In this document: piece after piece, positions 1 through 64,000 of the stretch
Numbering within the stretch: the first letter of the stretch is position 1
How the letters are laid out: every line of letters begins with the position of its first letter
Source: Bradyrhizobium prioriisuperbiae
Lineage (GTDB): Bacteria > Pseudomonadota > Alphaproteobacteria > Rhizobiales > Xanthobacteraceae
Length of the DNA: 64,000 bases
Assembly: GCF_032397745.1 (NCBI RefSeq)
Contig: NZ_CP135921.1
Coordinates: 3,584,501-3,648,500, forward strand
Direction of reading: 5' to 3'
Notes under the pieces: generated by a model
Database searches by the model: none
Seen by the model: the letters and a program-made list of their open reading frames with translations, nothing else
Told to the model about the DNA's origin: nothing
Program-made: the position numbers and the translations under genes

Positions 1-1
1 C

Positions 2-643
2 TCACTCTTCGCGTACATCATCTTTTTCTCGCTTGCCTACACTCGGATAAGTACCGGCGTCGGAGCGCTCGTCCTTTTCGGCTCTGTTCAGGTCACCATG
101 ATTGGATTTGCCCTATGGCAAGGCGAGCGACTTCCAACAACGTCCTGGGTCGCGTTTGGCGTTGCTATCATAGGGTTGGCATATCTTGTCTCACCCGGAA
201 TGTCGGCGCCCGAGCCGATAGGCGCCATTTTTATGATCTTGTCGGGGACGGCTTGGGCGCTCTTCTCTCTCTCGGGCAGGAGTAAGGTTGATCCAATCGA
301 TTCAAATGCCGTAAGCTTTATCGGTTGCGTACCGCTCGCGCTCATCGCTAACGCAGTCTTTTCGAAGGACTTCTCCATTACGACTGAAGGCTTTTTGCTC
401 GCCGTTGCATCTGGAGCGATCGCGTCGGGGTTGGGCTATGCGGTTTGGTACGCCGCATTGCGAAAACTTACCATCACTCATGCCTCCACCGTCCAGCTTT
501 TGGTACCCGCGCTCGCAGCCTTTGGTGGAGCTGTTCTCTTATCAGAGCCCATCACCTTTCGTTTACTCTTGGCCTCAGGCGCTCTCTTAGGGAGTGTGGC
601 AGTTATCATTTTGAAGCGCAGTCGGACGGCTACTTCGCATTAG
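2..643 (+). CDS. DMT/EamA-family permease, C-terminal part (5' end outside window)
   Basis: The reading frame is open from base 2, so the gene starts beyond the left edge; the internal ATG at 98 is not the start. About 213 residues are visible. They form alternating hydrophobic helices with short basic loops, and end in a hydrophobic helix plus the basic tail KRSRTATS, the layout of the second EamA repeat of a ten-helix drug/metabolite transporter. A charged turn (LSGRSKVD) separates helices. Members of this family are inner-membrane exporters or importers of small metabolites. The substrate cannot be told from the sequence, and no partner gene is visible. Confidence 0.75.
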   Translation, partial: SLFAYIIFFSLAYTRISTGVGALVLFGSVQVTMIGFALWQGERLPTTSWVAFGVAIIGLAYLVSPGMSAPEPIGAIFMILSGTAWALFSLSGRSKVDPIDSNAVSFIGCVPLALIANAVFSKDFSITTEGFLLAVASGAIASGLGYAVWYAALRKLTITHASTVQLLVPALAAFGGAVLLSEPITFRLLLASGALLGSVAVIILKRSRTATSH

Positions 644-946
644 CCCGTAACATTCTTCCACTGCGTGAGGCGCGGCCTTAAGGCATCAGACACCTGATCT
701 ACATTCCCGGCAGATCGGCCCTTATGAGACTTTCGCTTATAGAGTACGTCCGAGACGTAAGTCGATCTCGAAGCGGTCAAGAGACGCGCGGTCCTGATTG
801 ATTCAAGGTACTTGCCGATATCAAATGGGCCATGTTGTCGATGATACGATGATACAGAATCGCACCTCGAACCTGGATTTCGATTTTTACAAATACGGGA
901 TCTGGAAGGACGGGCGATCGGCCCAAAGCTCGGGATGTGCCATGGT
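644..946. other. Stretch without a supported gene
   Basis: I see no convincing gene here. A 42-codon frame (826-954) starting MGHVVDD has no recognisable family or good ribosome binding site. It may be a remnant or chance. Confidence 0.4.
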
Positions 947-1561
947 TTAGGTGCCGCCGGCCTCCATCATAACTATGCCGGTGACGAGAAATCTGCGTCC
1001 ATCGCCCGTGGAGTTCGTCGCGTGGATCCGCTGTCTATGAGACGGATTCTCCCTGGTTCGTTTGGGCCGATCGCAGCCGATCAGGCGCCAGCCCTTGTTG
1101 TGAGAAGCCAGCCAAGAACCGGCAAACTGACGATTATCATGGGCACGAGGAAAGCCAGGACCTAGCCAAAAAGGCCCCGTTGGAGCGACGGTTATTGGTT
1201 CGAGCCGCCGCCGCACGATGACGACCATATCAACCAATGTTTCAACGATGACCGCCCCGGCCAGCCAAGGGCCTGCGGCGCTCCCAAAACTCAGCGCCAC
1301 GATTGCCGCTGCCGCTATGGCTGCGCCCAGCAGATCGAGCCAGACGATCTCCACGAGGCCTCCATTCGACAGGGGATAACCTCTGCGACGAGCGGCAATA
1401 GCGGAAAGCGCGAGGACCCTGAGCAGATGGATCCCGAGCACCCCGGCCATGAGGCGCGTCGGCGCATGCGCCTGCACCAAGGATAGGAGAAGAACCGCCG
1501 CGAAGCCCGAAACGATCAGGCTCAGCAACTGCGTCCTTCGGAGTCGAGACAAGCTGGACAT
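947..1561 (-). CDS. Small integral membrane protein, divergent from TetR regulator; possibly damaged C-terminus
   Basis: The product starts MSSLSRLRR at 1561, supported by AGGAG at 1569-1573; an ATG further upstream at 1594 lacks this. The first 120 residues contain about four hydrophobic segments with the basic loop AARRRGYP between helices 2 and 3. After the motif VRRRLEP the sequence abruptly becomes polar and low in family character (many R, H, N), which suggests that the original C-terminus was lost by frameshift or rearrangement. I do not recognise the family. It is transcribed divergently from the TetR gene at 1660 across two palindromic operators, so it is probably the main target of that repressor. 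Confidence 0.5.
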   Translation of the reverse strand: MSSLSRLRRTQLLSLIVSGFAAVLLLSLVQAHAPTRLMAGVLGIHLLRVLALSAIAARRRGYPLSNGGLVEIVWLDLLGAAIAAAAIVALSFGSAAGPWLAGAVIVETLVDMVVIVRRRLEPITVAPTGPFWLGPGFPRAHDNRQFAGSWLASHNKGWRLIGCDRPKRTRENPSHRQRIHATNSTGDGRRFLVTGIVMMEAGGT

Positions 1562-1580
1562 GGGTAGGCTCCTATTTTTT

Positions 1581-1625
1581 GATAGCGATCGCAATTTATA
1601 TATTGAAAATAGCGACCGCTATCAA
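1581..1625. promoter_or_regulatory. Divergent promoter with two copies of a TetR-type palindrome
   Basis: Two near-perfect copies of ATAGCGATCGCTAT occur at 1582-1595 (one mismatch) and 1610-1623 (one mismatch), 28 bp centre to centre. On the minus strand TTGATA (1625-1620) and TATATA (1602-1597) lie 17 bp apart and form a sigma70-like promoter for the membrane gene. The operators overlap both promoter elements. The natural reading is repression by the adjacent TetR protein. Confidence 0.75.
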
Positions 1626-1659
1626 TACCTCAAGGGGCCAGAGCGAAGGAGCGGACGAG

Positions 1660-2214
1660 ATGAAGGTTTCAAAGGAAAGGGCCGCGGAGAACCGCGAGCG
1701 GATCCTCGATGAGGCGTCCCGCCTCTTCCGCGAACGGGGCGTGCAGGGCGTGGGCGTGGATGCACTCGGCGAGGCTGCGGGGTTGACCCATGGCAGTCTG
1801 TACAGTCAGTTCGGCTCGAAGGACCGGCTGTTGGCCGAAGCCGTCGGACGTGCTTTCGCGAGCTTCGGCGCCAAGGTCGGCACCATCGACGACGCTGACG
1901 CCTATGTTAGCGAATACCTCTCCGCAGCGCATCGCGAAAATCCCGGAGACGGCTGCGCGGTCGCCGCCCTCGGGTCCGAAATGCCCCGCCAGAGTGAGGC
2001 CGTTCGGAAGGTTTTCACCGATGCAGTCCTGCGCAGCAGGGCTCGGGTGGCTAGGCTCCTGCTGAAGCGCCGTGGGCGTGAACCCGAAGACGATGCGCTC
2101 GCCATGCTCGCGACAATGGCGGGCGCGATGATGCTGGCGCGCGCGGTCGACGACCCGGAGCTTTCGGATCGCATTCTCGAGGTTTGTCGACAGCATCTGC
2201 AAAGGGCCGCGTAG
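1660..2214 (+). CDS. TetR/AcrR-family transcriptional regulator
   Basis: A 184-residue one-component repressor. The start MKVSKERAAENRERIL is chosen because AAGGAG lies at 1646-1651; an earlier in-frame start at 1579 would lie inside the operator region. The N-terminal helix-turn-helix is visible as LTHGSLYSQFGSKDRLLAEAV around residues 40-60, the TetR recognition helix region. The rest is the helical ligand-binding domain. The gene sits head-to-head with a membrane protein gene and 2 bp ahead of another membrane protein gene, so it probably controls both. The ligand is unknown. Confidence 0.88.
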   Translation: MKVSKERAAENRERILDEASRLFRERGVQGVGVDALGEAAGLTHGSLYSQFGSKDRLLAEAVGRAFASFGAKVGTIDDADAYVSEYLSAAHRENPGDGCAVAALGSEMPRQSEAVRKVFTDAVLRSRARVARLLLKRRGREPEDDALAMLATMAGAMMLARAVDDPELSDRILEVCRQHLQRAA

Positions 2215-2216
2215 AT

Positions 2217-2753
2217 ATGTCAGCCGCCGTGAAGCGAAATATCTTCCGCAGCCCTCTTGCCATCCATTTTATCGGTATCGCGCTGCTGATTGGCAGCCGT
2301 TTGGCGGTCATCGTGATCGACCGGCAGACATCGCACAGTGGCCTGCAAGTGTTGGCGCTCGGTCAAGATTTTGCGGGCGACATCAACAAGAGCCTTGGGC
2401 CGCTTGGGCTGCTGATCATGGTCGCCACGGGCGTGGCGATGTCCTTCCTGCGTTACGGCCGCCGGCCGCCGATCTGGGTGAGGATCAAGGTCGGTCTCAA
2501 TCTTTTCGCCTTCCTTGGCGTCGCGCTACTCGGGGCGCCTGCTTTTGCCAGAGTCCAGCTCTGGGCCCATTGGAGCGCCGACCACAATCAACTGGCTCCG
2601 CAATTCCAGCCGGCAGCCGCCCAGGCCGACCTCTACAGCGTCATCGTCTTCGCTCTGCTCTTGGTCAACATCCCCGTCGCGGTCTGGAAGCCGTTCCTCT
2701 CCGCCAAGTCGCCGAAGCTGCATCCGCCCACCCCCACGACGGCTCAGGGCTAG
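2217..2753 (+). CDS. Hypothetical four-helix membrane protein
   Basis: Starts MSAAVKRNIFR, 2 bp after the TetR stop, so it is co-transcribed and likely translationally coupled. About 178 residues with four hydrophobic segments: an N-terminal helix before SRLAVIVID, a helix near LGPLGLLIMVATGVAM, one near VGLNLFAFLGVALL, and a C-terminal helix SVIVFALLLVNIPVAVWK. The short proline-rich tail is probably disordered. A polar loop (HWSADHNQLAPQ) lies between helices 3 and 4. I do not recognise a named family. Its position in the operon suggests it acts with the TetR-controlled function. Confidence 0.65.
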   Translation: MSAAVKRNIFRSPLAIHFIGIALLIGSRLAVIVIDRQTSHSGLQVLALGQDFAGDINKSLGPLGLLIMVATGVAMSFLRYGRRPPIWVRIKVGLNLFAFLGVALLGAPAFARVQLWAHWSADHNQLAPQFQPAAAQADLYSVIVFALLLVNIPVAVWKPFLSAKSPKLHPPTPTTAQG

Positions 2754-2849
2754 CGCCCGAACCAGCCGTTCGTGGATGTCCGCCGCCGCCGCACCGCCCT
2801 CAACGCGAGCAGCTGAACCCACCAAAACCCAGTCACAGGAGTAGATTCC

Positions 2850-3363
2850 ATGACAATCAAAGCAATATCCGCACTCGCCGCGATCATCGCCACCGGATCG
2901 ATCGCTTGCGCCGCCCAGGCACAGGGTATCGACTATGCGAAGACCTCCTTCACCGCCCAGAAATTGGGACCTAACGTCTACGTGCTCACGGGATCGCCGG
3001 ACACGGACCCTATCCATCCGGAGGGAGCAGGAGGGCGCATCGGCCTCCTCGTCGGCCCGGACGGGGTGCTCATGGTCGACTCGTCCTACGCCCCGCTCTC
3101 GGACAAGGTCTTAGCGGCGATCCGCAAGCTCAGCCCGGCTCCGATCCGATACGTCGTCAATACCCACCTGCATGGGGACCATGTGGGCGGCAATCCCGCC
3201 TTCGCCAAGATGGGCGCTGTCATGCTTGCCAGCGAGGAAACCTGGCGTCGAAAAGCTTCAGGAGCGCACCCGAGAGCGATACAAGGAGCGCCCAAATGTT
3301 GATCCCAAATATGCCATTTTCCATTCGGCCCAGGGTCCAGTCACGCAGCTAGCTTCGGTATAG
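2850..3363 (+). pseudogene. Metallo-beta-lactamase-fold hydrolase, frameshifted and 3'-truncated
   Basis: Starts at ATG 2850 with an upstream AGGAG and a clear signal peptide (cleavage near AQAQG, residue 25). The fold hallmark HLHGDH follows VVNTH about 100 residues in, so the first zinc site (HxHxDH) is intact. After ASEETWRR the reading frame breaks near 3250. The original frame ends at 3302, while the +1 frame continues plausibly (EKLQERTRERYKERPNVD) to a stop at 3363. Family members usually run past 300 residues and carry further His/Asp ligands; these are absent, so the product is almost surely inactive. Secreted members hydrolyse lactones, phosphates or beta-lactams. Confidence 0.8.
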
Positions 3364-3373
3364 CCCTTTCAAG

Positions 3374-3412
3374 CAATCGCAAGAATCGTTGGTTGCGAGC
3401 CCCCGCAACCAA
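3374..3412. repeat. GGTTGCG hairpin repeat, copy 1
   Basis: TTGGTTGCG (3389-3397), loop AGCCCC, CGCAACCAA (3404-3412) form a perfect 9-bp stem. It is preceded by CGCAAGAATCG (3379-3389), a block shared with copy 2 near 10.08 kb. It sits just after the truncated metallo-beta-lactamase gene, at a possible junction. Confidence 0.7.
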
Positions 3413-3498
3413 TTTTGTATCCTCCCAATTCCGGGCCGCTCTCGTTGAGTGCGCTGTTCGTTCGACAGCCCGTTGTCTCGTGCTTGGAGCGCGTTGGC

Positions 3499-4563
3499 TT
3501 AGCGGCGCAATTGACGGTTCGACACGGACGCCGCCGTGAAGCCGGTCGCGGCTTCAGCGGCTTTGGCTAGCAGCGCCGGCGTGGATATGCCCTGATAGTC
3601 GCGGCGTGGCGTGTAAGGCGCCTCCAGCTTCTTCGTCTCATCATCGGTCAACGTGATCGACAGCGAAGCGACCGCATCATCTATGTGCTTGGTTTTGAGC
3701 ACGCCGACAATCGGCGCGGCGACAACAGGATTGCGGCGGAGCCAGGCCAAGGCGACCTGCGCCTGGCTGACGCGACGGTCCGCCGCAATGGCGGCCACCG
3801 CATCGACGATTTTCTGATCACTATCTGCGGTCGCCGACTCTTGCCTGGCACCTTCGGCTTCAGCTTGTGTGCGGGCGGTGGTTTCGCCCCAGGGCCGCGC
3901 CAGACGGCCGCGCGCGAGCGGACTGTAGATCATCGTCTGAACACCTTCGTCGGAGCAGAGCGGGATCATCTCGTTCTCTTCTTCGCGGGCGAGCAGGTTG
4001 TAGTTATCCTGCATCGAAATGAAACGCGACCAACCATTGGTCTTTTGGAGATGCAGTGCCTTACCGAACTCCCACGCCTTCATCGAGGAAGCACCAAGAT
4101 AGCGCACCTTCCCCATCTTCACGAGATCGTGGAGCGCTTCCAGCGTCTCCTCCCACGGCGTCAACTGATCGCGACGGTGGATTTGGTAGAGGTCGATGTA
4201 GTCGGTGCCGAGACGACGCAGGCTGTGGTCAACCTCCGTCATGATCGCCTTACGCGACAAGCCGATGGCGTTGGGGCCATTGCGTGTCGGGGCGGCGAGT
4301 TTAGTTGCGATCACCACGCTATCGCGATTGGTGGAATCCTTGAGCACCTTGCCGACTGTCTCCTCGCTATTGCCGTTCGAGTACATGTTGGCGGTGTCGA
4401 AGAAGTTGATGCCGGCATCGAGGGCGTGACGGATCAGATCGCGGCTGGCGGCCTCATCGAGCGACCAAGCCGGATGGCCCTTCGCAGGATCACCGAAGCC
4501 CATGCAGCCGACGCAGATGGGAGAAACCTCAAGGCCGCTGTGGCCGATCTTAATGTATTGCAT
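3499..4563 (-). CDS. Aldo/keto reductase
   Basis: A 354-residue cytosolic NADPH-dependent oxidoreductase of the AKR superfamily (yeast-type/PLP-reductase-like branch). Visible are the N-terminal IGHSGLEVSPICVGCMGFG strand, the catalytic-Asp region FFDTANMYSNG, the Lys region VVIATKL and the His region LYQIHRRD, giving the Asp/Tyr/Lys/His tetrad. Later strands include GKVRYLGAS and IYSPLARGRL, and the cofactor-binding end carries APIVGVLK. The length suits the family. It is divergent from the TetR gene at 4641, with operator-like repeats between, so it is probably the regulated detoxification enzyme for a carbonyl compound. Confidence 0.9.
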   Translation of the reverse strand: MQYIKIGHSGLEVSPICVGCMGFGDPAKGHPAWSLDEAASRDLIRHALDAGINFFDTANMYSNGNSEETVGKVLKDSTNRDSVVIATKLAAPTRNGPNAIGLSRKAIMTEVDHSLRRLGTDYIDLYQIHRRDQLTPWEETLEALHDLVKMGKVRYLGASSMKAWEFGKALHLQKTNGWSRFISMQDNYNLLAREEENEMIPLCSDEGVQTMIYSPLARGRLARPWGETTARTQAEAEGARQESATADSDQKIVDAVAAIAADRRVSQAQVALAWLRRNPVVAAPIVGVLKTKHIDDAVASLSITLTDDETKKLEAPYTPRRDYQGISTPALLAKAAEAATGFTAASVSNRQLRR

Positions 4564-4581
4564 ATAAACACCTTTATGCCT

Positions 4582-4629
4582 ATAAGTGGACAGTTCTCCG
4601 CTTATATGTACCGGAGAGTTCTCCGTTTA
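4582..4629. promoter_or_regulatory. Operator region between aldo/keto reductase and TetR genes
   Basis: The 74-bp divergent intergenic region carries direct repeats of AGTTCTCCGYTTA (4592-4604 and 4617-4629). The second copy lies in the palindrome CGGAGA-GT-TCTCCG (4612-4625). The first lies in an imperfect palindrome starting ATAAGTGGA (4582) and ending TCCGCTTAT. This fits two binding sites for the adjacent TetR protein. Confidence 0.65.
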
Positions 4630-4640
4630 GCAAGCAGGTG

Positions 4641-5240
4641 ATGAGCGACCTGGAAGCCAAGCTGCGCGCCGATGCACAAGCGAACCGCGACCGCCTTCTG
4701 GAGGTCGCGCGCGAAGCGCTGACAGCCGATCCGGCGGCTTCGCTGAATTCCGTCGCTAAAACCGCAGGCGTCGGCGCGGGAACGCTCTATCGCCATTTCC
4801 CTACGCGCGAGGCTCTGGTCGTCGCTGTCTATCGGAGGGAGATCGACGAACTTGTAAGGCTCGCCGCAAAGCTGCTGGCGGAGAATCCTCCGCTGCGGGC
4901 GCTCCTTAAATGGTGCGACCGTCTCGCTAAGGCGGGCCGGACGAAGCAGGGCATCAATGTCGTACTGCAGGCGGCGATCACCGACGAGGATCATAAGGCA
5001 ACCTATGAGCCGATAATGAAGGCCACCGGGCTCCTGATGGACGCTTGCCGGGAGGCCGGGGATATCGGGGCGGACATCGATGCCCAGAGCTTTCTGATTC
5101 TCGTGAGCTTCCTGTGGAAGATGCCGCCGGGCGCCGCCAGTGAGGCACGGGCGAAGCGGCTTCTCGCCTTTGTCTTTCATGGCATGGGTGCGAACAAAGA
5201 AGTGGTTCGGGAATTTTTCCCGGTCAGCGCAAGGGTCTGA
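4641..5240 (+). CDS. TetR/AcrR-family transcriptional regulator
   Basis: About 199 residues; ATG at 4641 is preferred over the adjacent GTG at 4638, and no strong ribosome binding site separates them. The TetR helix-turn-helix is clear: LNSVAKTAGVGAGTLYRHFP followed by REALVVAVY at residues 35-65. The C-terminal helical domain includes LLKWCDRLAKAGRTKQG, typical of the TetR subgroup found next to short-chain or aldo/keto reductases. It is divergent from the aldo/keto reductase gene, with paired operator repeats between, and is probably autoregulated. Confidence 0.88.
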   Translation: MSDLEAKLRADAQANRDRLLEVAREALTADPAASLNSVAKTAGVGAGTLYRHFPTREALVVAVYRREIDELVRLAAKLLAENPPLRALLKWCDRLAKAGRTKQGINVVLQAAITDEDHKATYEPIMKATGLLMDACREAGDIGADIDAQSFLILVSFLWKMPPGAASEARAKRLLAFVFHGMGANKEVVREFFPVSARV

Positions 5241-5440
5241 CAGTTTCGTTGCGTGCTGGGTAATTTTCCGGTCGCGAAACGGCGTCAGAGCCGAGCCCGC
5301 AGCAGGCCACGGGGCGGCAGGGAGGGAGCAAAGCGAAAAAGCGCTTGGGCATCGCTCTTGCGGAGCGCCGATCTGGTCGCGGTCGGGGGATGAAGGTGGA
5401 TAGTCGTGTCGCAAGCGAAAATGTTCTGAGCAGAATTTAG

Positions 5441-5475
5441 TTGACTGACTGGCCACTCTTTTATTATAGTTGGGT
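5441..5475 (+). promoter_or_regulatory. Promoter of a probably leaderless TetR mRNA
   Basis: TTGACT (5441-5446) and TATAGT (5465-5470) are 18 bp apart. The ATG of the TetR gene follows the -10 box by only 5 bp, so the transcript would start at or next to the start codon. The -35 box is inside TGACTGACT (5442-5450), which recurs at 6073-6081 ahead of the next gene. Confidence 0.6.
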
Positions 5476-6057
5476 ATGGCTCGACCACGAAGTGAGGATA
5501 AGCGGAACGCGCTCTTGGCGGCGGCAACGCATGTCATCGCGACGCAAGGCCTGAGCGCGCCTACGGCGACGATCGCCCAAGAGGCTGGCGTGTCGAACGG
5601 CTCGCTGTTTACTTACTTCGCCACGAAAGGGGACATGTTCAACCAACTCTTCCTGGAGCTGAAGGCTGATATGGCGACCGCCGCATTGGAGGGCCTGCCG
5701 GCAGGAGCTGAGCTTCGCAAGCGGACTTTCCACGCGTGGCGCAACTGGATGCGCTGGGCCGTATCGAACCCCGAAAAGCGCCGTGCGCTGGCGCAGCTCT
5801 ACCTTTCCGAAGAAATCACATCCAGCGCGCCTTCCGCCGGCCGCAAGCAACCCGCGGAGAAAGTCGCCGAACTCGTGGATCTGATGGAACAGTGTCGCTC
5901 GATCGGTCCGATGCAGAACACCCCTTTGGGTTTTGTCGCAGCGATCATGAATGCGATGGCAGAAGCGACGATGGATTTCATGGTTCACGACCCGCCGAAC
6001 GCGGACAGGCATTGTCGGGCGGGTTTTGAAGCCTTCTGGCGAGTTGTGGGCGGATAA
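5476..6057 (+). CDS. TetR/AcrR-family transcriptional regulator
   Basis: About 193 residues starting MARPRSEDKRNALL. The helix-turn-helix is visible as TIAQEAGVSNGSLFTYFATK around residues 30-50, followed by a helical sensing domain with the segment FHAWRNWMRWAVSNPEKRR, common in TetR proteins that bind hydrophobic ligands. The start lacks a ribosome binding site but lies directly behind a -10 box, consistent with leaderless expression. It is followed in the same direction by an NAD-dependent epimerase-like gene whose leader shares the TGACTGACT motif, so the two are probably co-regulated. Confidence 0.87.
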   Translation: MARPRSEDKRNALLAAATHVIATQGLSAPTATIAQEAGVSNGSLFTYFATKGDMFNQLFLELKADMATAALEGLPAGAELRKRTFHAWRNWMRWAVSNPEKRRALAQLYLSEEITSSAPSAGRKQPAEKVAELVDLMEQCRSIGPMQNTPLGFVAAIMNAMAEATMDFMVHDPPNADRHCRAGFEAFWRVVGG

Positions 6058-6072
6058 TTTTTGCGGAATTAA

Positions 6073-6104
6073 TGACTGACTAGACGCTCAATTAAGCGGT
6101 CAGA
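6073..6104 (+). promoter_or_regulatory. Possible TetR operator ahead of the SDR gene
   Basis: TGACTGACT (6073-6081) is identical to the block in the promoter at 5442. It begins an imperfect palindrome, CTGAC...GCT...AGC..GTCAG, ending near 6103. Placement before the SDR gene suggests binding by the preceding TetR protein. Confidence 0.5.
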
Positions 6105-6121
6105 ACGAAGGAGATGGCGCA

Positions 6122-7096
6122 ATGCGCGTTTTGGTAACTGGGGCTACAGGACTAATCGGCTTTGCGACCGTCAAGGAACTCCTCGCGGCAGGGCATGAGG
6201 TGACGGGACTCGCGCGCACCGAGGCTTCGGGCAAGAAGCTGACCGAAGCTGGCGCGCAGGTGGCGCTAGGCAGTGTGGACGATCTGGATAGTTTGCGCCG
6301 GGCCGCAGCGTCCGTGGACGGTGCGATTCATACCGCATTTTATCACAAAATATCACACGCTCCGCTCGGCACGCTGCTTCGCGTGTTCCTGGGCGGCGCT
6401 CCTGGCGGAATCTTCATGAGATTCATGAAAGCCGCGGCGGCGGCGGACCGTCGCGCAATCGAGACAATCGCTGCATTACTGCCGGGAAAAGGTAGCCCGC
6501 TGGTGGCCACTTTCGGAACATTGGGCATGAAGCCGGGACGGCTTGCTACCGAGGATGATGAGTATGACCACGATTTTACATCCTTCGGACTAGGGCGGGC
6601 CAGAACAGAGGATACGCTCAAGGAACTGGTGGCCTCGCGCGGTATTCGCACCTCTGCAATCAGGCTGCCGCCCATCGTCCACGGCCCCGACGCTTACGGC
6701 TTGGCCATGCTGCTCATTCCGGCTGCGCGCAAGAAAAAGGAATCGGCATATGTGGGCGACGGTCTGAATCGATGGCCTTCGGTGCATTATCTCGATGCAG
6801 CCCGCCTTTTCCGCCTGGCGCTTGAGAATGGGCCAGCCGGGGGGACCTATCACGGTGTCGCCGAGGAGGGCATTCCGTTTCGTGACATCGCTGGGGTGAT
6901 TGGGCGGCGTTTGAACGTACCCGTCGTCAGCAAACCCGCCTCCGAGGCAGCAAAGCAATTCGGCTTCATCGCGCGGCCCGTTCAGATCGACAATCCCACC
7001 TCCAGCAAACTGACGCGCGAACGCCTTGGCTGGACCTCCACAAATATGGGACTTATCACCGATCTGGAACAGACCGACTTCTTTTCCAAAGTTTAG
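6122..7096 (+). CDS. NAD(P)-dependent epimerase/short-chain dehydrogenase (extended SDR)
   Basis: A 324-residue cytosolic oxidoreductase. It begins MRVLVTGATGLIG, the extended-SDR nucleotide-binding glycine motif (TGxxGxxG) at residues 6-13. SVDGAIHTAFYH marks strand 4, where the canonical YxxxK helix follows; the active-site Tyr/Lys is not obvious, as in many atypical SDRs. Later blocks IRLPPIVHGP and GTYHGVAEEGIPF fit the substrate domain. AAGGAGAT at 6108-6115 gives a strong start. It lies downstream of a TetR gene and shares a putative operator with it. The substrate is unknown; stress-induced sugar or aldehyde modification is plausible. Confidence 0.85.
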   Translation: MRVLVTGATGLIGFATVKELLAAGHEVTGLARTEASGKKLTEAGAQVALGSVDDLDSLRRAAASVDGAIHTAFYHKISHAPLGTLLRVFLGGAPGGIFMRFMKAAAAADRRAIETIAALLPGKGSPLVATFGTLGMKPGRLATEDDEYDHDFTSFGLGRARTEDTLKELVASRGIRTSAIRLPPIVHGPDAYGLAMLLIPAARKKKESAYVGDGLNRWPSVHYLDAARLFRLALENGPAGGTYHGVAEEGIPFRDIAGVIGRRLNVPVVSKPASEAAKQFGFIARPVQIDNPTSSKLTRERLGWTSTNMGLITDLEQTDFFSKV

Positions 7097-7129
7097 CATC
7101 CTTCGGTCTGGCTCAAACCGCGTCGTTGA

Positions 7130-8023
7130 GGGCTTTTCCATGGAACAACACTCGATTGGAGCTGGGTCACGACGCCGGTCGAGAACCCAGCCTCGCTATG
7201 CGGCTTCGATGCCCTCGTCGCGACGCGCGAGCGCACCCGATTTACACCGGAGCTGTTCGACCAGCTTCCCGACGTCCGGATCATCGCCCAGACGGGCAAT
7301 CATGCCTATCATATAGATCTCGCCGCTGCGGAGCAGCGCGGCATCGTCATCGGCAAGGCGACGGGTGGCTTCTGCACGGCAGCCGGAGAACTTGCGTTTG
7401 GATTGATGATGGCGGCGATGCGGCGCATTCCGAATGTCGATCTGGCCATCAAGAGCGGCGGCTGGCCCACGCCGATGACGCGCGTCCTCCGCGGCAAAAC
7501 ACTCGGCATCGTCGGACTCGGCAATATCGGCCGCTATGTCGCTCGGATCGCCAAGGCATTTGATATGAACGTGCTGGCCTGGGGCACGCGCTTGACGGAC
7601 GAGGCCGCGGCGGCGGCCGGTGCGGAACGGCGCGAGTTGGACGAACTCTTGGGCGCCTCCGACATCGTGTCGATCCATGCGACACTGAGCCCGCAATCGC
7701 GAGGCTTAATCGATGAGCGGCGCATCGCGCTTTTGAAGCCTTCCGCCTATCTGATCAACCCGGCCCGGGGGCCGATCGTTGATGAGGCGGCGCTCCATAA
7801 ATCGCTCCGGGATGGCCGCATCGCAGGCGCCGGTCTCGATGTCTTCGATCAAGAGCCGCTCCCGACAGACCATCCGTTGAGGACGCTCGATAATGTCGTC
7901 TTGACATCGCACCTCGGATGGCCAACCGACGAGATGTACGGCCAATTTGCGGATGCCGCCGCTGACGTGCTTCTCGCATTTCGTGACGGACGGGACGTGC
8001 CCCGCTTCGTTTCCGAACATTGA
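7130..8023 (+). pseudogene. D-2-hydroxyacid dehydrogenase lacking its N-terminus
   Basis: The frame is open from 7130, just after a stop codon, and reads as a D-isomer 2-hydroxyacid dehydrogenase from TTPVENPASLCGFDALVATR onward. It lacks roughly the first 20-30 residues and has no ATG, GTG or TTG before 7403, which is inside the domain. The NAD motif GLGNIG, the substrate Arg in NPARGPIVDEA, the Glu in FDQEPLP and the catalytic His in TSHLGWPT are all present. It begins only 34 bp after the SDR stop. A deletion that removed its 5' end and promoter is the simplest reading; initiation at TTG 7403 would drop most of the substrate domain. Confidence 0.75.
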
Positions 8024-8220
8024 TGATCGTTGCGCCGCCGACATCGCCGGTGAATGATTGCTCGTGCAATCTCGCGGCAACATCGCCCACGGGGCACGAG
8101 CACGGCAAGAATGCCCCAGATCGCCCGTCTTGCCTATGAGAACGCACTTCCCAGTGTGGCGTGAGTGAGCCACAGACAGGTGCCGCAAGAGCCTTCCTCC
8201 GCCTGCATCCGGACGGAGTC

Positions 8221-8601
8221 TCAGCGCCCACCGTTCGATGATCCAGGCTCCCAGCCTGCAACCAATGTCAGCAGCCCCGGGAATCGCTGGTTCAGATCGT
8301 CGACACGAACACGACTGCGACGCTCGAGACCATATTGGCGTTGGCGGATGAGGCCTGCTTCACGCAATGCCTTGAAGTGGTGTGTCAGAGAGGACTTCGG
8401 GCGATCGAAGCCGAACCAGCCGCAGGTGTGGTCATAGTCCTCCGATTCCAGCAGAAGCTTTCGAACGATGGTGAGGCGCAACGGATCGGCCAGCGCGCCC
8501 ATCACCGCCTCAAGCCGCAAGGCCTCGGCGGACGGTTCCGGCAAGGGGGACGGCAGAGCCTCGGCGCTTACGTCGAGAGCGGTGAGCTGAGACGGAGGCA
8601 T
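8221..8601 (-). CDS. ArsR-family winged-helix transcriptional regulator
   Basis: A 126-residue regulator. ALADPLRLTIVRKLL is the typical first helix of ArsR proteins; the recognition region is PKSSLTHHFKALREAGLI, followed by the wing QYGLERRSRVR. A CGWFGFDR segment supplies one cysteine, but a classical CxC metal site is not evident, so the signal may be non-metal. The N-terminal 30 residues are low-complexity (PSPLPEPSAEAL). It is divergent from the MFS gene at 8738, with four repeat motifs between the two genes. Confidence 0.87.
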   Translation of the reverse strand: MPPSQLTALDVSAEALPSPLPEPSAEALRLEAVMGALADPLRLTIVRKLLLESEDYDHTCGWFGFDRPKSSLTHHFKALREAGLIRQRQYGLERRSRVRVDDLNQRFPGLLTLVAGWEPGSSNGGR

Positions 8602-8620
8602 GGACTCCGTTTAGCACGCC

Positions 8621-8715
8621 AGTACGACTTTTGTCGAACCTTTTATGCGACTTTCTTAGAACAACTATATACGACTCTAATCGAACTATGGTATGTACGA
8701 CAAAACTCGTACTTA
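8621..8715. promoter_or_regulatory. Four-copy operator array between ArsR and MFS genes
   Basis: Four related blocks with CGAC cores start at 8625, 8648, 8672 and 8698 (23-26 bp apart): GTACGACTTTTGTCGAAC, ATGCGACTTTCTTAGAAC, ATACGACTCTAATCGAAC and GTACGACAAAACTCGTAC. The first and last are inverted repeats (CGAC-N4-GTCG; GTACGA...TCGTAC). Phased binding of the ArsR dimer across both promoters is likely. Confidence 0.7.
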
Positions 8716-8737
8716 TCGGTCTGCCTGGAGGCGTATC

Positions 8738-9952
8738 ATGAATGTCCACACCACATCCGAAGGGATCTCCGCAACGCGGGCCGATCCGCCCTGGCGCATG
8801 TGGATCGCCGCCTGGCTGATCACAGCCGTCTTCATCCTCTCGAATTCCGCGACGCCCCTCTACATCCGCTGGCAAGCCGAAATCGGCTTCACGTCCGGGA
8901 CGCTCACGACCATTTTCGCCGCCTACATTTTCGGTCTGCTGGTGACCCTGCTTATCGCGGGCCAGCTCTCCGACCGGTATGGACGCAAAGTCGTTCTGAT
9001 ACCGGGGTTGCTTTCCGCCATTGTCGCCTGCTTCCTCTTTGCGACCGCTCATGACGTCACGATGCTGGTCATCGCGCGGCTCCTGTCTGGCGTCGCCGTT
9101 GGCGTCATCGTTTCGGCAGGCATGGCCTCGGTTGTCGACCTCGGCGGTCCCGAGCGGCGCAAGCTGGCCTCGCTGGTCGCCTCGGTGGCGATGGTGCTTG
9201 GCGCGGGCCTCGGCCCTCTGCTCGCCGGCGCCTTGGCGCGGACGCTGACCCAGCCGATCGTCCCGATCTTCTCCGTGGAGTTGCTCGTTCTGGTGAGCGC
9301 CCTCGCTATCGCGGCCCTCCTGCCGCTGAAGCGTCCACCACGCAAGGCGGGTGACGCGTGGCGGCTGCATCTGCCCAGCGTCCCGCATGCGAACCGCCGG
9401 CATCTGGCCTTGGGCATCGCAGTGTTCGGCCCAGGCATCACGGCGACCTCCTTCGTCCTCTCGCTGGGCCCATCGCTCCTGTCGCGGCTGCTCGGCGTCA
9501 CCAGCCCGCTCATCGCCGGCGGCATGGCCTGCGCGATGTTCCTGACGGCGACGGGCGTCCAGTTCGCGGTGAAGAGCCTCCCCATACGGACAATCTTTCT
9601 TCTCGGATCGATCGCTGCGATCCTCTCGATGCTCGGCGTCATTCTCGCGGTGAACGCATCGATCGCGGCTGTTTTGATCATCGCGGCTTTGCTTGCAGGC
9701 GCCGCCCAAGGATTGGGGCAACTGGGCGGCCTGACGCTCATCGGCTTGCATGTGCCGACGCATCGACGGGCGGAGGCGAACTCGGTTCTCAATTTCGGCG
9801 GCTACATTCCCGCCGGGCTGCTGCCGGTCGCCACTGGCTATCTCATCGACAAGACCGGGCTCGCGATTGGCGCGAGCAGTTTCGCTGCGGCGCTGGGTGC
9901 CTGCGCCGTGATAGCGGCAATCTTTGTCGCCGACAGCCTGAAGACCGAGTGA
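8738..9952 (+). CDS. MFS transporter
   Basis: About 404 residues from ATG 8738, with GGAGG just upstream; an earlier ATG at 8693 would lie in the operator array. Twelve hydrophobic segments are inferable. The MFS motif A GQLSDRYGRKVVL follows helix 2, and a matching helix-4 Arg region IARLLSGVAVG is present, as in drug:H+ antiporters. It is likely an inner-membrane exporter of a small hydrophobic compound, controlled by the divergent ArsR protein. It is followed by about 490 bp without a gene, holding hairpins and a terminator. Confidence 0.88.
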   Translation: MNVHTTSEGISATRADPPWRMWIAAWLITAVFILSNSATPLYIRWQAEIGFTSGTLTTIFAAYIFGLLVTLLIAGQLSDRYGRKVVLIPGLLSAIVACFLFATAHDVTMLVIARLLSGVAVGVIVSAGMASVVDLGGPERRKLASLVASVAMVLGAGLGPLLAGALARTLTQPIVPIFSVELLVLVSALAIAALLPLKRPPRKAGDAWRLHLPSVPHANRRHLALGIAVFGPGITATSFVLSLGPSLLSRLLGVTSPLIAGGMACAMFLTATGVQFAVKSLPIRTIFLLGSIAAILSMLGVILAVNASIAAVLIIAALLAGAAQGLGQLGGLTLIGLHVPTHRRAEANSVLNFGGYIPAGLLPVATGYLIDKTGLAIGASSFAAALGACAVIAAIFVADSLKTE

Positions 9953-10076
9953 TCCTTCCCCAGACTTTCGCAAAAAGGGGCGGCGGTGGGACAGAGCGTC
10001 AACGATACAGCCGGGGGGGGGCGCGGCCTCGGCTAACCCGTGGCTATGCAGCGAGCTTGGGAATGGATCGTTCGAC

Positions 10077-10126
10077 CAATCGCAAGAATCGGGTGTTGCG
10101 AGCCCCCGCAACCAACGATTCTTGCG
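10077..10126. repeat. GGTTGCG hairpin repeat, copy 2, with nested outer arms
   Basis: An outer perfect 11-bp inverted repeat, CGCAAGAATCG (10081-10091) / CGATTCTTGCG (10116-10126), encloses an inner stem GTTGCG-AGCCCC-CGCAAC (10095-10112). The left outer arm and the inner hairpin match copy 1 at 3.38 kb. The end CCCCCGCAACCA resembles the 3' end of initiator tRNA, but no tRNA body is present. Confidence 0.75.
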
Positions 10127-10127
10127 A

Positions 10128-10158
10128 AACCTCCGCCGGCCCCGCCGCGGAGGTTTTT
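10128..10158 (+). terminator. Rho-independent terminator
   Basis: AACCTCCGC (10128-10136) pairs with GCGGAGGTT (10147-10155) around a GC-rich loop and runs into a T tract. It directly follows hairpin copy 2. Confidence 0.8.
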
Positions 10159-10190
10159 GCATTTTCAGACCCATTTCGCAGGGACCGGGT

Positions 10191-10208
10191 GTTGCGTGTC
10201 CCCGCAAC
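10191..10208. repeat. GGTTGCG hairpin repeat, copy 3
   Basis: GTTGCG (10191-10196), TGTCCC, CGCAAC (10203-10208), flanked by GGGT and CAAAC as in the related copies. It lies 95 bp after copy 2, beyond the terminator. Confidence 0.65.
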
Positions 10209-10832
10209 CAAACTTCGATACTCCCATAGCGCAAGCTGCTGGAGTTTTTCGTTGTACTGGACCGCTGGCCAATCATGAGAGTGGAAAGCTCGGCACGGCA
10301 TCTGGCCAGGGCCAGCATTTCACCGTGATCACATCCTGAATTGCCGGCTCAACAGACCTCTCCCATCACCTCAAAGCGGCAGTAGGGGAGATTGGCAGCC
10401 AAAGCCCGTTCAAACCTGAGTCTCGTCATCGTCGGACTTGAAGCGTGCGAGCGCGATAGGTTTAGTGCACTGTCAGAGCGCCGGGAGACCGGCAAGGAGT
10501 AGGTGGTGGAAGTCCACTACGATGAAGGAGTAGCGAACCACATCGGCCCCGAGCCGTGCGTCGCTGTCCGCGAGGACAGAGGCGAAGCGTCGGCAGGGGT
10601 GAGCATAGGCCAGCCATTGAGCCGCGAAAGGCATTTCCCGAGCGCCGACGCCGTTGACAGCGCGGAAGGCAACATGGACGGGCGCGGTATCGCGAGCGCC
10701 CGTCCAGCTCGGCGTGGTCGCAGACCCTGGCATGTGCAGAAGGTCCTTGCTCGGGAACCGGGAGGTCCCACGCCCGACCGCCGCAAGTATGCTTACGACG
10801 GTCCGCATCGGGAAGGCGAGGAGCCGTAGCCG

Positions 10833-12306
10833 ATGGTGCACGTGCGTGGGAAGTCTGACTCCGCCATAGTAGCTGTGAAGCCGGTGAACAAGGCGGAGCA
10901 ATCCGCTGCGGAACTGGTGGAGCCAAGGGTGGAGACCGAGGGGAAGGCGGATCAGCAAAGCACGTTCCGGGCGCAGAACCGGGCAGACGTGTCACAGGCG
11001 CTGGAACGCCTACGGCAAGCAGCAAGACAGAGGAAGAAGGAGCGGTTCACCGCGCTCTTCCACCATCTCAGCATCGAACTGTTCGGGGAGGCCTTCTTCG
11101 ATCTGAAGAAGAATGCCGCCTCCGGCGTGGACGGACTGACATGGCAGGCCTACGAGGCAGACCTTGAGCGCAAGCTCGAGGACTTGCATGCACGGGTCCA
11201 AAGGGGAGCGTATCGGGCGCTGCCGAGTCGGCGGGTCTATATTCCCAAGCCGGACGGTGGACAACGTCCGCTCGCGGTTGCCGCACTGGAGGACAAGATC
11301 GTTCAACGGGCGACGGCTGCGGTGCTGAATGCGATCTACGAGGAAGACTTCCTCGGGTTCTCATATGGCTTCCGGCCCGGACGCAGCCAACATGATGGGT
11401 TGGATGCGCTCGTTGTCGGGATCACCAGCACGAAGGTGAACCTCATTCTGGACGCCGATATCCGAAGCTTCTTCGACACGGTGAACCAATCATGGCTCAT
11501 CCGTTTCGTGGAGCACCGGATCGGCGATCAGCGCATCATCCGCCTGATCCGCAAATGGCTCAAGGCGGGCATCCTCGAAGACGGGGTCGTGACGATCGGT
11601 GATCAGGGAACGGGACAGGGATCGGTGATTTCACCGTTGCTTGCCAATATTTACCTGCACTATGTCTTCGACCTATGGGCCAATCGCTGGCGACGGCGCG
11701 AGGCTGCGGGCAACGTCATCATCGTGCGCTACGCCGACGACATCATCGTCGGTTTCGAGCACGAGAATGACGCCCGGCATTTTCTTGGCGCGATGCGGGA
11801 GCGGTTCAAGGAGTTTGCGTTGTCGTTGCATCCGTACAAAACCCGCCTGATCGAGTTTGGTCGCCACGCTGCGGCCAACCGCGAGCGACGCGGGCAAACC
11901 GGAGACGTTCAACTTTCTGGGCTTCACCTTCATCTGTGGGCAGACACGCGCGGGCAAATTTCTGCTTAAGCGAAAAACCCGGCGTGATCGCATGCAGGCG
12001 AAACTGAAAGCCATCAAGCAGGAGTTGCGACAGCGAATGCACCAGCCAATACCCGTGCAGGGAAAATGGCTGGGGCAGGTCGTCACGGGTTATTTCAACT
12101 ACCACGCCGTGCCGACCAACAGTCGTGCGTTGGTCACGTTTCGCTTCTTCGTCACCGAACTCTGGAAGCGATCGCTGCGGCGGCGCAGCCAGAAGGACGA
12201 CACGACCTGGCAGCGGATCACTCGGCTGGCCAACGACTGGCTTCCCAAACCGCGTATCCTTCACCCTTGGCCACAAGCACGCTTCGCCGTCAAACACCCA
12301 AGGTAG
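10833..12306 (+). pseudogene. ltrA: Group II intron reverse transcriptase/maturase (frameshifted)
   Basis: The first frame (from 10833) holds the RT domain: LSRRVYIPK-like fingers (RRVYIPKPDGGQRPL), YGFRPGRSQHDGLDAL, DADIRSFFDTV, GTGQGSVISPLLANIYLH and the catalytic YADD at residues 300-303. Near 11890 the frame breaks. The continuation reads GKPETFNFLGFTF, then the maturase (X) region and the conserved end PKPRILHPWPQ, stopping at 12306. The joined product would be about 490 residues, normal for the family, with no endonuclease domain. The shift removes the thumb and maturase domain from the translated protein. Confidence 0.85.
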
Positions 12307-12378
12307 GAGCCGTATGCCTTAATTGGGCGAGTACGGATCTGTGCGGGGGGCGCTCAGAAATGAGCGTCCCTACCGCGA
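12307..12378 (+). ncRNA. Group II intron domains V and VI
   Basis: Domain V is the 34-nt stretch 12307-12340: GAGCCGTATGCC pairs with GGGCGAGTACGGATCT through a short tetraloop-like turn, carrying the AGC catalytic triad. Domain VI is the stem GGGGGCGCTCA-GAAA-TGAGCGTCCC, with an unpaired A candidate (branch point) on the 3' arm. Both begin right after the maturase stop codon. Confidence 0.8.
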
Positions 12379-12493
12379 ACCGTAACAGCAACCGTAACCG
12401 AAACGCGCGTGCAGGAATCGGCGGCGATGGTGTGGAAACAGGACAGGGCGAACAAGAAGCCGTCTCCGAAAATGACGCTTGCGCACGCTGCCG

Positions 12494-13159
12494 TCAAAAC
12501 TGGCCTGCTTCGAGAAGGATCAACATGCGCGCGGCGGCCTCCCGCGCCTGGCGGACGATTTCCTGGTCCTTCGGCTTGCGAAAGCCAAGCAGCGCGTCAT
12601 CGAACAGAGATGCTTTGAGTAAGCCGGCAAACGTCGTCAAGGCTGCCAGCTTGTTCGATACCGACCATCCCATCTCCGGTGCCCACCTATCCAGATAATC
12701 AGAGAAAGCCGCAATGCGCCGCCCCACGGCTTCCTTCAGATAACGGCGTCGGAGCTCGGGAAAGCGATGCGCATCGCGGGCAACAACGCGATAGAGCGCA
12801 AGCTGATCCTCGGACAGGATATGTCGCAGATATTCCTCGCCCGCCAAAGCCAACCCCACATTCGGCCGCTTCGCGTACCATGACGGCTCAGCGGCCCCCG
12901 TGTCATCCGCTCCCTCAGCGCCGCCTTGATCGTGGGGCAAGCATGCGGCCTGCATCACGGCGCTGAAAAGTTCGTCTTTGGTCTCGAAGTGCCGATAGAG
13001 CGTCTTGATCGATACGCCTGCGTCTTCCGCGATCCTGTTCACCGAACTCTCCGCATAACCGCGGTCCAGAAACGCCTTCAGCGCGGCGTCGACGATCAGT
13101 GCGCGCTTGCGGGTCATCAAGCCCGCTTTCGGGTCGTCCTGGGACCAAGTTTTGATCAT
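12494..13159 (-). CDS. TetR/AcrR-family transcriptional regulator
   Basis: About 221 residues. The start MIKTWSQDD (13159) is supported by AGGAG about 11 bp upstream; longer in-frame starts run into the operator. The HTH is classic: RIAEDAGVSIKTLYRHFETK then DELFSAVM. The C-terminal domain matches the AefR-type TetR C-terminal layout (VARDAHRFPELRRRY). It is divergent from the small protein, OYE and monooxygenase genes, with two operators in between, so it probably controls that catabolic or detoxifying set. Confidence 0.88.
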   Translation of the reverse strand: MIKTWSQDDPKAGLMTRKRALIVDAALKAFLDRGYAESSVNRIAEDAGVSIKTLYRHFETKDELFSAVMQAACLPHDQGGAEGADDTGAAEPSWYAKRPNVGLALAGEEYLRHILSEDQLALYRVVARDAHRFPELRRRYLKEAVGRRIAAFSDYLDRWAPEMGWSVSNKLAALTTFAGLLKASLFDDALLGFRKPKDQEIVRQAREAAARMLILLEAGQF

Positions 13160-13182
13160 GCGAAAACCGCTCCTCGCGAGCC

Positions 13183-13241
13183 TTGACATCAATTTCATAC
13201 GACAGTATCTACTGTCGTGTGAAATGACAGCGATCACTGTC
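13183..13241. promoter_or_regulatory. Promoter overlapped by two TetR palindromes
   Basis: TTGACA (13183-13188) and TATCTA (13206-13211), 17 bp apart, form a plus-strand promoter for the gene at 13334. CGACAGTA-TC-TACTGTCG (13200-13217) is a perfect palindrome covering the -10 box. GACAG-N6-CTGTC (13226-13241) is a second site 25 bp further on. Occupancy would block transcription. Confidence 0.78.
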
Positions 13242-13333
13242 GTTGTTGCCGATCATAGACTGGAGGTGTCCCGCTCGCAATTGGGCGGTGGCAGGCCATC
13301 CGGTGGGCAATCGCACGCGAACGGAGAGACCTG

Positions 13334-13627
13334 ATGACTGCCGACGGATCCTGGAAGACCACGATTAATTCACCCATAGGGGTGCAGGAGGGCACGCTCG
13401 ATATCCTCATCAGCGGTGACACCTTCAAAGGCACGATGAAAGGCCGGGCAGGTGCGCAGGAGATTTCCGGCGCGGTGGAAGGGAACCTCTTGACGTGGTC
13501 GGCTTCGATCACCCAGCCCGTGCCTGTGACGCTCGAGTTTACCGTGACCGTCGATGGCGACACGATGAACGGCAGCGTCAAGGCCGGCGCCTTCGGCACC
13601 TCGCCTCTAACGGGCGCGCGCGCCTGA
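13334..13627 (+). CDS. Small conserved-looking beta-rich protein
   Basis: A 97-residue soluble protein with no signal peptide or membrane segment. It alternates hydrophobic and polar residues in short strands separated by Gly/Asp turns (GSWKTTINSPIG, ISGDTFKGTMKG, TVTVDGDTMNGSVK), suggesting a small beta barrel or sandwich. I cannot name the family; similar short proteins sit next to old yellow enzymes in some genomes, which is memory rather than evidence here. It is the first gene after the TetR-controlled promoter and probably shares its transcript with the oxidoreductase genes. Confidence 0.65.
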   Translation: MTADGSWKTTINSPIGVQEGTLDILISGDTFKGTMKGRAGAQEISGAVEGNLLTWSASITQPVPVTLEFTVTVDGDTMNGSVKAGAFGTSPLTGARA

Positions 13628-13769
13628 AATAAGGGTCGACCCAAGCCTCGTGAGCTACGACCAAGCCCATTTCTGGGCTGGCCTTCGCGCGGGCGATGAC
13701 CGTGCGCGCCGCCTTCCATCGAGCGTGGCGCGCCTCACCCCAAGGGTAACCAGTTTAAAGGATGCGCCG

Positions 13770-15011
13770 ATGAACGCCATTCTGTCCGAGCCGCTGAAGT
13801 TGCCTTGCGGCGCAACGCTTTCCAATCGCCTGTGCAAGGCGGCCATGAGCGAGGGTATGGCGGGGGCGGACAACCGCTCGACGCCGCGGCTCGAAACCCT
13901 CTACCGGCGCTGGGCCGGATCCGGTGCCGGTCTCCTGCTGTCAGGCAATATCCAGGTCGATCGTTGGCATCTGGAGCGACCGCTGAACCTGGTCGTCGAC
14001 GACGAAGGTGGGATGACCGAGTTGGCCAGGCTGGCGGCGGTGGGGCGCTCATATGGCAGCCACTTCTGGGCGCAACTCAATCATGCCGGCCGTCAGACCG
14101 ACGCTGCGATCAACTCCGTACCGCTGGCGCCTTCGAACGTTGAAGTCGAGGTAATCCGGGGAACCGGCTACATTTTCGCACCGCCAAGGGCGATGACGGA
14201 AACTGAGATTGAACACGCCATCGCCCAGTTCGCCTTCTCGGCACGCAAAGTTCGCGAGGCGGGATTCACCGGGGTTCAGCTCCACGCAGCGCACGGCTAT
14301 TTGATCTCACAATTTCTCAGCCCGCTCTCCAACAGACGGACGGATGGTTGGGGTGGATCACTCGAGCATCGATCGAGGTTTTTGCTACGAACGCTCACGG
14401 CCGTGCGCGGCGCCGTCGGTGCCGACTTTCCGATCGGGATCAAGCTCAACGCATCTGATTTTCAAAAGGGTGGCTTCACGAACGCGGAATGCCTGGAACT
14501 GGTGAAAGTGCTGAACACGTCAAGCCTGGACCTGTTGGAACTCTCAGGCGGCTCACTCGAACAGCCCAAGATCGTGGGTGTGGCCGTCAGAGACGAGGGC
14601 GAAGACAAGCCGCTGGCGAGCACCGTCAAGCGTGAAGCCTATTTCGTCGATTTCGCCGGCGCCGTCCGGGCGGCCGCCGCGATGCCGATCATGGTCACTG
14701 GCGGCTTCCGCACGGTCACGGGAATGGTCGAAGCTCTTGAGCGCGGCGAACTCGACCTCATCGGCCTAGGTCGTCCCTTGATCGCTGATCCGGAGACGCC
14801 CAGGCGTCTCCTCGCTGGGGAGATAGACCGCGCACCCGCGCCCGAGGCCGGACTGAATCTGTTCCATCTCCAGCAGTGGAACAACATGCAGCTTGAACGC
14901 CTGGGCGACGGGCTCGATCCGGACCTCTCGCTCGATAGCGCATGGGCCGCAGCGGAGTTCACGGCGATGGAGAAACGCAATACCGCGGCGGTCCTCGAGC
15001 TCCGGCGATGA
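13770..15011 (+). CDS. NADH:flavin oxidoreductase / old yellow enzyme family
   Basis: A 413-residue FMN-dependent TIM-barrel enzyme that reduces activated C=C bonds or related substrates. The start MNAILSEPLKLPCGATL gives the normal family N-terminus; the in-frame extension to 13650 has no family character. Visible: LSNRLCKAAMSEGMA (FMN phosphate region), FWAQLNHAGRQT, GFTGVQLHAAHGYLISQFLSP (the conserved HAAHGYL block), SNRRTDGWGGSLEHRSRF, VTGGFRT, and LIGLGRPLIADP near the end. It does not carry the C-terminal FAD domain of 2,4-dienoyl-CoA reductases. Between the small protein gene and the monooxygenase gene, it is likely part of one TetR-controlled operon. Confidence 0.92.
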   Translation: MNAILSEPLKLPCGATLSNRLCKAAMSEGMAGADNRSTPRLETLYRRWAGSGAGLLLSGNIQVDRWHLERPLNLVVDDEGGMTELARLAAVGRSYGSHFWAQLNHAGRQTDAAINSVPLAPSNVEVEVIRGTGYIFAPPRAMTETEIEHAIAQFAFSARKVREAGFTGVQLHAAHGYLISQFLSPLSNRRTDGWGGSLEHRSRFLLRTLTAVRGAVGADFPIGIKLNASDFQKGGFTNAECLELVKVLNTSSLDLLELSGGSLEQPKIVGVAVRDEGEDKPLASTVKREAYFVDFAGAVRAAAAMPIMVTGGFRTVTGMVEALERGELDLIGLGRPLIADPETPRRLLAGEIDRAPAPEAGLNLFHLQQWNNMQLERLGDGLDPDLSLDSAWAAAEFTAMEKRNTAAVLELRR

Positions 15012-15078
15012 GTGATCATCAGTCTGTCGCTGCGTGGTGCCTTGGGAAACAGCACGAACAATTTCCAACATCGAACGG

Positions 15079-16542
15079 ATGCATGACATGACCAAAGTCA
15101 GGAAACTGCGGGTGGCAATCATCGGGGCCGGCGTGTCGGGCATAGCCGCGGCGATCAAGATGCGCAAAATCGGTATCGACGATGTCGTGCTGTTCGAAAA
15201 GGCGAGGGATCTCGGCGGCACCTGGCGCGACAACAGCTATCCAGGCCTGCAGTGCGATGTACCCTCGCACCTGTACCGCTTTTCCTTCGCGCCAAATCCC
15301 GATTGGAGCCACTTCTTTTCCCCGGGATCGGAAATACATGCCTATCTGAAGAACGTTGCGCGGGATCATGACGTCATTCCGCTCATTCGTTACGGGCAGG
15401 AAGTGAAACGGCTGGCGTACACATCGGGTAGCTGGCGAATCGAGACCAGCGTAGGCGATCAGGGCGAATTCGACGTGGTGATCGCAGCGACCGGCATTCT
15501 ACACCATCCGGTTTACCCCGATATCGCCGGTGTCAAAGATTTTGAAGGCGTAGCGTTTCATAGTTCGCGCTGGGATCACGGCGTCTCGCTTAAAGGGAAG
15601 CGCGTCGGAATCATCGGTACGGGGTCGACCGCCGTGCAGATTCTGCCGGCAATCGTCGACGAGGCCGCCAAGGTCTTGCTATTCCAGCGGACCGCACAAT
15701 GGATCCTCCCGCAACCAAACATCCCGATCTCGGAAGAGGAGCGATCGAAGTTTCGCGCCGAACCGCAATTGCTGCAGGCCCAGTACGACGGAGTCGCGCA
15801 GATCATCAACAACGTCTATGGCGCCGCGCTGGCCGGCGAGAACGCCGAGTTCTACAATTCCATTGCGCAGCGTTGCCGAGACAATCTCGCCACCGTTCGC
15901 GATCCGGACCTACGCGCCCGGCTCACACCCAACTACAAGGCAGGATGCAAGCGTCTGATCGTCTCCGACTTGTTCTATCCTGCCATCCAGCGGGAAAGCG
16001 CCGAGTTGGTGACGACCGCGATAGACCGCATCGAGGCCAACGGAATCCGGACGTCGGACGGCGTTCTCCATGAACTCGGCTTGATGGTGTTCGCGACGGG
16101 ATTCAACCCGCACCAGTTGTTCCGCCCGATGCAGGTGATCGGGCGCGACGGCCGGTCGCTGAACGAAACCTGGGCCGACGGCAACGAAGCCTATCGCGGC
16201 GTCAGCGTACCCGGATTCCCCAACTTCTTCACGCTGGGCGGGCCGAATAGCCCAATCGGAAATTTTTCGTTCATCATGACCGCCGAGCGGCAACTGGACT
16301 ATGTACTGCAATTGATGGACAAGCTTCGGTCCGGCGAGGCCCGCGAGATATCCGCCAAAGCCGAGCCGACCGCCGCTTACAATGCGTCGGTGAAAGAAAA
16401 GATGGCCGGCTCGATCTGGGCGTCCGGATGCAAGAGTTGGTACATCGACAAGAATGGAAATGTGGCGTCGTACCCATGGTCTTACGAGGTCTTCGAGCGT
16501 GACATGCGCGCACCGGTACTGGAGGATTTCGAGATCTCCTAG
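15079..16542 (+). CDS. Flavin-containing monooxygenase, Baeyer-Villiger type
   Basis: About 487 residues. The N-terminal FAD motif IIGAGVSGIAAA and the second Rossmann motif VGIIGTGSTAVQ (NADPH) are both present, with the GGTWRDNSYPGLQCD block typical of the class. The Baeyer-Villiger fingerprint FxGxxxHxxxW appears as FEGVAFHSSRWDH, with Asp after the Trp instead of the usual Pro. ATGFNPH closes the FAD domain. Such enzymes insert oxygen next to ketones using NADPH and O2. The start at 15079 (MHDMTK) is chosen; 15088 is equally possible. Together with the OYE gene it suggests degradation of a cyclic enone or ketone. Confidence 0.9.
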   Translation: MHDMTKVRKLRVAIIGAGVSGIAAAIKMRKIGIDDVVLFEKARDLGGTWRDNSYPGLQCDVPSHLYRFSFAPNPDWSHFFSPGSEIHAYLKNVARDHDVIPLIRYGQEVKRLAYTSGSWRIETSVGDQGEFDVVIAATGILHHPVYPDIAGVKDFEGVAFHSSRWDHGVSLKGKRVGIIGTGSTAVQILPAIVDEAAKVLLFQRTAQWILPQPNIPISEEERSKFRAEPQLLQAQYDGVAQIINNVYGAALAGENAEFYNSIAQRCRDNLATVRDPDLRARLTPNYKAGCKRLIVSDLFYPAIQRESAELVTTAIDRIEANGIRTSDGVLHELGLMVFATGFNPHQLFRPMQVIGRDGRSLNETWADGNEAYRGVSVPGFPNFFTLGGPNSPIGNFSFIMTAERQLDYVLQLMDKLRSGEAREISAKAEPTAAYNASVKEKMAGSIWASGCKSWYIDKNGNVASYPWSYEVFERDMRAPVLEDFEIS

Positions 16543-16704
16543 AGCCGCAGCCATCAAGGCCGAAACTGGTCGTTGGCCCGGGTTGAGCGAGAATGCGGTT
16601 CTGGGATCGTGAAGCACCATTGTGGTGGGTGGTGCGCCTTCACGTTGTTTGGATGCGCGTGTATGGCCCTGCTCTGAATTGCCGATGCGTAAGGGCCGGC
16701 AAAC

Positions 16705-16775
16705 TGCCATTCTGACAAAGAGAAATTCTGTAACGGTCTCAATGGGCCAAAAACGCCGAAAATGTCAGAACGGCA
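16705..16775. repeat. Inverted repeat resembling insertion-sequence ends
   Basis: TGCCATTCTGACA (16705-16717) and TGTCAGAACGGCA (16763-16775) are inverted copies with one mismatch, 45 bp apart. The right copy runs on into TTTAAAAGTTTCCCC. The TGTCAG terminus looks like an IS end, but no transposase is present, so this would be a solo or deletion remnant. Confidence 0.4.
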
Positions 16776-16870
16776 TTTAAAAGTTTCCCCGACTTCCAAG
16801 CTGAATACCGCATATCCCGCCGCTATTGAATCAGATGCTCAAGCCGCTGTTTCGAATAACAATTTGAGAC

Positions 16871-16890
16871 GGTTGCGCGTCCCCGCAACC
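16871..16890. repeat. GGTTGCG hairpin repeat, copy 4
   Basis: GGTTGCG (16871-16877), CGTCCC, CGCAACC (16884-16890), followed by AAACT as in copy 3 and 10 bp later by a terminator, as in copy 2. Confidence 0.7.
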
Positions 16891-16900
16891 AAACTATCAG

Positions 16901-16933
16901 CCCTCGAAAACGCGCCGTTTTCGAGGGCTTTTT
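16901..16933 (+). terminator. Rho-independent terminator
   Basis: CCCTCGAAAACG (16901-16912) pairs perfectly with CGTTTTCGAGGG (16916-16927) over a 3-nt loop and is followed by CTTTTT. Confidence 0.85.
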
Positions 16934-16960
16934 GCTGCCGCGGGCTCGTCACCGCTCGTC

Positions 16961-17180
16961 CATCACGCACCAGATCAGATCGCTGACATCGCCGGCCACC
17001 GGAAGAGAGCCGTCGGGATCGAGCGTGACCCCGACCGGTCGTCCACCGCTGCCCCCAATCGCAAACCGCCGTCGCGCACCGAGGTCAGATAATCGGAAGG
17101 TGTCTCGTCGCCCAGGCGATCGCGCTCGCTGGCCACGATACGGAGCTCGCCGGTTGCCGGGGCCCATGCAAGGCCCATCG
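16961..17180 (-). pseudogene. Remnant of a PQQ-type sugar/sorbosone dehydrogenase
   Basis: On the minus strand, PMGLAWAPATGELRIVASER and DYLTSVRDGG match the style of the C-terminal part of sorbosone dehydrogenase-like beta-propellers. After a frame change near 17060 the text GGRPVGVTLDPDGSL then GDVSDLIW matches the family's usual last blade. Upstream the homology fades and no start exists. The remnant is about 70 residues of a protein that is normally over 400, broken by at least one frameshift. Recognition is by motif memory only. Confidence 0.6.
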
Positions 17181-17393
17181 GGGTGCGCAGGCCGCAGAGA
17201 CGCGGCGCGCAGCCAGGTCGGGCAAGGCCACCATGCCGTCGGCATAGAAGGTCTCGCCGAGTTCGCGCGGTCTGTGCTGTCGATGCGCTCCGGGCCCCTA
17301 GTCCTGGGTCGAGGGATTTGAAGGGCGTTGCCCCTCAAATTCCCGGCAAGACGTTCTTCGTCGGAAAGGGCCGGCTAGTTAATGCAGCTTTGT

Positions 17394-18331
17394 TCACGCA
17401 GGCACGGAGTTTTCTCGTGCGAAACTCGCCACCTCCGCATGCGTTGCGAACCAGACGTCGCCTTTGGATTTGGCATGCCGGATCAGTTCGTCGATGATCC
17501 ATATCGCGAGCGATAGCCGATGATATGCGGATGGGTCGTGAGCTGAAAAAGGCCGCCTTCCTCGTAGGCGGCATCGAATTCCCGACGGAAGATGTCGAAC
17601 ACGGCTTCGGGCGGAGTGTACGGTCGCAGCGACTGGAAACGGTGCATCATGAAATACACTGCGTCGTCGCGAATCCACTCCACTGGTAATTCCACGATAC
17701 CGGTCGCCTCGCCGTCGAGCAGGAGCTCGTAACAATCCTCGTCCGCCATGAGCGATGAATCGTACAGCAGGCCCATCTCCTTCTCGATACGAAGTGTGTT
17801 CGGGCTGAAATCCCAGGACGGCGTCCGCAGGCCGACAGGCCGGACACTGGTAATGCGCTGGAGGGCGTCCGCCGAGCGGAACATGAGATCGCGCTCCGCC
17901 TCATAGGGCAGGACGGAATTGAGTTCATGGATCCAGCCATGGATCCCGATCTCGTGACCCTCTGCCACCACGCGACGCTGTTCGTCCTGGTGCAGCAGGG
18001 CGGCGACGGCCGGAACGTAGAAGGTGGCCGGCACGTCGTGCTTGCGCAGAAGGTTTAGAATCCTGGGCACACCCACGCGCGAGCCGTACTGTCCCCAGGC
18101 CAGGCGCCCGATGGACTTGCCGCCGTCGCGAAGCTCGTTGGTCTCATGGTCTGCATCGAACGACAATGCGAAGGCGGCGCGAGCGCCATTCTTCCAGGCT
18201 GCCGGACGATAGCTTTGGCCAGCGCGCACCTGATCGACCAGCCCGCGCCAATGCGCTTCTGGCCATTGCCATGGCTCGGCCGGAACAGCGGACGCTCCAG
18301 ATGGTGTCGCAGATGATGTTTCTCCGCTCAT
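17394..18331 (-). pseudogene. Polysaccharide deacetylase-family hydrolase, single frameshift near the 3' end
   Basis: From ATG 18331 (MSGETSSATP) the NodB-type fold is clear: FALSFDADHETN holds the metal-binding Asp, GHEIGIHGWIHELN the metal-binding His pair, and GLRTPSWDFSPNT the third motif. This branch (peptidoglycan deacetylase HpPgdA-like/allantoinase-like) acts on amide or imide C-N bonds. The frame shifts near 17505: one frame ends GYRSRYGSS at 17483, while the other continues IWIIDELIRHAKSKGDVWF, the family's normal end, to 17394. A one-base deletion would explain it; a sequencing error is possible. It is the last gene of the minus-strand block. Confidence 0.8.
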
Positions 18332-18469
18332 GGCGCCCGCTCCCGATTTTGTACGTCAGCGAACTTTCGCGCGGATCATTTGCCATCGTCAACGGAGATA
18401 ACCCGTCCGTTGACGCTACGCGCGCGATCGAGCGCGAGAGCCGTCTTGCGATCTCCTCACGCTCCCCTT

Positions 18470-19789
18470 TTAGAGCAGCTTCTCATGCGCGGTTTCGCGA
18501 AAGCTGGAGATCACTATGCCTGAAACGACAGCGGAAAATATCAAATAGTAAGTCGGCGAGATCGGCGAGCCTGTCGTGCTGATCAACCATGTTGCGATAA
18601 ACGGTGCGAAGCCGCCGAAAATCGCGACGGCGACACTGTAACCGGTCGACATCAGCGTGGTGCGAGAATGTGTCTGGAACAGCTCCGAAAGTGCCGCCGG
18701 TCCTGCACCGGAGAAGGCCGCGATGAATACGTTAAAGACGATCTGGATCGCCACGATCGTCACCAGCGAAGGGCCCGAGAGGATGATGGAAAACAAGGGG
18801 TAGGGCAGAATAACGAAAGCGAGGCAGCAGACCAGCAGGAGTGGCTTGCGGCCGATCCTGTCCGACCACCAGCCGAAGAACGGCATCGTCATGACGAGGA
18901 CCATCAAGGCAATGGCGTTGCACCAGAGTGCCTGCGTCTGCGATACCCCGGCATGCTTTGTCAGAAAAGTCGGCATATAGCTCAGCATGATGTAGTAGCA
19001 GACCGTCCAGACCACCGTGAAGCCGATGGCCTTGCCGAGCAGCACGAGCGGGCTTTCGAAATCATCGACCGTGTGGGACTTGGGCGCCCGTTGCGCCTCG
19101 ATAAAGGCCGGAGTTTCCTTGATGTTCCGACGCATGTAAATTCCGACCGGAAGCAACACGCCGCCAAGTAAGAAGGGAATGCGCCATCCCCAGTCCTGCA
19201 TCTGGTCCGGGGTGAATGTTTCCGCGATGACGGCGATGACGATGGTGCTGAGCAGGTACGAACTGGCGATCGATGCCTGGCCGATACCACCGAACAGACC
19301 ACGCCGGCCTTCGGGCGCAGATTCGATAATAAAGGCGGTCGCGCCACCCCATTCACCTCCCGCGGCCAGGCCCTGGATCAGGCGCATCACGACAAGGAGA
19401 ATGGGGGCCGCGACCCCGATCGTCGCATAGGTAGGCAGCAGACCGATGGCGATTGTTCCGATTGCCATGCCGAAGATCGTCAGCAACAGTGCAACCTTGC
19501 GGCCCTGTTTGTCGCCGATCCGTCCGATGACAATGCCGCCGAGCGGCCGAGCCAGGAAGCCGACGCCAAAAGCCGCGAAGGAGGCAAGCAGCCCTGCGGC
19601 CTCGCTTTCGCTGGGAAAGAAGTTGCGTGCGATCGTCGGTGCCAGAAACGCGTACACGATGAAATCGTAATATTCGAGGAGGCTGCCGATACAGGCGGCC
19701 ATCAATTGGCGCCGTCTTTCGGCGAACGACATCTTGACGCTGACACGGCCCGGCAGCGTTTGAGCGATCACTCCTGCATCGGTCGTCAT
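18470..19789 (-). CDS. MFS transporter, metabolite:H+ symporter (MHS) type
   Basis: A 439-residue twelve-helix transporter of the ShiA/ProP/KgtP-like branch. The start at 19789 is preferred because GGGGAGGG lies upstream; a longer frame to 19909 lacks support. MHS hallmarks: SLLEYYDFIVYAFLAP in helix 1, GFLARPLGGIVIGRIGDKQG (motif A), VMRLIQGLAAGGEWGGA in helix 4 and WGWRIPFLLGG in helix 6. Such proteins import organic acids, betaines or other dicarboxylates. It lies 138 bp downstream of the YggS-like gene in the same direction. Confidence 0.9.
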   Translation of the reverse strand: MTTDAGVIAQTLPGRVSVKMSFAERRRQLMAACIGSLLEYYDFIVYAFLAPTIARNFFPSESEAAGLLASFAAFGVGFLARPLGGIVIGRIGDKQGRKVALLLTIFGMAIGTIAIGLLPTYATIGVAAPILLVVMRLIQGLAAGGEWGGATAFIIESAPEGRRGLFGGIGQASIASSYLLSTIVIAVIAETFTPDQMQDWGWRIPFLLGGVLLPVGIYMRRNIKETPAFIEAQRAPKSHTVDDFESPLVLLGKAIGFTVVWTVCYYIMLSYMPTFLTKHAGVSQTQALWCNAIALMVLVMTMPFFGWWSDRIGRKPLLLVCCLAFVILPYPLFSIILSGPSLVTIVAIQIVFNVFIAAFSGAGPAALSELFQTHSRTTLMSTGYSVAVAIFGGFAPFIATWLISTTGSPISPTYYLIFSAVVSGIVISSFRETAHEKLL

Positions 19790-19927
19790 ATTGTTGGCCC
19801 TCCCCGCTGTATTTTGCTGACCGGCGGCGACGAGCCTTAGTGGCTTCTTACGTCCGTCGTCAAAGTCATTGCGACAATTTCCGTCGTTGGTTAGCGGAGG
19901 CCCCGACAATTGCCACTAGCCTGTGAA

Positions 19928-20761
19928 TTACGCTTGCTCCGAACTGCCGCTCGAAGGAATTAACCCAGGCCAATAGTGCCCATCCTTGGTTGGTCGTCGA
20001 CCGAAAATTGCCTGGCCAACGCGGACGACGTCGGCGCCTTCCTCAATGGCCATTTCAAAGTCTCCCGTCATGCCCATCGAGAGCTGGTCGAGTCCGCTGG
20101 TGGGCATCGAAAGGCGCAATTGATCGCGAAGGCCGCGCAGCGACCGAAAGCATGCGCGCACACGATCGGCCTCGCCGGTCAGCACAGCCAGGGTCATCAG
20201 TCCCTGCGGTTTGAGGGTAGGGAACTCCGGCAGACGGCGCGCGAACGCTTCGACCTCGTTCGGCGGAAGACCATATTTGGAGGCCTCATTCGATGTGTTG
20301 ACTTGAATGAAGACATCGATCTGGCGACCTGCTGACACGAGATGGCGATGAAGGGCCTCGGCAACTCGCAGACTGTCCAATGCATGAAACTCGGATGCGA
20401 ACGTTACAAGCTGCTTGGCCTTGTTTGTTTGAAGGTGTCCAATAACGGCCCAGCGAACCTCCAGGTCTGATAGAGCATCAGACTTTGCAGCCGCCTCCTG
20501 GACTTTATTCTCTCCCAGACAATGAAGGCCCAGGCCGACGGCAACGCGGACGATACTGGCGGGGACGGTTTTCGTCACGGGCAAGAGCTGAATGGCAGAG
20601 CGCGGCCGATTGGCGCGTGCGCAGGCGGCTGCAATACGGCTCTCGAGTTGTAACAGATTTTGGCGAAATGTCGTCTCCGGATCGTCGCCAAATCGTTCGC
20701 GTTGAATTTCCGCTTCAGGCATCGTGATATAGGTCCGGTGGATGTCACTCTCAGAGAGCAT
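19928..20761 (-). CDS. YggS/PLPBP-like pyridoxal-phosphate-binding protein
   Basis: A 277-residue (or 264 from the internal ATG at 20722) single-domain PLP protein with an alanine-racemase-like barrel. Key blocks: LLPVTKTVP with the PLP lysine, LGENKVQEAAAK, WAVIGHLQTNKAKQ, FIQVNTSNEASKYGL, LSMGMTGDFEMAIEEGADVVRVG and the end AIFGRRP. YggS proteins are PLP-homeostasis factors, usually next to proC or yggT. Here it is instead coupled to an M81-family gene (11-bp overlap) in a cluster with other PLP enzymes, so a specialised paralog, or a factor supplying the local PLP enzymes, is likely. Confidence 0.88.
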   Translation of the reverse strand: MLSESDIHRTYITMPEAEIQRERFGDDPETTFRQNLLQLESRIAAACARANRPRSAIQLLPVTKTVPASIVRVAVGLGLHCLGENKVQEAAAKSDALSDLEVRWAVIGHLQTNKAKQLVTFASEFHALDSLRVAEALHRHLVSAGRQIDVFIQVNTSNEASKYGLPPNEVEAFARRLPEFPTLKPQGLMTLAVLTGEADRVRACFRSLRGLRDQLRLSMPTSGLDQLSMGMTGDFEMAIEEGADVVRVGQAIFGRRPTKDGHYWPGLIPSSGSSEQA

Positions 20762-22223
20762 CGAGAGGATACACCGGCCGCTTCAAATTCTCATACGAAA
20801 AAAGTGAGCTGTCCGAGCTCGTGACACCACGGCTGTCACATTCGACAAGCGCGGAACTGATCGGCTCAAACACCGGGCGGCAGTACATTCGTGACTTGAG
20901 TATGATGAAGCGTGCGCGGCGCGGATCGACGCCGACGCTTTCAAACACACCAAGATCCCACGGTTCGTGCCTGCGCTCGGATATCACGACGGTCGCGGCG
21001 CCCATATCCAGTACGGCGCAGCGGCCCATATACCCGCGCTGTCCGGTATAGGTCGGGCCCGTAATCGTATATTCACCATCAGTGATGGCCCGCACGATGC
21101 CGCCAACCCGCGTTGGACGGTTTGCAACACCGATCTTGGGGATCGCGCACTTGTTGCCCAACTCGATGTTCACCTGCGCGCCAACGCCGGCGCTGATGAG
21201 CTGGGCAACAGCATCCGGATCGCACAGCGGGCCGGCTATGATGCCGGAAAGCCCCAGCCGCAGTGCTTCATCCAGAGTGGTCATCGTGTCGCAGGTGCCG
21301 CCGGACGTGCAGTTGTCGCCGTGGTCGACCAGCAGCACCGGGCGCGTCGCGCCCTCCGCCAGGCTGAACGCTCTCGAAACCGATTGCGCCATCGGCTCGC
21401 TTTGGTAGATGAAGCCTTCGCGCTCGTCCCATACCTGTCGGGCAATACGTTCGGCGACCGCATCGGCGGCATCGCGGTCGCCGTTGCCCACCACCACGAC
21501 GCTGAGATAGGGCGCTGCGATATCCGCGAGCGGGAAACCTGACAGGATCGACACCGCGAGCATTCCGTCGCGTTCAGCCTGGCGCGCGGCCTCCACCGCA
21601 CGATACATGGAGCCGTGCGCTGTCGCGCTTTTCAACGTGTGCGTTAACAGCGGTGGTTGCCGCCATGCGATGACCGGCTTTGCCCGCCCTCCAAGCCGGG
21701 CGAACAGAATACGCGCCGCGTGTTCGCCGCACTCGTACATGTCGATGTGCGGAAAGGTCTTGAAGCTCACGATTACATCCGCATTGTCGATCATGTGCTG
21801 CGTCACATTCCCGTGCAAGTCCAGCGCCACTGCGATAGGCGTGGCGGGCGACTTGGCGCGCAGGCGTGCGAGCAAATCACCCTCGCCGTCGTTCGTTTGC
21901 TCGGAAACCATCGCTCCGTGAAGGTCCAGCAACACAGCGTCGCAATTGTGCGAAGCCTCGACGATTGCATCGCACATCACCGTATACGCTTGCGCCGCGA
22001 CAGGGCCACTCGGGTTCGCCGTCGCGGAAATTGGTGTTACGATCTCCGCACCAGCTTGCTCCGCCGCATCGATGAACGCTGACATCGCAGTCCGCATCCC
22101 CTTCTGCTCACGATAGGCCTCCTCGCCAAAGGTGGGACCCGTGTTGCCAAACGCAGAAAGTGGAGTTTGTATCGGAGAAAAAGTGTTTGTCTCATGGTTC
22201 ATCCGCGCGATTAGAATTTTCAT
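20751..22223 (-). CDS. M81-family (MlrC-like) metallopeptidase/hydrolase
   Basis: A 490-residue protein of the family named after MlrC, which hydrolyses linearised microcystin; most members have unknown amide substrates. Visible: the N-terminal RMNHETNTFSP signature, LLDLHGAMV with the metal-binding DLHG, LDLHGNVT, FPHIDMYECG, and LLVDHGDNCTSGG in the C-terminal domain. No signal peptide, so it is cytosolic. It starts at 22223 behind GAAGGAT and its 3' end overlaps the YggS-like start. In this cluster it could cleave an amide or peptide-like metabolite brought in by the neighbouring symporter. Confidence 0.88.
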   Translation of the reverse strand: MKILIARMNHETNTFSPIQTPLSAFGNTGPTFGEEAYREQKGMRTAMSAFIDAAEQAGAEIVTPISATANPSGPVAAQAYTVMCDAIVEASHNCDAVLLDLHGAMVSEQTNDGEGDLLARLRAKSPATPIAVALDLHGNVTQHMIDNADVIVSFKTFPHIDMYECGEHAARILFARLGGRAKPVIAWRQPPLLTHTLKSATAHGSMYRAVEAARQAERDGMLAVSILSGFPLADIAAPYLSVVVVGNGDRDAADAVAERIARQVWDEREGFIYQSEPMAQSVSRAFSLAEGATRPVLLVDHGDNCTSGGTCDTMTTLDEALRLGLSGIIAGPLCDPDAVAQLISAGVGAQVNIELGNKCAIPKIGVANRPTRVGGIVRAITDGEYTITGPTYTGQRGYMGRCAVLDMGAATVVISERRHEPWDLGVFESVGVDPRRARFIILKSRMYCRPVFEPISSALVECDSRGVTSSDSSLFSYENLKRPVYPLDAL

Positions 22224-22303
22224 CGTCGATCCTTCGTCCTGGTGCGCCGCTAAAGCTTCAAGAGGGACAGAGTTGTCCGGTCTGCGTCGCGGCTGAGCGG
22301 GAA

Positions 22304-23773
22304 CTAACTATGCGGAGATAACTCAGCGACAGCGATCGGCTTCGTAAAACTGCTCACGAGCGCGCAAGTGAAAACATTCATGGCGAGCGCGAGGAAGCCA
22401 ATGTTGATGTCTTTGACCATATCCGGCAGGAATGGAAACAACTGTGCGACGTTGGTGCGGGTAACTGTCGTTGCTGCTACCACCAGCACACCCACAACAA
22501 TCCCGGCCATCGCGCCTTGCTTGGTCGCCAAGTTGCGCCTCGCGAGACTGCAGGCAAGCGCAGGAAAAAGCTGGGTGACGAAATTATATCCCATCAACAG
22601 CAGCGCCACGATCGTCTCCCCGCCCTGCAGCGCCAACACAACGGCCACAAGCGCGATGATCGGTACGAGAATGCGAGCCAGGGTGGTCACATTTGCATCG
22701 GTTGCCTGAGGTCGCACGGCGCCTCGATAGACGTCGTTGGCAAGGAGGGTCGAAGCTGAAATGAGCAGCATGGAACCGGGGACAAGCGCGGTCAGCACCC
22801 CGGCCGCACCGATCAGGCCGACGAACCACGGATCGAAAGTTTTAATAGACAGTTTGAGCAATGCAAGGTCGATATCGGGTCCGGCCAAGCCCGGCACGGT
22901 GAGCGTTGCCGCAAAACCGACGAAGAAGGCGAAAAGCAGAATCAACTGATAGAGTGGAAGCATTATCGCGTTTCGACGGAAGATACCCTCGTCCTTGGCC
23001 GTAAACACCGACCCGAATGTGTTCGGCCACATGTAGAATCCCAGCGTCGTGAGAAGGACCGTCGACTGAAACCAGATGACACTCGTACCTGTGGCGGGAA
23101 AAGTGAGGAAGTCAGGCTTCGCTTTCGCGATCGCCTCGAACATCGGGCCTATACTGCCATAGTAGTGAATCGGCAGGTAAATGCCCAGGAACAACACAAT
23201 CGCCAGGATCAACAGATCCTTCAAAGCGGAATTCCAGGCGGAGCCGCGCACTCCGGACACGATCACATAAACGGCGACAACCACGGCTCCGATCCAGATA
23301 GCCACGGTAGACGAGATCGCACCGTAGGAGGCAACTGAGACGATAATGCCGAGTCCTTTGAGTTGCAGCATCAGGAAGGGGATCACCGCGGCAACGCCAA
23401 CCAGCGCAACCAGCACTCCGAGTGCTGGGCTATCGTATTTATGCGCAAAGAAATGCGACTGCGAGACGAGTTGATGCGTTTTCGCATAACGCCAGATCGG
23501 TGGCATGAGCCAGTAAGAGAGAACGTAGGCGAGCGTCGGGTAGGCGAGGATGTAATATACAGGTGCGCCCTTCCCATAGGCGAAGCCGCTGCCGCCAAGG
23601 AATGTAAATGTTGTATAAATCTCGCCGGCCAGCAGCAGGAATACGAATATCGTCCCGAAACTGCGGCCACCAACTGCCCATTGTTCGAGATCCATGACGT
23701 GCCCGCGCCGTGCGCGTACGCCGATGTATAACGCCAGCGCTGTGACGATGCCGATGATGTAGAGCGCGCTCAT
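22304..23773 (-). CDS. Sodium:solute symporter (SSS family)
   Basis: A 489-residue inner-membrane protein with about 13 hydrophobic helices, typical of SSS transporters. Visible: the N-terminal helix IIGIVTALALYIGVRARRG, EQWAVGGRSFGT (the loop after helix 1), LLAGEIYTTFTFLGGSGFAY and the central block PNTFGSVFTAKDEG. It starts with a 4-bp overlap with the preceding DUF3311 gene, the standard pairing for this SSS subgroup. Likely import of an organic acid, amino acid or peptide-like solute; the substrate is not readable from sequence. It sits upstream of the M81 gene in the minus-strand block. Confidence 0.9.
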   Translation of the reverse strand: MSALYIIGIVTALALYIGVRARRGHVMDLEQWAVGGRSFGTIFVFLLLAGEIYTTFTFLGGSGFAYGKGAPVYYILAYPTLAYVLSYWLMPPIWRYAKTHQLVSQSHFFAHKYDSPALGVLVALVGVAAVIPFLMLQLKGLGIIVSVASYGAISSTVAIWIGAVVVAVYVIVSGVRGSAWNSALKDLLILAIVLFLGIYLPIHYYGSIGPMFEAIAKAKPDFLTFPATGTSVIWFQSTVLLTTLGFYMWPNTFGSVFTAKDEGIFRRNAIMLPLYQLILLFAFFVGFAATLTVPGLAGPDIDLALLKLSIKTFDPWFVGLIGAAGVLTALVPGSMLLISASTLLANDVYRGAVRPQATDANVTTLARILVPIIALVAVVLALQGGETIVALLLMGYNFVTQLFPALACSLARRNLATKQGAMAGIVVGVLVVAATTVTRTNVAQLFPFLPDMVKDINIGFLALAMNVFTCALVSSFTKPIAVAELSPHS

Positions 23774-23985
23774 GACTGTGTCTCCCCGGATTCAATGCCA
23801 GTCTTGGCGTTGGCGGGATCCAGCCAGTAGGTGATCGCCATGATGCCCGCAGTCAGGACGACCCATAGTACCATCCAGGCAAGTATCAGAGGCATGCCAA
23901 GGATCATCGGCTCGACGCGATTGACGAAGGGAACGCCTAGCAGAATGCCGATGAATGGAAGAGTTGACAGTAATCGAAGGGCCAT
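23770..23985 (-). CDS. DUF3311-type small membrane subunit of the symporter
   Basis: About 71 residues from ATG 23985 (MALRLLSTLPFIG); a longer frame to 24075 adds a polar N-terminus unusual for the family. Two hydrophobic helices flank the short loop NRVEPMILGMP, and the second ends WMVLWVVLTAGIMAITYWLDP, the DUF3311 hallmark. Its stop codon overlaps the symporter start (ATGA), so the two are made together. Such small proteins accompany SSS symporters and probably aid assembly or activity. Confidence 0.8.
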   Translation of the reverse strand: MALRLLSTLPFIGILLGVPFVNRVEPMILGMPLILAWMVLWVVLTAGIMAITYWLDPANAKTGIESGETQS

Positions 23986-24105
23986 GGGTGCGAAGCTCCG
24001 GATATGGTTGGTCGCGATACCTCGGTGGATACCCCCGCAGGAATCGCAGGCGCGATCAATGGTGGGCCGAGACAAATAATATCGGAAACGGTTCGAAGGC
24101 TTACC

Positions 24106-25377
24106 TCATCTGTGTCGACGACAAAAATCTCCGAGAGCATCCACAAAGAGATCAAGCTCCGCCTCACAATTGTAATAGTGAAGGGAGGCCCTCAGAACAT
24201 TGTCCAGTTGCCGGTTTTCCATATCCAGGCGTGTCAGCGCCCTCTCAGAGATGCTGACATTGATGCGTCTGTTTGCCAGAAAGGTCCTGACTTCAGAAGG
24301 TTCGGAACCAGCAACCGAGAAGCTGACGATCCCGCAGCGACGGGTGCCGGTATCGTGGAGGCGAATTCGGGATACCCCGTGAAGCAGAGTGCGAAGCTTC
24401 TCGGCCATGTCGCCTGTGTATTTTTCGATGTTGCTTATGCCCCAGCCCCTGGCATGATCAACGGCAACCCCAAAAGCAATCTTTGCGGAGACGTTTGTCT
24501 CCCACGTCTCGAAGCGGCGCCCGTCGTCGTAGACGTCGTAGCCGTCCCGGGACGTCCACCCGGCGGCTCTCACGTCGAGCAGCATGGGTTCCTGGGAACG
24601 GCGCTGCTCGAATCGGCCGCCGCGGACGTAAAGAAGGCCGATCCCCCGTGGCCCACGCAGATACTTGCGGCTGCAGGTGGTCAAAATGTCAAATCCTCCC
24701 TCCTGCACGTCGATGAAAATCTGGCCCGCAGATTGGCAGGCGTCGAGGATATAAAGCGCTGACTCGTGAAGGAGTCCGCTCACTTTTGTTTCGCGTACGA
24801 GCCGTCCGATTTCGTTGACGGAGTTGACGACGCCATTGTTTGTTGGGACGTGGGTAATGCTGATCAATCTGATGGCTCGTCCGTGCTCAACAATGATGTC
24901 CATCAGAGAATCCATCGACAGCTCGCCGGTCGGGGTATTTTGCGCCACAACAACGCGGAGGCCGTAGCGGTGTTTTGCCTGAAGGATCGCCATGTAGTTG
25001 TTGGCGTATTCAAAATTGGACGTGACGACTACGTTTCCCTCTTCAAATTTGATGCCGGCGAAAATCAGACTCCACGCCCTCGAAGCGTTTTCCACGATTG
25101 AAATCTCCGAGACTGAACAGTTCAGTAACTTGGCGCAGGTCTCGTAGACGTGCTCTAATTCACGTGTGGCAGATTCGGCGGCTTCATACGCGCCCATACG
25201 CGCTTCGTCTCGCAAGTGTTTTATCGCCGCCTCCACGACACAATCAGGCATCAGCGAGGCGCCGGCATTGTTCAAATGAATAATGCGGTTGCACCCGGAT
25301 GTCTGGCGGCGCGCCAGCATCCAATCGATGACGGGCTCACTGCTTGTTAGCCTCGGAGGAGCGAGCTCGCTGCGCAT
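24106..25377 (-). CDS. Class V PLP-dependent aminotransferase/desulfurase-like enzyme
   Basis: About 423 residues from ATG 25377, which has AAGGAG at a good distance; a GTG at 25404 is the alternative. Fold type I hallmarks: HLNNAGASLMP near residue 35, the His in THVPTNNG, LDACQSAGQ with the PLP-pyridine Asp (about 212), and CSRKYLRGPRGIGLLYV with the Schiff-base Lys at about 238. The closest style is isopenicillin-epimerase/EgtE-like (C-S lyase) rather than IscS, since the mobile catalytic Cys loop of desulfurases is not evident. In the hydrazine cluster it could act as a lyase or transaminase on an amino acid intermediate. Confidence 0.85.
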   Translation of the reverse strand: MRSELAPPRLTSSEPVIDWMLARRQTSGCNRIIHLNNAGASLMPDCVVEAAIKHLRDEARMGAYEAAESATRELEHVYETCAKLLNCSVSEISIVENASRAWSLIFAGIKFEEGNVVVTSNFEYANNYMAILQAKHRYGLRVVVAQNTPTGELSMDSLMDIIVEHGRAIRLISITHVPTNNGVVNSVNEIGRLVRETKVSGLLHESALYILDACQSAGQIFIDVQEGGFDILTTCSRKYLRGPRGIGLLYVRGGRFEQRRSQEPMLLDVRAAGWTSRDGYDVYDDGRRFETWETNVSAKIAFGVAVDHARGWGISNIEKYTGDMAEKLRTLLHGVSRIRLHDTGTRRCGIVSFSVAGSEPSEVRTFLANRRINVSISERALTRLDMENRQLDNVLRASLHYYNCEAELDLFVDALGDFCRRHR

Positions 25378-25514
25378 TGATTGAAGCTCCTTCAGGTCTG
25401 TCACGGTGCTACTCCATCGACGGTGGATTACGCGTTGTTGGGCCTGGGCTAGTTGATTTTCGCATGGCTAAGCGAGTTTCAAGTGTGGTGGTCAATCGGC
25501 TGAACTGGCCATGG

Positions 25515-26732
25515 TTACGTTCGCTCTGTTGGAGTTGGCTTGTGTACAAGGCCAAGCTCAGCCGAGGTCAGGTAACGCCACGTGGCCACGGCGAACTCCA
25601 GGCCAGCCATTACGAGCAGTGCGAAGAGCAATGCCTGGTAGCCGCCGCTGACGATGATGAAGCCTCCCAGTTTTGGAAAGGCGAATACACCGAGGAAGTA
25701 AAACAGGGAGAAATAGACGAGCGTGCGGGAACGAAGGTGTTCGTCTGATGCGTTGACGGCCTGTGCCTGGATGAGTGGATAGACGAGACCGTAGCTGAGG
25801 CCGAGAAGCAGTGAGCTCGCGCCATAAAGGATTTCGTTGTTCGATACCATCGAGAACATCGCCAGCGACAAGCACATAAGGGCGAGGAGCGCGATGGTGG
25901 TCTTCATCGGCTCGCGTCGATTGACAAAGCCGCTGACGAGAAAGCGGGCTCCGATGACTGCTGCCGTGTAACAGATAAAGAAGATGGAGAAGTTCAGCCC
26001 TTTCGAGGCAGCGAAAGTCGTTTGGAAATTCATCATGGAGCTGAATACACAGGCGCCGAGAAACACCATGACCAGCGGATATCTCGCCGGCGAGAGCATG
26101 ATCATGCGGAACGCGGCCTTCTCGCCGCCTGGAAGCGATTCGCGTGTCGGTGCGTTGATGTGCAGACGTCGGCCGGCGGTGTAGAAGAGCAGGGCGCTCG
26201 CTGCCGCAAAAAGCATTGCGCCGATGAAAAGCTGCCAGTGCGCCACGCCGATTTTCAGAAGCTGCTGCGCCAGCACCGGCGTGAGCCCCATCCCTATGGC
26301 GTAGAATGCGGACAAAATGCTGAAGAACACCCCTCGATTGGCGTCGGTTACCAGGCCGGACAGCATGATCGGTGCGATGGTGAACGTCAGTCCCCAGCCG
26401 GCGCCGAGGAGAAATCCCGCGACGTAATAGAGTGGTGATATGGCGTGCACAAAGGCGAAGAGCGCTGCGCCTGCCGCATAACAGGAGGCGCCGATCGTTA
26501 TGCTGGCGTGCAGGCGCCAGAGCTTCATCATTTGATTGGCGAGCGCCACGCACAGAAGTGTGCCGAACGCACCAGCAAAGAGAATGTTGCCGACCACCGC
26601 CTCGTTTCCTCCAAGAGCCTTGATGTAGAGTGGCAAGGTGAAGAACAAACCGTAAGCGGATGCGATGCACAGGCAGGCGAGGTAGACCAGCGCCCTAAGA
26701 AAGCTCTGCGACATCGGAGCGGAAGATGTCAT
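25515..26732 (-). CDS. MFS transporter, probable product exporter
   Basis: About 405 residues. The start at 26732 (MTSSAPMSQSFLRALVYL) follows the MetRS-like stop by 2 bp, so it belongs to that operon; a longer frame to 26945 overlaps that gene. Twelve hydrophobic segments, with LGAGWGLTFTIAPIMLSG in helix 5 and FVNRREPMKTT as the loop after helix 8. No residues indicate a substrate. Its tight coupling to the hydrazine-forming genes argues for export or self-protection, but import cannot be excluded. Confidence 0.85.
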   Translation of the reverse strand: MTSSAPMSQSFLRALVYLACLCIASAYGLFFTLPLYIKALGGNEAVVGNILFAGAFGTLLCVALANQMMKLWRLHASITIGASCYAAGAALFAFVHAISPLYYVAGFLLGAGWGLTFTIAPIMLSGLVTDANRGVFFSILSAFYAIGMGLTPVLAQQLLKIGVAHWQLFIGAMLFAAASALLFYTAGRRLHINAPTRESLPGGEKAAFRMIMLSPARYPLVMVFLGACVFSSMMNFQTTFAASKGLNFSIFFICYTAAVIGARFLVSGFVNRREPMKTTIALLALMCLSLAMFSMVSNNEILYGASSLLLGLSYGLVYPLIQAQAVNASDEHLRSRTLVYFSLFYFLGVFAFPKLGGFIIVSGGYQALLFALLVMAGLEFAVATWRYLTSAELGLVHKPTPTERT

Positions 26733-26734
26733 GA

Positions 26735-28390
26735 TCAGTCCTCTTTCTGCAGTGCGGTGGCCGTCAGAATTTCTTCGCGCGATGTTGGCGTATGTCGATA
26801 GTTGAGGGGGCGGCGAAGCGGCTCGGTCTCGTCGAAGAACTTTGCCATTGTCGGCTGATCTGCATGGCCTAGCTTTTGCCAGAGGTCTTCGCCGAGGCGA
26901 GGCATCAGCGGATGTACGAGCAGAGCGAAGCTCTTGAGCCACCAATATGCGCGGGCGGGTGTATCACAGTAGGACATGCCCGATGCCAGCCAGTCCTCGA
27001 TAGCGCGCACGGCTCGGCGGAGCGAGAAATTGTTGGGAGAGAGAGCCGCGATCTGGGCCTTGAGCGCCTCCACGAAAGCATCCATCAGGGCTGGCGGGGG
27101 AGAGGTCGGCTCGACCTCGCATTCAATCTGGCGGGACGCGGCCGCGAGAGTTGCCTGGAGGCTGGCGCCGAAATCCTCGTTAACGAAGGAAACGAGCTCG
27201 TCGATATCGAGATTGCTCACCCACTCTTCGGGGCTGATCCTTGCCAGGAACATGCGAGCGAGATCGCTTGATATCGATGTGCGGCCCACCAGGTCGGACG
27301 CCCAAATGACATGGTTCCGACTGGTTGAGAACTTATGGTTCTCCAGATTGAGGAAGTAGTTGCCCAGATAGTGATCGAACGGTCTGTAGGCAGTGTGCTC
27401 GAGCGCGCTGCCGAGTACGCCGATCAGATAGAATGAAGCGTTGTCGAGGCCGAACGTCGCGATGGTGACAACGTTGGAGTCTGGATGGAATGGATGGACC
27501 GGATCCGATGTGAGCTGCTGATAGACGCTCCCGCACGTGAGTGAGTAACTGAAGAGACCCGTATGGCTGTACACGACATGGGGCAGATCACCGGCGGCCA
27601 CCGGCCATGCAACGCCCCAGCGCCCTGGATTGGTTAGCCGCACATCCGTCTTGTGTTGAAGATAGACATCCGCCGCCCGTGTGAATGCATCGGGTAGATG
27701 CATGCGGGAGACGATTTCCCGGATTTTTTCCGGATCCGATAATTTGAGGAACAGGCTCTCCACTTCGACCTCCGAAGTGGCACCGCCACCGCGACTGCGC
27801 GGACTTTGGATCTCTTCAGGGCTGAAGTGCGCGCCGCAGTTCTCGCAGCAATATCCGCCTGCGTTCGCTCCGCAAACCGGACAGCGTCCGAGCAGCCAAC
27901 ATCCCATGATGAAGCGGTTGTCTTTCGGATCGTATGGTACCTTTTCCAACCGCCGCACGGCTTTTCCAGTTTCCGTGAAATGGCGGAGCACATCGAGCTG
28001 CATGCCGTCATGGAGGTCCTTCCACTGCGGATGCAGCGGAGAAATCCATTCGTCGTAGACGATGTCGAGGCTATGCAGGTCCTGATCAATCAGGTGGTGG
28101 TTCATCCGGGCGATCTCGGCGGGAGTTTCGCCGGTCTGCCCGCTCTTCAGCAGCACGTAGGATTCGTATGCATCGGATCCGGAGATAATCCAGACTTCGT
28201 GTCCCGCGCGTCGGAGGTGTCGCGCCAGTACATCGCATTTCAGGAATGGCCCGGCGACGTGGCCGAGATGCAGCCGGCCGTTCGGCGTCGGCATCACGGG
28301 GATGATCAGATGTCGACGCGGTTCGCCGGTCAATCTGCGGGCCAAGTGAGTTCCTGGGGTCTGGTGGCCGTCGGGACTGGCTGGTGTCAT
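26735..28390 (-). CDS. Methionyl-tRNA synthetase-like enzyme; putative hydrazine synthetase MetRS component
   Basis: 551 residues with a class I aminoacyl-tRNA synthetase catalytic core. The HIGH motif is PNGRLHLGH (HLGH at 41-44), the KMSKS loop is HKFSTSRNH (353-357), and a zinc knuckle CPVC...CENC (170-173, 182-185) is in the connective peptide, as in MetRS. The stretch FGLDNASFY replaces the conserved GKDI/FH block of true MetRS, pointing to altered substrate use. It lacks a C-terminal dimerisation/tRNA-binding extension. It overlaps the upstream oxidase gene by 4 bp. In known N-N pathways a MetRS-like domain joined to a cupin couples glycine to N6-hydroxylysine; here the partner cupin is a separate gene. 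A housekeeping MetRS role is unlikely. Confidence 0.85.
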   Translation of the reverse strand: MTPASPDGHQTPGTHLARRLTGEPRRHLIIPVMPTPNGRLHLGHVAGPFLKCDVLARHLRRAGHEVWIISGSDAYESYVLLKSGQTGETPAEIARMNHHLIDQDLHSLDIVYDEWISPLHPQWKDLHDGMQLDVLRHFTETGKAVRRLEKVPYDPKDNRFIMGCWLLGRCPVCGANAGGYCCENCGAHFSPEEIQSPRSRGGGATSEVEVESLFLKLSDPEKIREIVSRMHLPDAFTRAADVYLQHKTDVRLTNPGRWGVAWPVAAGDLPHVVYSHTGLFSYSLTCGSVYQQLTSDPVHPFHPDSNVVTIATFGLDNASFYLIGVLGSALEHTAYRPFDHYLGNYFLNLENHKFSTSRNHVIWASDLVGRTSISSDLARMFLARISPEEWVSNLDIDELVSFVNEDFGASLQATLAAASRQIECEVEPTSPPPALMDAFVEALKAQIAALSPNNFSLRRAVRAIEDWLASGMSYCDTPARAYWWLKSFALLVHPLMPRLGEDLWQKLGHADQPTMAKFFDETEPLRRPLNYRHTPTSREEILTATALQKED

Positions 28391-29469
28391 TGCAGGGTAT
28401 CTCCGAGGAGGTCGAGCGCTGCTTCGGCAATTGCCGGCGATAGGCGATAGCCGGATCCGGAGCAGGCGAGGGCGTGTGCGACACGCGGCGACTGCGGGTC
28501 GCGGGCAATGGCCGGCACGCGTGTGGGGCTATAGGCATCGCAGAAGACGCGGCCTCCCCGGGTTCGGTCCAGCAGTGCCGGTGCGTAACGTGTCAAAGTG
28601 CGAGCCGCCGTGGCGCGGTCGCGTGCGCTGAGGGACAGCCGAGAGATCTCTGGCTCAACGTCCCAGTCTTCGCTGGCAAAGCAGAATATCCAGCGCCCGT
28701 TCTGGGGATCGGGAAGGAGATAGGCGTCGTCTTCCGCGAAGTAGACGATAGGGTCGTCAGTCGTCGCCGCAAGATCGGCGTGCAGGGCAGCAACCTTTTT
28801 GATTCGCAGCCCGTTCTCCGGAAGGCGCTGCTGATGCAGGTTCAGCCAGGGACCGGTGGCGCGCACCAGATGGCGGCTGCGAATGACCTGGCCGTCGGCT
28901 GTGAAGATGTCGCAGCCGTCGGGGCGGTCAGTGAGCGCCGTCACGTGAACTCCCTCGTAACAGGCGACGTCGGGGAGTTGCCGGAGTCGGGCGAGCAGAT
29001 GCATGACCGTTTGGCTCGGATTGCCATGCCAGGCCGCCGTATCGACAAGAATTGCATCGTCGGGGGAGAGGGACAGGACCGGCAGGCTGTGTTGCAGGGC
29101 AGCCATCTCGTCCGCTGTCGGGGAATGTGCGGCGTCGCTCGTCAACAGCATGCGGAACGCGGCCATGCGATCTGCCCCGGCAACCCAGAACACGGGAATT
29201 TTGCGAGCCGGCAGGGGGCCGGCCCAGCGGTCCAGATCTGCGAAGATTTCCTCGCTGCGCCGAACGAAGCGGCGATGTGTATCTGTGATACCGAACGGAA
29301 TGCGGACGGCGCCGCCATAGAGAGACGTGCCACTGCCGGCGAGCGATCGATCGAGAACAGCGATACTGAGGGCAGGATGCGTTCGCTTGGCAATGCAGGC
29401 AACCATCATGCCCACAATCCCGGCGCCGACCACCGCCAAGTCGAATTCGTTGTCGAATTCGTCAGCCAT
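28387..29469 (-). CDS. FAD-dependent D-amino acid oxidase/glycine oxidase-like flavoprotein
   Basis: 360 residues of the DAO fold. LAVVGAGIVGMMVACIAKR gives the N-terminal FAD motif (GxGxxG at about 16-21), followed by VLDRSLAGSGTSLYGG. The C-terminal ACSGSGYRLSPAIAEAALDLL is the closing FAD-binding block of DAO enzymes. Overlaps: 8 bp with the upstream cupin gene and 4 bp with the MetRS-like gene. In the hydrazinoacetate pathway a glycine-oxidase-like flavoenzyme cleaves N6-(carboxymethylamino)lysine, releasing hydrazinoacetic acid, and this gene fits that role. Oxidation of another amine is the alternative. Confidence 0.85.
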   Translation of the reverse strand: MADEFDNEFDLAVVGAGIVGMMVACIAKRTHPALSIAVLDRSLAGSGTSLYGGAVRIPFGITDTHRRFVRRSEEIFADLDRWAGPLPARKIPVFWVAGADRMAAFRMLLTSDAAHSPTADEMAALQHSLPVLSLSPDDAILVDTAAWHGNPSQTVMHLLARLRQLPDVACYEGVHVTALTDRPDGCDIFTADGQVIRSRHLVRATGPWLNLHQQRLPENGLRIKKVAALHADLAATTDDPIVYFAEDDAYLLPDPQNGRWIFCFASEDWDVEPEISRLSLSARDRATAARTLTRYAPALLDRTRGGRVFCDAYSPTRVPAIARDPQSPRVAHALACSGSGYRLSPAIAEAALDLLGDTLQ

Positions 29470-29803
29470 GCGCGTTCCACCACACGGAGAAGAGCTTCAA
29501 CTCCTGATCACCGACATTGCGTAGCTGATGAGGGCGTTGGGACTGGAAATAAGTGACCGACCCCGGCTCAAGCTGCACGGTTTCCCCAGCCGAGATGAGT
29601 TCACCGCGGCCGGAAATGACGACCCAGCATTCGCGCATCGCGTGTTCGTCCATGGGCGTGGTGGCGGCGGGCGGGACAGTGACGATGCCCGCCTTGAATG
29701 GCGCTGCCCAGGTGTCGCCGTCGTTGAAGTCAAGTTCTTTGAGGCGCGTCCCGCCGGGGTAGTCCTCAACGTGGTGGACCGACATCAATGAGCTTTTGAT
29801 CAT
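29462..29803 (-). CDS. Single-domain cupin; putative cupin component of hydrazine synthetase
   Basis: 113 residues forming one cupin barrel. The first motif region PMDEHAMRECWVVISGRG supplies Asp52, His54 and Glu58; the second, RPHQLRNVG, supplies His92, making four plausible metal ligands. In described hydrazine synthetases a cupin and a MetRS-like domain occur in one polypeptide; here they are separate and divided by the oxidase gene. It starts 4 bp inside the end of the monooxygenase gene (ATGA) and ends 8 bp inside the oxidase gene, so all are co-translated. Confidence 0.82.
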   Translation of the reverse strand: MIKSSLMSVHHVEDYPGGTRLKELDFNDGDTWAAPFKAGIVTVPPAATTPMDEHAMRECWVVISGRGELISAGETVQLEPGSVTYFQSQRPHQLRNVGDQELKLFSVWWNAHG

Positions 29804-31122
29804 AGGGCTTGCTTCACTTGTTGCTGCGATATGAGCGACAACGTCCTTTCGATGAACTGGTCGCTCTGCGGGGTCTGGAAATGCTCATACCCCAGCAGGC
29901 TGTTGATAATCGTGGCGCTGCGCCAAGCCATGAGACTCAGATTGGGGTCTGCGACGCCATGGGTCTGTTGCGCCGCGTTCTGCAGGTAGAGGCGGTTGCT
30001 GCATGGCATGCGCCACTGTGCTGAGAAGTCGCGCCGGAGGCGCAGGTATCCGTCCTCGATCTCGAACATGTGTGCGATGTTCTCAAGGAAGGGCGGAATG
30101 AAAGCCTCGTAACCCGTCGCCAACACCACCAGGTCGGAAGTGAGACTGGTTGGTGCGCCTGTCTTCGTATCGGAGAAGGTCAGCTGCGATTCCGCACCGA
30201 CGCGCTGCAGATCTGTTAGCTCCTGATCGACCAGGAGTCGCAAATTGACATTGCGGCGTTCGAGGTATTTTGCCCGATAGATCTCCTGATAGATCTCACG
30301 CAAGGTGCTGGACGAGATGCCATCGCTCGCGAGTTTTTGCGTTGCAAGGGCATCCCGGCGGCTGCCGAGATCCATGCCGTGGAAATATTCCGCGTATAAT
30401 GGTGTGAAATACTCGTTCGTGAAGGGCGTTTCGTCGAGCGGACTGAAGTTGTAACGGCGTGTCACCCAGTTGATGTTGACCGGGGCGCCGCTGCCGTTGC
30501 TGCGGACGAAGTGGAGGAAAATCTCGGCCGCGCTTTGTCCGCCGCCCACGACTGTTACGGTGCGTGGCGGTGGCACGTTTGCGATGCGTTCGAGGAATCT
30601 CCCGGCGTGGAAGACGGAGGCACCGAGATGTTGCCTGGCGCAGGCGGGGATTCGGTCACGGCGGCCGATCCCGACAACGACGTGCTTGCACAACACCTCG
30701 AGATTGGGCTCGATGCGGGCGACAAACAGGCCGTCGCGATGGGTTAGCTGTTCGACGCCTTGTCCGAAGTGAAGATTGGGCAGGCGTGACGCCACCCATG
30801 ACATGTACTCAGTGAACTCCGCTCGTGTGATGCGGTCGAAGTCGGCATTGATGAATTGATGCAGGCGCCGATGTGAATGCAGAAAGTTGATAAAGGAATG
30901 TCGGCTCGTCGGGTCGGCAAAGGAGACAAGGTCTTTGAGGAAAGATGTCTGCAAGAGGGCGTCACGGAAGAGGAGGCCTGGATGCCAGGTAAAAGCGCTC
31001 TTGCGTTCGAAAAATGCACTGGCAAGATGCGGAACGCCATCGAGAAGAGCTGCAGTGCTCAGATTGAAGGGTCCTATGCCGATACCGATAACATCGTAGA
31101 TGCCGGCTGTGGCAGCTGCCAT
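29800..31122 (-). CDS. Lysine/ornithine N-monooxygenase (IucD/SidA family)
   Basis: 440 residues from ATG 31122; a TTG-started extension to 31200 has no family character. The FAD motif is GIGIGPFNLSTAA (about 13-24), followed by the substrate-domain signature HPGLLFRDALLQTSFLKDLV and SFINFLHSHRRL. NADPH binding is seen as VVGGGQSAAEIF (191-202), and the C-terminal ATGYE plus HGVADPNLSLMAWRS complete the family. These enzymes hydroxylate the side-chain amine of lysine or ornithine with FAD, NADPH and O2. It is the first enzyme of the cassette and would supply N6-hydroxylysine to the cupin/MetRS pair. No siderophore synthetase is nearby, which argues against a siderophore role. Confidence 0.88.
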   Translation of the reverse strand: MAAATAGIYDVIGIGIGPFNLSTAALLDGVPHLASAFFERKSAFTWHPGLLFRDALLQTSFLKDLVSFADPTSRHSFINFLHSHRRLHQFINADFDRITRAEFTEYMSWVASRLPNLHFGQGVEQLTHRDGLFVARIEPNLEVLCKHVVVGIGRRDRIPACARQHLGASVFHAGRFLERIANVPPPRTVTVVGGGQSAAEIFLHFVRSNGSGAPVNINWVTRRYNFSPLDETPFTNEYFTPLYAEYFHGMDLGSRRDALATQKLASDGISSSTLREIYQEIYRAKYLERRNVNLRLLVDQELTDLQRVGAESQLTFSDTKTGAPTSLTSDLVVLATGYEAFIPPFLENIAHMFEIEDGYLRLRRDFSAQWRMPCSNRLYLQNAAQQTHGVADPNLSLMAWRSATIINSLLGYEHFQTPQSDQFIERTLSLISQQQVKQAL

Positions 31123-31220
31123 GATTCCAACCCTTTTCCGCTGCGCGGGTTTGTTAGTTTCGATGAGTAACCATCGGCCACAGTCTGACGCCCGGCTCAA
31201 TGGCGACCGCGATATCGTTC

Positions 31221-31260
31221 AGCCTTGAATGCTGTTTAGCTTTGGATGTTGTTTAGCCTT
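31221..31260. repeat. 17-bp tandem repeat between peptide gene and N-monooxygenase gene
   Basis: AGCCTTGAATGCTGTTT (31221-31237) and AGCTTTGGATGTTGTTT (31238-31254) are adjacent copies with four differences, followed by a partial third copy, AGCCTTG. The repeat begins right after the small-ORF stop on the transcribed strand and could shape the leader of the next gene. Confidence 0.6.
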
Positions 31261-31262
31261 GC

Positions 31263-31379
31263 CTATTCGGCAGCGCCGATGACGGTACCCTGCATCTTCG
31301 TGACATTGCGGGTGTCGATCGATCCGCCAAGGACGACCGCGGGCATAGGCTTGCGGGCCGTGAGATCGGCATCCGTCAT
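31263..31379 (-). CDS. Small 38-residue peptide gene heading the hydrazine cassette
   Basis: ATG at 31379 preceded by GGAGGAATACT, a near-ideal Shine-Dalgarno; the frame runs 38 codons to TAG at 31263. The peptide begins MTDADLTARKPMPAVVLGGS, continues IDTRNVTKMQ and ends GTVIGAAE. It has no signal peptide or transmembrane helix; it has an acidic start, a mid-section VVLGG and a short C-terminal part. It lies directly upstream of the N-monooxygenase gene in the same direction. Possibilities are a leader-type attenuator, a modified (RiPP-like) precursor, or a scaffold peptide for the pathway. None is shown; the family is unknown to me. Confidence 0.6.
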   Translation of the reverse strand: MTDADLTARKPMPAVVLGGSIDTRNVTKMQGTVIGAAE

Positions 31380-31424
31380 AGTATTCCTCCCCAGCAAATG
31401 TTCGTGTTTTGATTGTTAGAAGGT

Positions 31425-31480
31425 AGCCCTTAGTCTAAAACTGGGTCTATCATTCAGCGATTGTGGGCAAATAGACAGAT
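31425..31480. promoter_or_regulatory. Repeats in the divergent region of the MocR regulator
   Basis: GTCTA motifs recur as direct repeats (TAGTCTAAAACT and GGGTCTATC, about 31430-31452) and once inverted (AATAGACAG, 31470-31478); GTCTAT and ATAGAC form a spaced inverted pair. MocR proteins often bind such direct plus inverted half sites between themselves and a divergent target, here the hydrazine cassette. Confidence 0.5.
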
Positions 31481-31507
31481 CCACTTCGATTTGTCTCCAC
31501 GAACCAC

Positions 31508-33025
31508 TTGCGATTGGGGGAAGTGTTGGCAACAAGCTCGCGCCGGCGAGAGGACAGCGGTTATCTGGTCGATATCGCTGTTGATCGGTCGTCCGATCTG
31601 CCGGTTGCTCGTCAACTCTATCTCGCGATACGCGCGGCGATTCTCGGGGGGCGCTTGCAAGCCAATGCGCGGCTACCTTCCACCCGCACCGCGGCGCGAC
31701 TCTGGAACGTCGGGCGAGGGACGGTCATCGAAGCCTATGAGACGTTGTTGGGTGAGGGCTTTGCCGATGGTCGGCTGGGTTCGGGCACCTATGTGGCGGC
31801 CGATGTGCCGAACCGAGCGAGCCGCCCGAGCCGTCCCAGCCGCAGTGGGCCGGCGGGCACCGGGTTGGAATGTTCTCTTTCTCGTGCCGCCCTTGCGATT
31901 ATCAAGGAGCCGAGGTTGCTCGATGTGCCACCTCAGGACGCCTTCGTTATGGGCCGAGCCGTGCTGGATGAAAGAACGCGCGGAATTCTCAAGCGCATTG
32001 GTAATCGCCATCTCGCGGTCCTGGCGGGCCACTATTGCGATCCACAGGGAGAGGGGTGGCTCCGCGAGGCGGTATCCATCTATCTAAGGGCGGCCCGCGG
32101 TGTACGCTGCGAGCCGGACCGTATCTTCATCACAGCCGGCTCGCAGCAGGCGATCGATCTCGCCATTCGCACCTTGATCAATCCCGACGACGTGATGGCC
32201 ATCGAGAATCCGAGTTATCCGCCGGCTCGGCTTGCGGCCATGGCCCATAACGCCAGGCTCTCCCCCGTGCCAGTCGATGACAATGGCATCGACGTTTCGG
32301 TGCTTGCCGGCCTCGCTGAAAAACCCCGTGCGGTCTATGTGACACCTTCACACCAATATCCAACCGGAGCGGTCCTCTCCATGGCTCGGCGTCTGGCGCT
32401 CCTGGATTGGGCGACGTCAACGGGTGCCTGGATCTTGGAAGACGACTACGACAGCGAATTCCGTTATGACGAGCGTCCCCTCGCCGCACTGCAGGGGATC
32501 GATGAGCACGACCGAGTCATATATATCGGAACCTTCAGTAAGGCTCTGCTGCCCGGCTTGCGCATCGGGTATCTGGTGGTGCCGATCGACCTGGTACCGG
32601 CTTTCCGGGCAATGCGAGCGCTGCTCGATCGTTTTCCTGCTCCTTTCCACCAATTGGTCGTCGCGGATTTTCTGGCCGAGGGCCATTTTTCAGGCCATCT
32701 GCGGCGGTTACGCGATGCCTACCGAGCCTCCCGCGACATGCTCGTGCCCTTGCTGCAAGAGCGTCTCGCAAAACATTTGCACGTTAGTTTACCGCGCCAG
32801 GGGATTCATCTCCTTGCGCGGCTCCGGGCGGGTCGCAAGGATGTCGGCATCGCGCATGCCGCCCTGCGGGCAGGGGTCACGGTCATGCCCGTGTCTCCAA
32901 TGCATATTGGACCGAAGCCTCCCCAGGGGCTCGTGTTTGGTTTCGCGGGGCTTACAAGCCGGGAAGCGGATCTCGGCACAAAGAGGCTGGCCAAGGTGTT
33001 TGAACAGAGCGCGACCACTGGCTGA
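31508..33025 (+). CDS. MocR/PdxR-type regulator (GntR winged helix fused to aminotransferase domain)
   Basis: About 500 residues. An N-terminal GntR helix-turn-helix (PVARQLYLAIRAAILGG, LPSTRTAARLWNVGRGTV, YETLLGEGF) is followed by a class I aminotransferase-like domain with YVTPSHQYPTGAVLSM, WILEDDYDSEFRYD and IYIGTFSKALLPGLRIGYL; the PLP lysine is in FSKALLP. MocR proteins sense PLP adducts or amino metabolites. The start codon is uncertain: TTG 31508 is the longest, while GTG 31523 or TTG 31526 lie behind a GGGGGA block. It is divergent from the minus-strand cluster and is its most likely regulator. Confidence 0.88.
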   Translation: MRLGEVLATSSRRREDSGYLVDIAVDRSSDLPVARQLYLAIRAAILGGRLQANARLPSTRTAARLWNVGRGTVIEAYETLLGEGFADGRLGSGTYVAADVPNRASRPSRPSRSGPAGTGLECSLSRAALAIIKEPRLLDVPPQDAFVMGRAVLDERTRGILKRIGNRHLAVLAGHYCDPQGEGWLREAVSIYLRAARGVRCEPDRIFITAGSQQAIDLAIRTLINPDDVMAIENPSYPPARLAAMAHNARLSPVPVDDNGIDVSVLAGLAEKPRAVYVTPSHQYPTGAVLSMARRLALLDWATSTGAWILEDDYDSEFRYDERPLAALQGIDEHDRVIYIGTFSKALLPGLRIGYLVVPIDLVPAFRAMRALLDRFPAPFHQLVVADFLAEGHFSGHLRRLRDAYRASRDMLVPLLQERLAKHLHVSLPRQGIHLLARLRAGRKDVGIAHAALRAGVTVMPVSPMHIGPKPPQGLVFGFAGLTSREADLGTKRLAKVFEQSATTG

Positions 33026-33186
33026 GGTTTCTGTCGGGATATGTCGCTAGCTTGCAGCAGGGCCCTGCGGATGGGCGGCTCTTGCGGCCATGTTGCCTCG
33101 CCGCGCAGCCTTCCAAGTGAGGTTCGGACGATGTCGATCCGGTGGTCGGAACGATCACCGCCGTTCTTTTGCCGATTCCGATCAAG

Positions 33187-33202
33187 TGTGATGTACATCA
33201 CG
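33187..33202. promoter_or_regulatory. CRP/FNR-like palindromic site
   Basis: TGTGATGTACATCACG contains the perfect 14-bp palindrome GTGATGTACATCAC (33188-33201), close to the CRP consensus TGTGA-N6-TCACA. It lies 360 bp before the lysozyme-like gene. Confidence 0.5.
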
Positions 33203-33515
33203 CATGCGCGTTCATTTCGGACTTATCGTGCGAAGCAAGCACAAGCGTATCCGTTCGCACCAGGCACTGGTTTATAGCGCTTTCCAGCGTCTTTATTTGA
33301 CTATCTCATGTCCGACATTGCGCGCCGTCATGGCGATCTGCTGTTGCTTCCATTCGTTTGATGAGGTGTCGGTGGCCCGTCATTCGCGCTGATGCGGCCC
33401 CTCTTGCTTTGGGAACACGCTCCCGTCGACGGATGATCGAAGGTGATCGATCTGATTAACGGCTAGCTCGCGGGCAGCAAGCCGTCGTCCACGCCATGGA
33501 TTGAGTACGCCAACA

Positions 33516-33546
33516 CATTCGTTTTGAAAGACATTCGTTTTGAAAC
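33516..33546 (+). repeat. Tandem 16-bp repeat ahead of the lysozyme-like gene
   Basis: ACATTCGTTTTGAAA occurs twice in tandem (33516-33530, 33532-33546), separated by one G, ending 5 bp before the GGGAGA ribosome binding site of the gene at 33562. It may be a regulator site or a replication-slippage product. Confidence 0.55.
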
Positions 33547-33561
33547 AGCTGGGAGATTGAC

Positions 33562-35577
33562 ATGTCCGATGGCTCGACCGCATCGCCTGATGATCATCTG
33601 GGGCTTTCAGCGGCGGAGCTCGACGCCGTTACAGCTTTACTCGCCTATCGGGAGCGAGAGGAGATCGCCGCCGAAGCCGCAGTGGCCGATCTCTCGACGG
33701 TTACGGTTGCGGCGGATTTGCCGCAGGCGGCGATCGAGGCCGCAGCGCGCGTCTCCGATCGCGCGTTCCAGCTCATCGTCAACTACGAGACCGGCGGAAA
33801 ACCCTATTATGAGCGCGTGATCAAGAGTCGCCCGATCTGGCCGAAGGCATCGTCAGGCATCACAATCGGCTTTGGCTATGATCTCGGTTATGTGGGGCTC
33901 GACGAATACCGGCGTGACTGGGCCGCTCTGATCGCCAAGCTGACGCCGCAGCAACGCCATGCCCTCGACGCTTGCGTAGGGCATCACAGCGGCAAGGATT
34001 CCGCGCAGACCATGCAGGCTCTGCTGGCGTCGGTGACCGACGTCATCGCGTCGTGGTCCGATTCCGAAGTTGTGTTCAAGGCGAAGACGCTGCCCAAATT
34101 CGCCCTGATGACCGAGAAAGCGCTGCCGAACTGCAAGTCGCTGAATGGCGATTGTTTCGGCGTGCTGGTGTCGCTGACATTCAATCGCGGCGCCTCCTAC
34201 GGCTTGGCGCATGATCCGGCGAAGGATCCGCGCGACCGCTATCGCGAGATGCGCGCGATCAAGGCTGCCATGGTCGCGAAGAGTTTCGCGGACATTGCCG
34301 GGCAAATCAAAGCGATGGTGCGGATCTGGGCCGGCACGGATATCGAGACCGGCATGAAACGCCGCCGCAGCGACGAAGCCGACTTGTTCATTGCCGGTCT
34401 TGGCTCGGGGCTTCCCGCGCCGGCGATAGCCGCTATCGAGGTGACGGAAGCGAGCGTCGACGCACGGTCCGGCGACGACGATGTCTGGGAAGACGTGACG
34501 GATGACGATATCGCAAACGCGGCGATCGCCGGGACGATGGTTACTGCGGCCGCCGCCGGCGCCAAATGGGCCGCGGACAATGTGCAGCCCGACTATGCGC
34601 ATCTCGGCTCAAATCTGCCGACGGGGCTCGCGTTCTCGCTGACGTCGGATGACCTCGCGCTGCTGGTGACGCTCAATGACTTCGATGTCGCGGCGGCCGG
34701 AGACACGCCGATCCTGTTCGGGCTTCGCGGTGCAGGCATTGTCAAGGACCACACCAATCCGCAGGGTATCGTGCTGGTCGATCAGCGGCCGGATCATATC
34801 CTGCCCCGATGCGTCATCGGCGTCTGGAGCCGGACAGCCAAAAAAGTCAGCGTATTTCCGGCATCGACGGTCCCCAACCAGGCTGCCGTTGCGCTCTATT
34901 TCAACACGCGGTCGGCCGGCAATCTGCTGCCGACGGGATACTACGGCTACGTCTGCGGTGCCCATACCACCAAGAACCGGAGCACGCCCGGATGTTTCGT
35001 GCTCCGGAACGCAGACATGTCCCATCGTATCGCGCTGGTGCGGCGCTCGATCGATGACCTCGTTTATGAGAAGAGCGACATGGTCGATCGCTGCGGACCC
35101 GGCGACAACATCCACCCCACATTCTTCAGCCAGCCTACCGGCTTCAGCTCGCTGGGGTGCCAGACGGTGGTCGGCAGTTTCAAAAACGGCGCCCATGCCG
35201 GGCCCTGGGCGGATTTCCGCAAAGCGGTGGGTTTCACGGAGCCGGCCGGAAACCCGGGCAAACCGTTCAACTACATGCTGCTGACGGGCGCGGAAGCGCG
35301 TCTTGCGTCGGGGTTGCGCAAGGACGGCCTCGCCTCCGACAAAATCGCGCAACGCCGCCTGCGTCGGTTACGGGCGGGTTCGCATAGCGATGCCGTGAAG
35401 ATCCTGCAACAGCGCCTGAACCTTCCCAGTCCAGACGGCACTTTCAGCCCGGCCACGGGCGAGGCGCTGCACAGGTTGCAGAAGGGCCTGCCTGGATCGA
35501 ACGGCTCGGACGGTATTTTCTCTCCAGACCTGAACGATACGCAGGGCTGGCAGGTGTTCAGCGAAATCGGGGTGTAG
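33562..35577 (+). CDS. Multi-domain lysozyme-like protein with a peptidoglycan-binding-like C-terminus
   Basis: 671 residues; no signal peptide is evident. The block around residues 66-110 (SDRAFQLIVNYETGGKPYY ... SSGITIGFGYDLGY) resembles GH24/pesticin-type lysozyme folds, with Glu76, Thr101 and Asp107 as candidate catalytic residues. An acidic linker (DDDVWEDVTDDD) and a middle domain of unknown type follow. The C-terminal 60 residues (SDAVKILQQRLNLPSPDGTF and FSPDLND) look like a PG_binding_1 repeat. Such proteins cleave peptidoglycan glycan strands. Next to a membrane protein and a subtilase, it may be part of a lytic or antagonism cassette. How it would leave the cytoplasm is unknown. 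Confidence 0.72.
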   Translation: MSDGSTASPDDHLGLSAAELDAVTALLAYREREEIAAEAAVADLSTVTVAADLPQAAIEAAARVSDRAFQLIVNYETGGKPYYERVIKSRPIWPKASSGITIGFGYDLGYVGLDEYRRDWAALIAKLTPQQRHALDACVGHHSGKDSAQTMQALLASVTDVIASWSDSEVVFKAKTLPKFALMTEKALPNCKSLNGDCFGVLVSLTFNRGASYGLAHDPAKDPRDRYREMRAIKAAMVAKSFADIAGQIKAMVRIWAGTDIETGMKRRRSDEADLFIAGLGSGLPAPAIAAIEVTEASVDARSGDDDVWEDVTDDDIANAAIAGTMVTAAAAGAKWAADNVQPDYAHLGSNLPTGLAFSLTSDDLALLVTLNDFDVAAAGDTPILFGLRGAGIVKDHTNPQGIVLVDQRPDHILPRCVIGVWSRTAKKVSVFPASTVPNQAAVALYFNTRSAGNLLPTGYYGYVCGAHTTKNRSTPGCFVLRNADMSHRIALVRRSIDDLVYEKSDMVDRCGPGDNIHPTFFSQPTGFSSLGCQTVVGSFKNGAHAGPWADFRKAVGFTEPAGNPGKPFNYMLLTGAEARLASGLRKDGLASDKIAQRRLRRLRAGSHSDAVKILQQRLNLPSPDGTFSPATGEALHRLQKGLPGSNGSDGIFSPDLNDTQGWQVFSEIGV

Positions 35578-35624
35578 CCGGCCGCGTGCGATCGACAGAC
35601 GAGCGAGGCATGTTGGAGACCGGA

Positions 35625-36308
35625 ATGCAGGACACGCTGAAGAAGACCTGGTTTGTCGTGGTCGTTGCAATCGCCATCCTCGCGGCTGCCGGGCTTGGCA
35701 AGGCGACCGGCCTGCAATTCAGGCCGAACATTCTCGGTCAGGTGCTGCCGTCGTTACTTGCCGGGCTTCTGGTGATCACTGCGATGAGCGAGCGTGCGAT
35801 CGCCGTGGTGAATGATATCTGGTTCGGCGCCCAGCATACCGAGGCGGAAGACAAACTGCTGCTGGCAAATCGCAAGTTGCAGGCGGCCAGCGCTGATGTG
35901 CGGACCACGAAGGAGTTGGCCAAGGACGCGGTCCGCGCCGGAAACAACGACTTCTTCACCACGCGTGCTGCGGCCTCTCTGTCCCTGGAGGCCCCCACGA
36001 AAGCTTACGCGGAGGAAATCCAGGCGTCCGAGCAGGAGCTTGCCGCGGTTCGCAAGGATGAAGCGCGTGCGCGTCTGTCGCTCGGTTTTATGATCGCGCT
36101 TGTGGTCAGTGCGGTCGGCGTTCGAACGCTGGAGTCGTTGCTCGATATCGATGGCCTCACGCATGAGCAACATCACATTTTTCAATGTGTGGATATTTTG
36201 CTGACGGCGGCGGTGCTTACCGGCGGCACGTCGGGAGTCAGTGCGATCACGGACCTGCTCGGGACCTATGTCAGTGCCTCGCGCAAGCGTGCATTGGAAC
36301 ACTCCTGA
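35625..36308 (+). CDS. Membrane protein with central coiled-coil region
   Basis: About 227 residues from ATG 35625, behind TTGGAG; earlier starts at 35586 and 35610 are possible. Two N-terminal hydrophobic helices (WFVVVVAIAILAAAGLG; LPSLLAGLLVITAM) are followed by about 100 mostly charged helical residues (KLLLANRKLQAASADVRTTK; QASEQELAAVRKDEARARL), then two C-terminal helices (LSLGFMIALVVSAVGV; VDILLTAAVLTGGTSGVSAI). I do not recognise the family. Downstream of the lysozyme-like gene and upstream of the subtilase gene, it could anchor or export them. Confidence 0.6.
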   Translation: MQDTLKKTWFVVVVAIAILAAAGLGKATGLQFRPNILGQVLPSLLAGLLVITAMSERAIAVVNDIWFGAQHTEAEDKLLLANRKLQAASADVRTTKELAKDAVRAGNNDFFTTRAAASLSLEAPTKAYAEEIQASEQELAAVRKDEARARLSLGFMIALVVSAVGVRTLESLLDIDGLTHEQHHIFQCVDILLTAAVLTGGTSGVSAITDLLGTYVSASRKRALEHS

Positions 36309-36373
36309 GCCGGGCAGGCGTCGAGTTGGTTTCGACCGGACGTCAATTCTCAAACGTCGATGTGGAGGCCCGC

Positions 36374-37534
36374 ATGCCTGAGTTTATTGTGCTGAAAAAG
36401 ATCGGCGGCCATTCGTCCGATGGGCTGGAGAGTGTTGAGGCGGGGGCCAATGCGCCCAAGCACCAGATCGAAGTGCATGACATCGGAGCGGAGGAAGCCC
36501 GCGACATTGCGCAGGATGCGGACGTGGCGGCGATTGCCCGTCCGATGCCGGTGACATTGATCCGGCCCTTCGATGTGGGCGCGGCGCCGGCGAGCGCCGA
36601 CGTTTGGGGCCTCTCGGTGGTAAGGGCCGACACGTCGGCATTCAGCGGCGACGGCGTGGTGGTCGCTGTGCTGGACACCGGGATCGACAGATCTCATCCG
36701 GCCTTCACTGGGGTGAATATCGTCGAAAAGGATTTCACCGGGAGTGGGGACGGCGACAGGCATGGCCACGGCACCCATTGCGCGGGCACTATCTTCGGCC
36801 GGGATGTCGGTGGAACGCGGATCGGGATCGCGCGCGGCGTCAAAAAGGCCTTGATCGGAAAGGTCCTGAACGACACGGGAGGCGGAACGTCCGAAATGAT
36901 GTTTCGCGGATTGCAATGGGCGCTCGATCAGGGTGCCCAGGTCATTTCGATGTCGCTCGGCTTCGATTTTCCCGGTGCGGCGAAGCGCATGATCGCGGCC
37001 GGCCTGCCGGAAGAGGCGGCTGTATCCAACGCGCTGGAGTCCTATCGCTCCAATCTGAGATTTTTTGACGCCCTGATGCAGCTCGTCAAGGCGCGCGGCG
37101 CGTTCGGTGACACGGCCGTTGTGGTCGCTGCAAGCGGGAACGAAAGCAACCGACCGAAGTTCACCGTCGCCGCCTCGCTGCCCGCGGCGGCGAGCGATGT
37201 CGTCTCAGTCGCGGCGCTGGGGCGGGACAACGATGGCAAACTGAAGATCGCCGATTTTTCCAACACCATGGCCCGGATCGCTGCACCCGGCGTCGACATC
37301 GTGTCGGCGAAGGTCGGCGGCGGCCTGCAGTCCATGAGTGGCACCAGCATGGCTTGCCCGCACGTCGCCGGCGTGGCCGCGCTGTGGTGGGAGGCCCTGA
37401 AAAAATCAGGCGCCGTCAAGCCGACCGCCGATCTCGTCGTTGCCAAGATGATGGCGAGCGCGATGACTGAGACGGTGCTGCCGGCGTTCGGGCCGAACGA
37501 CCGCGGGACGGGCTCGGTGACGTCGCCGCAATAG
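36374..37534 (+). CDS. Subtilisin-like serine protease (peptidase S8)
   Basis: 386 residues from ATG 36374, behind GGAGG at 36364-36368. The N-terminal 60 residues could be an I9-like propeptide. The catalytic triad is visible: Asp101 in VAVLDTGID, His132 in HGHGTHCAG and Ser325 in SGTSMACPHVAG, with the oxyanion Asn256 in AASGNES. No signal peptide is seen, so it is either cytosolic or non-classically exported. It follows a lysozyme-like gene and a membrane protein gene and may process one of them. The C-terminal end (DRGTGSVTSPQ) is short and disordered. Confidence 0.87.
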   Translation: MPEFIVLKKIGGHSSDGLESVEAGANAPKHQIEVHDIGAEEARDIAQDADVAAIARPMPVTLIRPFDVGAAPASADVWGLSVVRADTSAFSGDGVVVAVLDTGIDRSHPAFTGVNIVEKDFTGSGDGDRHGHGTHCAGTIFGRDVGGTRIGIARGVKKALIGKVLNDTGGGTSEMMFRGLQWALDQGAQVISMSLGFDFPGAAKRMIAAGLPEEAAVSNALESYRSNLRFFDALMQLVKARGAFGDTAVVVAASGNESNRPKFTVAASLPAAASDVVSVAALGRDNDGKLKIADFSNTMARIAAPGVDIVSAKVGGGLQSMSGTSMACPHVAGVAALWWEALKKSGAVKPTADLVVAKMMASAMTETVLPAFGPNDRGTGSVTSPQ

Positions 37535-37600
37535 CGAGCATTGAAATTTCCCCCGATTGGCGCACAGGTTGCTTCATTGCCATGACCGATGGAGTAACCT

Positions 37601-38140
37601 GTGTTTGATGTCCAATTGTTTCAGCGCGCTTTTGTTTTCCGCGTGTGCCGTGCGGCCTTGATCTTGGCGATAGGTCTCGGAGCCTTGCCGGCCTCGGTCG
37701 GTCCGTCGGTGGCCGGCGATGCGGCATCGCAATTTGTCGGCGTCTGGAAAATGATCAGCTTCGAACGTCGGCAAGTCGGTGTCGACAAGGTGGTCAAGAC
37801 CTATGGTGAGCACCCCAAGGGTTATCGCGTCCACACCGCGGCAGGGCGTATGATCTACATGTTCTTCGCCGAGGATCGCAAAGCCAGTGTCGGCGAGATA
37901 ACTGATGCCGACCGGATCGGCTGGTCGAAAACCATGGCCAGTGCCGCCGGAACCTACAAGCTGACCGGAGACAACAGGCTGGTGTTCTATCCTGAAGTCT
38001 CCGCGGTCCAGTATCTGCAGCCGATCCTCTCCGGTTTCGAAGTAACAGATAACGCGCTGATCATGACGTCGGACCCGATCAAGGATCCCGCTGGCGGTCC
38101 TGATCTTTACTTCCGCTCGACTTACGAACGGGTCGAATAG
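37601..38140 (+). CDS. Exported lipocalin-like protein
   Basis: 179 residues from GTG 37601 with GGAG upstream. A signal peptide (VFRVCRAALILAIGLGALP, cleavage near SVAGDA) precedes a beta-rich domain containing FVGVWKMISFERR, GYRVHTAAGRMIYMFF, AAGTYKLTGDNRLVFY and FRSTYERV, the lipocalin-like (Lipocalin_5-like) pattern of small periplasmic proteins with unknown ligands. It probably binds a small hydrophobic molecule, or is structural. It is close to the subtilase gene and may share its transcript. Confidence 0.7.
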   Translation: MFDVQLFQRAFVFRVCRAALILAIGLGALPASVGPSVAGDAASQFVGVWKMISFERRQVGVDKVVKTYGEHPKGYRVHTAAGRMIYMFFAEDRKASVGEITDADRIGWSKTMASAAGTYKLTGDNRLVFYPEVSAVQYLQPILSGFEVTDNALIMTSDPIKDPAGGPDLYFRSTYERVE

Positions 38141-38463
38141 CCGGCTGCGCGACACACCGAAGCATTGATCTTGTGGATATCAGGCGACCGCTTTGGCGCG
38201 ATCGCCGGTTCGTTCGATTTGTCACGATATTCCGAACCCATTTTTAGACACGCTCCTGTAGCCCTTGGAGAATGGGGCGTTTCGAGCGTCGTGCATACCA
38301 TTTCGGGTGAGTAAAACGCGTCCAATCGAGAATCTGAAGCTCCGTTTCGATCTGATTGAAACAAAGGGGCTCTGCGGACAGAGCACGGTTACTTCTGCAA
38401 GTGAGCGTCGGCGTCGACCGATGGCTTGAAATTAAAAAGATCATCCGTTCAGGGGAGGAGACT
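38141..38463. other. Intergenic stretch with a near-palindrome
   Basis: No gene is supported. GTTTCGATC-T-GATTGAAAC (38344-38362) is a near-palindrome about 100 bp upstream of the next start codon and could be an operator. Confidence 0.35.
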
Positions 38464-39663
38464 TTGCGCACGCTGTCTCAAAGTGCCCAGTCCACGCCGG
38501 TTATCTGCGTGGTGGACGACAAGAGGCACACCCGTGCATTTCTTCGTGACGAGATTGAGGATCTGGGCTTCAGGACGCAGGAGTGCGCGAGCGCCACCGA
38601 ACTCGCGGCGATGCTCGACAGGGCTCCGGATGTCGTGGTTTCACGGATATCCGATGACCCGCATGAAACGATCGAAGTCTTGAATTTGCTGCAAGCTCAT
38701 CGTTTTCGGGGAGATATCCTGCTGGTCGGCTCGATTGATACGACAACGACATCGACGGTGGAGTCTTGCGGCCGGCAGCTTAATCTGGCGATGCTCGCGC
38801 CGCTGGGGACGCCCTATCGTGCGGTCGATCTGCATGACCGTCTGCTTAAATTCTTGCCGCCACGACAATCGCGCAGTTGGTCGGTGGACATCGCCGAATC
38901 GCTGCGAAATAGGTTGTTCGAATTGTGGTACCAGGGCAAGGTCGATGCGCGGCGCCTCAAAATCTGCGGGGCCGAAGCCACCATCGTGTGGCGTCATCCC
39001 ACTGAGCGCGCGGTGTCCCACGTGCATTCGCTGGGCAGGGAGGATCATCCCCATCTCGACCAGCTGTCGGAATTCGTGCTGAAGGCGGCGATGCGGGATT
39101 GCAGTTATTTCTTCGGCGATGAGCCGCGGCCCGGATTTGTCGTCAACCTGCCGGTTCTGGGCATTCCGGATCGGCGGCTCATCGATCAGATCGATGGGCT
39201 GGTCTCCAGCCATCCGGCAGGGCCGACGCTGCTGCTGCAGATCCGGGCTGCGGAACTCATCGCCAACCGTACGAAAATCGCGGCGCTTCTTCGCACCGTC
39301 AAGCGCAGCAATGTTGGCATTTCGATCGATGATTTCACAGATGACACCGTGGCGCATAGCGTGTTCGACGAGATCCCGGTTCTTGAACTCCGGGTTGATC
39401 ACGCGTTGCTGCCCGATCACCCCAATGATCGCCGCCGATACGCGCGGTGCAACAAGATCCTGGATCTGGCCCGGCGCTTTGGGCTGCGCGCGGTGGTCAA
39501 GGGCATCGATATGCCCCATGCATTTTCCCTCGCGCAAGGCATCGGCTTTGATCTTGTCCAGGGGCCGTTGTTCGGGGCGCCCGTGTCCCGCGAAAAATTC
39601 ACTCGGGCGGTACGTCTTCGCAAATCCGATCCATCCCGCAGACAATCGATGCGTCGGCACTGA
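38464..39663 (+). CDS. Receiver-like plus degenerate EAL-domain protein
   Basis: About 399 residues. The start TTG 38464 is chosen because GGGGAGGAG lies just upstream; the frame extends further (to 38356) without motif support. An N-terminal receiver-like domain (VICVVDDKRHTRAFLRDEI) keeps the acidic pair. The EAL-like region keeps the fold words (ISIDDFTDD; VVKGIDMPHAFSLAQGIGFD; VQGPLFGAPVS), but the EAL signature reads ICGAEATIVWRH and the DDFGTG loop is changed to DDFTDD. It is therefore probably a catalytically inactive c-di-GMP-binding or protein-interaction module rather than a phosphodiesterase. Confidence 0.75.
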   Translation: MRTLSQSAQSTPVICVVDDKRHTRAFLRDEIEDLGFRTQECASATELAAMLDRAPDVVVSRISDDPHETIEVLNLLQAHRFRGDILLVGSIDTTTTSTVESCGRQLNLAMLAPLGTPYRAVDLHDRLLKFLPPRQSRSWSVDIAESLRNRLFELWYQGKVDARRLKICGAEATIVWRHPTERAVSHVHSLGREDHPHLDQLSEFVLKAAMRDCSYFFGDEPRPGFVVNLPVLGIPDRRLIDQIDGLVSSHPAGPTLLLQIRAAELIANRTKIAALLRTVKRSNVGISIDDFTDDTVAHSVFDEIPVLELRVDHALLPDHPNDRRRYARCNKILDLARRFGLRAVVKGIDMPHAFSLAQGIGFDLVQGPLFGAPVSREKFTRAVRLRKSDPSRRQSMRRH

Positions 39664-39794
39664 ATGGCCGGACGGTCCCGGAAGGCGGTCAGATCGGCGA
39701 TCCAAGATCGCTCTTGTAAAATCCGGCGTGGCGATGATTGTAAGGACCTAATTCGTCCAACGCCGACCCGGGCCTAGCCAAGGAGCTGATCACT

Positions 39795-40358
39795 GTGCCA
39801 CTGCCGACCGTCACGAAACCGGAGTTGATGCCTGGTGGCGACGATTCCACGTTTCGCAGCTTCATTCACAATTTCCTCGCGTTCAGTGCGCGGGTCGATC
39901 AGTGCAGAAGCGGCTTCGGCGAGCGTCTCGGGATTTCGGGAATAGCCTACACGACCTTGATTTCGATTGCGCATCTCCAGGAGGAAGACGGTGTCGGCGT
40001 CAGCCGGATCGCCGAGCACCTGCATCTGTCGGGTGCCTTCGTCACCATTGAGGTGTCGAAGCTCGTCAAGTCGGACCTGGTCAGGAAGCGGACCAACAAG
40101 ACCGACCGCCGGCGGGTGCTGCTGACCGTGACGCCCAAGGCCCGCAAGCTGCTGGACGGTCTGGTCGCGCTGCAGGCCCCGGTCAACGACGCGCTGTTCG
40201 ATTGCCTGAGTGCCGAGGAATTTCGGCAGCTGTCCTCGATCGTGGCGCGGCTGGTGCCGTGCGGCGACAAGGCGATCTCGCTGATGACGTTCATGGCGCA
40301 GTCTCCAGCCGTTGCCGAAGCGGCGGTGCGTGCCGCGCAGCCCGCGCGCAAGGCCTAA
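39795..40358 (+). CDS. MarR-family transcriptional regulator
   Basis: A 187-residue MarR protein from GTG 39795. The winged-helix core is seen in GVSRIAEHLHLSGAFVTIEV then SKLVKSDLVRKRTNKTDRRR (recognition helix and wing) and VLLTVTPKARKLL. It sits at the head of the catabolic region in the same direction, with a near-ideal inverted repeat downstream. MarR regulators usually respond to phenolic or aromatic acids, in line with the HpaB-type monooxygenase operon it precedes. Confidence 0.88.
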   Translation: MPLPTVTKPELMPGGDDSTFRSFIHNFLAFSARVDQCRSGFGERLGISGIAYTTLISIAHLQEEDGVGVSRIAEHLHLSGAFVTIEVSKLVKSDLVRKRTNKTDRRRVLLTVTPKARKLLDGLVALQAPVNDALFDCLSAEEFRQLSSIVARLVPCGDKAISLMTFMAQSPAVAEAAVRAAQPARKA

Positions 40359-40433
40359 GCTTCTCTCGATTCCGCAACCGTCTCGTTTTTTGCGCTGCCG
40401 CATTAAGCGGCGGTCGACGGCGCGCGTTTGGGC

Positions 40434-40474
40434 TTGACTGACTTTCTATAATAGCTTTATAACAAAGCTATTAT
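40434..40474 (+). promoter_or_regulatory. MarR-type operator over the catabolic operon promoter
   Basis: ATAATAGCTTT (40448-40458) and AAAGCTATTAT (40464-40474) are 11-bp perfect inverted arms around ATAAC. A promoter TTGACT (40434-40439) with TATAAC (40458-40463) overlaps the spacer. Binding would block the -10 region. Confidence 0.82.
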
Positions 40475-40488
40475 TTGGGAGGCCGGCT

Positions 40489-41010
40489 TTGTTCGTCGAC
40501 CAGCGCAGCTTTCGCAAGGCCCTGTCGCAGTTCGCGACCGGCGTCGCCGTGATCACGGCGCGCGGCGAGGCCGATGAGGCGATCGGCCTGACCATGAGTT
40601 CGTTCAACTCGGTCTCGCTCGATCCGCCTTTGGTGCTGTTCAGCGTCGACCGTCGCGCTCTCAGCCTGCCGGCGATGATCGCGGCGAAGGGCTATGCCGT
40701 GAATATCCTGGGGCGGCAGCAGGAGGAGCTCTCCAACCAGTTCGCGAAATCGCTCGGCGATAAATGGAGCAACGTTCAGCATTCGCTCGGGCATGCGGAA
40801 GCGCCGCTTCTGCACGGGGCGCTCGCGCATTTCGAGTGCGAGCCCTACGCCCACCACGACGGCGGCGATCATGTCATCTTCATCGGGCGGGTGGTGCGTT
40901 TCTCGGCCAGCGAGGACGACGATCCGCTGGTGTTCTTCCGCGGCAAATACCACAGCCTCAGTCCACACAATCCAAGCGTGCCGATGTGGCCGCTTCCGAT
41001 TCACTACTGA
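40489..41010 (+). CDS. Flavin reductase (HpaC-like)
   Basis: A 173-residue flavin:NAD(P)H reductase of the HpaC-like family, from TTG 40489 with GGGAGG 6 bp upstream. The start FVDQRSFRKALSQFATGVAV, the segment LTMSSFNSVSLDPPLVLFSVD and the end PSVPMWPLPIHY are typical. It supplies FADH2 or FMNH2 to the monooxygenase encoded 28 bp downstream. It is the first gene of the MarR-controlled operon. Confidence 0.9.
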   Translation: MFVDQRSFRKALSQFATGVAVITARGEADEAIGLTMSSFNSVSLDPPLVLFSVDRRALSLPAMIAAKGYAVNILGRQQEELSNQFAKSLGDKWSNVQHSLGHAEAPLLHGALAHFECEPYAHHDGGDHVIFIGRVVRFSASEDDDPLVFFRGKYHSLSPHNPSVPMWPLPIHY

Positions 41011-41038
41011 ACACGAGACGAAACAGCAGGGAGCAATC

Positions 41039-42514
41039 ATGAAAACCGGTGAACAACACATCGCAGGACTGCGCGACGGACGAACGGTGTTCATCAACGG
41101 CCGTCGCGTCGATGACGTGACCCGGCATCCGGCATTCGAGCGCTCGGTGCAGTCGGTCGGCAAACTGTTCGACTTCGCCGCCGCTGCCGATAACCGTGAT
41201 CTGATGACGTTTGCGACGCCGTCGGGCGAGCGTGCCAACCGTATCTGGCAGCTGCCCGAAACCTTTGACGAGCTGGTTGAGCGCCGCCGCGCGCTGGAGG
41301 CCTGGGACGGCCTGCATGCCGGCTTCCTTGGCCGCGCCCCGGATCACGTCGCGTCGTGCATCGCCGGCATGTATATGGGCCTCGAGGTGTTCGACGCCTA
41401 CGACAAGGACCGCGCCAAGGCGCTGTCCGACTATTACGCCTATGCGCGCGACCGCGACCTGTATCTCACCTATGTGATCATCAATCCGCAGGCAGACCGT
41501 TCCAAGGGCGCGGCGCAGCAGAAGGATGCCTTCCTCACGGCCGGCGTGGTGGACCAGGATGCCGAGGGCATCACGGTGCGGGGCGCGAAGATGCTGGCGA
41601 CCGGTGGCATCATGGCGGATGAAGTGTTCGTCACCTGCATCCAGCCGCTGCAGCCCGGTGACGAGAACTACGCCCTGTCGTTTGCGATTCCGATGAACAG
41701 CAAGGGGCTGACCATGCTGTCGCGTAAGTCCTATGAGGCAGCGGCACCGTCGGTGTTCGACAATCCGCTGGCAAGCCGCTTCGACGAGAACGACGCCGTG
41801 CTCTATTTCGACGACGTCAAGGTGCCGTGGGAGCGGATCTTCATCTTCAAGAATCTGGAGATGTGCCAGAAGCAGTTCCACGCGACCCCGGCGCATGTCT
41901 ATCAGAACTACCAGGCGATGATCCGCCTGTCGGTGAAGGCGCGTTTCCTGATCGGGCTGGCGCGCCGCGCCGCCGAGATCAATGGCGTGCTGAATTTTCC
42001 GCAGGTGCGCGAGACGCTGGGGCAGCTCGCTGCCGAAGGCGGCATGATCGACGCGCTGGTGGCGGCGATGGAAGCCAAGGGTTACCAGCACGGCCGCTAT
42101 TTCGTGCCCGACCGGCATACGCTGTATGCGGCCCAGACCCTGACCCAGCAGCTCTATCCGAAGATTCTCAACACCATCCGCGAACTGTCCGGCGGCGGCC
42201 TGATCATGCTGCCGTCATCGGTCGATGATTTCAGGAATCCGGAGATCGCGGCGCTGGTCGAGCGCACGCAGCAATCGCCGGCGGCGAGCGCGATCGAGAA
42301 GGTGAAGTTCTACAAGCTGGCCTGGGATGCGGTTGGCTCCGAGTTCGCCTCGCGTCACCAGCAGTACGAAATGTTCTATGCGGGGGCGACCTTCGTGACC
42401 AAGGGACATTCCTTCCGCTGCTACGACTGGAATGCGGCCAACACGCTGGTGAGCCGGATGCTCGCGGACTATGAGCTCGCCGACGAGCTTAACCGCCCGC
42501 AGGCGGCCGCCTGA
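41039..42514 (+). CDS. HpaB-type FADH2-dependent aromatic monooxygenase (oxygenase component)
   Basis: 491 residues of the acyl-CoA-dehydrogenase-like flavin hydroxylase family, from ATG 41039 with AGGGAG upstream. Family blocks are visible: GRTVFINGRRVDDVTRHPAF, the FAD-site region GAAQQKDAFLTAGVVDQD, KMLATGGIMADEVF, VPWERIFIF, and ELSGGGLIMLPSS near the C-terminus. These enzymes hydroxylate phenolic rings using FADH2 from a separate reductase, here the preceding gene. The exact phenol, for example 4-hydroxyphenylacetate, is not determined by the sequence; a cupin and a Liv-type uptake system follow. Confidence 0.9.
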   Translation: MKTGEQHIAGLRDGRTVFINGRRVDDVTRHPAFERSVQSVGKLFDFAAAADNRDLMTFATPSGERANRIWQLPETFDELVERRRALEAWDGLHAGFLGRAPDHVASCIAGMYMGLEVFDAYDKDRAKALSDYYAYARDRDLYLTYVIINPQADRSKGAAQQKDAFLTAGVVDQDAEGITVRGAKMLATGGIMADEVFVTCIQPLQPGDENYALSFAIPMNSKGLTMLSRKSYEAAAPSVFDNPLASRFDENDAVLYFDDVKVPWERIFIFKNLEMCQKQFHATPAHVYQNYQAMIRLSVKARFLIGLARRAAEINGVLNFPQVRETLGQLAAEGGMIDALVAAMEAKGYQHGRYFVPDRHTLYAAQTLTQQLYPKILNTIRELSGGGLIMLPSSVDDFRNPEIAALVERTQQSPAASAIEKVKFYKLAWDAVGSEFASRHQQYEMFYAGATFVTKGHSFRCYDWNAANTLVSRMLADYELADELNRPQAAA

Positions 42515-42549
42515 TCCCGACGCGCCTTGATCCCCCTGGAGACATCATC

Positions 42550-42930
42550 ATGCCCGTGAACAAGATCCACGACGAATTCCGTACCCTCGACATGTCGGCC
42601 GGATGGGAGGTGCCCGCAGGCTATCCCAGCGGCATCCAGCAGAAGATTCTGTCCGGCGCACTCGATGAGAGCAATCGCCGCGGCAGCCGCAGCCGCCTGC
42701 TGCGGTTCCAGCCCGGTGTCTACACCACCAAGCCTTTCGTGCACGACTACTGGGAAGAGGTGTTCCTGGTGTCCGGCGACCTCACGGTCGGCAATGACGA
42801 GAGCGGCCAGGGCGGCGAGAGTTTTCAGCCCTTCACTTATGCCTGCCGCCCGCCCGGCGCAGTGCATGGGCCCTTCAAGTCGGAGAAGGGCTGCATCCTG
42901 TTCGAGTTGCACTATTTCGATCCGGTCTGA
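42550..42930 (+). CDS. Cupin-domain protein of the aromatic operon
   Basis: A 126-residue single-barrel cupin. Ligand-like residues appear in KPFVHDYWEEVFLVSGDLTV (His, Glu) and RPPGAVHGPF (His), spaced as in cupins. It may be a ring-cleaving or isomerising enzyme, or a small metal-binding accessory. It sits 35 bp after the monooxygenase gene and 26 bp before the permease gene, so it is part of the same operon. Confidence 0.75.
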   Translation: MPVNKIHDEFRTLDMSAGWEVPAGYPSGIQQKILSGALDESNRRGSRSRLLRFQPGVYTTKPFVHDYWEEVFLVSGDLTVGNDESGQGGESFQPFTYACRPPGAVHGPFKSEKGCILFELHYFDPV

Positions 42931-42956
42931 GCGGCGGCGAACGCGGGGGCGTCGAC

Positions 42957-43829
42957 ATGATTGCACAGCAGATCATCAACGGCGTCATGCTCGGCGCGAT
43001 CTACGTGCTGGTCGGCGTGTCGTTCACGCTGGCGATCGGCATTCTCAACTTTCTCAACTTCTCCATTCCTGGCCTGTTCATGGTCGGCGGCATGGTGACG
43101 TGGGTGCTGTTGAAGGGCGGATGGCATTGGAGCCTCGCCATGGGCGGAGCGCTGTTCACCGCGGCGCTGATTGCGCTTTTGGTCGAGCGGCTGGCGTACC
43201 GCCGCAGCCGCAATAGCGATCCTGAGGTGCCGCTGGTCTCGTCCCTCGGCTTCCTGGTGCTGCTGGAGAATCTCGCCCTTGTTACCGTGGGCTCGGACCA
43301 GCAGGCGTTTCCGGCGCTGATCGCTGATTTCAACCTGCGTATCGGCAGCCTGGTGATCGGCACCGCACAGATCATCAGCCTCGTGGTCGCGCTGGCGCTG
43401 GTGATCTGGCTCTCGGTGATGCTGCATCGGACGAGTTTCGGCCGGCAGATCCGCAGTGTCGCGGAGAGCCGCGACACCGCCATCCTGCTTGGCATCGATG
43501 TCGACAAGCTGATCCCACAGATCTTCGTCTTCAGCGCGCTGTTCACCGCGCTGGGCGGCATCCTGTTCGCGCTGACATATCTCCAGGTATCGCCGTTCAT
43601 GGGCGAGGGGGTCGGCTTCAAGGGCATCGCCGCCATGATCGTTGGCGGCATGGGCAATGTCTGGGGCGCGGTGATCGGCGGCCTGCTGATCGGGCTCGCC
43701 GAAGTGCTGTCGATCCGCTTCCTCGGCGCCGACATGGTCAACATCGCTGTCTACGGCCTGTTGCTGGCGCTGCTGATCGTGCGGCCACAGGGGCTGCTCG
43801 GCCGCCCGCCGGCGCGGGAGAAGCTGTGA
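42957..43829 (+). CDS. livH: Branched-chain amino acid-type ABC permease, LivH-like
   Basis: 290 residues, about eight hydrophobic helices. LivH hallmarks: N-terminal NGVMLGAIYVLVGVSFTLAIG, a loop SLGFLVLLENLALVTVGSD and the C-terminal EAA-like MIVGGMGNVWGAVIGGLLIGLAE. It pairs with the LivM-like permease whose ATG overlaps its stop codon (TGATG). The substrate is probably an aromatic acid, given the operon. Confidence 0.9.
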   Translation: MIAQQIINGVMLGAIYVLVGVSFTLAIGILNFLNFSIPGLFMVGGMVTWVLLKGGWHWSLAMGGALFTAALIALLVERLAYRRSRNSDPEVPLVSSLGFLVLLENLALVTVGSDQQAFPALIADFNLRIGSLVIGTAQIISLVVALALVIWLSVMLHRTSFGRQIRSVAESRDTAILLGIDVDKLIPQIFVFSALFTALGGILFALTYLQVSPFMGEGVGFKGIAAMIVGGMGNVWGAVIGGLLIGLAEVLSIRFLGADMVNIAVYGLLLALLIVRPQGLLGRPPAREKL

Positions 43830-44677
43830 TGAGCGGCTATCAGCTCGGCCTGCTGGTCATTCTCTGTTTCAACGTGATCGCGGCCTATGCGGTGTACCTG
43901 CCGCTGGCGGCGGGGCAGCTCAATCTCGGCATTGCCGGATTCATGGCGATGGGCGCCTATACGGCGGCATATCTGACCAACGAGATGGGATGGAGCCTGG
44001 GTGCGGCGATCCCTGCGGGAGGCGCCGCGGCGGGTGTGCTGGCCCTGGTGGTGGCGATTCCGATCCTGCGGATCCACGGCATTTATCTCGCGCTCGCCAC
44101 CTTCGCCCTCGGGCAGGTGATTTCAGCGGTGTTTCTCAATCTGGAAGTCGTCGGCGCCGCCGCCGGTTATCAGGTGATTGCCTATGCGCAGCCGGCCGTG
44201 GTCATTTGTGTCACCGCCGCGGTCGTGCTGTTCGTGTTCGTTCTGTCGCGGACACGGTTTGCGCTGTATCTCACCGCGATCAAGAACGACACGGTGGTAT
44301 CCGATCTGCTGGGCTTGAACGTGCGCGCGTTGCAGGTCGCGGCGTTTGCGATTGGCGCTGTCATCGCCGGCATCGGTGGCGGGCTCTACGGTCATCACTT
44401 CAGTTTCGTCGAGGCGCAACACTTCAGCGTGACGCTCAGCGTCTACACCGTGCTGTACGTGCTGCTCGGCGGCACCCAGACGGTCTGGGGCCCTCTGGTG
44501 GGTGCCGCGTTCTTCACCCTGATTCCTGAACTGCTGCGGGCCGGCGGCGGCTGGCGTTATGCGCTGTTCGCCCTGTTCATCATCGGTTTTATGGCCTGGC
44601 GACCACAGGGGCTGGTGACTCCGGCGCTGGGACGTGCGCTGACGCGAATGGGTCGCACGCGCGAGGTGCGGCCATGA
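43829..44677 (+). CDS. livM: Branched-chain amino acid-type ABC permease, LivM-like
   Basis: 282 residues from ATG 43829 inside the previous stop (TGATG); a GTG one codon earlier is possible. The LivM signature is seen in NLGIAGFMAMGAYTAAYLTN, IHGIYLALATFALGQVI and YVLLGGTQTVWGPLVGAAFFTLIPELL. It forms the second permease subunit with the LivH-like protein, and its 3' end overlaps the ATPase gene by 4 bp. Confidence 0.9.
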   Translation: MSGYQLGLLVILCFNVIAAYAVYLPLAAGQLNLGIAGFMAMGAYTAAYLTNEMGWSLGAAIPAGGAAAGVLALVVAIPILRIHGIYLALATFALGQVISAVFLNLEVVGAAAGYQVIAYAQPAVVICVTAAVVLFVFVLSRTRFALYLTAIKNDTVVSDLLGLNVRALQVAAFAIGAVIAGIGGGLYGHHFSFVEAQHFSVTLSVYTVLYVLLGGTQTVWGPLVGAAFFTLIPELLRAGGGWRYALFALFIIGFMAWRPQGLVTPALGRALTRMGRTREVRP

Positions 44678-45444
44678 CGGTGTCGGCGCCCATTCTCACC
44701 CTCGATCATGTGAGCAAGTCGTTCGGTGGCCTGCAGGTGATCCGTGGTCTCGATTTCTCGGTTCGCCAAGGCGAAGCCACCGCGCTGATCGGCCCCAACG
44801 GCGCCGGCAAGACCACGGTGTTCAATATCATCAGCGGGGTTTATCAGCCGACGTCCGGCCGCATCCTGCTGGCGGGGCAGGACATCACCGCCCTTCCGTC
44901 ACGGCGCAGGATCGGCCACGGCGTTGCGCGCAGCTTTCAGAACGTGCGGCTGATGCCGCATCTCACGGTGTGCGAAAATCTGATCGTCGGCCAGCATGTG
45001 CGGGCCACCGGGCTTCTCAATCTGCTGACGCCGTTCCGCCTGCTGCCGAACCATCGCTGGCGCTCGCAGGCGATCGATGCGCTCGCGGAAGCGGGCCTTG
45101 CCGCCTATGCGGATGCCATGGTCGGTGAGCTCGCCTACGGCATCCGCAAACGGATCGACCTGGTCCGCGCCACGCTGGCGGGCGCGTCGCTGCTGATGCT
45201 CGACGAGCCTGCGGCCGGACTCAATCCGACCGAGACCGCTGCGCTGCGGGCGCATCTCGAACTGCTCAAGGCGCGGGGCGTCACCCTGCTGGTGGTCGAG
45301 CACGACATGCACTTCGTCGGCCAGGTCTGTGACCATGTTGTGGTGCTGAATTTTGGCGAGAAGATCGCGGAGGGATCCTTGTCGAAGGTGCAGCAGGACG
45401 CGCAGGTGCGCGCGGCCTATCTCGGATACGACGAGGCCGCGTGA
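44674..45444 (+). CDS. livG: ABC transporter ATP-binding protein, LivG-like
   Basis: 256 residues. Walker A is LIGPNGAGKTTVFN, the ABC signature region is GELAYGIRKRIDLVR (LivG-type variant) and Walker B is LLMLDEPAAGLN. The start overlaps the LivM-like stop by 4 bp. It energises import through the two permeases together with the following LivF-like ATPase. Confidence 0.93.
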   Translation: MTVSAPILTLDHVSKSFGGLQVIRGLDFSVRQGEATALIGPNGAGKTTVFNIISGVYQPTSGRILLAGQDITALPSRRRIGHGVARSFQNVRLMPHLTVCENLIVGQHVRATGLLNLLTPFRLLPNHRWRSQAIDALAEAGLAAYADAMVGELAYGIRKRIDLVRATLAGASLLMLDEPAAGLNPTETAALRAHLELLKARGVTLLVVEHDMHFVGQVCDHVVVLNFGEKIAEGSLSKVQQDAQVRAAYLGYDEAA

Positions 45445-46202
45445 TGACCCTGCTTTCGGTATCCGATTTGACGGTGGCCTACGGACGGGTGACGGCGCTG
45501 GACGGCATCTCGTTGTCGGTGCGCCAGGGTGAGATCGCGACCGTGCTCGGCGCCAACGGCGCCGGCAAGTCGACGCTGCTGCGCGCCATCGTGGGCGCGG
45601 AAAAGCCGGTGCGCGGCGCCCTCCGATTCGATGGCCGCGATGTCACGGCCGATCCCGTGCACAAGCGTCTGGCGCAGGGCATCGTGCTGGTGCCGGAAGG
45701 CCGCCGCATCCTGATCTCGTTGACCATCGAGGAAAACCTGCTGGTCGGCGCGCATTTGCGTCGCGATGCGGAGGGTATCAGGCGCGACATAGCGGCGATT
45801 TATGAGCGGTTTCCCAATCTGGCGACGCGCCGGCATATGGCGGCGTCGTGCCTGTCGGGCGGCGAGCAGCAGATGCTGGCCATAGGCCGTGCCATGGTCG
45901 CGCGTCCCCGGCTGATGATGCTGGACGAGCCGTCGCTCGGCCTGTCGCCGTTGTTCGTCTCGCGGCTGTTCGACCTGATCCGGGAACTGAATCGCGACGG
46001 GCTGACCATCCTGCTGGTGGAGCAGAAAACCGCCAAGGCGCTTGCGGTGGCGCACAGCGCCACCGTGATCGAACTGGGGCGGGTGGTGATGGCGGGCGAT
46101 CCGCAGATCCTGCAGGCCGATCCACGGCTGCAGGAGGCTTATCTCGGCCGCAGTCCGCAGCCGGCGGAGGATCCGCGTCCGATCAGGCAGGCGATCTCTT
46201 AA
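45444..46202 (+). CDS. livF: ABC transporter ATP-binding protein, LivF-like
   Basis: 252 residues from ATG 45444, one base inside the preceding stop (TGATG). Walker A LGANGAGKSTLLRAI, signature CLSGGEQQMLAIGRA and Walker B LMMLDEPSLGLSPLF match LivF. The C-terminal tail extends past YLGRSPQPAEDPRPIR. With LivG it forms the ATPase heterodimer. Confidence 0.93.
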   Translation: MTLLSVSDLTVAYGRVTALDGISLSVRQGEIATVLGANGAGKSTLLRAIVGAEKPVRGALRFDGRDVTADPVHKRLAQGIVLVPEGRRILISLTIEENLLVGAHLRRDAEGIRRDIAAIYERFPNLATRRHMAASCLSGGEQQMLAIGRAMVARPRLMMLDEPSLGLSPLFVSRLFDLIRELNRDGLTILLVEQKTAKALAVAHSATVIELGRVVMAGDPQILQADPRLQEAYLGRSPQPAEDPRPIRQAIS

Positions 46203-46223
46203 TCACAGTGAAGGGGTGAGGAC

Positions 46224-47414
46224 ATGAAGCGAAGCAAATTTTTCCTGTCGGGACTGGTCTCGAGTTTCGTCCTGGCGATCGTGGGGCAGGTGGCGATCCC
46301 CTCACATGCGCAGGAACTCGTTCTCGGCTTCTCGATGGCCAAGACCGGACCCTATGTCAGTCTTGCCAATACCAACGAGGTGGCGGTCGATCTTGCGGTC
46401 GACGAGATCAATGCCAAGGGCGGGATCGACGGCAGGAAGATCAAGCTCGTCAAATTCGACACCGGCGGCGATCCGAAGCAGGCTGCGCTCGCGGTGCGCC
46501 AGTTCGCCGAGGATAACAAGGCGCTGGCGGTGATCGGTCCGTTCAGCTCCGGCGAGGTGCGCGTCGCGTTCCCGGCGGGGGAGCGGCTCGGCATCGTCCA
46601 GATGTCGATGTCGTCATCAGCGCCGGCGCTGACCAAGGACTTCTCCTACGCCTTCCGCAACACCCGCGACGAGCGCATCGTGATCGACCAGGTGCTGGCC
46701 GCGCTGAAGGACAAGAAGCTGCCGTTCGCGACCGCGGCCACCGCCTATGCGACCGACGACACCGTCTCGAAATCCGTCGGCACCATCGTGCTGCCCGGGC
46801 TGTTCACAAAATACGGACTCACTCAAAAGGGCGCTGTCGACTTTCAGTACAATGCTTTCGACCTGTCGCCGCAGGTCTCGCAGCTCGCCCAGATCAAGCC
46901 GGATATCATCGGCCTCGGCGCGCCGCCGGAAGCCGCCATCAACCTCGCTAAGGAGCTCAAGCGCCAGGGCGTTGTGGCGCGGGTGATCGGCGGCACCACG
47001 GTGGCCGATCCGGATTTGCCGGCCCGGATGGAAGGCGCGGGCGATTCCATGACCATCGGCACCACCTTCTTTGCCGACCTGAACGACCGCACCCGTGCCT
47101 TCGCCAAGGAGTTCGGCACCCGCGCCACCAAAGCTGGAATCGCGCGCCATGAGCCGAACCAGCAGGACGCGTCCGCCTACGACATCGTCTATCTCTATGC
47201 GGAAGCCCTCAAGCGTGCCGCCGTCACCGGTGCGGCCGACAAGGTCGCGGCCGAGCGCACCGCGGTGCGCGACGCCCTTGCCAGGCTCAAGGGGTATGCG
47301 GCGCTGGAGGGCGAGATCTCGTTCGGTGAAGACCGCGACTCCATCAAGCCGATCTATGTGATCGAGGCGAAGGGGGGCCGCTGGATGCTGCTCGATACAC
47401 GGCGTGGAGAGTAA
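46224..47414 (+). CDS. Periplasmic substrate-binding protein of the Liv-type ABC transporter
   Basis: 396 residues with a signal peptide (MKRSKFFLSGLVSSFVLAI, cleavage near SHAQEL). The mature part follows the peripla_BP_6 (leucine-binding) pattern: LGFSMAKTGPYVSLAN, VDEINAKGGIDGRKI, VIGPFSSGEVRVAFPAGE. It is placed after the four transporter genes. It probably captures an aromatic acid for the HpaB-type pathway. A 12-bp-arm hairpin follows its stop codon. Confidence 0.9.
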   Translation: MKRSKFFLSGLVSSFVLAIVGQVAIPSHAQELVLGFSMAKTGPYVSLANTNEVAVDLAVDEINAKGGIDGRKIKLVKFDTGGDPKQAALAVRQFAEDNKALAVIGPFSSGEVRVAFPAGERLGIVQMSMSSSAPALTKDFSYAFRNTRDERIVIDQVLAALKDKKLPFATAATAYATDDTVSKSVGTIVLPGLFTKYGLTQKGAVDFQYNAFDLSPQVSQLAQIKPDIIGLGAPPEAAINLAKELKRQGVVARVIGGTTVADPDLPARMEGAGDSMTIGTTFFADLNDRTRAFAKEFGTRATKAGIARHEPNQQDASAYDIVYLYAEALKRAAVTGAADKVAAERTAVRDALARLKGYAALEGEISFGEDRDSIKPIYVIEAKGGRWMLLDTRRGE

Positions 47415-47431
47415 GACTTTTGGACCGAGTT

Positions 47432-47465
47432 GCCATCGCGACGGTTACGGGATCGTCGCGATGGC
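47432..47465 (+). terminator. Hairpin after the ABC operon
   Basis: GCCATCGCGACG (47432-47443) and CGTCGCGATGGC (47454-47465) form a perfect 12-bp stem over a 10-nt loop. There is no U tract, so it is either a weak terminator or a transcript-end stabiliser. Confidence 0.55.
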
Positions 47466-47577
47466 CGCCCAATGCGGGGCTGCTTTGAGAATGCGACCTA
47501 GCTGGTGCACGCGTTTTGGGGCATAGGAGCGGCCGGAGGATCGCCTGCGCGATCGAACAATAAAGAAGATCACCGGC

Positions 47578-48468
47578 TTGCCGCCAGCACTTCACGTTCA
47601 GCAATCCTATCTCAAGGCCGCCCTGTGGGTGGGCGGCTGGCTTTTCCTGATGCTGCTCATGCTGGTGGCCGGCCGCGAGGCCGCCCGGGAGCTGAGCGTG
47701 TTTCAGATCACCGAGCTGCGTTCGCTGATCGGCTTCTGCATGTTCTATCCGCTGGTCCGCGCCCACGGTGGTTTTCGCGCAATGGCCACGATGCGGTTGC
47801 CGCAGCATCTTGGCCGCAATGCCGTGCACTATGGCGCGCAGTACCTCTGGTTTCTGGCGCTGACGCTGATTCCGGTCGCGCAAGTGGTGTCGATCGAGTC
47901 CACCATGCCGATCTGGACCGCCATTTTGGCCGCGCTGTTTTTGGGCGAGCGGATCACCGTGCGCAAAAGCCTGGCCATCGTGCTCGGCGTGATCGGTGTT
48001 GTCATCATTGTTCGCCCTGGTGTCGGCGAGAGCAATGTCGGTCAGTTGATCATGCTGATCGCCGCCGTCGGTTTCGGCATCTCGATCGTGCTCATGAAAT
48101 CGCTGACCCGCACCGATCCCGTAGTGGTGATCATCTTCTGGATGCTGGTGATCCAGTCCGCCATCGGATTTGGTCCGGCGCTTTACACCTGGACCTGGCC
48201 GTCGGCCCATGTCTGGCCCTGGGTCGTGGTGGTGGCGTTCTGCGGTACCTTTTCGCACTACTGCATGACCAATGCCATGCGTTATGCGGATGCGACCATT
48301 GTCGTGCCGATGGATTTCCTGCGCGTGCCACTCAGCGCCGCGGTCGGCTGGCTGGTCTATGCGGAGCGGCTGGATCTCTACACCATCATCGGCGCGGCCA
48401 TCATCCTGGCCGGCAACATGCTGAATCTCACCAGCGGCACACCGGCGCGGGCGAAAGCCGCGGCTTAG
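47578..48468 (+). CDS. DMT/EamA-family permease
   Basis: 296 residues from TTG 47578, ten hydrophobic segments in two EamA repeats, with the repeat boundary near GQLIMLIAAVGFGISIVLMK. A conserved core is seen in MPIWTAILAALFLGERIT and its counterpart DFLRVPLSAAVGWLVYAERL. It is separated from the aromatic operon by a hairpin, and its substrate is unknown. An export role is usual for the family. Confidence 0.85.
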   Translation: MPPALHVQQSYLKAALWVGGWLFLMLLMLVAGREAARELSVFQITELRSLIGFCMFYPLVRAHGGFRAMATMRLPQHLGRNAVHYGAQYLWFLALTLIPVAQVVSIESTMPIWTAILAALFLGERITVRKSLAIVLGVIGVVIIVRPGVGESNVGQLIMLIAAVGFGISIVLMKSLTRTDPVVVIIFWMLVIQSAIGFGPALYTWTWPSAHVWPWVVVVAFCGTFSHYCMTNAMRYADATIVVPMDFLRVPLSAAVGWLVYAERLDLYTIIGAAIILAGNMLNLTSGTPARAKAAA

Positions 48469-48520
48469 GTCGCAGCCGCCGCGCCACAAGAGCGGATCTC
48501 GTGGCGCGGGACATGCGTCG

Positions 48521-49405
48521 TCAGCCCAGCACGCCGTTCTTCTTGAACCAGGCCTGCATCTGCGCCCAGCCGTCTTCGGCCGCCTCCTTGCGGTAGCTCG
48601 CACGATAATCAGCATGGAAGCCGTGGGGCGCGCCCGGATAGATCTTGAACTCGGCGGTCTTGTGCGCGGCCGCAAGCGCGGCCTTCAAGGCCTCGACCTG
48701 CGCCACCGGGATGCCCTGATCGGCCTCGCCATAGAGACCAAGCACCGGCGCTTTCATCTCCGGCACGAGCTGTGTAGGGCTCTTCGGCCACAGCGGATTG
48801 GGCGCATCGACCGGCGGGCCGTAGAACGCTACCCCCGCCTTGAGCGCGCTGCTGTGCGCCGCATATTCCCAGACGGTCCGTCCACCGCGGCAGAAGCCGA
48901 CAATGCCGAGCCGGCCGGCATCGCCGCCCTGGGACTTTGCCCAGGCCACCGTGCTGTCGAGATCGGAGAACAACTCAGAGTCCGGCTTGGCGTTGACCTG
49001 CGGCAGCAGCTGCGGCATCTCGGTGATCTTGGTCAGGTCGCCCTTGCGGAAATAATAATCCGGCGCGACCGCGAAAGCGCCGAGCTTGCCCAGCCGCCGC
49101 GTCACGTCCTTGATGTATTCGTGCAGGCCGAAGATCTCCATGGCGACTATCACCACCGGCGGATTTTTTACGCCGGCCGGCCGGGCGAAATACACCGGCA
49201 TCTCGCCGTCGGTCACTTTGACCTTGGCCTCGCCGGCGTCGAGCCCGCTGGTATCGGTCTTGATCACATCGGCGCGCACCGGACCCGCCGCCAGCGTGTA
49301 TCCCGCGGCCGCGGCGGCGGATGCCGTCATGAAGGTGCGCCGCGACAGCGGGGCCGTTTTTGTCAGTCCGATGACATCTGGTGTCAGCATGTCTTGAGAG
49401 GACAT
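48521..49405 (-). CDS. Dienelactone hydrolase-family protein, exported (Tat-like signal)
   Basis: 294 residues. The signal region LSRRTFMTASAAAAAGYTLA carries a twin-arginine motif (SRRTFM), which suggests export in folded form. The alpha/beta-hydrolase triad is visible: nucleophile Cys in VGFCRGGRTVW, Asp in YGEADQGIP and His in PHGFHADYR. Dienelactone hydrolases use a Cys nucleophile, so this is consistent, although the physiological ester or lactone is unknown. It is separated from the divergent DMT gene and from the GntR gene by short gaps. Confidence 0.85.
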   Translation of the reverse strand: MSSQDMLTPDVIGLTKTAPLSRRTFMTASAAAAAGYTLAAGPVRADVIKTDTSGLDAGEAKVKVTDGEMPVYFARPAGVKNPPVVIVAMEIFGLHEYIKDVTRRLGKLGAFAVAPDYYFRKGDLTKITEMPQLLPQVNAKPDSELFSDLDSTVAWAKSQGGDAGRLGIVGFCRGGRTVWEYAAHSSALKAGVAFYGPPVDAPNPLWPKSPTQLVPEMKAPVLGLYGEADQGIPVAQVEALKAALAAAHKTAEFKIYPGAPHGFHADYRASYRKEAAEDGWAQMQAWFKKNGVLG

Positions 49406-49537
49406 TCTCTTTCTCCGGTGGACGAAGGGCGGGATACGCCGGGGATTTCGGAAGGATCGGCAGATGGCGGCACGTCATCGTGCGCCGTCACGGACGGTAG
49501 TCTATCGCCATGGAGGATGTCTTCAAAATTGCGAGAG

Positions 49538-50596
49538 CTACACGATGTAGGGCACGCGCGAGATCAGATTGAGGGCGCGAAACTCCTCGACCCACTCCGC
49601 GACCTTTGCCTGCGAGAGCTCGAGGTGGTGGCGGAGCGAAGCCGCCGCGGCTGCTCCGTCGCGGCTGCGCAGGGCCTCGATGATGGGCAGATGCTCGTCC
49701 ATGAAGGAATCGATCTGCGGCCCCTTGCCGAGCGCTGCACGGATGTGCTTGCCGATCACAAAACTGCAATGGGTACGTTTCAACGCTTCGATCATTTCGC
49801 GGTTCCGACCGAATCCCAGGCAGCGGATATGCAGGTCGCTCTCTAACTCGTCCAGTTCAGCGACGCCCACCGTGGGGCGCGAGGGAATGGCTGTGCGGAG
49901 CCTCTCGGTCATCGTGTCCAGCATGTCCGCCGGAATGCGCGCCGCTGCAGTTTCCGCAAGCGCGGGCTCCAGCTTCAAACGCAGCTCGAAGATGTCGCGC
50001 ACGCGATCGGTGTCGAGCGGCACGAGATACCAGTGCGCCTTGGCGCCCTTCTCCAGGATACCGACGGCTTGCGCGCGCAACAGCAGATTGCGCGCAACCG
50101 TGCGCCCGACACGAAAGTGACGCGCCAGCGCCAGTTCGTTGACGCGAAAGCGGCCGAAGATGGAACGATAGATGATATCGCGCTCCAAGTCATAATAGAG
50201 CGTGTCCCAGGCGTCGTTGCGCACGGCCTCGAACGGGCCGTCGGTCAGGCCGAGCATTGCCGGTGTGATCGCGATCCGCTGTGGTTCGACCTGGCGTCGC
50301 CCCGCGATCACGCCGCGGCCGTCGAAGCGGCGGACCAGACCGAGTTGTTCGAGCTGTTCGAACGCCTGACGCACCGGCGAGCGGCTGGAGCCGAACAGCG
50401 CGGCGATTGCGTGCTCGGACAGCACCACGCCGGCAGGCACGTCGCCTGTTCTGATGCGTTTCGCCAGCGTGTCCTTGATCAGCGCGTAGGCCGGCTGCTT
50501 GCGCCGGGTTTGTGGCCGAGCCTTCGGCGCCGGGATGGCCGATAGTTGTCCGCGGCGCCCCGGATCGCGACCATTTCGAGGACTTCGGACGGTCAT
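49538..50596 (-). CDS. GntR-family regulator with a putative second winged-helix region
   Basis: About 352 residues from ATG 50596; a longer frame to 50671 is less likely. The first GntR winged helix is seen in AYALIKDTLAKRIRTGDVP and SSRSPVRQAFEQLEQLGLV. A second HTH-like region (RFRVNELALARHFRVGRTVA then NLLLRAQAVGILEKG) follows at about residues 170-210, ahead of the FadR/FCD-like C-terminal sensing domain (DIFELRLKLEPALAETAAAR, with His and Asp candidates for metal). The doubled DNA-binding region is unusual. It is divergent from the DapA-family gene and its catabolic operon, with a palindrome between. Confidence 0.8.
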   Translation of the reverse strand: MTVRSPRNGRDPGRRGQLSAIPAPKARPQTRRKQPAYALIKDTLAKRIRTGDVPAGVVLSEHAIAALFGSSRSPVRQAFEQLEQLGLVRRFDGRGVIAGRRQVEPQRIAITPAMLGLTDGPFEAVRNDAWDTLYYDLERDIIYRSIFGRFRVNELALARHFRVGRTVARNLLLRAQAVGILEKGAKAHWYLVPLDTDRVRDIFELRLKLEPALAETAAARIPADMLDTMTERLRTAIPSRPTVGVAELDELESDLHIRCLGFGRNREMIEALKRTHCSFVIGKHIRAALGKGPQIDSFMDEHLPIIEALRSRDGAAAAASLRHHLELSQAKVAEWVEEFRALNLISRVPYIV

Positions 50597-50633
50597 CGAG
50601 CAACTATCCCCCGCCAAAGGGCAATCTTTGGCT

Positions 50634-50645
50634 ATTGCATGCAAT
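50634..50645. promoter_or_regulatory. GntR-type palindrome ATTGCATGCAAT
   Basis: A perfect 12-bp palindrome, 38 bp upstream of the GntR start and 49 bp before the DapA-family start, in the divergent intergenic region. It is close in style to GntR/FadR operators. Confidence 0.65.
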
Positions 50646-50693
50646 GTACAGTCATGATTAGGTGCGGGCAAGTCAAGGGTGGGACACGGTGGA

Positions 50694-51617
50694 ATGAAGG
50701 CAGCGCGGCCTTACAAAGGTGTATTTCCTGTTGCTCCCACCGTCTTTGACGACCGCGGGGAACTTGATCTCGATGGTCAGCGCCGCTGCATCGACTTCAT
50801 GATCGATGCCGGCTCGAACGGCCTCTGCATCCTGGCGAATTTTTCCGAACAGTTCGTGCTGACCGATGACGAACGCGAGCGGGTGATGGACGCCGTGCTC
50901 GCCCACGTCGATGGGCGCGTGCCTGTCATCGTCACCACATCGCATTTCTCATCGAGGATTTGCGCCGAGCGCAGCCGCCGTGCGCAGGATGCCGGCGCTG
51001 CCATGGTCATGATCATGCCGCCGTACCATGGCGCGACATTCCGTGTGCCTGAGCCGGGCATCTTCGATTTCTTCAGGACGGTTGGAGCTGCGATCGAGAT
51101 CCCGATCATGATCCAGGACGCGCCAGTCGCGGGAACCTTCCTGTCCGTCGGTTTCCTGGCGCGGATGGCGAAAGAAATTGAAAACATCCGCTATTTCAAG
51201 ATTGAAGTGCCGATGGCTGCGGCCAAGCTGCGCGACCTGATTGCGGCCGGCGGCGCCGCGATCGAGGGCCCATGGGATGGCGAGGAAGCGATCACCTTGA
51301 TGGCCGATCTCGACGCCGGGGCGACCGGCGCGATGACCGGCGGCGGTTATCCCGACGGCATCCGGCAGATCATGGATCCGTATTTCGCCGGCCGTCGCGA
51401 CGAGGCGATGGATGCTTATGCGCGCTGGCTGCCGCTAATCAATTATGAAAACCGGCAGTGCGGTCTGCAGGCCTGCAAGGTGCTGATGAAGGAGGGCGGC
51501 GTAATCCGCTCGGACGCGGTGCGTCATCCGCTGCAGACTTTGCATCCCTCGACACGCGCAGGCCTGATCGAAATTGCGCGCCGGCTCGACCCGGTGGTGC
51601 TGCGATGGGGGCGCTAG
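50694..51617 (+). CDS. DapA/dihydrodipicolinate synthase-family lyase
   Basis: 307 residues of the TIM-barrel Schiff-base aldolase/dehydratase family. The start MKAARPYKGV (ATG 50694) is chosen over an in-frame GTG 15 bp earlier because GGTGGA lies upstream. Blocks: PVAPTVFDDRGELDLDG, SNGLCILANFSEQFVL and YFKIEVP with the catalytic Lys. Unlike DapA, the family signature GTTGE is replaced by NFSEQF, so this is a sugar-acid lyase or dehydratase of the 5-keto-4-deoxyglucarate or related type rather than lysine biosynthesis. First gene of the operon. Confidence 0.85.
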   Translation: MKAARPYKGVFPVAPTVFDDRGELDLDGQRRCIDFMIDAGSNGLCILANFSEQFVLTDDERERVMDAVLAHVDGRVPVIVTTSHFSSRICAERSRRAQDAGAAMVMIMPPYHGATFRVPEPGIFDFFRTVGAAIEIPIMIQDAPVAGTFLSVGFLARMAKEIENIRYFKIEVPMAAAKLRDLIAAGGAAIEGPWDGEEAITLMADLDAGATGAMTGGGYPDGIRQIMDPYFAGRRDEAMDAYARWLPLINYENRQCGLQACKVLMKEGGVIRSDAVRHPLQTLHPSTRAGLIEIARRLDPVVLRWGR

Positions 51618-51766
51618 TGCGCTGTTTTCAACAGCGGCGTGCGACGCAGCATGACCAAGGTTTAATCATCACGATGTTGTAGCGGCAGTGGACTTGCTCT
51701 GGAGTTTTCGCATCTAATTCATCGCAACAAGCCGACAAAAAAGTTCGGCACAGCAGGGAGGATGAA

Positions 51767-52924
51767 ATGAAACTGACGAGACGTGATTTTTCCGCCGTCT
51801 TGGCGGCAGGTATCGCAACAAGTGTCTCTGCCCCCGCATTGCTGCGAAGCGCCCGCGCCCAGGGCGCGACGATCAAGATCGGCATGACGGTGCCGATCAC
51901 GGGCCCGGCGGCGGAGCAAGGCAAATATGCCGTCAACGGGGCGAAGCTCGCGCTGGAAGCCGTCAACAAGGCCGGCGGCGTGCTCGGCAAGCAGGTCGAG
52001 CTCATCACGGAAGACGACCAGACCACCAACCCCGGCATTGTGCTGGCGTTCTCCAAGCTGGCGGCACAGTCCGATATCGTCGCTTTCCTGGGGTCGATCC
52101 GCTCGACCCAGGTCCACGCCATGGCGCCGGACGTGCTCAAGCTCGCCAAGCCGGTGATGTTCGGCGGCACTGATCCGAACCTGACCAAGCTCGGCAATCC
52201 CTGGCTGTTCCGCTTCCGCCCCAACGACAGCTATTCCGGCCGCGTGATCGCCGATTACGGCGTCAAGACGCTCGGCAAGAAGAAGTGGGCGATCGTGCAT
52301 TCCACCGATGCCTTCGGCACCGCCGGCGGCAAGGCGTTGACCGAGGCGCTGGTCAAGCTCGATGCGCCGCCGGTGCTCGATCAAGGCTATGCCAACCAGA
52401 GCCAGGACTTCACGCCGGTGGTGCTGGCGATCAAGCAATCCGGCGCCGACGTACTCGGATCGTATTTCACCTTCGAGAACGATCTTGGAATCTTCGCCCG
52501 GCAGTTGCGCCAGCTCGGCGTCAACATTCCCTGGGTCGGCTCGCCCTCGATCGTGGCCGTGTCGTCGACCAAACTCGCCGGCCCCGCGTTGTTCGGCACC
52601 TACGGCGTTGCGGACTATGCTGAAGATTCCAGCCCGGCCGCGAAGGCTTTCGGCAAAGCCTATCGCGATGCCTACAAGATTGCCCCGGACAATCAAGGCT
52701 CGTGGCCGTTTGACGCGATGACTGTGTTGTGCGCGGCCGTCAACAAGGCTGGTTCGACCGAGCCCGAAAAAATCCGCCAGGCCATCCTGGCCACCCAGAA
52801 ATTCCCCGGCGCCGAGGGTGAATACAATTTCGACAAGAATGGCGATGGACTGCACGGCTACAACATCGTCAAGAACGAAAAAGGCAATATCGTCTTCGAC
52901 AAGCACATCGAGTTCGATAACTGA
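51767..52924 (+). CDS. ABC transporter substrate-binding protein, peripla_BP_6 family
   Basis: 385 residues. The N-terminus MKLTRRDFSAVLAAG carries a twin-arginine motif, with cleavage near ARAQGAT. Mature blocks: IKIGMTVPITGPAAEQGKYA, LITEDDQTTNPGI, VFGGTDPNLTKL-like loops and WPFDAMTVLCAAVNKAG. It is 149 bp after the DapA-family gene and is followed by a hairpin, then the permease genes. It binds an organic acid or amino acid, unspecified. Confidence 0.9.
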   Translation: MKLTRRDFSAVLAAGIATSVSAPALLRSARAQGATIKIGMTVPITGPAAEQGKYAVNGAKLALEAVNKAGGVLGKQVELITEDDQTTNPGIVLAFSKLAAQSDIVAFLGSIRSTQVHAMAPDVLKLAKPVMFGGTDPNLTKLGNPWLFRFRPNDSYSGRVIADYGVKTLGKKKWAIVHSTDAFGTAGGKALTEALVKLDAPPVLDQGYANQSQDFTPVVLAIKQSGADVLGSYFTFENDLGIFARQLRQLGVNIPWVGSPSIVAVSSTKLAGPALFGTYGVADYAEDSSPAAKAFGKAYRDAYKIAPDNQGSWPFDAMTVLCAAVNKAGSTEPEKIRQAILATQKFPGAEGEYNFDKNGDGLHGYNIVKNEKGNIVFDKHIEFDN

Positions 52925-52931
52925 TCGCGCG

Positions 52932-52955
52932 CGGCCCCTCTCACGGAGGGGGCCG
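52932..52955 (+). terminator. GC-rich hairpin after the binding-protein gene
   Basis: CGGCCCCTC (52932-52940) pairs with GAGGGGGCCG (52946-52955) with one bulged G. There is no U tract. Such hairpins often set the ratio between the abundant binding protein and the membrane subunits. Confidence 0.5.
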
Positions 52956-53015
52956 TCGTCATTCGTTCTGCGTGCCGCCGCGCGCGCCATGATCTCCTCG
53001 AACAGAGCGCCCTTC

Positions 53016-53891
53016 ATGGATCTCGCTTTGCAGCTGCTTTTTACCGGTATCGGTATCGGCTCCGTCTACGCGCTGGTGGCGCTCGGTTTCGTGCTGATCT
53101 TCCGTGCCACCAATGTGGTGAACTTCGCCCAGGGCGAGTTTTCCATGGTGGCAGCGTATTTGATGGTGGTGTTCGCGGTCGACCTCGGCTGGCCATACTG
53201 GCTGTCGTTCCTGATCGCGCTCGCCGGCATGGCGCTGCTCGGTGTCATTTTCAATCTCGGCGTCTATTATCCACTGCGGCACCGCACCTTCCTGCCGGTG
53301 ATCATCGCGACCATCGGTGCTTCGATCCTGCTCGCCAATTCGGTGCTGGCGATCTACGGCCCGCAGCCGCAGGTGCTGGAGGGCTGGTTCGAAACGCCGG
53401 GCATCCAGCTCGGTCCGGTTTATCTCGATAGCCAGTACCTCCTCATCATCGCGGTGACGATCGTGCTGGTCATCTTCAACTATTGGTTCTTCGAACACAC
53501 CATGCTGGGCAAGAAGCTGCAGGCCACCTCCCAGGACAAGGAAATGGCCTCGCTGCTCGGCATTTCCGTCTCCAGCATGATTATGATCACTTTCGTGTAT
53601 TCGGCCGTACTGGGCGGGCTCGCCGGCCTCCTGGTGGCGCCGATCCTGTTCGTTTCGATCCAGATGGGATCGACCATCGCGCTGAAGGCCTTCGCCGCTA
53701 CCATTATCGGCGGTTTCGGTGATGTCGCCGGCGCCATCATCGGAGGCCTCGCACTCGGCATCATCGAGACGTTCGGCGCGGCCTATATCTCGGTGCCGTA
53801 CAAGGATGGCTTCGCTTTCCTGGTGCTGGTGCTGTTCCTGGTGTTTCGGCCGCAGGGCATCTTCGGCGAACGCGTGGCGGAGAAGGCATGA
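53016..53891 (+). CDS. livH: Branched-chain amino acid-type ABC permease, LivH-like
   Basis: 291 residues; the start at 53016 (MDLALQLLFTG) is the usual family start, though ATG 52989 is possible. LivH blocks: IGSVYALVALGFVLIFRATNVVNFAQGEF and KAFAATIIGGFGDVAGAIIGG. Its 3' end overlaps the fused permease-ATPase gene by 4 bp (ATGA). Confidence 0.9.
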   Translation: MDLALQLLFTGIGIGSVYALVALGFVLIFRATNVVNFAQGEFSMVAAYLMVVFAVDLGWPYWLSFLIALAGMALLGVIFNLGVYYPLRHRTFLPVIIATIGASILLANSVLAIYGPQPQVLEGWFETPGIQLGPVYLDSQYLLIIAVTIVLVIFNYWFFEHTMLGKKLQATSQDKEMASLLGISVSSMIMITFVYSAVLGGLAGLLVAPILFVSIQMGSTIALKAFAATIIGGFGDVAGAIIGGLALGIIETFGAAYISVPYKDGFAFLVLVLFLVFRPQGIFGERVAEKA

Positions 53892-55663
53892 GCAGCGACA
53901 ACCTCTCTTTGTCGACGCCCAATTCCCGCGCGACGCCGGCGCTGGTGCGTCACCTGCCGTATTTCATCGGCTGCGCGCTTGCGGTCGTGCTTGCGGCGCT
54001 GGTCCCGTTCGACGGCTACATTCTCAACATCCTGATGCAGGCCTCGACATTCGCGATCGCGGTGTTCGGCCTCTCGGTGGTGCTGGGGTTGTGCGGCCAG
54101 ATCAATCTGGCCCAGGCCGCGTTTTTCGGCTTCGGCGCCTACGCGGTCGGCATCGGAACTGCGGATTATCAGCTGAGCTACTGGCTCTGCCTCGCGGCGG
54201 GGGCGGTATTCGCGCTGGCTGCCGGCGCAATGCTGGGCATGTCGACGCTGCGGCTTGGCGGCCACTACCTTGCCATGGTGACGATCTCGTTCCAGCAGAT
54301 CATTACCCTGGTCATGATCAACGCCATCGGTCTGACCCACGGGCCCGATGGTGTCAGCAAGATCGGCCGTCCCTGGCTGTTCCAGTCTTCGCAGTCGTAT
54401 CTCGCCTTCTGTGTCGCGATGCTGGCGCTGGTCGGCTATGTCGTCTGGCATCTGCCCGACACCCGGATCGGACGCGCCATGCGCGCAGTGCGCGACAATG
54501 AGCTCGCCGCCAGTATTGCCGGCATCGACGTTTATCGTGTCAAGGTGACGGCCTTTGCGCTGTCAGCGCTGCTTGGCGGCATCGCCGGTGGCCTGTTCGC
54601 TGGTGGCTTTGCCTATGTCAGCCCGGATCAGTTCTCGTTCGCGGAATCGATCGTGTTCCTGACCATGGCGCTGCTGGGCGGCGTGGCGTCACCGATCGGC
54701 TCGGTGATCGGAACTGGTCTTCTGATCCTGATCCCTGAATGGCTGCGTTTCCTGAAAAGCCTGCCCGGGCTCTATCTTGCGATTTACGGCCTGTCGGTGA
54801 TCCTGATCGTGCGTTTCATGCCGGATGGCATCTGGGGCTTCATCCAGGCCATTTTCGACCGCTGGCGCAGCAAGCCCGAAGCCGTGCCGGCCACCCAGTT
54901 GCTGCAACTGGCCCCAGCCAGGACCGGTGGCGAAGTCGTGCTGGAGGTGAGGGGGCTTTCGAAGTATTTCGGCGGCCTGAAAGCTGTCGACGGCGTCGAT
55001 ATCGATGTCCGGCGCGGTGGCGTCCATGCGCTGATCGGCCCGAACGGCTCGGGCAAGACCACCACCCTCAACGTGCTCTCCGGTCTCTACAAGGCGACCG
55101 CCGGCAAGGTCATGCTCGACGGTGTCGACATCACCACCATGTCGGCGCATGCCCGCACCATTGCGGGGCTCGGACGCACCTTCCAGAACATCCGTTTGTT
55201 CCGCTCGATGACCGCGCTGGAGAACGTCATCATCGGCGCGGAGCGACCCGGAAACACCTTGATGGGTAACGCGAGCCACGCCGCGCTCACCGAGCGGGCG
55301 ATGGCGGCGCTGACCTTCGTCGGCCTTGGTCGCCGCGCCAATGAGCTGGTCACCAGCTTTTCCTACGGACACCAGCGACTGATCGAGATCGCCCGCGCGC
55401 TGGCCGGCAATCCCACCTTGCTGTTGCTCGATGAGCCTGCCGCCGGCCTGAACTCCAGCGAGAAGGTGGAACTGCACGAGCTGCTCAAACGCATCGCGGC
55501 GCAGGGCCTCACCATCCTGATCATCGATCATGACATGACGCTGGTGCGTGAGGCGGCGCAGCACATCACCGTGCTGAATTTCGGCCGGCGGATCGCCGAC
55601 GGTGAATCGCTGGCGGTGCTGCAGCACCCCGACGTCATCTCCGCTTACCTGGGGAGCGAATAA
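53888..55663 (+). CDS. Fused LivM-LivG ABC transporter (permease plus ATPase)
   Basis: 591 residues. Residues 1 to about 325 are a LivM-like permease (GLCGQINLAQAAFFGFGAY; LRLGGHYLAMVTISFQQI; TMALLGGVASPIGSVIGTG). From about 345 a LivG-like ATPase follows: VLEVRGLSKYFGGLKAVDG, Walker A LIGPNGSGKTTTLNV, signature region SFSYGHQRLIEIARA and Walker B LLLLDEPAAGLNSS. The fusion locks a permease to its ATPase in one chain and is seen in some rhizobial transporters. Both halves look complete. It is followed directly (1-bp overlap) by the LivF-like ATPase. Confidence 0.92.
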   Translation: MSSDNLSLSTPNSRATPALVRHLPYFIGCALAVVLAALVPFDGYILNILMQASTFAIAVFGLSVVLGLCGQINLAQAAFFGFGAYAVGIGTADYQLSYWLCLAAGAVFALAAGAMLGMSTLRLGGHYLAMVTISFQQIITLVMINAIGLTHGPDGVSKIGRPWLFQSSQSYLAFCVAMLALVGYVVWHLPDTRIGRAMRAVRDNELAASIAGIDVYRVKVTAFALSALLGGIAGGLFAGGFAYVSPDQFSFAESIVFLTMALLGGVASPIGSVIGTGLLILIPEWLRFLKSLPGLYLAIYGLSVILIVRFMPDGIWGFIQAIFDRWRSKPEAVPATQLLQLAPARTGGEVVLEVRGLSKYFGGLKAVDGVDIDVRRGGVHALIGPNGSGKTTTLNVLSGLYKATAGKVMLDGVDITTMSAHARTIAGLGRTFQNIRLFRSMTALENVIIGAERPGNTLMGNASHAALTERAMAALTFVGLGRRANELVTSFSYGHQRLIEIARALAGNPTLLLLDEPAAGLNSSEKVELHELLKRIAAQGLTILIIDHDMTLVREAAQHITVLNFGRRIADGESLAVLQHPDVISAYLGSE

Positions 55664-56394
55664 TGGCGCTGCTGGAAGTCAGGGATCTCAACGTTCGTTA
55701 CGGCGAAATCGAAGCGTTGCGCGGCGTATCTTTCACCGTTGAAGCGGGACAGGTGGTGACGCTGCTCGGCTCCAACGGCGCCGGCAAGTCCACCACGCTG
55801 CGTGCGATCTCCGGCCTTGCCAAGCCTGCGAGTGGCGAGATCGTGTTCGATGGGCAGTCGATTTCGGGGCGCAGCCCCGAGCAGATCGTTCGCCTCGGCA
55901 TTTCCCATGTGCCGGAAGGCCGGCGGGTGTTCCCGGGCCTGACCGTGAAAGAAAACATCATGCTCGGCGGCTCGAACCGCCGCGCCGCGAAGGCGGAACT
56001 GTCGCGGGAGGCGGACGCGATGTTCGACTTGTTCCCCGATATCCGCCCGTTCTCCAATGCGCTGGGCTGGACCCTGTCGGGTGGCCAGCTGCAGATGGTG
56101 GCGGTGGCGCGCGGCCTGATGGCGAAACCGCGGCTGTTGCTGCTTGACGAGCCCTCGCTGGGGCTGGCCCCGGTGATTGTGCAGGCGGTGTTCCGGATCA
56201 TCACCGAAATCCGCCGCCGCGACACCACGGTCTTGCTCGTCGAGCAAAACGCGCGCATGGGTCTGTCAGTGGCTGACCAGGGCTATGTGCTGGAAACCGG
56301 ACGCCTGGCGCTCGGTGGCAAGCCGGATGAGCTCTGGAGCAACGAAGCCATCCGTGCGGCCTATCTCGGCGGTCACGCCAAAGCCGCCGTCTGA
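55663..56394 (+). CDS. livF: ABC transporter ATP-binding protein, LivF-like
   Basis: 243 residues; Walker A LLGSNGAGKSTTLRA, signature LSGGQLQMVAVARG, Walker B LLLLDEPSLGLAPV. The ATG shares a base with the preceding TAA. It completes a transporter made of LivH, LivM-LivG and LivF with the binding protein at 51767. Confidence 0.93.
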   Translation: MALLEVRDLNVRYGEIEALRGVSFTVEAGQVVTLLGSNGAGKSTTLRAISGLAKPASGEIVFDGQSISGRSPEQIVRLGISHVPEGRRVFPGLTVKENIMLGGSNRRAAKAELSREADAMFDLFPDIRPFSNALGWTLSGGQLQMVAVARGLMAKPRLLLLDEPSLGLAPVIVQAVFRIITEIRRRDTTVLLVEQNARMGLSVADQGYVLETGRLALGGKPDELWSNEAIRAAYLGGHAKAAV

Positions 56395-56468
56395 TAAGGT
56401 TCGGGTTAGAGCAACGGCGATCCAAGAAACTTCAAGACAAATTTCAAGTCAAACTTGCAAGGCAAACC

Positions 56469-57554
56469 ATGGTTACGATTCAGTCCCAGAAGCTCATCGA
56501 TTTCGTCGCCGATATCTTCGCCCATGCCGGCTCGTCGGAAGCCGAAGCCCGGCGCATCGGCACCTATCTGGTGACGGCGAACCTTACCGGTCATGACAGC
56601 CATGGCGTGATCCGCGTGCCGGTCTATATGCGCTGGCGCAACAATGGCAACATCGTGCCGGATCGCACCGTGAAGCTTCTGGTCGATACGCCCTCGCTCG
56701 CGGTGATCGACGGCTGCTGGGGATACGGCCAGACGGTCGGACCGCAGGCGGTCGCGATCGGTATCGAGAAGTGCAAGGCAGCCGGTCTTGCCGCCATCAC
56801 GTTGCGCAACTCCGGGCATATCGGTCGGATCGGCGACTGGGCGGAGATGGCGGCGGCCGAAGGATTGATCTCGATCCACTTCGTCAATGCCGCGGGTTCG
56901 ATCCTGGTTGCGCCCTTTGGTGGCGTCGATCGCAGGTTGTCGACCGCGCCATATTGTGTTGGCATTCCGCGCGCCGGCAAATCGCCGATCGTGCTGGATT
57001 TCGCCACCTCGCTGGTCGCCGAAGGCAAGGTGCTGGTGGCGAGCCGCGGCGGCAAGAAGCTACCGAAGGGGGCACTGATCAGCCCCGAGGGCGAGCTCAG
57101 CGAAGACCCGTCGCAGCTCTATGGCGCCTATGAGGCGGAAGGCGCGCGCGATCACGCAAAGGGCCAAGGCGCCATCCGCGCATTCGGCGATCACAAGGGC
57201 TCCGGCCTGGCGCTGGTCTGCGAATTGCTCGGTGGCGCGCTGTCCGGCAATGGTGCCACCAGTTCGCCGCGAAAATTCTCCAACGGCATGTTCGCGGTCT
57301 ATCTCGATCCCAAGCGCGTCGATGTCGATCAGTTCTTCGACGGCGAAATCACCCGCTATGTCGATTATTTCAAGGCCAGCAAGCCGATTGCGGGGCAGGG
57401 GGAAGTGCTGGTGCCCGGCGAGCCGGAGGCGCGCACCCGCGCGGAACGCACCAAAAATGGCGTGCCGCTGCCGGACGAAACCTGGGCGGCGATCATCGCC
57501 ACGGCCCGCGATGTCGGCATAGGTGACGAGCGCATCACGCGCGCAGTGGGATAG
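56469..57554 (+). CDS. Ldh-family (malate/L-sulfolactate/ureidoglycolate type) dehydrogenase
   Basis: 361 residues of the Ldh_2 (type II malate/lactate) NAD(P)-dependent fold. Family blocks: NLTGHDSHGVIRVPVYMRW (catalytic His in DSHG), RNSGHIGRIGDWAEMAA, and FGDHKGSGLALVCELLGGALSG. Substrates in this family include sulfolactate, ureidoglycolate, 2,3-diketogulonate and others. Operon context with a sugar-acid-type dehydratase and aldolase suggests a keto or hydroxy acid from sugar-acid breakdown. The start at 56469 follows 74 bp after the transporter genes. Confidence 0.88.
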   Translation: MVTIQSQKLIDFVADIFAHAGSSEAEARRIGTYLVTANLTGHDSHGVIRVPVYMRWRNNGNIVPDRTVKLLVDTPSLAVIDGCWGYGQTVGPQAVAIGIEKCKAAGLAAITLRNSGHIGRIGDWAEMAAAEGLISIHFVNAAGSILVAPFGGVDRRLSTAPYCVGIPRAGKSPIVLDFATSLVAEGKVLVASRGGKKLPKGALISPEGELSEDPSQLYGAYEAEGARDHAKGQGAIRAFGDHKGSGLALVCELLGGALSGNGATSSPRKFSNGMFAVYLDPKRVDVDQFFDGEITRYVDYFKASKPIAGQGEVLVPGEPEARTRAERTKNGVPLPDETWAAIIATARDVGIGDERITRAVG

Positions 57555-57615
57555 CTCAGGACGTGGAAATCGCTATGCTTGCTGCAGCACTTCAGCAGGC
57601 CAACAACAGGAAACA

Positions 57616-58395
57616 ATGATGGCGAACAAGGTCAAGGAAATCTGGGCATCCGGCAAGGCGGTGGTCAATGCGTGGCTGGCGATTCCGTCGGGCTTCTCGG
57701 CGGAGGTCATGGCGCAATGCGGCTTCGACAGTGTGACCGTCGACCTGCAGCACGGCGTGCAGGATTATCACTCTATGGTCCAGTGCTTCCAGGCCATGAA
57801 CGGCCATCCGGTGACCCCGATGGTGCGCGTGCCGTGGAACGAACCGGGTATCATCGGCAAGGTGCTCGATGGCGGCGCCTATGGCGTGATCTGCCCGATG
57901 GTCAACACCAGGCAGGAAGCCGAGGCTTTTGTCGCGGCCTGCAAGTATCCACCACGCGGCACCCGCAGCAACGGCCCGATCCGCTCTGGGCTCTATGGCG
58001 GCGCTGGCACCTACCAGCAGACGGCCAACGCCGAGACGCTGTGCATTCCCATGATCGAGACCAAGACCGCGGTGGAGAACATGGAAGCCATTCTGGATGT
58101 CGACGGCATCTCGGGAGTCTATATCGGACCATCGGACCTCGGTTTCTCCTATGGCCTCGTGCCAAAGCTCGACCGCGACGAGCCGGAGATCCTGAAGATC
58201 TACGACAAGCTCCTGAAAGAGTGTGACAAGCGCAAGATCTATCCGGGCATCCATTGCAGCGGCGCGGAAGGCGCGGCGCGCAACGTCAAGATGGGCTTCA
58301 AGCTGGTGACGCTGCTGAACGACAGCGGCCTGATGGCGCAGTTCGCCCGGTCCTCGGTGGCGCAGACCCGCAAGGATTCCGAAGGTCGCGCCTGA
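57616..58395 (+). CDS. HpcH/HpaI-family aldolase
   Basis: 259 residues from ATG 57616 with AGGAAAC upstream. Class II pyruvate-type aldolase: FDSVTVDLQHGVQDYHSMV (the loop carrying the catalytic His), VPWNEPGIIGKVLDGGAYGV, PMIETKTAVENMEAI (Glu) and YIGPSDLGFSYG (Asp). Such enzymes reversibly condense pyruvate with an aldehyde, for example in 2-keto-3-deoxy-sugar acid cleavage. A strong terminator follows the gene. Confidence 0.9.
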   Translation: MMANKVKEIWASGKAVVNAWLAIPSGFSAEVMAQCGFDSVTVDLQHGVQDYHSMVQCFQAMNGHPVTPMVRVPWNEPGIIGKVLDGGAYGVICPMVNTRQEAEAFVAACKYPPRGTRSNGPIRSGLYGGAGTYQQTANAETLCIPMIETKTAVENMEAILDVDGISGVYIGPSDLGFSYGLVPKLDRDEPEILKIYDKLLKECDKRKIYPGIHCSGAEGAARNVKMGFKLVTLLNDSGLMAQFARSSVAQTRKDSEGRA

Positions 58396-58400
58396 TATTG

Positions 58401-58440
58401 GAGCCCCGGTTCCGACTCCTGTCGGAACCGGGGCTCTTAT
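58401..58440 (+). terminator. Rho-independent terminator
   Basis: GAGCCCCGGTTCCGAC (58401-58416) and GTCGGAACCGGGGCTC (58421-58436) form a perfect 16-bp stem with a TCCT loop, then TTATTTGTT. It lies between the aldolase and dehydratase genes, so the latter may need read-through or its own promoter. Confidence 0.88.
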
Positions 58441-58473
58441 TTGTTGTACTGCTCATCCTGATCGGAGGTTCTC

Positions 58474-59997
58474 ATGGCTCCCCCACCCGTCATCCGTCTG
58501 CATCCCGACGATGGTGTCGTAATCGCACGTGCGACGTTGCTGCCGGGCGCCGTGGTCGCTGATGGCATCACTGCCGTCGATCGCATTCTCGCGGGTCATA
58601 AGGTCGCGGTGAAGCCGATCGCGGTGGGCGAGCCGGTGCGGCGTTATGGCCAGATCATCGGCTTTGCCACTGTGCCGATTGTACCGGGCCAGCATGTGCA
58701 CACGCAGAATTGCGGCATGGGGGACTTCGCCAAGGACTATGCGTTCGGTGTCGACGTCAAGCCGACGCCGAATTTCGATCTGCCGGCGACCTTCGAGGGC
58801 ATTCGCCGTCCCGACGGCCGCGTCGCCACCCGCAATTACATCGGCATTCTCACCAGCGTGAACTGCAGCGCACACGTGGCAAGCGTGGTTGCCGACGTGT
58901 TCAAGAAGAATCCCTTCACCGGCGACAATCCGCTGGCGGATTTTCCCAATGTCGACGGTGTGGTGGCGCTGACCCACAAGACCGGCTGCGGCATGACCCA
59001 GGACGAGCCGCTGGCGTTGCTGCGGCGGACGCTCGGCGGCTACGCGCGCCATGTCAATTTCTCCGCGGTGGTCGTGCTCGGGCTCGGCTGCGAGGTCAAC
59101 CAGATCGGCGGCCTGATGCAGGAGCAGAAGCTTGCGGGGCGGCTGCGCGAACTGGAGATCCAGAGCATCGGCGGCACCCGCAAGACCGTGGAAGCCGGCG
59201 TCGCCTTTGTGCGCGAAGCCTTGACTGACGCGAACAAGGTCAAACGCGAGCCGGTGCCGGCCAGCGAACTCACCGTGGCGCTGCAGTGTGGTGGCTCCGA
59301 CGGCTATTCCGGTGTCTCGGCCAATCCCGCGCTCGGTGCCGCCAGTGACCTGCTGGTGCGCCACGGCGGCACGGTGATCCTGTCGGAAACGCCGGAGACC
59401 TATGGCGCCGAGCATCTCTTGACCCGCCGCGCGGTCAGCCGCGAGGTCGGCGAGAAACTGGTGGCGCTGATGCGCTGGTGGGACGATTACACCGCGCGCG
59501 AAGGCGCCGAGATGAACGCCAATCCAAGCCCCGGCAACAAGGCGGGTGGTCTCACCACCATCCTGGAAAAGTCGCTGGGAGCCATGGCCAAGGCGGGTTC
59601 GACCAATCTGGTCGACGTGGTGAATTATGCCGAAGCCATCACCAAGAAGGGCTTCGTGTTCATGGATACCCCCGGCTACGATCCGGTAGCGGCGACCGGG
59701 CAGGTCGCCGGCGGCGCCAACCTCGTCTGCTTTACCACCGGCCGCGGCAGTGTGTTCGGCTGCAAGCCGTCGCCCTCCATCAAGCTCGCCACCAACACGC
59801 CGATGTTCAAGCGGATGGAAGACGACATGGACGTCAATTGCGGCACCATCCTCGACGGCGACGAGAGCGTGCAGCAGTGCGGGCAGCGGATCTTCGACCT
59901 GATGCTGCGAGTTGCGTCCGGCGAGCCGACCAAGAGCGAAAGTTTTGACTTTGGCGGCGCGGAGTTCGCGCCCTGGGTGCTCGGGGCGACGATGTAG
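58474..59997 (+). CDS. UxaA-family hydrolase (altronate/galactarate dehydratase-like)
   Basis: 507 residues: an N-terminal SAF-like domain (RLHPDDGVVIARATLLPGAVV; HVHTQN) followed by the UxaA core with iron-binding cysteines (HKTGCGMTQDE; LGLGCEVNQIGG) and C-terminal blocks GGSDGYSGVSANPALG and GGANLVCFTTGRGSVFG. Such enzymes dehydrate sugar acids using ferrous iron. The start is behind CGGAGG. With the DapA-family lyase, Ldh-family dehydrogenase and HpcH/HpaI aldolase it outlines a sugar-acid or hydroxy-acid pathway; the substrate is not fixed. Confidence 0.92.
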   Translation: MAPPPVIRLHPDDGVVIARATLLPGAVVADGITAVDRILAGHKVAVKPIAVGEPVRRYGQIIGFATVPIVPGQHVHTQNCGMGDFAKDYAFGVDVKPTPNFDLPATFEGIRRPDGRVATRNYIGILTSVNCSAHVASVVADVFKKNPFTGDNPLADFPNVDGVVALTHKTGCGMTQDEPLALLRRTLGGYARHVNFSAVVVLGLGCEVNQIGGLMQEQKLAGRLRELEIQSIGGTRKTVEAGVAFVREALTDANKVKREPVPASELTVALQCGGSDGYSGVSANPALGAASDLLVRHGGTVILSETPETYGAEHLLTRRAVSREVGEKLVALMRWWDDYTAREGAEMNANPSPGNKAGGLTTILEKSLGAMAKAGSTNLVDVVNYAEAITKKGFVFMDTPGYDPVAATGQVAGGANLVCFTTGRGSVFGCKPSPSIKLATNTPMFKRMEDDMDVNCGTILDGDESVQQCGQRIFDLMLRVASGEPTKSESFDFGGAEFAPWVLGATM

Positions 59998-60071
59998 GCC
60001 CGTACAGGCGCGGGAGGCCGGTCCGCAGCTTGCATATTGAGGCTGCGGCCTTCAATGTATGGCCGCTCAAA

Positions 60072-60151
60072 CTAGTACCGCCGATCTGAAATTCCTGCAC
60101 CATTTGCGGCAAATTCGCCCCAGGAATTTCAGATCGGAAAAGCGGTACTAG
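60072..60151. repeat. About 80-bp palindromic element 1 with CTAGTACC ends
   Basis: The ends CTAGTACCGC (60072-60081) and GCGGTACTAG (60142-60151) are inverted. Inside, CGATCTGAAATTCCTG (60082-60097) and CAGGAATTTCAGATCG (60121-60136) are perfect inverted 16-mers. It resembles a small non-autonomous element or intergenic repeat. Confidence 0.8.
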
Positions 60152-60164
60152 AATCATAGGTTTA

Positions 60165-60241
60165 CTAGTGCCCCTCATGCATCCGAAGTTCGTGTCGGAG
60201 GGTGCTTCGACGGTGCACGAACTTCGGATGCGGGGCACTAG
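60165..60241. repeat. About 77-bp palindromic element 2 with CTAGTGCC ends
   Basis: CTAGTGCCCC (60165-60174) and GGGGCACTAG (60232-60241) are inverted. Inner arms GCATCCGAAGTTCGTG (60179-60194) and CACGAACTTCGGATGC (60216-60231) are perfect. It differs in inner sequence from element 1 but has matching CTAGTRCC ends, and it abuts the allantoinase gene. Confidence 0.8.
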
Positions 60242-60254
60242 TGTGCCATTTGCG

Positions 60255-61190
60255 ATGACCGACGCCAAATACCCTCGTGATCTGCGCGGCTACGGCCGCA
60301 ATCCGCCCGATCCGCGCTGGCCCGATCGCGCCCGTGTCGCCGTCCAGTTCGTGGTCAATTTCGAGGAAGGCGGCGAGAACAACATCCTGCACGGCGATCC
60401 GGCCTCGGAGGCGTTTTTGTCCGACGTGCTGGGTGCGCGGCCCTGGCCCGGGCAGCGCCATGCCAATATCGAATCCATGTTCGAATACGGCTCCCGCGCT
60501 GGCTTCTGGCGGCTGTGGCGTATGCTGACGCAGCACGACGTCGGCGTCAGCGTGTTCGGCGTGGCCAGCGCGCTGGCGCGCAATCCGGAGATCGTCGCGG
60601 CGATGCGCGAGGCGAACTGGGACATTGCGAGCCACGGACTGAAATGGATCGAACATCGCAATATGACCGTCGACGAGGAGCGCGCCAGCATTGCGGAAGC
60701 AATCGCTGTGCACACCCAGGCGACGGGCGAACGTCCCATCGGCTGGTACACCGGCCGCTCGTCGATCAATACCAATGCCCTGGTCATGGAAGCCGGCGGC
60801 TTTCTCTATCTGTCGGATTCGTATGCAGACGATCTGCCGTACTGGGTCACGGGCGCCAACGGGCCTCATGTGGTCATTCCCTACACCCTCGACAACAACG
60901 ACATGCGTTTCATCAATCCGCAGGGCTTCAACACCGGCGAGGACTTCTTCACCTATCTGAAGGACAGCTTCGATGTGCTGTATGCCGAGGGCGACACCGC
61001 GCCGAAGATGATGTCGATCGGCTTGCATTGCCGGCTGGTCGGGCGTCCCGGCCGCGCCGCGGGCCTGCAGCGCTTTCTCGATCACATTGCGCGGCATGAT
61101 CGGGTCTGGACGCCGACGCGGCGACAGATCGCGCAGCACTGGCACGACCATCATCAAGATCTCGCGGCGAACGCGCCGTCATTGTCCTGA
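60255..61190 (+). CDS. puuE: Allantoinase PuuE (polysaccharide deacetylase family)
   Basis: 311 residues from ATG 60255 (MTDAKYPRDLRGYG). An earlier in-frame ATG at 60168 lies inside the palindromic element and is unlikely. PuuE blocks: YGRNPPDPRWPDRARVAVQF, FVVNFEEGGE with ENNILHGD, GSRAGFWRLWRM, NWDIASHGLKWIEHR (metal-site His), RPIGWYTGRSSIN, and FMSIGLHCR-like MMSIGLHCRLVGRPGR at the C-terminus. It opens the allantoin ring in urate catabolism. A neighbouring UraD-UraH gene and a uricase support this. Confidence 0.9.
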   Translation: MTDAKYPRDLRGYGRNPPDPRWPDRARVAVQFVVNFEEGGENNILHGDPASEAFLSDVLGARPWPGQRHANIESMFEYGSRAGFWRLWRMLTQHDVGVSVFGVASALARNPEIVAAMREANWDIASHGLKWIEHRNMTVDEERASIAEAIAVHTQATGERPIGWYTGRSSINTNALVMEAGGFLYLSDSYADDLPYWVTGANGPHVVIPYTLDNNDMRFINPQGFNTGEDFFTYLKDSFDVLYAEGDTAPKMMSIGLHCRLVGRPGRAAGLQRFLDHIARHDRVWTPTRRQIAQHWHDHHQDLAANAPSLS

Positions 61191-61198
61191 GAGCTGTC

Positions 61199-62086
61199 AT
61201 GAAGCCCATCACCCTCGAGGACCTCAACGCGGCATCCAAGGCGGACTTTGTCGCGGTTTTGGCCAATGCTTTTGAGCATTCACCGTGGATCGCGGAAGCC
61301 GCCGCCGATCAGCGCCCGTTCGCGACCATCGCCGAGCTCCTGGCGGCGATGATACAGACGGTGCAGCAGGCCCCGCTTGATCGCCGGATGGCGCTGATCA
61401 AGGCTCATCCGGATCTCGCGAACAAGACCCAGCGCGCGGCGGGGCTGACGGCGGACTCCAACGCCGAGCAAAATGGCGCCGGGCTCGACCAACTGTCGGA
61501 CGCCGAATACGCAGCGTTCGAGCGGGTCAACACCGCCTATCGCAATAAATTCGGCTTTCCCTATATCGTCTGCGTGCGGCGCCACACCAGGGATTCGATC
61601 CTGCGCGATTTCGAGCGCCGTCTGCCGAATGAGATGGCGAAGGAGATCGAGCAATCGATCGCCGAGATCTGCCGGATCGCCGCGCTGCGGCTGGACCAAC
61701 TGGTCAGCGGTGGTGAGCGGCTTGCCGTCAATGGCCGGCTCTCGACCCATGTGCTCGATACCCACAGCGGCAAGCCGGCGGCCGGCATCCCAATCGAACT
61801 GATCGAGATCTGTGCGCTTGGCAAAAACCGCGTGATCGCCCGCGCGGTCACCAACGCGGACGGCCGCACCGATCAGCCGCTGATCCACGGCCGGCCGCTG
61901 CCGATCGGGCAGTATGAACTGAGTTTCTGCACCGGGCTCTATTTCGCGAAAAAGCAGGTGCCGCTGTCCGACCCGCCGTTCCTCGATCGCATTCCGATCC
62001 GCTTCGCCATCGCCGAGCCCGAAGGCCACCTCCACGTGCCGCTCTTGGTGACGCCGTGGAGTTATGGGACTTATCGCGGGAGCTGA
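61199..62086 (+). CDS. UraD-UraH fusion: OHCU decarboxylase plus hydroxyisourate hydrolase
   Basis: 295 residues. The N-terminal UraD domain runs to about residue 170: FAHSPWIAEAAADQRPF-like EHSPWIAEAAADQRPF, LIKAHPDLA and LNTAYRNKFGFPYIVCVR (family signature NxxYxxKFGFPF). The C-terminal UraH domain (about 182-295) is transthyretin-like: LSTHVLDTHSGKPAAGIPI, DGRTDQPL and HLHVPLLVTPWSYGTYRGS, which matches the family end YRGS. The fusion catalyses the two steps after uricase in one chain. It lies 8 bp after puuE. Confidence 0.93.
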   Translation: MKPITLEDLNAASKADFVAVLANAFEHSPWIAEAAADQRPFATIAELLAAMIQTVQQAPLDRRMALIKAHPDLANKTQRAAGLTADSNAEQNGAGLDQLSDAEYAAFERVNTAYRNKFGFPYIVCVRRHTRDSILRDFERRLPNEMAKEIEQSIAEICRIAALRLDQLVSGGERLAVNGRLSTHVLDTHSGKPAAGIPIELIEICALGKNRVIARAVTNADGRTDQPLIHGRPLPIGQYELSFCTGLYFAKKQVPLSDPPFLDRIPIRFAIAEPEGHLHVPLLVTPWSYGTYRGS

Positions 62087-62108
62087 TGTTCAGCAGTTGG
62101 CGTAGCGC

Positions 62109-62190
62109 GTAGCCCGGGTGAGCGTAGCGACACTCGGGAGCCAATGGTATGGTCGTTTCCCCGCATATCGCTGGCGCTCATGCGGGCTAC
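62109..62190. repeat. REP-like palindromic element between convergent genes
   Basis: GTAGCCCG (62109-62116) and CGGGCTAC (62183-62190) are inverted ends; GAGCG and CGCTC lie inside at matching spacing. It contains GTGAGCGTAGCGACACTCGG, a short hairpin of the type common in Bradyrhizobium-like genomes. Between converging genes it could stabilise or end both transcripts. Confidence 0.75.
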
Positions 62191-62216
62191 TCGTGTCATC
62201 GTGAAGTTGCCATCTC

Positions 62217-63635
62217 TCACACATGCTTCGCAGCGGCCGCACTGCTCGCCGCGCCTGCCCGTGCGCTCTCGCCGCTGCCGATGCCGTTGAAGAAGGCGTT
62301 CAGCACCACGGCCACCAGCGCCGCCAGCAGGATGCCGGATTCCAGCAGCGGATGCAGGTCGTGCGGCAGCTGCTTGAAGAAGTTCGGCGCCACCAGCGGG
62401 ATCATGCCGAAGCCGACCGCGATTGCGACAATGAACAGGTTGAAGCGATTATTCTTGAAGTCGACATTGGTCAGGATGCGGGCGCCCGTTGCCGCCACCA
62501 TGCCGAACATCACGAGGCCGGCGCCGCCGAGCACCACCTGCGGAACCGCTTCGATCAGCGCGGACATCTTCGGCACGAGCCCGAGGATCAGCATGATGGC
62601 GCCGCCGGCAATCGTCACCCAGCGTGACTTGATGCCGGTGACGCCGACCAGGCCGACATTCTGCGAGAACGAGGTATAGGGAAACGTGTTGAAGATGCCG
62701 CCCAGGAGTGTGCCGACGCCGTCGGCGCGCAGGCCGCGTGACAGCGCCTCCTGATCGACCTTCTTTTCGGTCATGTCGCCAAGCGCCAGGAACATGCCCA
62801 GCGATTCGATCATCACCACGATCATCACGACGCACATGGTGATGCAGGGGATGAGATAGAATTTCGGCATGCCGAAGTGGAATGGCGTCACGATGTCGGC
62901 CCAGGCCGCGGCCGCGACCTTCTCGAAATGCATCACGCCGAGCAGGCTGGCGAGGATGGCGCCGGCGATGATGCCAAGCAGCACGGCCACATTGGCGACG
63001 AAGCCCGAGCCCCATTTGATCAGCCCCAGGATCACCAGCAGCACGAACAGGGCAATGCCGAGCCCCTGCAATTGGCCATAATTGGGGTTGGGGAAGGCGC
63101 CGGGCACGCCGTCGACCATCTTGGTCAGCGTCGGCAGGCCGCCGCCGGCCCAGTTGACGCCCACCCGCATCAGCGAGATGCCGATCACCATGATGATGGT
63201 GCCGGTGACCACCGGCGGGAACAGCGGCAGCAGGCGGCTGATGAAGGGCGCGGCAATGATGCTGAAAATGCCGGCAACGATCACGGCGCCATAGATCCCG
63301 AGCAGCCCCACGTCGGGCGCCGCCGCCATCGACAGCATCGGTCCGACCGAGGCGAATGTCACTCCCATCATCACCGGCAGGCGGATGCCGACGCCGGGAA
63401 AGCCGATACATTGGATCAGGGTGGCGAGGCCGCAGGCGAACAAATCGGCGCTGATCAGGAAGGCGACGTCTTCCGGCGGCAGCTTCAGGGCGCGCCCGAT
63501 GATCAGCGGCACCGCCACCGCGCCGGCATACATCACCAGCACATGCTGCAATCCCAGCGCGAACAGCCGCGGATACGGCAATATCTGATCGACAGGATGC
63601 AACGCCTGTCCGGCCGAGGAAGTGTCGCTGCTCAT
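62217..63635 (-). CDS. NCS2-family purine (xanthine/urate) permease
   Basis: 472 residues with about 14 hydrophobic helices; ATG 63635 is preferred because GGGGGG lies just upstream, while the frame extends to 63791. The NCS2 signature is seen in PRLFALGLQHVLVMYAGAV, IGFPGVGIRLPVMMGVTF and SLGMFLALGDMTEKKVD, and NTFPYTSFSQNVGLVGVTG is the family's QNxG motif. It is convergent with the UraD-UraH gene and divergent from uricase. It likely imports urate or xanthine with protons or sodium. Confidence 0.92.
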   Translation of the reverse strand: MSSDTSSAGQALHPVDQILPYPRLFALGLQHVLVMYAGAVAVPLIIGRALKLPPEDVAFLISADLFACGLATLIQCIGFPGVGIRLPVMMGVTFASVGPMLSMAAAPDVGLLGIYGAVIVAGIFSIIAAPFISRLLPLFPPVVTGTIIMVIGISLMRVGVNWAGGGLPTLTKMVDGVPGAFPNPNYGQLQGLGIALFVLLVILGLIKWGSGFVANVAVLLGIIAGAILASLLGVMHFEKVAAAAWADIVTPFHFGMPKFYLIPCITMCVVMIVVMIESLGMFLALGDMTEKKVDQEALSRGLRADGVGTLLGGIFNTFPYTSFSQNVGLVGVTGIKSRWVTIAGGAIMLILGLVPKMSALIEAVPQVVLGGAGLVMFGMVAATGARILTNVDFKNNRFNLFIVAIAVGFGMIPLVAPNFFKQLPHDLHPLLESGILLAALVAVVLNAFFNGIGSGESARAGAASSAAAAKHV

Positions 63636-63836
63636 GATAGCCCCCCGTTCTGACTGCCCCCCGGCAGTGACCTCCGATCTAAACGCATAATCAAATCGCA
63701 TGCCAGATCGCGTCGCTTGGATGCATTGCAACAAACTGGATTTCTTGGAAGGATGGGGATGGGCCGGAGGGCTGGCGCGACCCGCCGACACGGCTGACGT
63801 AGCAAAATTCCCGCGACATGACCGGAGACCAAAGAC

Positions 63837-64000
63837 GTGGCACTCGTTCAGAACAAGTACGGCAAGGGCCGGGTTCGTGTGATGCGGATCAACAAGTCAG
63901 CCGAACGGCACGAGGTCAGCGAACTGACGGTCAAGGCGATGATCGAGGGCGATTTCAGCCGCGCCTATACCCACGCCGACAATGCCACCTGTATCTCAAC
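63837..64000 (+). CDS. Urate oxidase (uricase), N-terminal part, cut by window edge
   Basis: The frame from GTG 63837 (CGGAG at 63823-63827) runs to the window end. It reads ALVQNKYGKGRVRVMRINKS, then ERHEVSELTVKAMIEGDF, then YTHADNATCIST, the N-terminus of uricase (NKYGK with catalytic Lys, GDFxxxYTxxDN). Uricase oxidises urate to 5-hydroxyisourate, the substrate of the UraD-UraH fusion. The gene continues beyond the window. Confidence 0.85.
   Translation, partial: MALVQNKYGKGRVRVMRINKSAERHEVSELTVKAMIEGDFSRAYTHADNATCIS

Follow-up and report, generated by a model that had tools for sequence, protein, structure and literature searches.

What might be produced by a bacterial gene set that joins an N-hydroxylase and a cupin to a flavin-dependent oxidase and a protein resembling methionyl-tRNA synthetase (MetRS)? 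This question is raised by a 64,000-nucleotide stretch of the Bradyrhizobium prioriisuperbiae genome, referred to here as the window. According to its list of open reading frames (ORFs), four minus-strand ORFs follow one another in the order N-hydroxylase, cupin, oxidase, MetRS-like protein. The first encodes a flavin-dependent N-hydroxylase of the Lys/Orn monooxygenase family (NMO; 29800..31122; PF13434 Lys_Orn_oxgnase, 355.3 bits) with 440 aa if counted from the ATG at 31122, while the ORF list gives a longer form with a TTG start at 31200. It is followed by a standalone one-domain, RHS1-like cupin (29462..29803; 113 aa; PF07883 Cupin_2, 60.5 bits), a DAO-type FAD oxidase (28387..29469; 360 aa; PF01266, 101.5 bits) and a standalone MetRS-like protein (26735..28390; 551 aa; PF09334 tRNA-synt_1g, 160.6 bits). 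All four Pfam matches exceed the curated cut-offs, and neighbouring genes overlap by 4, 8 and 4 bases along the series; ORF order, overlaps and domain matches thus bear out the four coupled genes, with the same identities, that had been described in an initial sequence-only reading. The ATG of an MFS transporter gene (25515..26732, minus strand; 405 aa; PF07690, 103.1 bits) lies 2 bases past the stop codon of the MetRS-like gene, so that the coupled unit comprises five genes rather than four. Divergently oriented is a gene for a MocR-type (GntR/aminotransferase) regulator (31508..33025, plus strand; PF00392 and PF00155; PdxR model, 389.9 bits against a cut-off of 320), which may control the five-gene unit.

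Very probably, the product of this operon is a small amino-acid derivative with an N-N bond, formed along the known hydrazine-synthetase route that employs two proteins. In the proposed pathway, the NMO would hydroxylate a lysine-like amino acid at its side-chain amine, and the MetRS-like protein would adenylate a second amino acid and attach it, independently of tRNA, to the hydroxylamine in an unstable ester linkage. Rearrangement of this ester into a hydrazine-linked conjugate would fall to the zinc cupin, in which Glu58 would be the key residue. From the conjugate, the oxidase could release a hydrazino acid or a side-chain hydrazine by cleavage of a C-N bond, and the MFS protein would transport the product, probably out of the cell. 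The support, read at the sequence level, consists of the gene identities, the kept catalytic residues, the amino-acid-type pocket of the NMO and the presence of a separate housekeeping MetRS. The features that mark hydrazine synthetases of the PyrN, Spb40 and RHS1 type, i.e. the metal residues, the class I motifs, a non-housekeeping MetRS and a co-encoded N-hydroxylase, are all present.

The closest solved relative of the cupin in a PDB search is 5UQP (E = 5.8e-17), which is RHS1, a standalone protein with demonstrated N-N bond formation and published essential residues (Zhao et al. 2021, PMC8664883). Its metal residues Asp63, His65, Glu69 and His103, with the Glu invariant, correspond to D52, H54, E58 and H92 of the window cupin; all four zinc residues are hence kept. 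Across the aligned cupins, the His, Glu and His positions are identical in 62 of 62 sequences, and the first position is variable, with the window cupin sharing the Asp of RHS1. The protein search for cupin relatives gave 6 candidates only. The RHS1-like cupin, its kept residues and the four-gene match to the hydrazine-synthetase set together lend good support to the earlier proposal that the cluster makes an N-N bonded metabolite.

In the MetRS-like protein, H41, G43 and H44 of the HxGH motif and K353, the lysine of the KMSKS-type motif, do not vary across the 27 aligned rows. The protein matches NCBIfam synthetase models but stays under their curated cut-offs, and it carries KFSTS at the position where the ordinary MetRS of the genome, encoded elsewhere (C1:6848162-6849235), has KMSKS. 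A role as the sole methionyl-tRNA synthetase of the cell, which the sequence-only reading had named as the finding that would speak against it, is ruled out by this second gene. In a MetRS tree, for which 24 of 80 loci were dropped as near-duplicates or pieces and some more by length, and 22 of 120 listed proteins were used, the window protein groups with stand-alone proteins; an NMO gene and a cupin gene accompany most of these in their loci. A branch with 100/99 support separates it from the fused cupin-MetRS enzymes (in a tree computed without Spb40), and its pocket-region motifs differ from theirs. For the pocket of MetRS-like proteins, PMC11705231 reports eight positions linked to specificity. 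No characterised member was identified in its clade, and the choice of glycine, and with it hydrazinoacetate as product, is therefore not established. The suggestion that the cluster makes hydrazinoacetic acid from lysine and glycine is not supported: the lysine-like pocket of the NMO fits, but the MetRS-like protein stands outside the fused-enzyme side of the tree. Nor is the fused cupin-MetRS polypeptide of the hydrazinoacetic acid pathways (s56-p1, triacsin, azaserine) found here, the two genes being separate with the oxidase gene between them. When the genome was initially scanned with the protein alone as query, no match came up; the metagenomic proteins P0002-P0004 are relatives at 64-69%.

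How widely is such a cassette distributed? The order NMO-cupin-oxidase-MetRS recurs in 12 of 80 related loci from four phyla, among which one locus (L064) ends at a contig end and in another (L058) the MetRS-like gene spans two frames. In four Bradyrhizobium loci all five gene types are present but differently ordered, their MetRS-like proteins being 33-34% identical to that of the window, and the cassette is absent from two of two other genomes of the genus examined. A MetRS-like match at E<=1e-20 occurs in only five of 199 relatives besides the genome itself, at 25-30% identity. The distribution is sporadic. A lack of co-conservation in related genomes, which the sequence-only reading had named as a second finding that would speak against it, is thus partly observed. 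The split of cupin and MetRS-like functions, which had been regarded as a distinct architecture, is not new: besides the 12 loci with the oxidase likewise in between, standalone pairs are in print (PMC8664883, PMC11705231). In Table 2 of the 2024 review PMC11705231, four entries bear two protein ids each and further entries are named as pairs; Afn8/Afn9 from albofungin biosynthesis is such a separate pair.

The recurrence of the gene order also bears on a different explanation, by which the genes are neighbours by chance or without a common function: the NMO would serve a siderophore, and the cupin, the oxidase and the second MetRS (perhaps an antibiotic-resistant form) would each have a role of their own. 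NMOs of the Lys/Orn monooxygenase family often serve siderophores, and two further strong PF13434 genes are found elsewhere in the genome. Yet a chance neighbourhood is very improbable in view of the gene overlaps, the order shared with the 12 loci, the KFSTS motif and the tree position of the MetRS-like protein. In addition, an NRPS or siderophore synthetase adjoining the NMO, as in hydroxamate siderophore clusters, is not seen: among the 39 window proteins scanned with Pfam (the window has 130 ORFs of at least 150 aa, many overlapping others on the opposite strand), none matched NRPS, PKS or siderophore-synthetase families, in agreement with the earlier remark that siderophore and NRPS genes are missing nearby.

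Within the preferred hydrazine-synthetase route, the substrate of the NMO is the next point to be weighed. Judged by overall similarity, its best PDB relatives are diamine hydroxylases (DfoA, 224.5 bits; DesB, 223.9; putrescine hydroxylase, 218.1), ahead of KtzI (175.9) and PvdA (174.4). Conceivably, the same machinery could therefore act on a hydroxylated diamine (cadaverine, putrescine or 1,3-diaminopropane) to give an aminoalkyl hydrazine derivative, and hydrazine synthetases accepting N-hydroxy-putrescine and N-hydroxy-DAPN are reported in PMC11705231. The pocket residues, however, argue against a diamine and make this variant improbable. A pocket alignment shows that three of four amino-acid-binding residues are kept, namely K63, N236 and S396, which are the Lys, Asn and Ser at the positions of SidA K107, N293 and S469; the fourth position is Ser instead of the Asn of SidA. 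The Lys and Asn that bind the carboxylate, whose absence would mark a diamine-type NMO, are thus both present, whereas DesB lacks the three residues. In a comparison NMO from Robbsia, whose gene neighbours are annotated as a diaminobutyrate transaminase and a further aminotransferase, these places are taken by Ala, Leu and Gly. Hence, a lysine-like amino acid fits as predicted substrate, which may have the chain length of Lys, Orn or DABA. PMC8009421 and PMC13061610 served as further literature.

The oxidase belongs to the DAO-type family. Its alignment with 26 oxidases from related loci has 18 invariant columns, and a sequence search of the PDB gave no relative at E<=1e-3. Spb39-like oxidases of the hydrazinoacetic acid pathway cut the lysine-side C-N bond, and according to PMC11705231 the related Apy10 cuts the other one; either bond may be the target here.

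An instructive counterpart is a Hyphomicrobiales metagenome-assembled genome (L024) with a related hydroxylase, cupin, oxidase and transporter at 57-65% identity to those of the window, the MFS relative being 65% identical and located beside the same genes. Its MetRS-like gene belongs to a different clade. As four related genes are shared and the fifth comes from another clade, the amino-acid selector looks exchangeable, a hint that it was swapped between hydrazine cassettes. Tentatively, split cassettes might gain products by replacement of the MetRS-like subunit only, with the other four components kept; the window and L024 would then be a matched pair with different selectors, and that of the window may use an amino acid beyond the five reported (Gly, Ala, Ser, Glu, Tyr). 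Tree distances in 13 cassettes (the window and 12 chosen from 80) gave Spearman coefficients of 0.46 for NMO-oxidase and 0.50 for NMO-cupin, compared with 0.04, 0.15 and 0.10 for MetRS paired with NMO, oxidase and cupin, respectively. Since oxidase-cupin also reached just 0.07, these distances alone do not single out the MetRS-like gene, and both AU groupings were picked after the trees had been seen. With L024 as counterpart, nature provides a way to test whether the choice of amino acid depends on the MetRS-like protein alone, as suggested by Zhao et al. (PMC8664883), who wrote that it could act as a gatekeeper.

Two additions to the unit were considered and rejected. One is an ORF of 38 aa (31379-31263) that lies upstream of the NMO gene and was weighed as a precursor peptide; its best matches outside the window reach only 24 bits, and neither L024 nor the other loci showed a counterpart in place. 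The other is the set of genes downstream of the MFS gene, which encode a class V PLP enzyme, DUF3311, an SSF symporter, MlrC, a YggS-like protein and a deacetylase. At E<=1e-15, relatives of the PLP enzyme, SSF, MlrC, YggS-like and deacetylase proteins occur in 0 of 80 loci; two weak matches to the deacetylase appear when the threshold is relaxed to E<=1e-5. DUF3311 and SSF occur together in two of three SSF stretches fetched from relatives, without the other downstream genes. For the deacetylase and the second MFS gene, the genome contains another copy in which the two are again linked.

Taken together, four enzymes and a transporter form a compact addition to the recently described N-N bond chemistry. 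The scanned neighbours gave no sign of an assembly line, and what the cassette makes may therefore be a hydrazino compound of simple structure that is exported and would be easy to look for. Among known systems, the albofungin genes afn8, afn9 and afn18 likewise encode the MetRS-like protein and the cupin separately, together with a lysine hydroxylase, but within an aromatic polyketide cluster with a hydrazine transferase (PMC11705231); neither PKS nor asparagine-synthase families were found among the 39 window proteins scanned. The s56-p1 type (Spb38, Spb39, Spb40) shares the N-hydroxylase, the DAO-type oxidase and the cupin and MetRS-like functions, yet Spb40 is one didomain protein using glycine (PMC11705231) where the window has two proteins. 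The 12 cassettes from Pseudomonas, Trinickia, Paraburkholderia, Acidisphaera, Microbispora and others agree with the window in the four genes, their order and strand, with MetRS-like proteins 26-39% identical; in two scanned further (L030 and L058), another DAO-type oxidase directly follows the MetRS-like gene, in place of the MFS gene of the window. The RHS1 cluster of Rhodococcus jostii RHA1 uses glutamate (PMC8664883), and its close relative DK180 has lysine aminomutase, luciferase-like monooxygenase and saccharopine-dehydrogenase-type genes as neighbours and, unlike the window, no DAO-type oxidase in its annotated stretch. Like the window, the RHS1 cluster combines a standalone zinc cupin, a standalone MetRS-like protein (~27% identical) and a lysine hydroxylase (PMC8664883), and the four metal residues as well as the hydroxylase pocket pattern are identical in both systems.

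Five minus-strand genes, called as overlapping or almost touching ORFs from position 31122 to 25515 of the window, encode, each with Pfam support, a flavin-dependent lysine/ornithine N-monooxygenase (NMO, 440 aa), a cupin (113 aa), a DAO-type FAD oxidase (360 aa), a methionyl-tRNA-synthetase-like (MetRS-like) protein (551 aa) and an MFS transporter (405 aa). The sequence-only reading had described the first four correctly, while the transporter had been left out. This five-gene cassette, from a genome consisting of a single 9.08-Mb contig, is real and very probably represents a split hydrazine-synthetase pathway. The top solved-structure match of the cupin (E 5.8e-17) is PDB 5UQP, i.e. RHS1 from Rhodococcus jostii RHA1; this standalone zinc cupin is reported to form the N-N bond (Zhao et al. 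2021, PMC8664883). According to that study, an alanine at any one of RHS1 Asp63, His65, Glu69 and His103 abolishes conversion; in the alignment, these positions correspond to Asp52, His54, Glu58 and His92 of the window's cupin. The metal-site His, Glu and His are identical in all 62 aligned cupins, and the first metal-site position is variable (D in 36, H in 23, E in two, Y in one). The MetRS-like protein retains H41, G43, H44 and K353, which do not vary across the 27 aligned rows, but it scores below the curated cut-off in each NCBIfam synthetase model that it matches (best 477.6 vs. 551). The concern that it might be the only MetRS of the genome falls away, because an ordinary MetRS with KMSKS is encoded at C1:6848162-6849235 on the same contig. 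The nearest solved relatives of the MetRS-like protein, PDB 9vq4 (118.3 bits) and 9l8v (117.6 bits), were deposited as methionine-tRNA ligase, yet possess the KFST motif as in the hydrazine family. Plasmid records with a match to the MetRS-like protein number 314 at E<=1e-10; 188 of them are from Escherichia, and query coverage reaches 80% or more in only 20.

In overall score, the NMO is nearest to the diamine hydroxylases DfoA (224.5 bits), DesB (223.9) and a putrescine hydroxylase (218.1), with KtzI (175.9) and PvdA (174.4) ranking below these. SidA contacts ornithine via N323, N293, S469 and K107, which are described as missing from DesB (PMC8009421). At these positions, the window's NMO carries Ser266, N236, S396 and K63, i.e. 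three of the four are kept. The pattern K, N, N, S at SidA positions 107, 293, 467 and 469 occurs in 39 of 70 aligned NMOs including that of the R. jostii cluster, whose reported product is a lysine-glutamate conjugate (PMC8664883); the Robbsia NMO has A, L, D and G instead. Since its pocket residues are of the amino-acid type despite the diamine-like overall score, the window's NMO would use an amino acid, most likely lysine, with ornithine or DABA as possible alternatives. On a Robbsia andropogonis plasmid (L098), NMO, MetRS-like and cupin genes adjoin an annotated diaminobutyrate transaminase and another aminotransferase, and the NMO pocket is of the diamine type, which suggests 1,3-diaminopropane as the putative substrate of that locus.

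Regarding the second amino acid, a tree of 79 MetRS-like proteins joins the window's protein with three metagenome relatives (P0002-P0004, 64-69% identical; support 100/100) and then with three further proteins (100/100). A 100/99 branch divides this side from the one holding the fused enzymes and the glutamate-using R. jostii protein, whose long branch makes its exact place in the tree unsure. Because of this separation, and because the pocket-region motifs of the window's protein differ from those of both the fused enzymes and the R. jostii protein, hydrazinoacetic acid would be one possibility among several.

The interest of the cassette stems mainly from a related locus in a Hyphomicrobiales metagenome-assembled genome (MAG), L024, known from one scaffold. 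Its NMO (62%), cupin (57%), oxidase (57.5%) and MFS transporter (65%) resemble those of the window, while its MetRS-like protein is 38% identical and is encoded on the opposite strand, starting ~4.7 kb from the NMO gene; a LysR regulator gene, an amidase gene and one more MFS gene precede it. The window and L024 pair in the NMO and oxidase trees (100/100 in one run, SH-aLRT 100 in another) and in the cupin tree (99/99), whereas the L024 MetRS groups with Pseudomonas, Trinickia and Paraburkholderia (100/100). A constraint that puts it in the clade of the window's protein is 230 log-likelihood units worse (AU p 4.9e-127), and one that unites the L024 NMO with those of Pseudomonas and Burkholderiaceae is 167 units worse (AU p 7.4e-5), both groupings having been picked after the trees had been seen. 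Two other loci, L059 and L043, likewise look mixed. The simple reading is that the putative amino-acid selector was exchanged in at least one lineage. Caution is due, as L024 is one MAG scaffold and as tree distances compared over 13 selected cassettes did not set the MetRS clearly apart.

Co-conservation, proposed as a check, held in part. The MetRS-like gene is absent from both other same-genus genomes inspected (2/2), and at E<=1e-20 it has matches in six of 199 relatives searched, own genome included, the other five being 25-30% identical. Four Bradyrhizobium loci contain the same five gene types rearranged as MetRS, MFS, NMO, cupin, oxidase, with MetRS-like proteins 33-34% identical to the window's. 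MFS relatives (E<=1e-15) occur in 10 of the best 80 loci of a genome scan, all among the 13 Hyphomicrobiales loci, which are not independent.

Divergent from the cassette lies a MocR/PdxR-type regulator gene (31508-33025). Since hydrazines react with PLP, a sensing role for the regulator is an attractive guess, which we give little weight, as only 4 of the best 80 loci contain a relative (E<=1e-15). Between regulator and NMO, a 38-aa minus-strand ORF (31379-31263) with a good ribosome-binding site (GGGGAGG) occurs once in the genome when up to 3 mismatches are allowed within the first 38 bases, with best outside matches of at most 24 bits. On the other side, a minus-strand class V PLP enzyme gene (24106-25404) has no relative (E<=1e-15) in the best 80 of 578 loci and a 62% paralog in the same genome (G000:C1:6907538-6908806, L120), within a cluster encoding PKS, adenylation/carrier protein, thioesterase, phosphopantetheinyl transferase, FkbH-type, acyl-CoA dehydrogenase and 3-hydroxyacyl-CoA dehydrogenase proteins. 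Downstream of the PLP enzyme gene in the window, the genes resemble an uptake and breakdown operon of their own. The deacetylase and second MFS genes of the window have another linked copy elsewhere in the same genome (81% and 55%, respectively; G000:C1:842000-856000, L121), with a short-chain dehydrogenase gene after it. On the plus strand, the ORF at 10833-11969 matches the reverse transcriptase family RVT_1 with 119.4 bits.

Separate cupin and MetRS genes with the oxidase in between had been taken for a distinct architecture, a claim refuted by both genomes and literature. Among the best 80 of 578 confirmed loci, a set biased toward the window's type, 12 have a separate cupin and, on one strand, the order NMO-cupin-oxidase-MetRS; 11 of them stay below 4.5 kb, and one extends over 8.8 kb. 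They derive from Pseudomonas, Trinickia, Paraburkholderia, Acidisphaera, a Xanthobacteraceae MAG, Microbispora, an acidobacterial MAG and Chitinophaga. The remaining 68 have different orders, fused enzymes or missing partners, which a single-sequence search may overlook. In two cassettes of this order (L030, L058), another DAO-type oxidase directly follows the MetRS-like gene. As to known systems, Zhao et al. state that such enzymes sometimes occur as two standalone enzymes (PMC8664883), and a 2024 review includes four entries that each have two protein ids, six further entries named as pairs, and the albofungin genes (PMC11705231).
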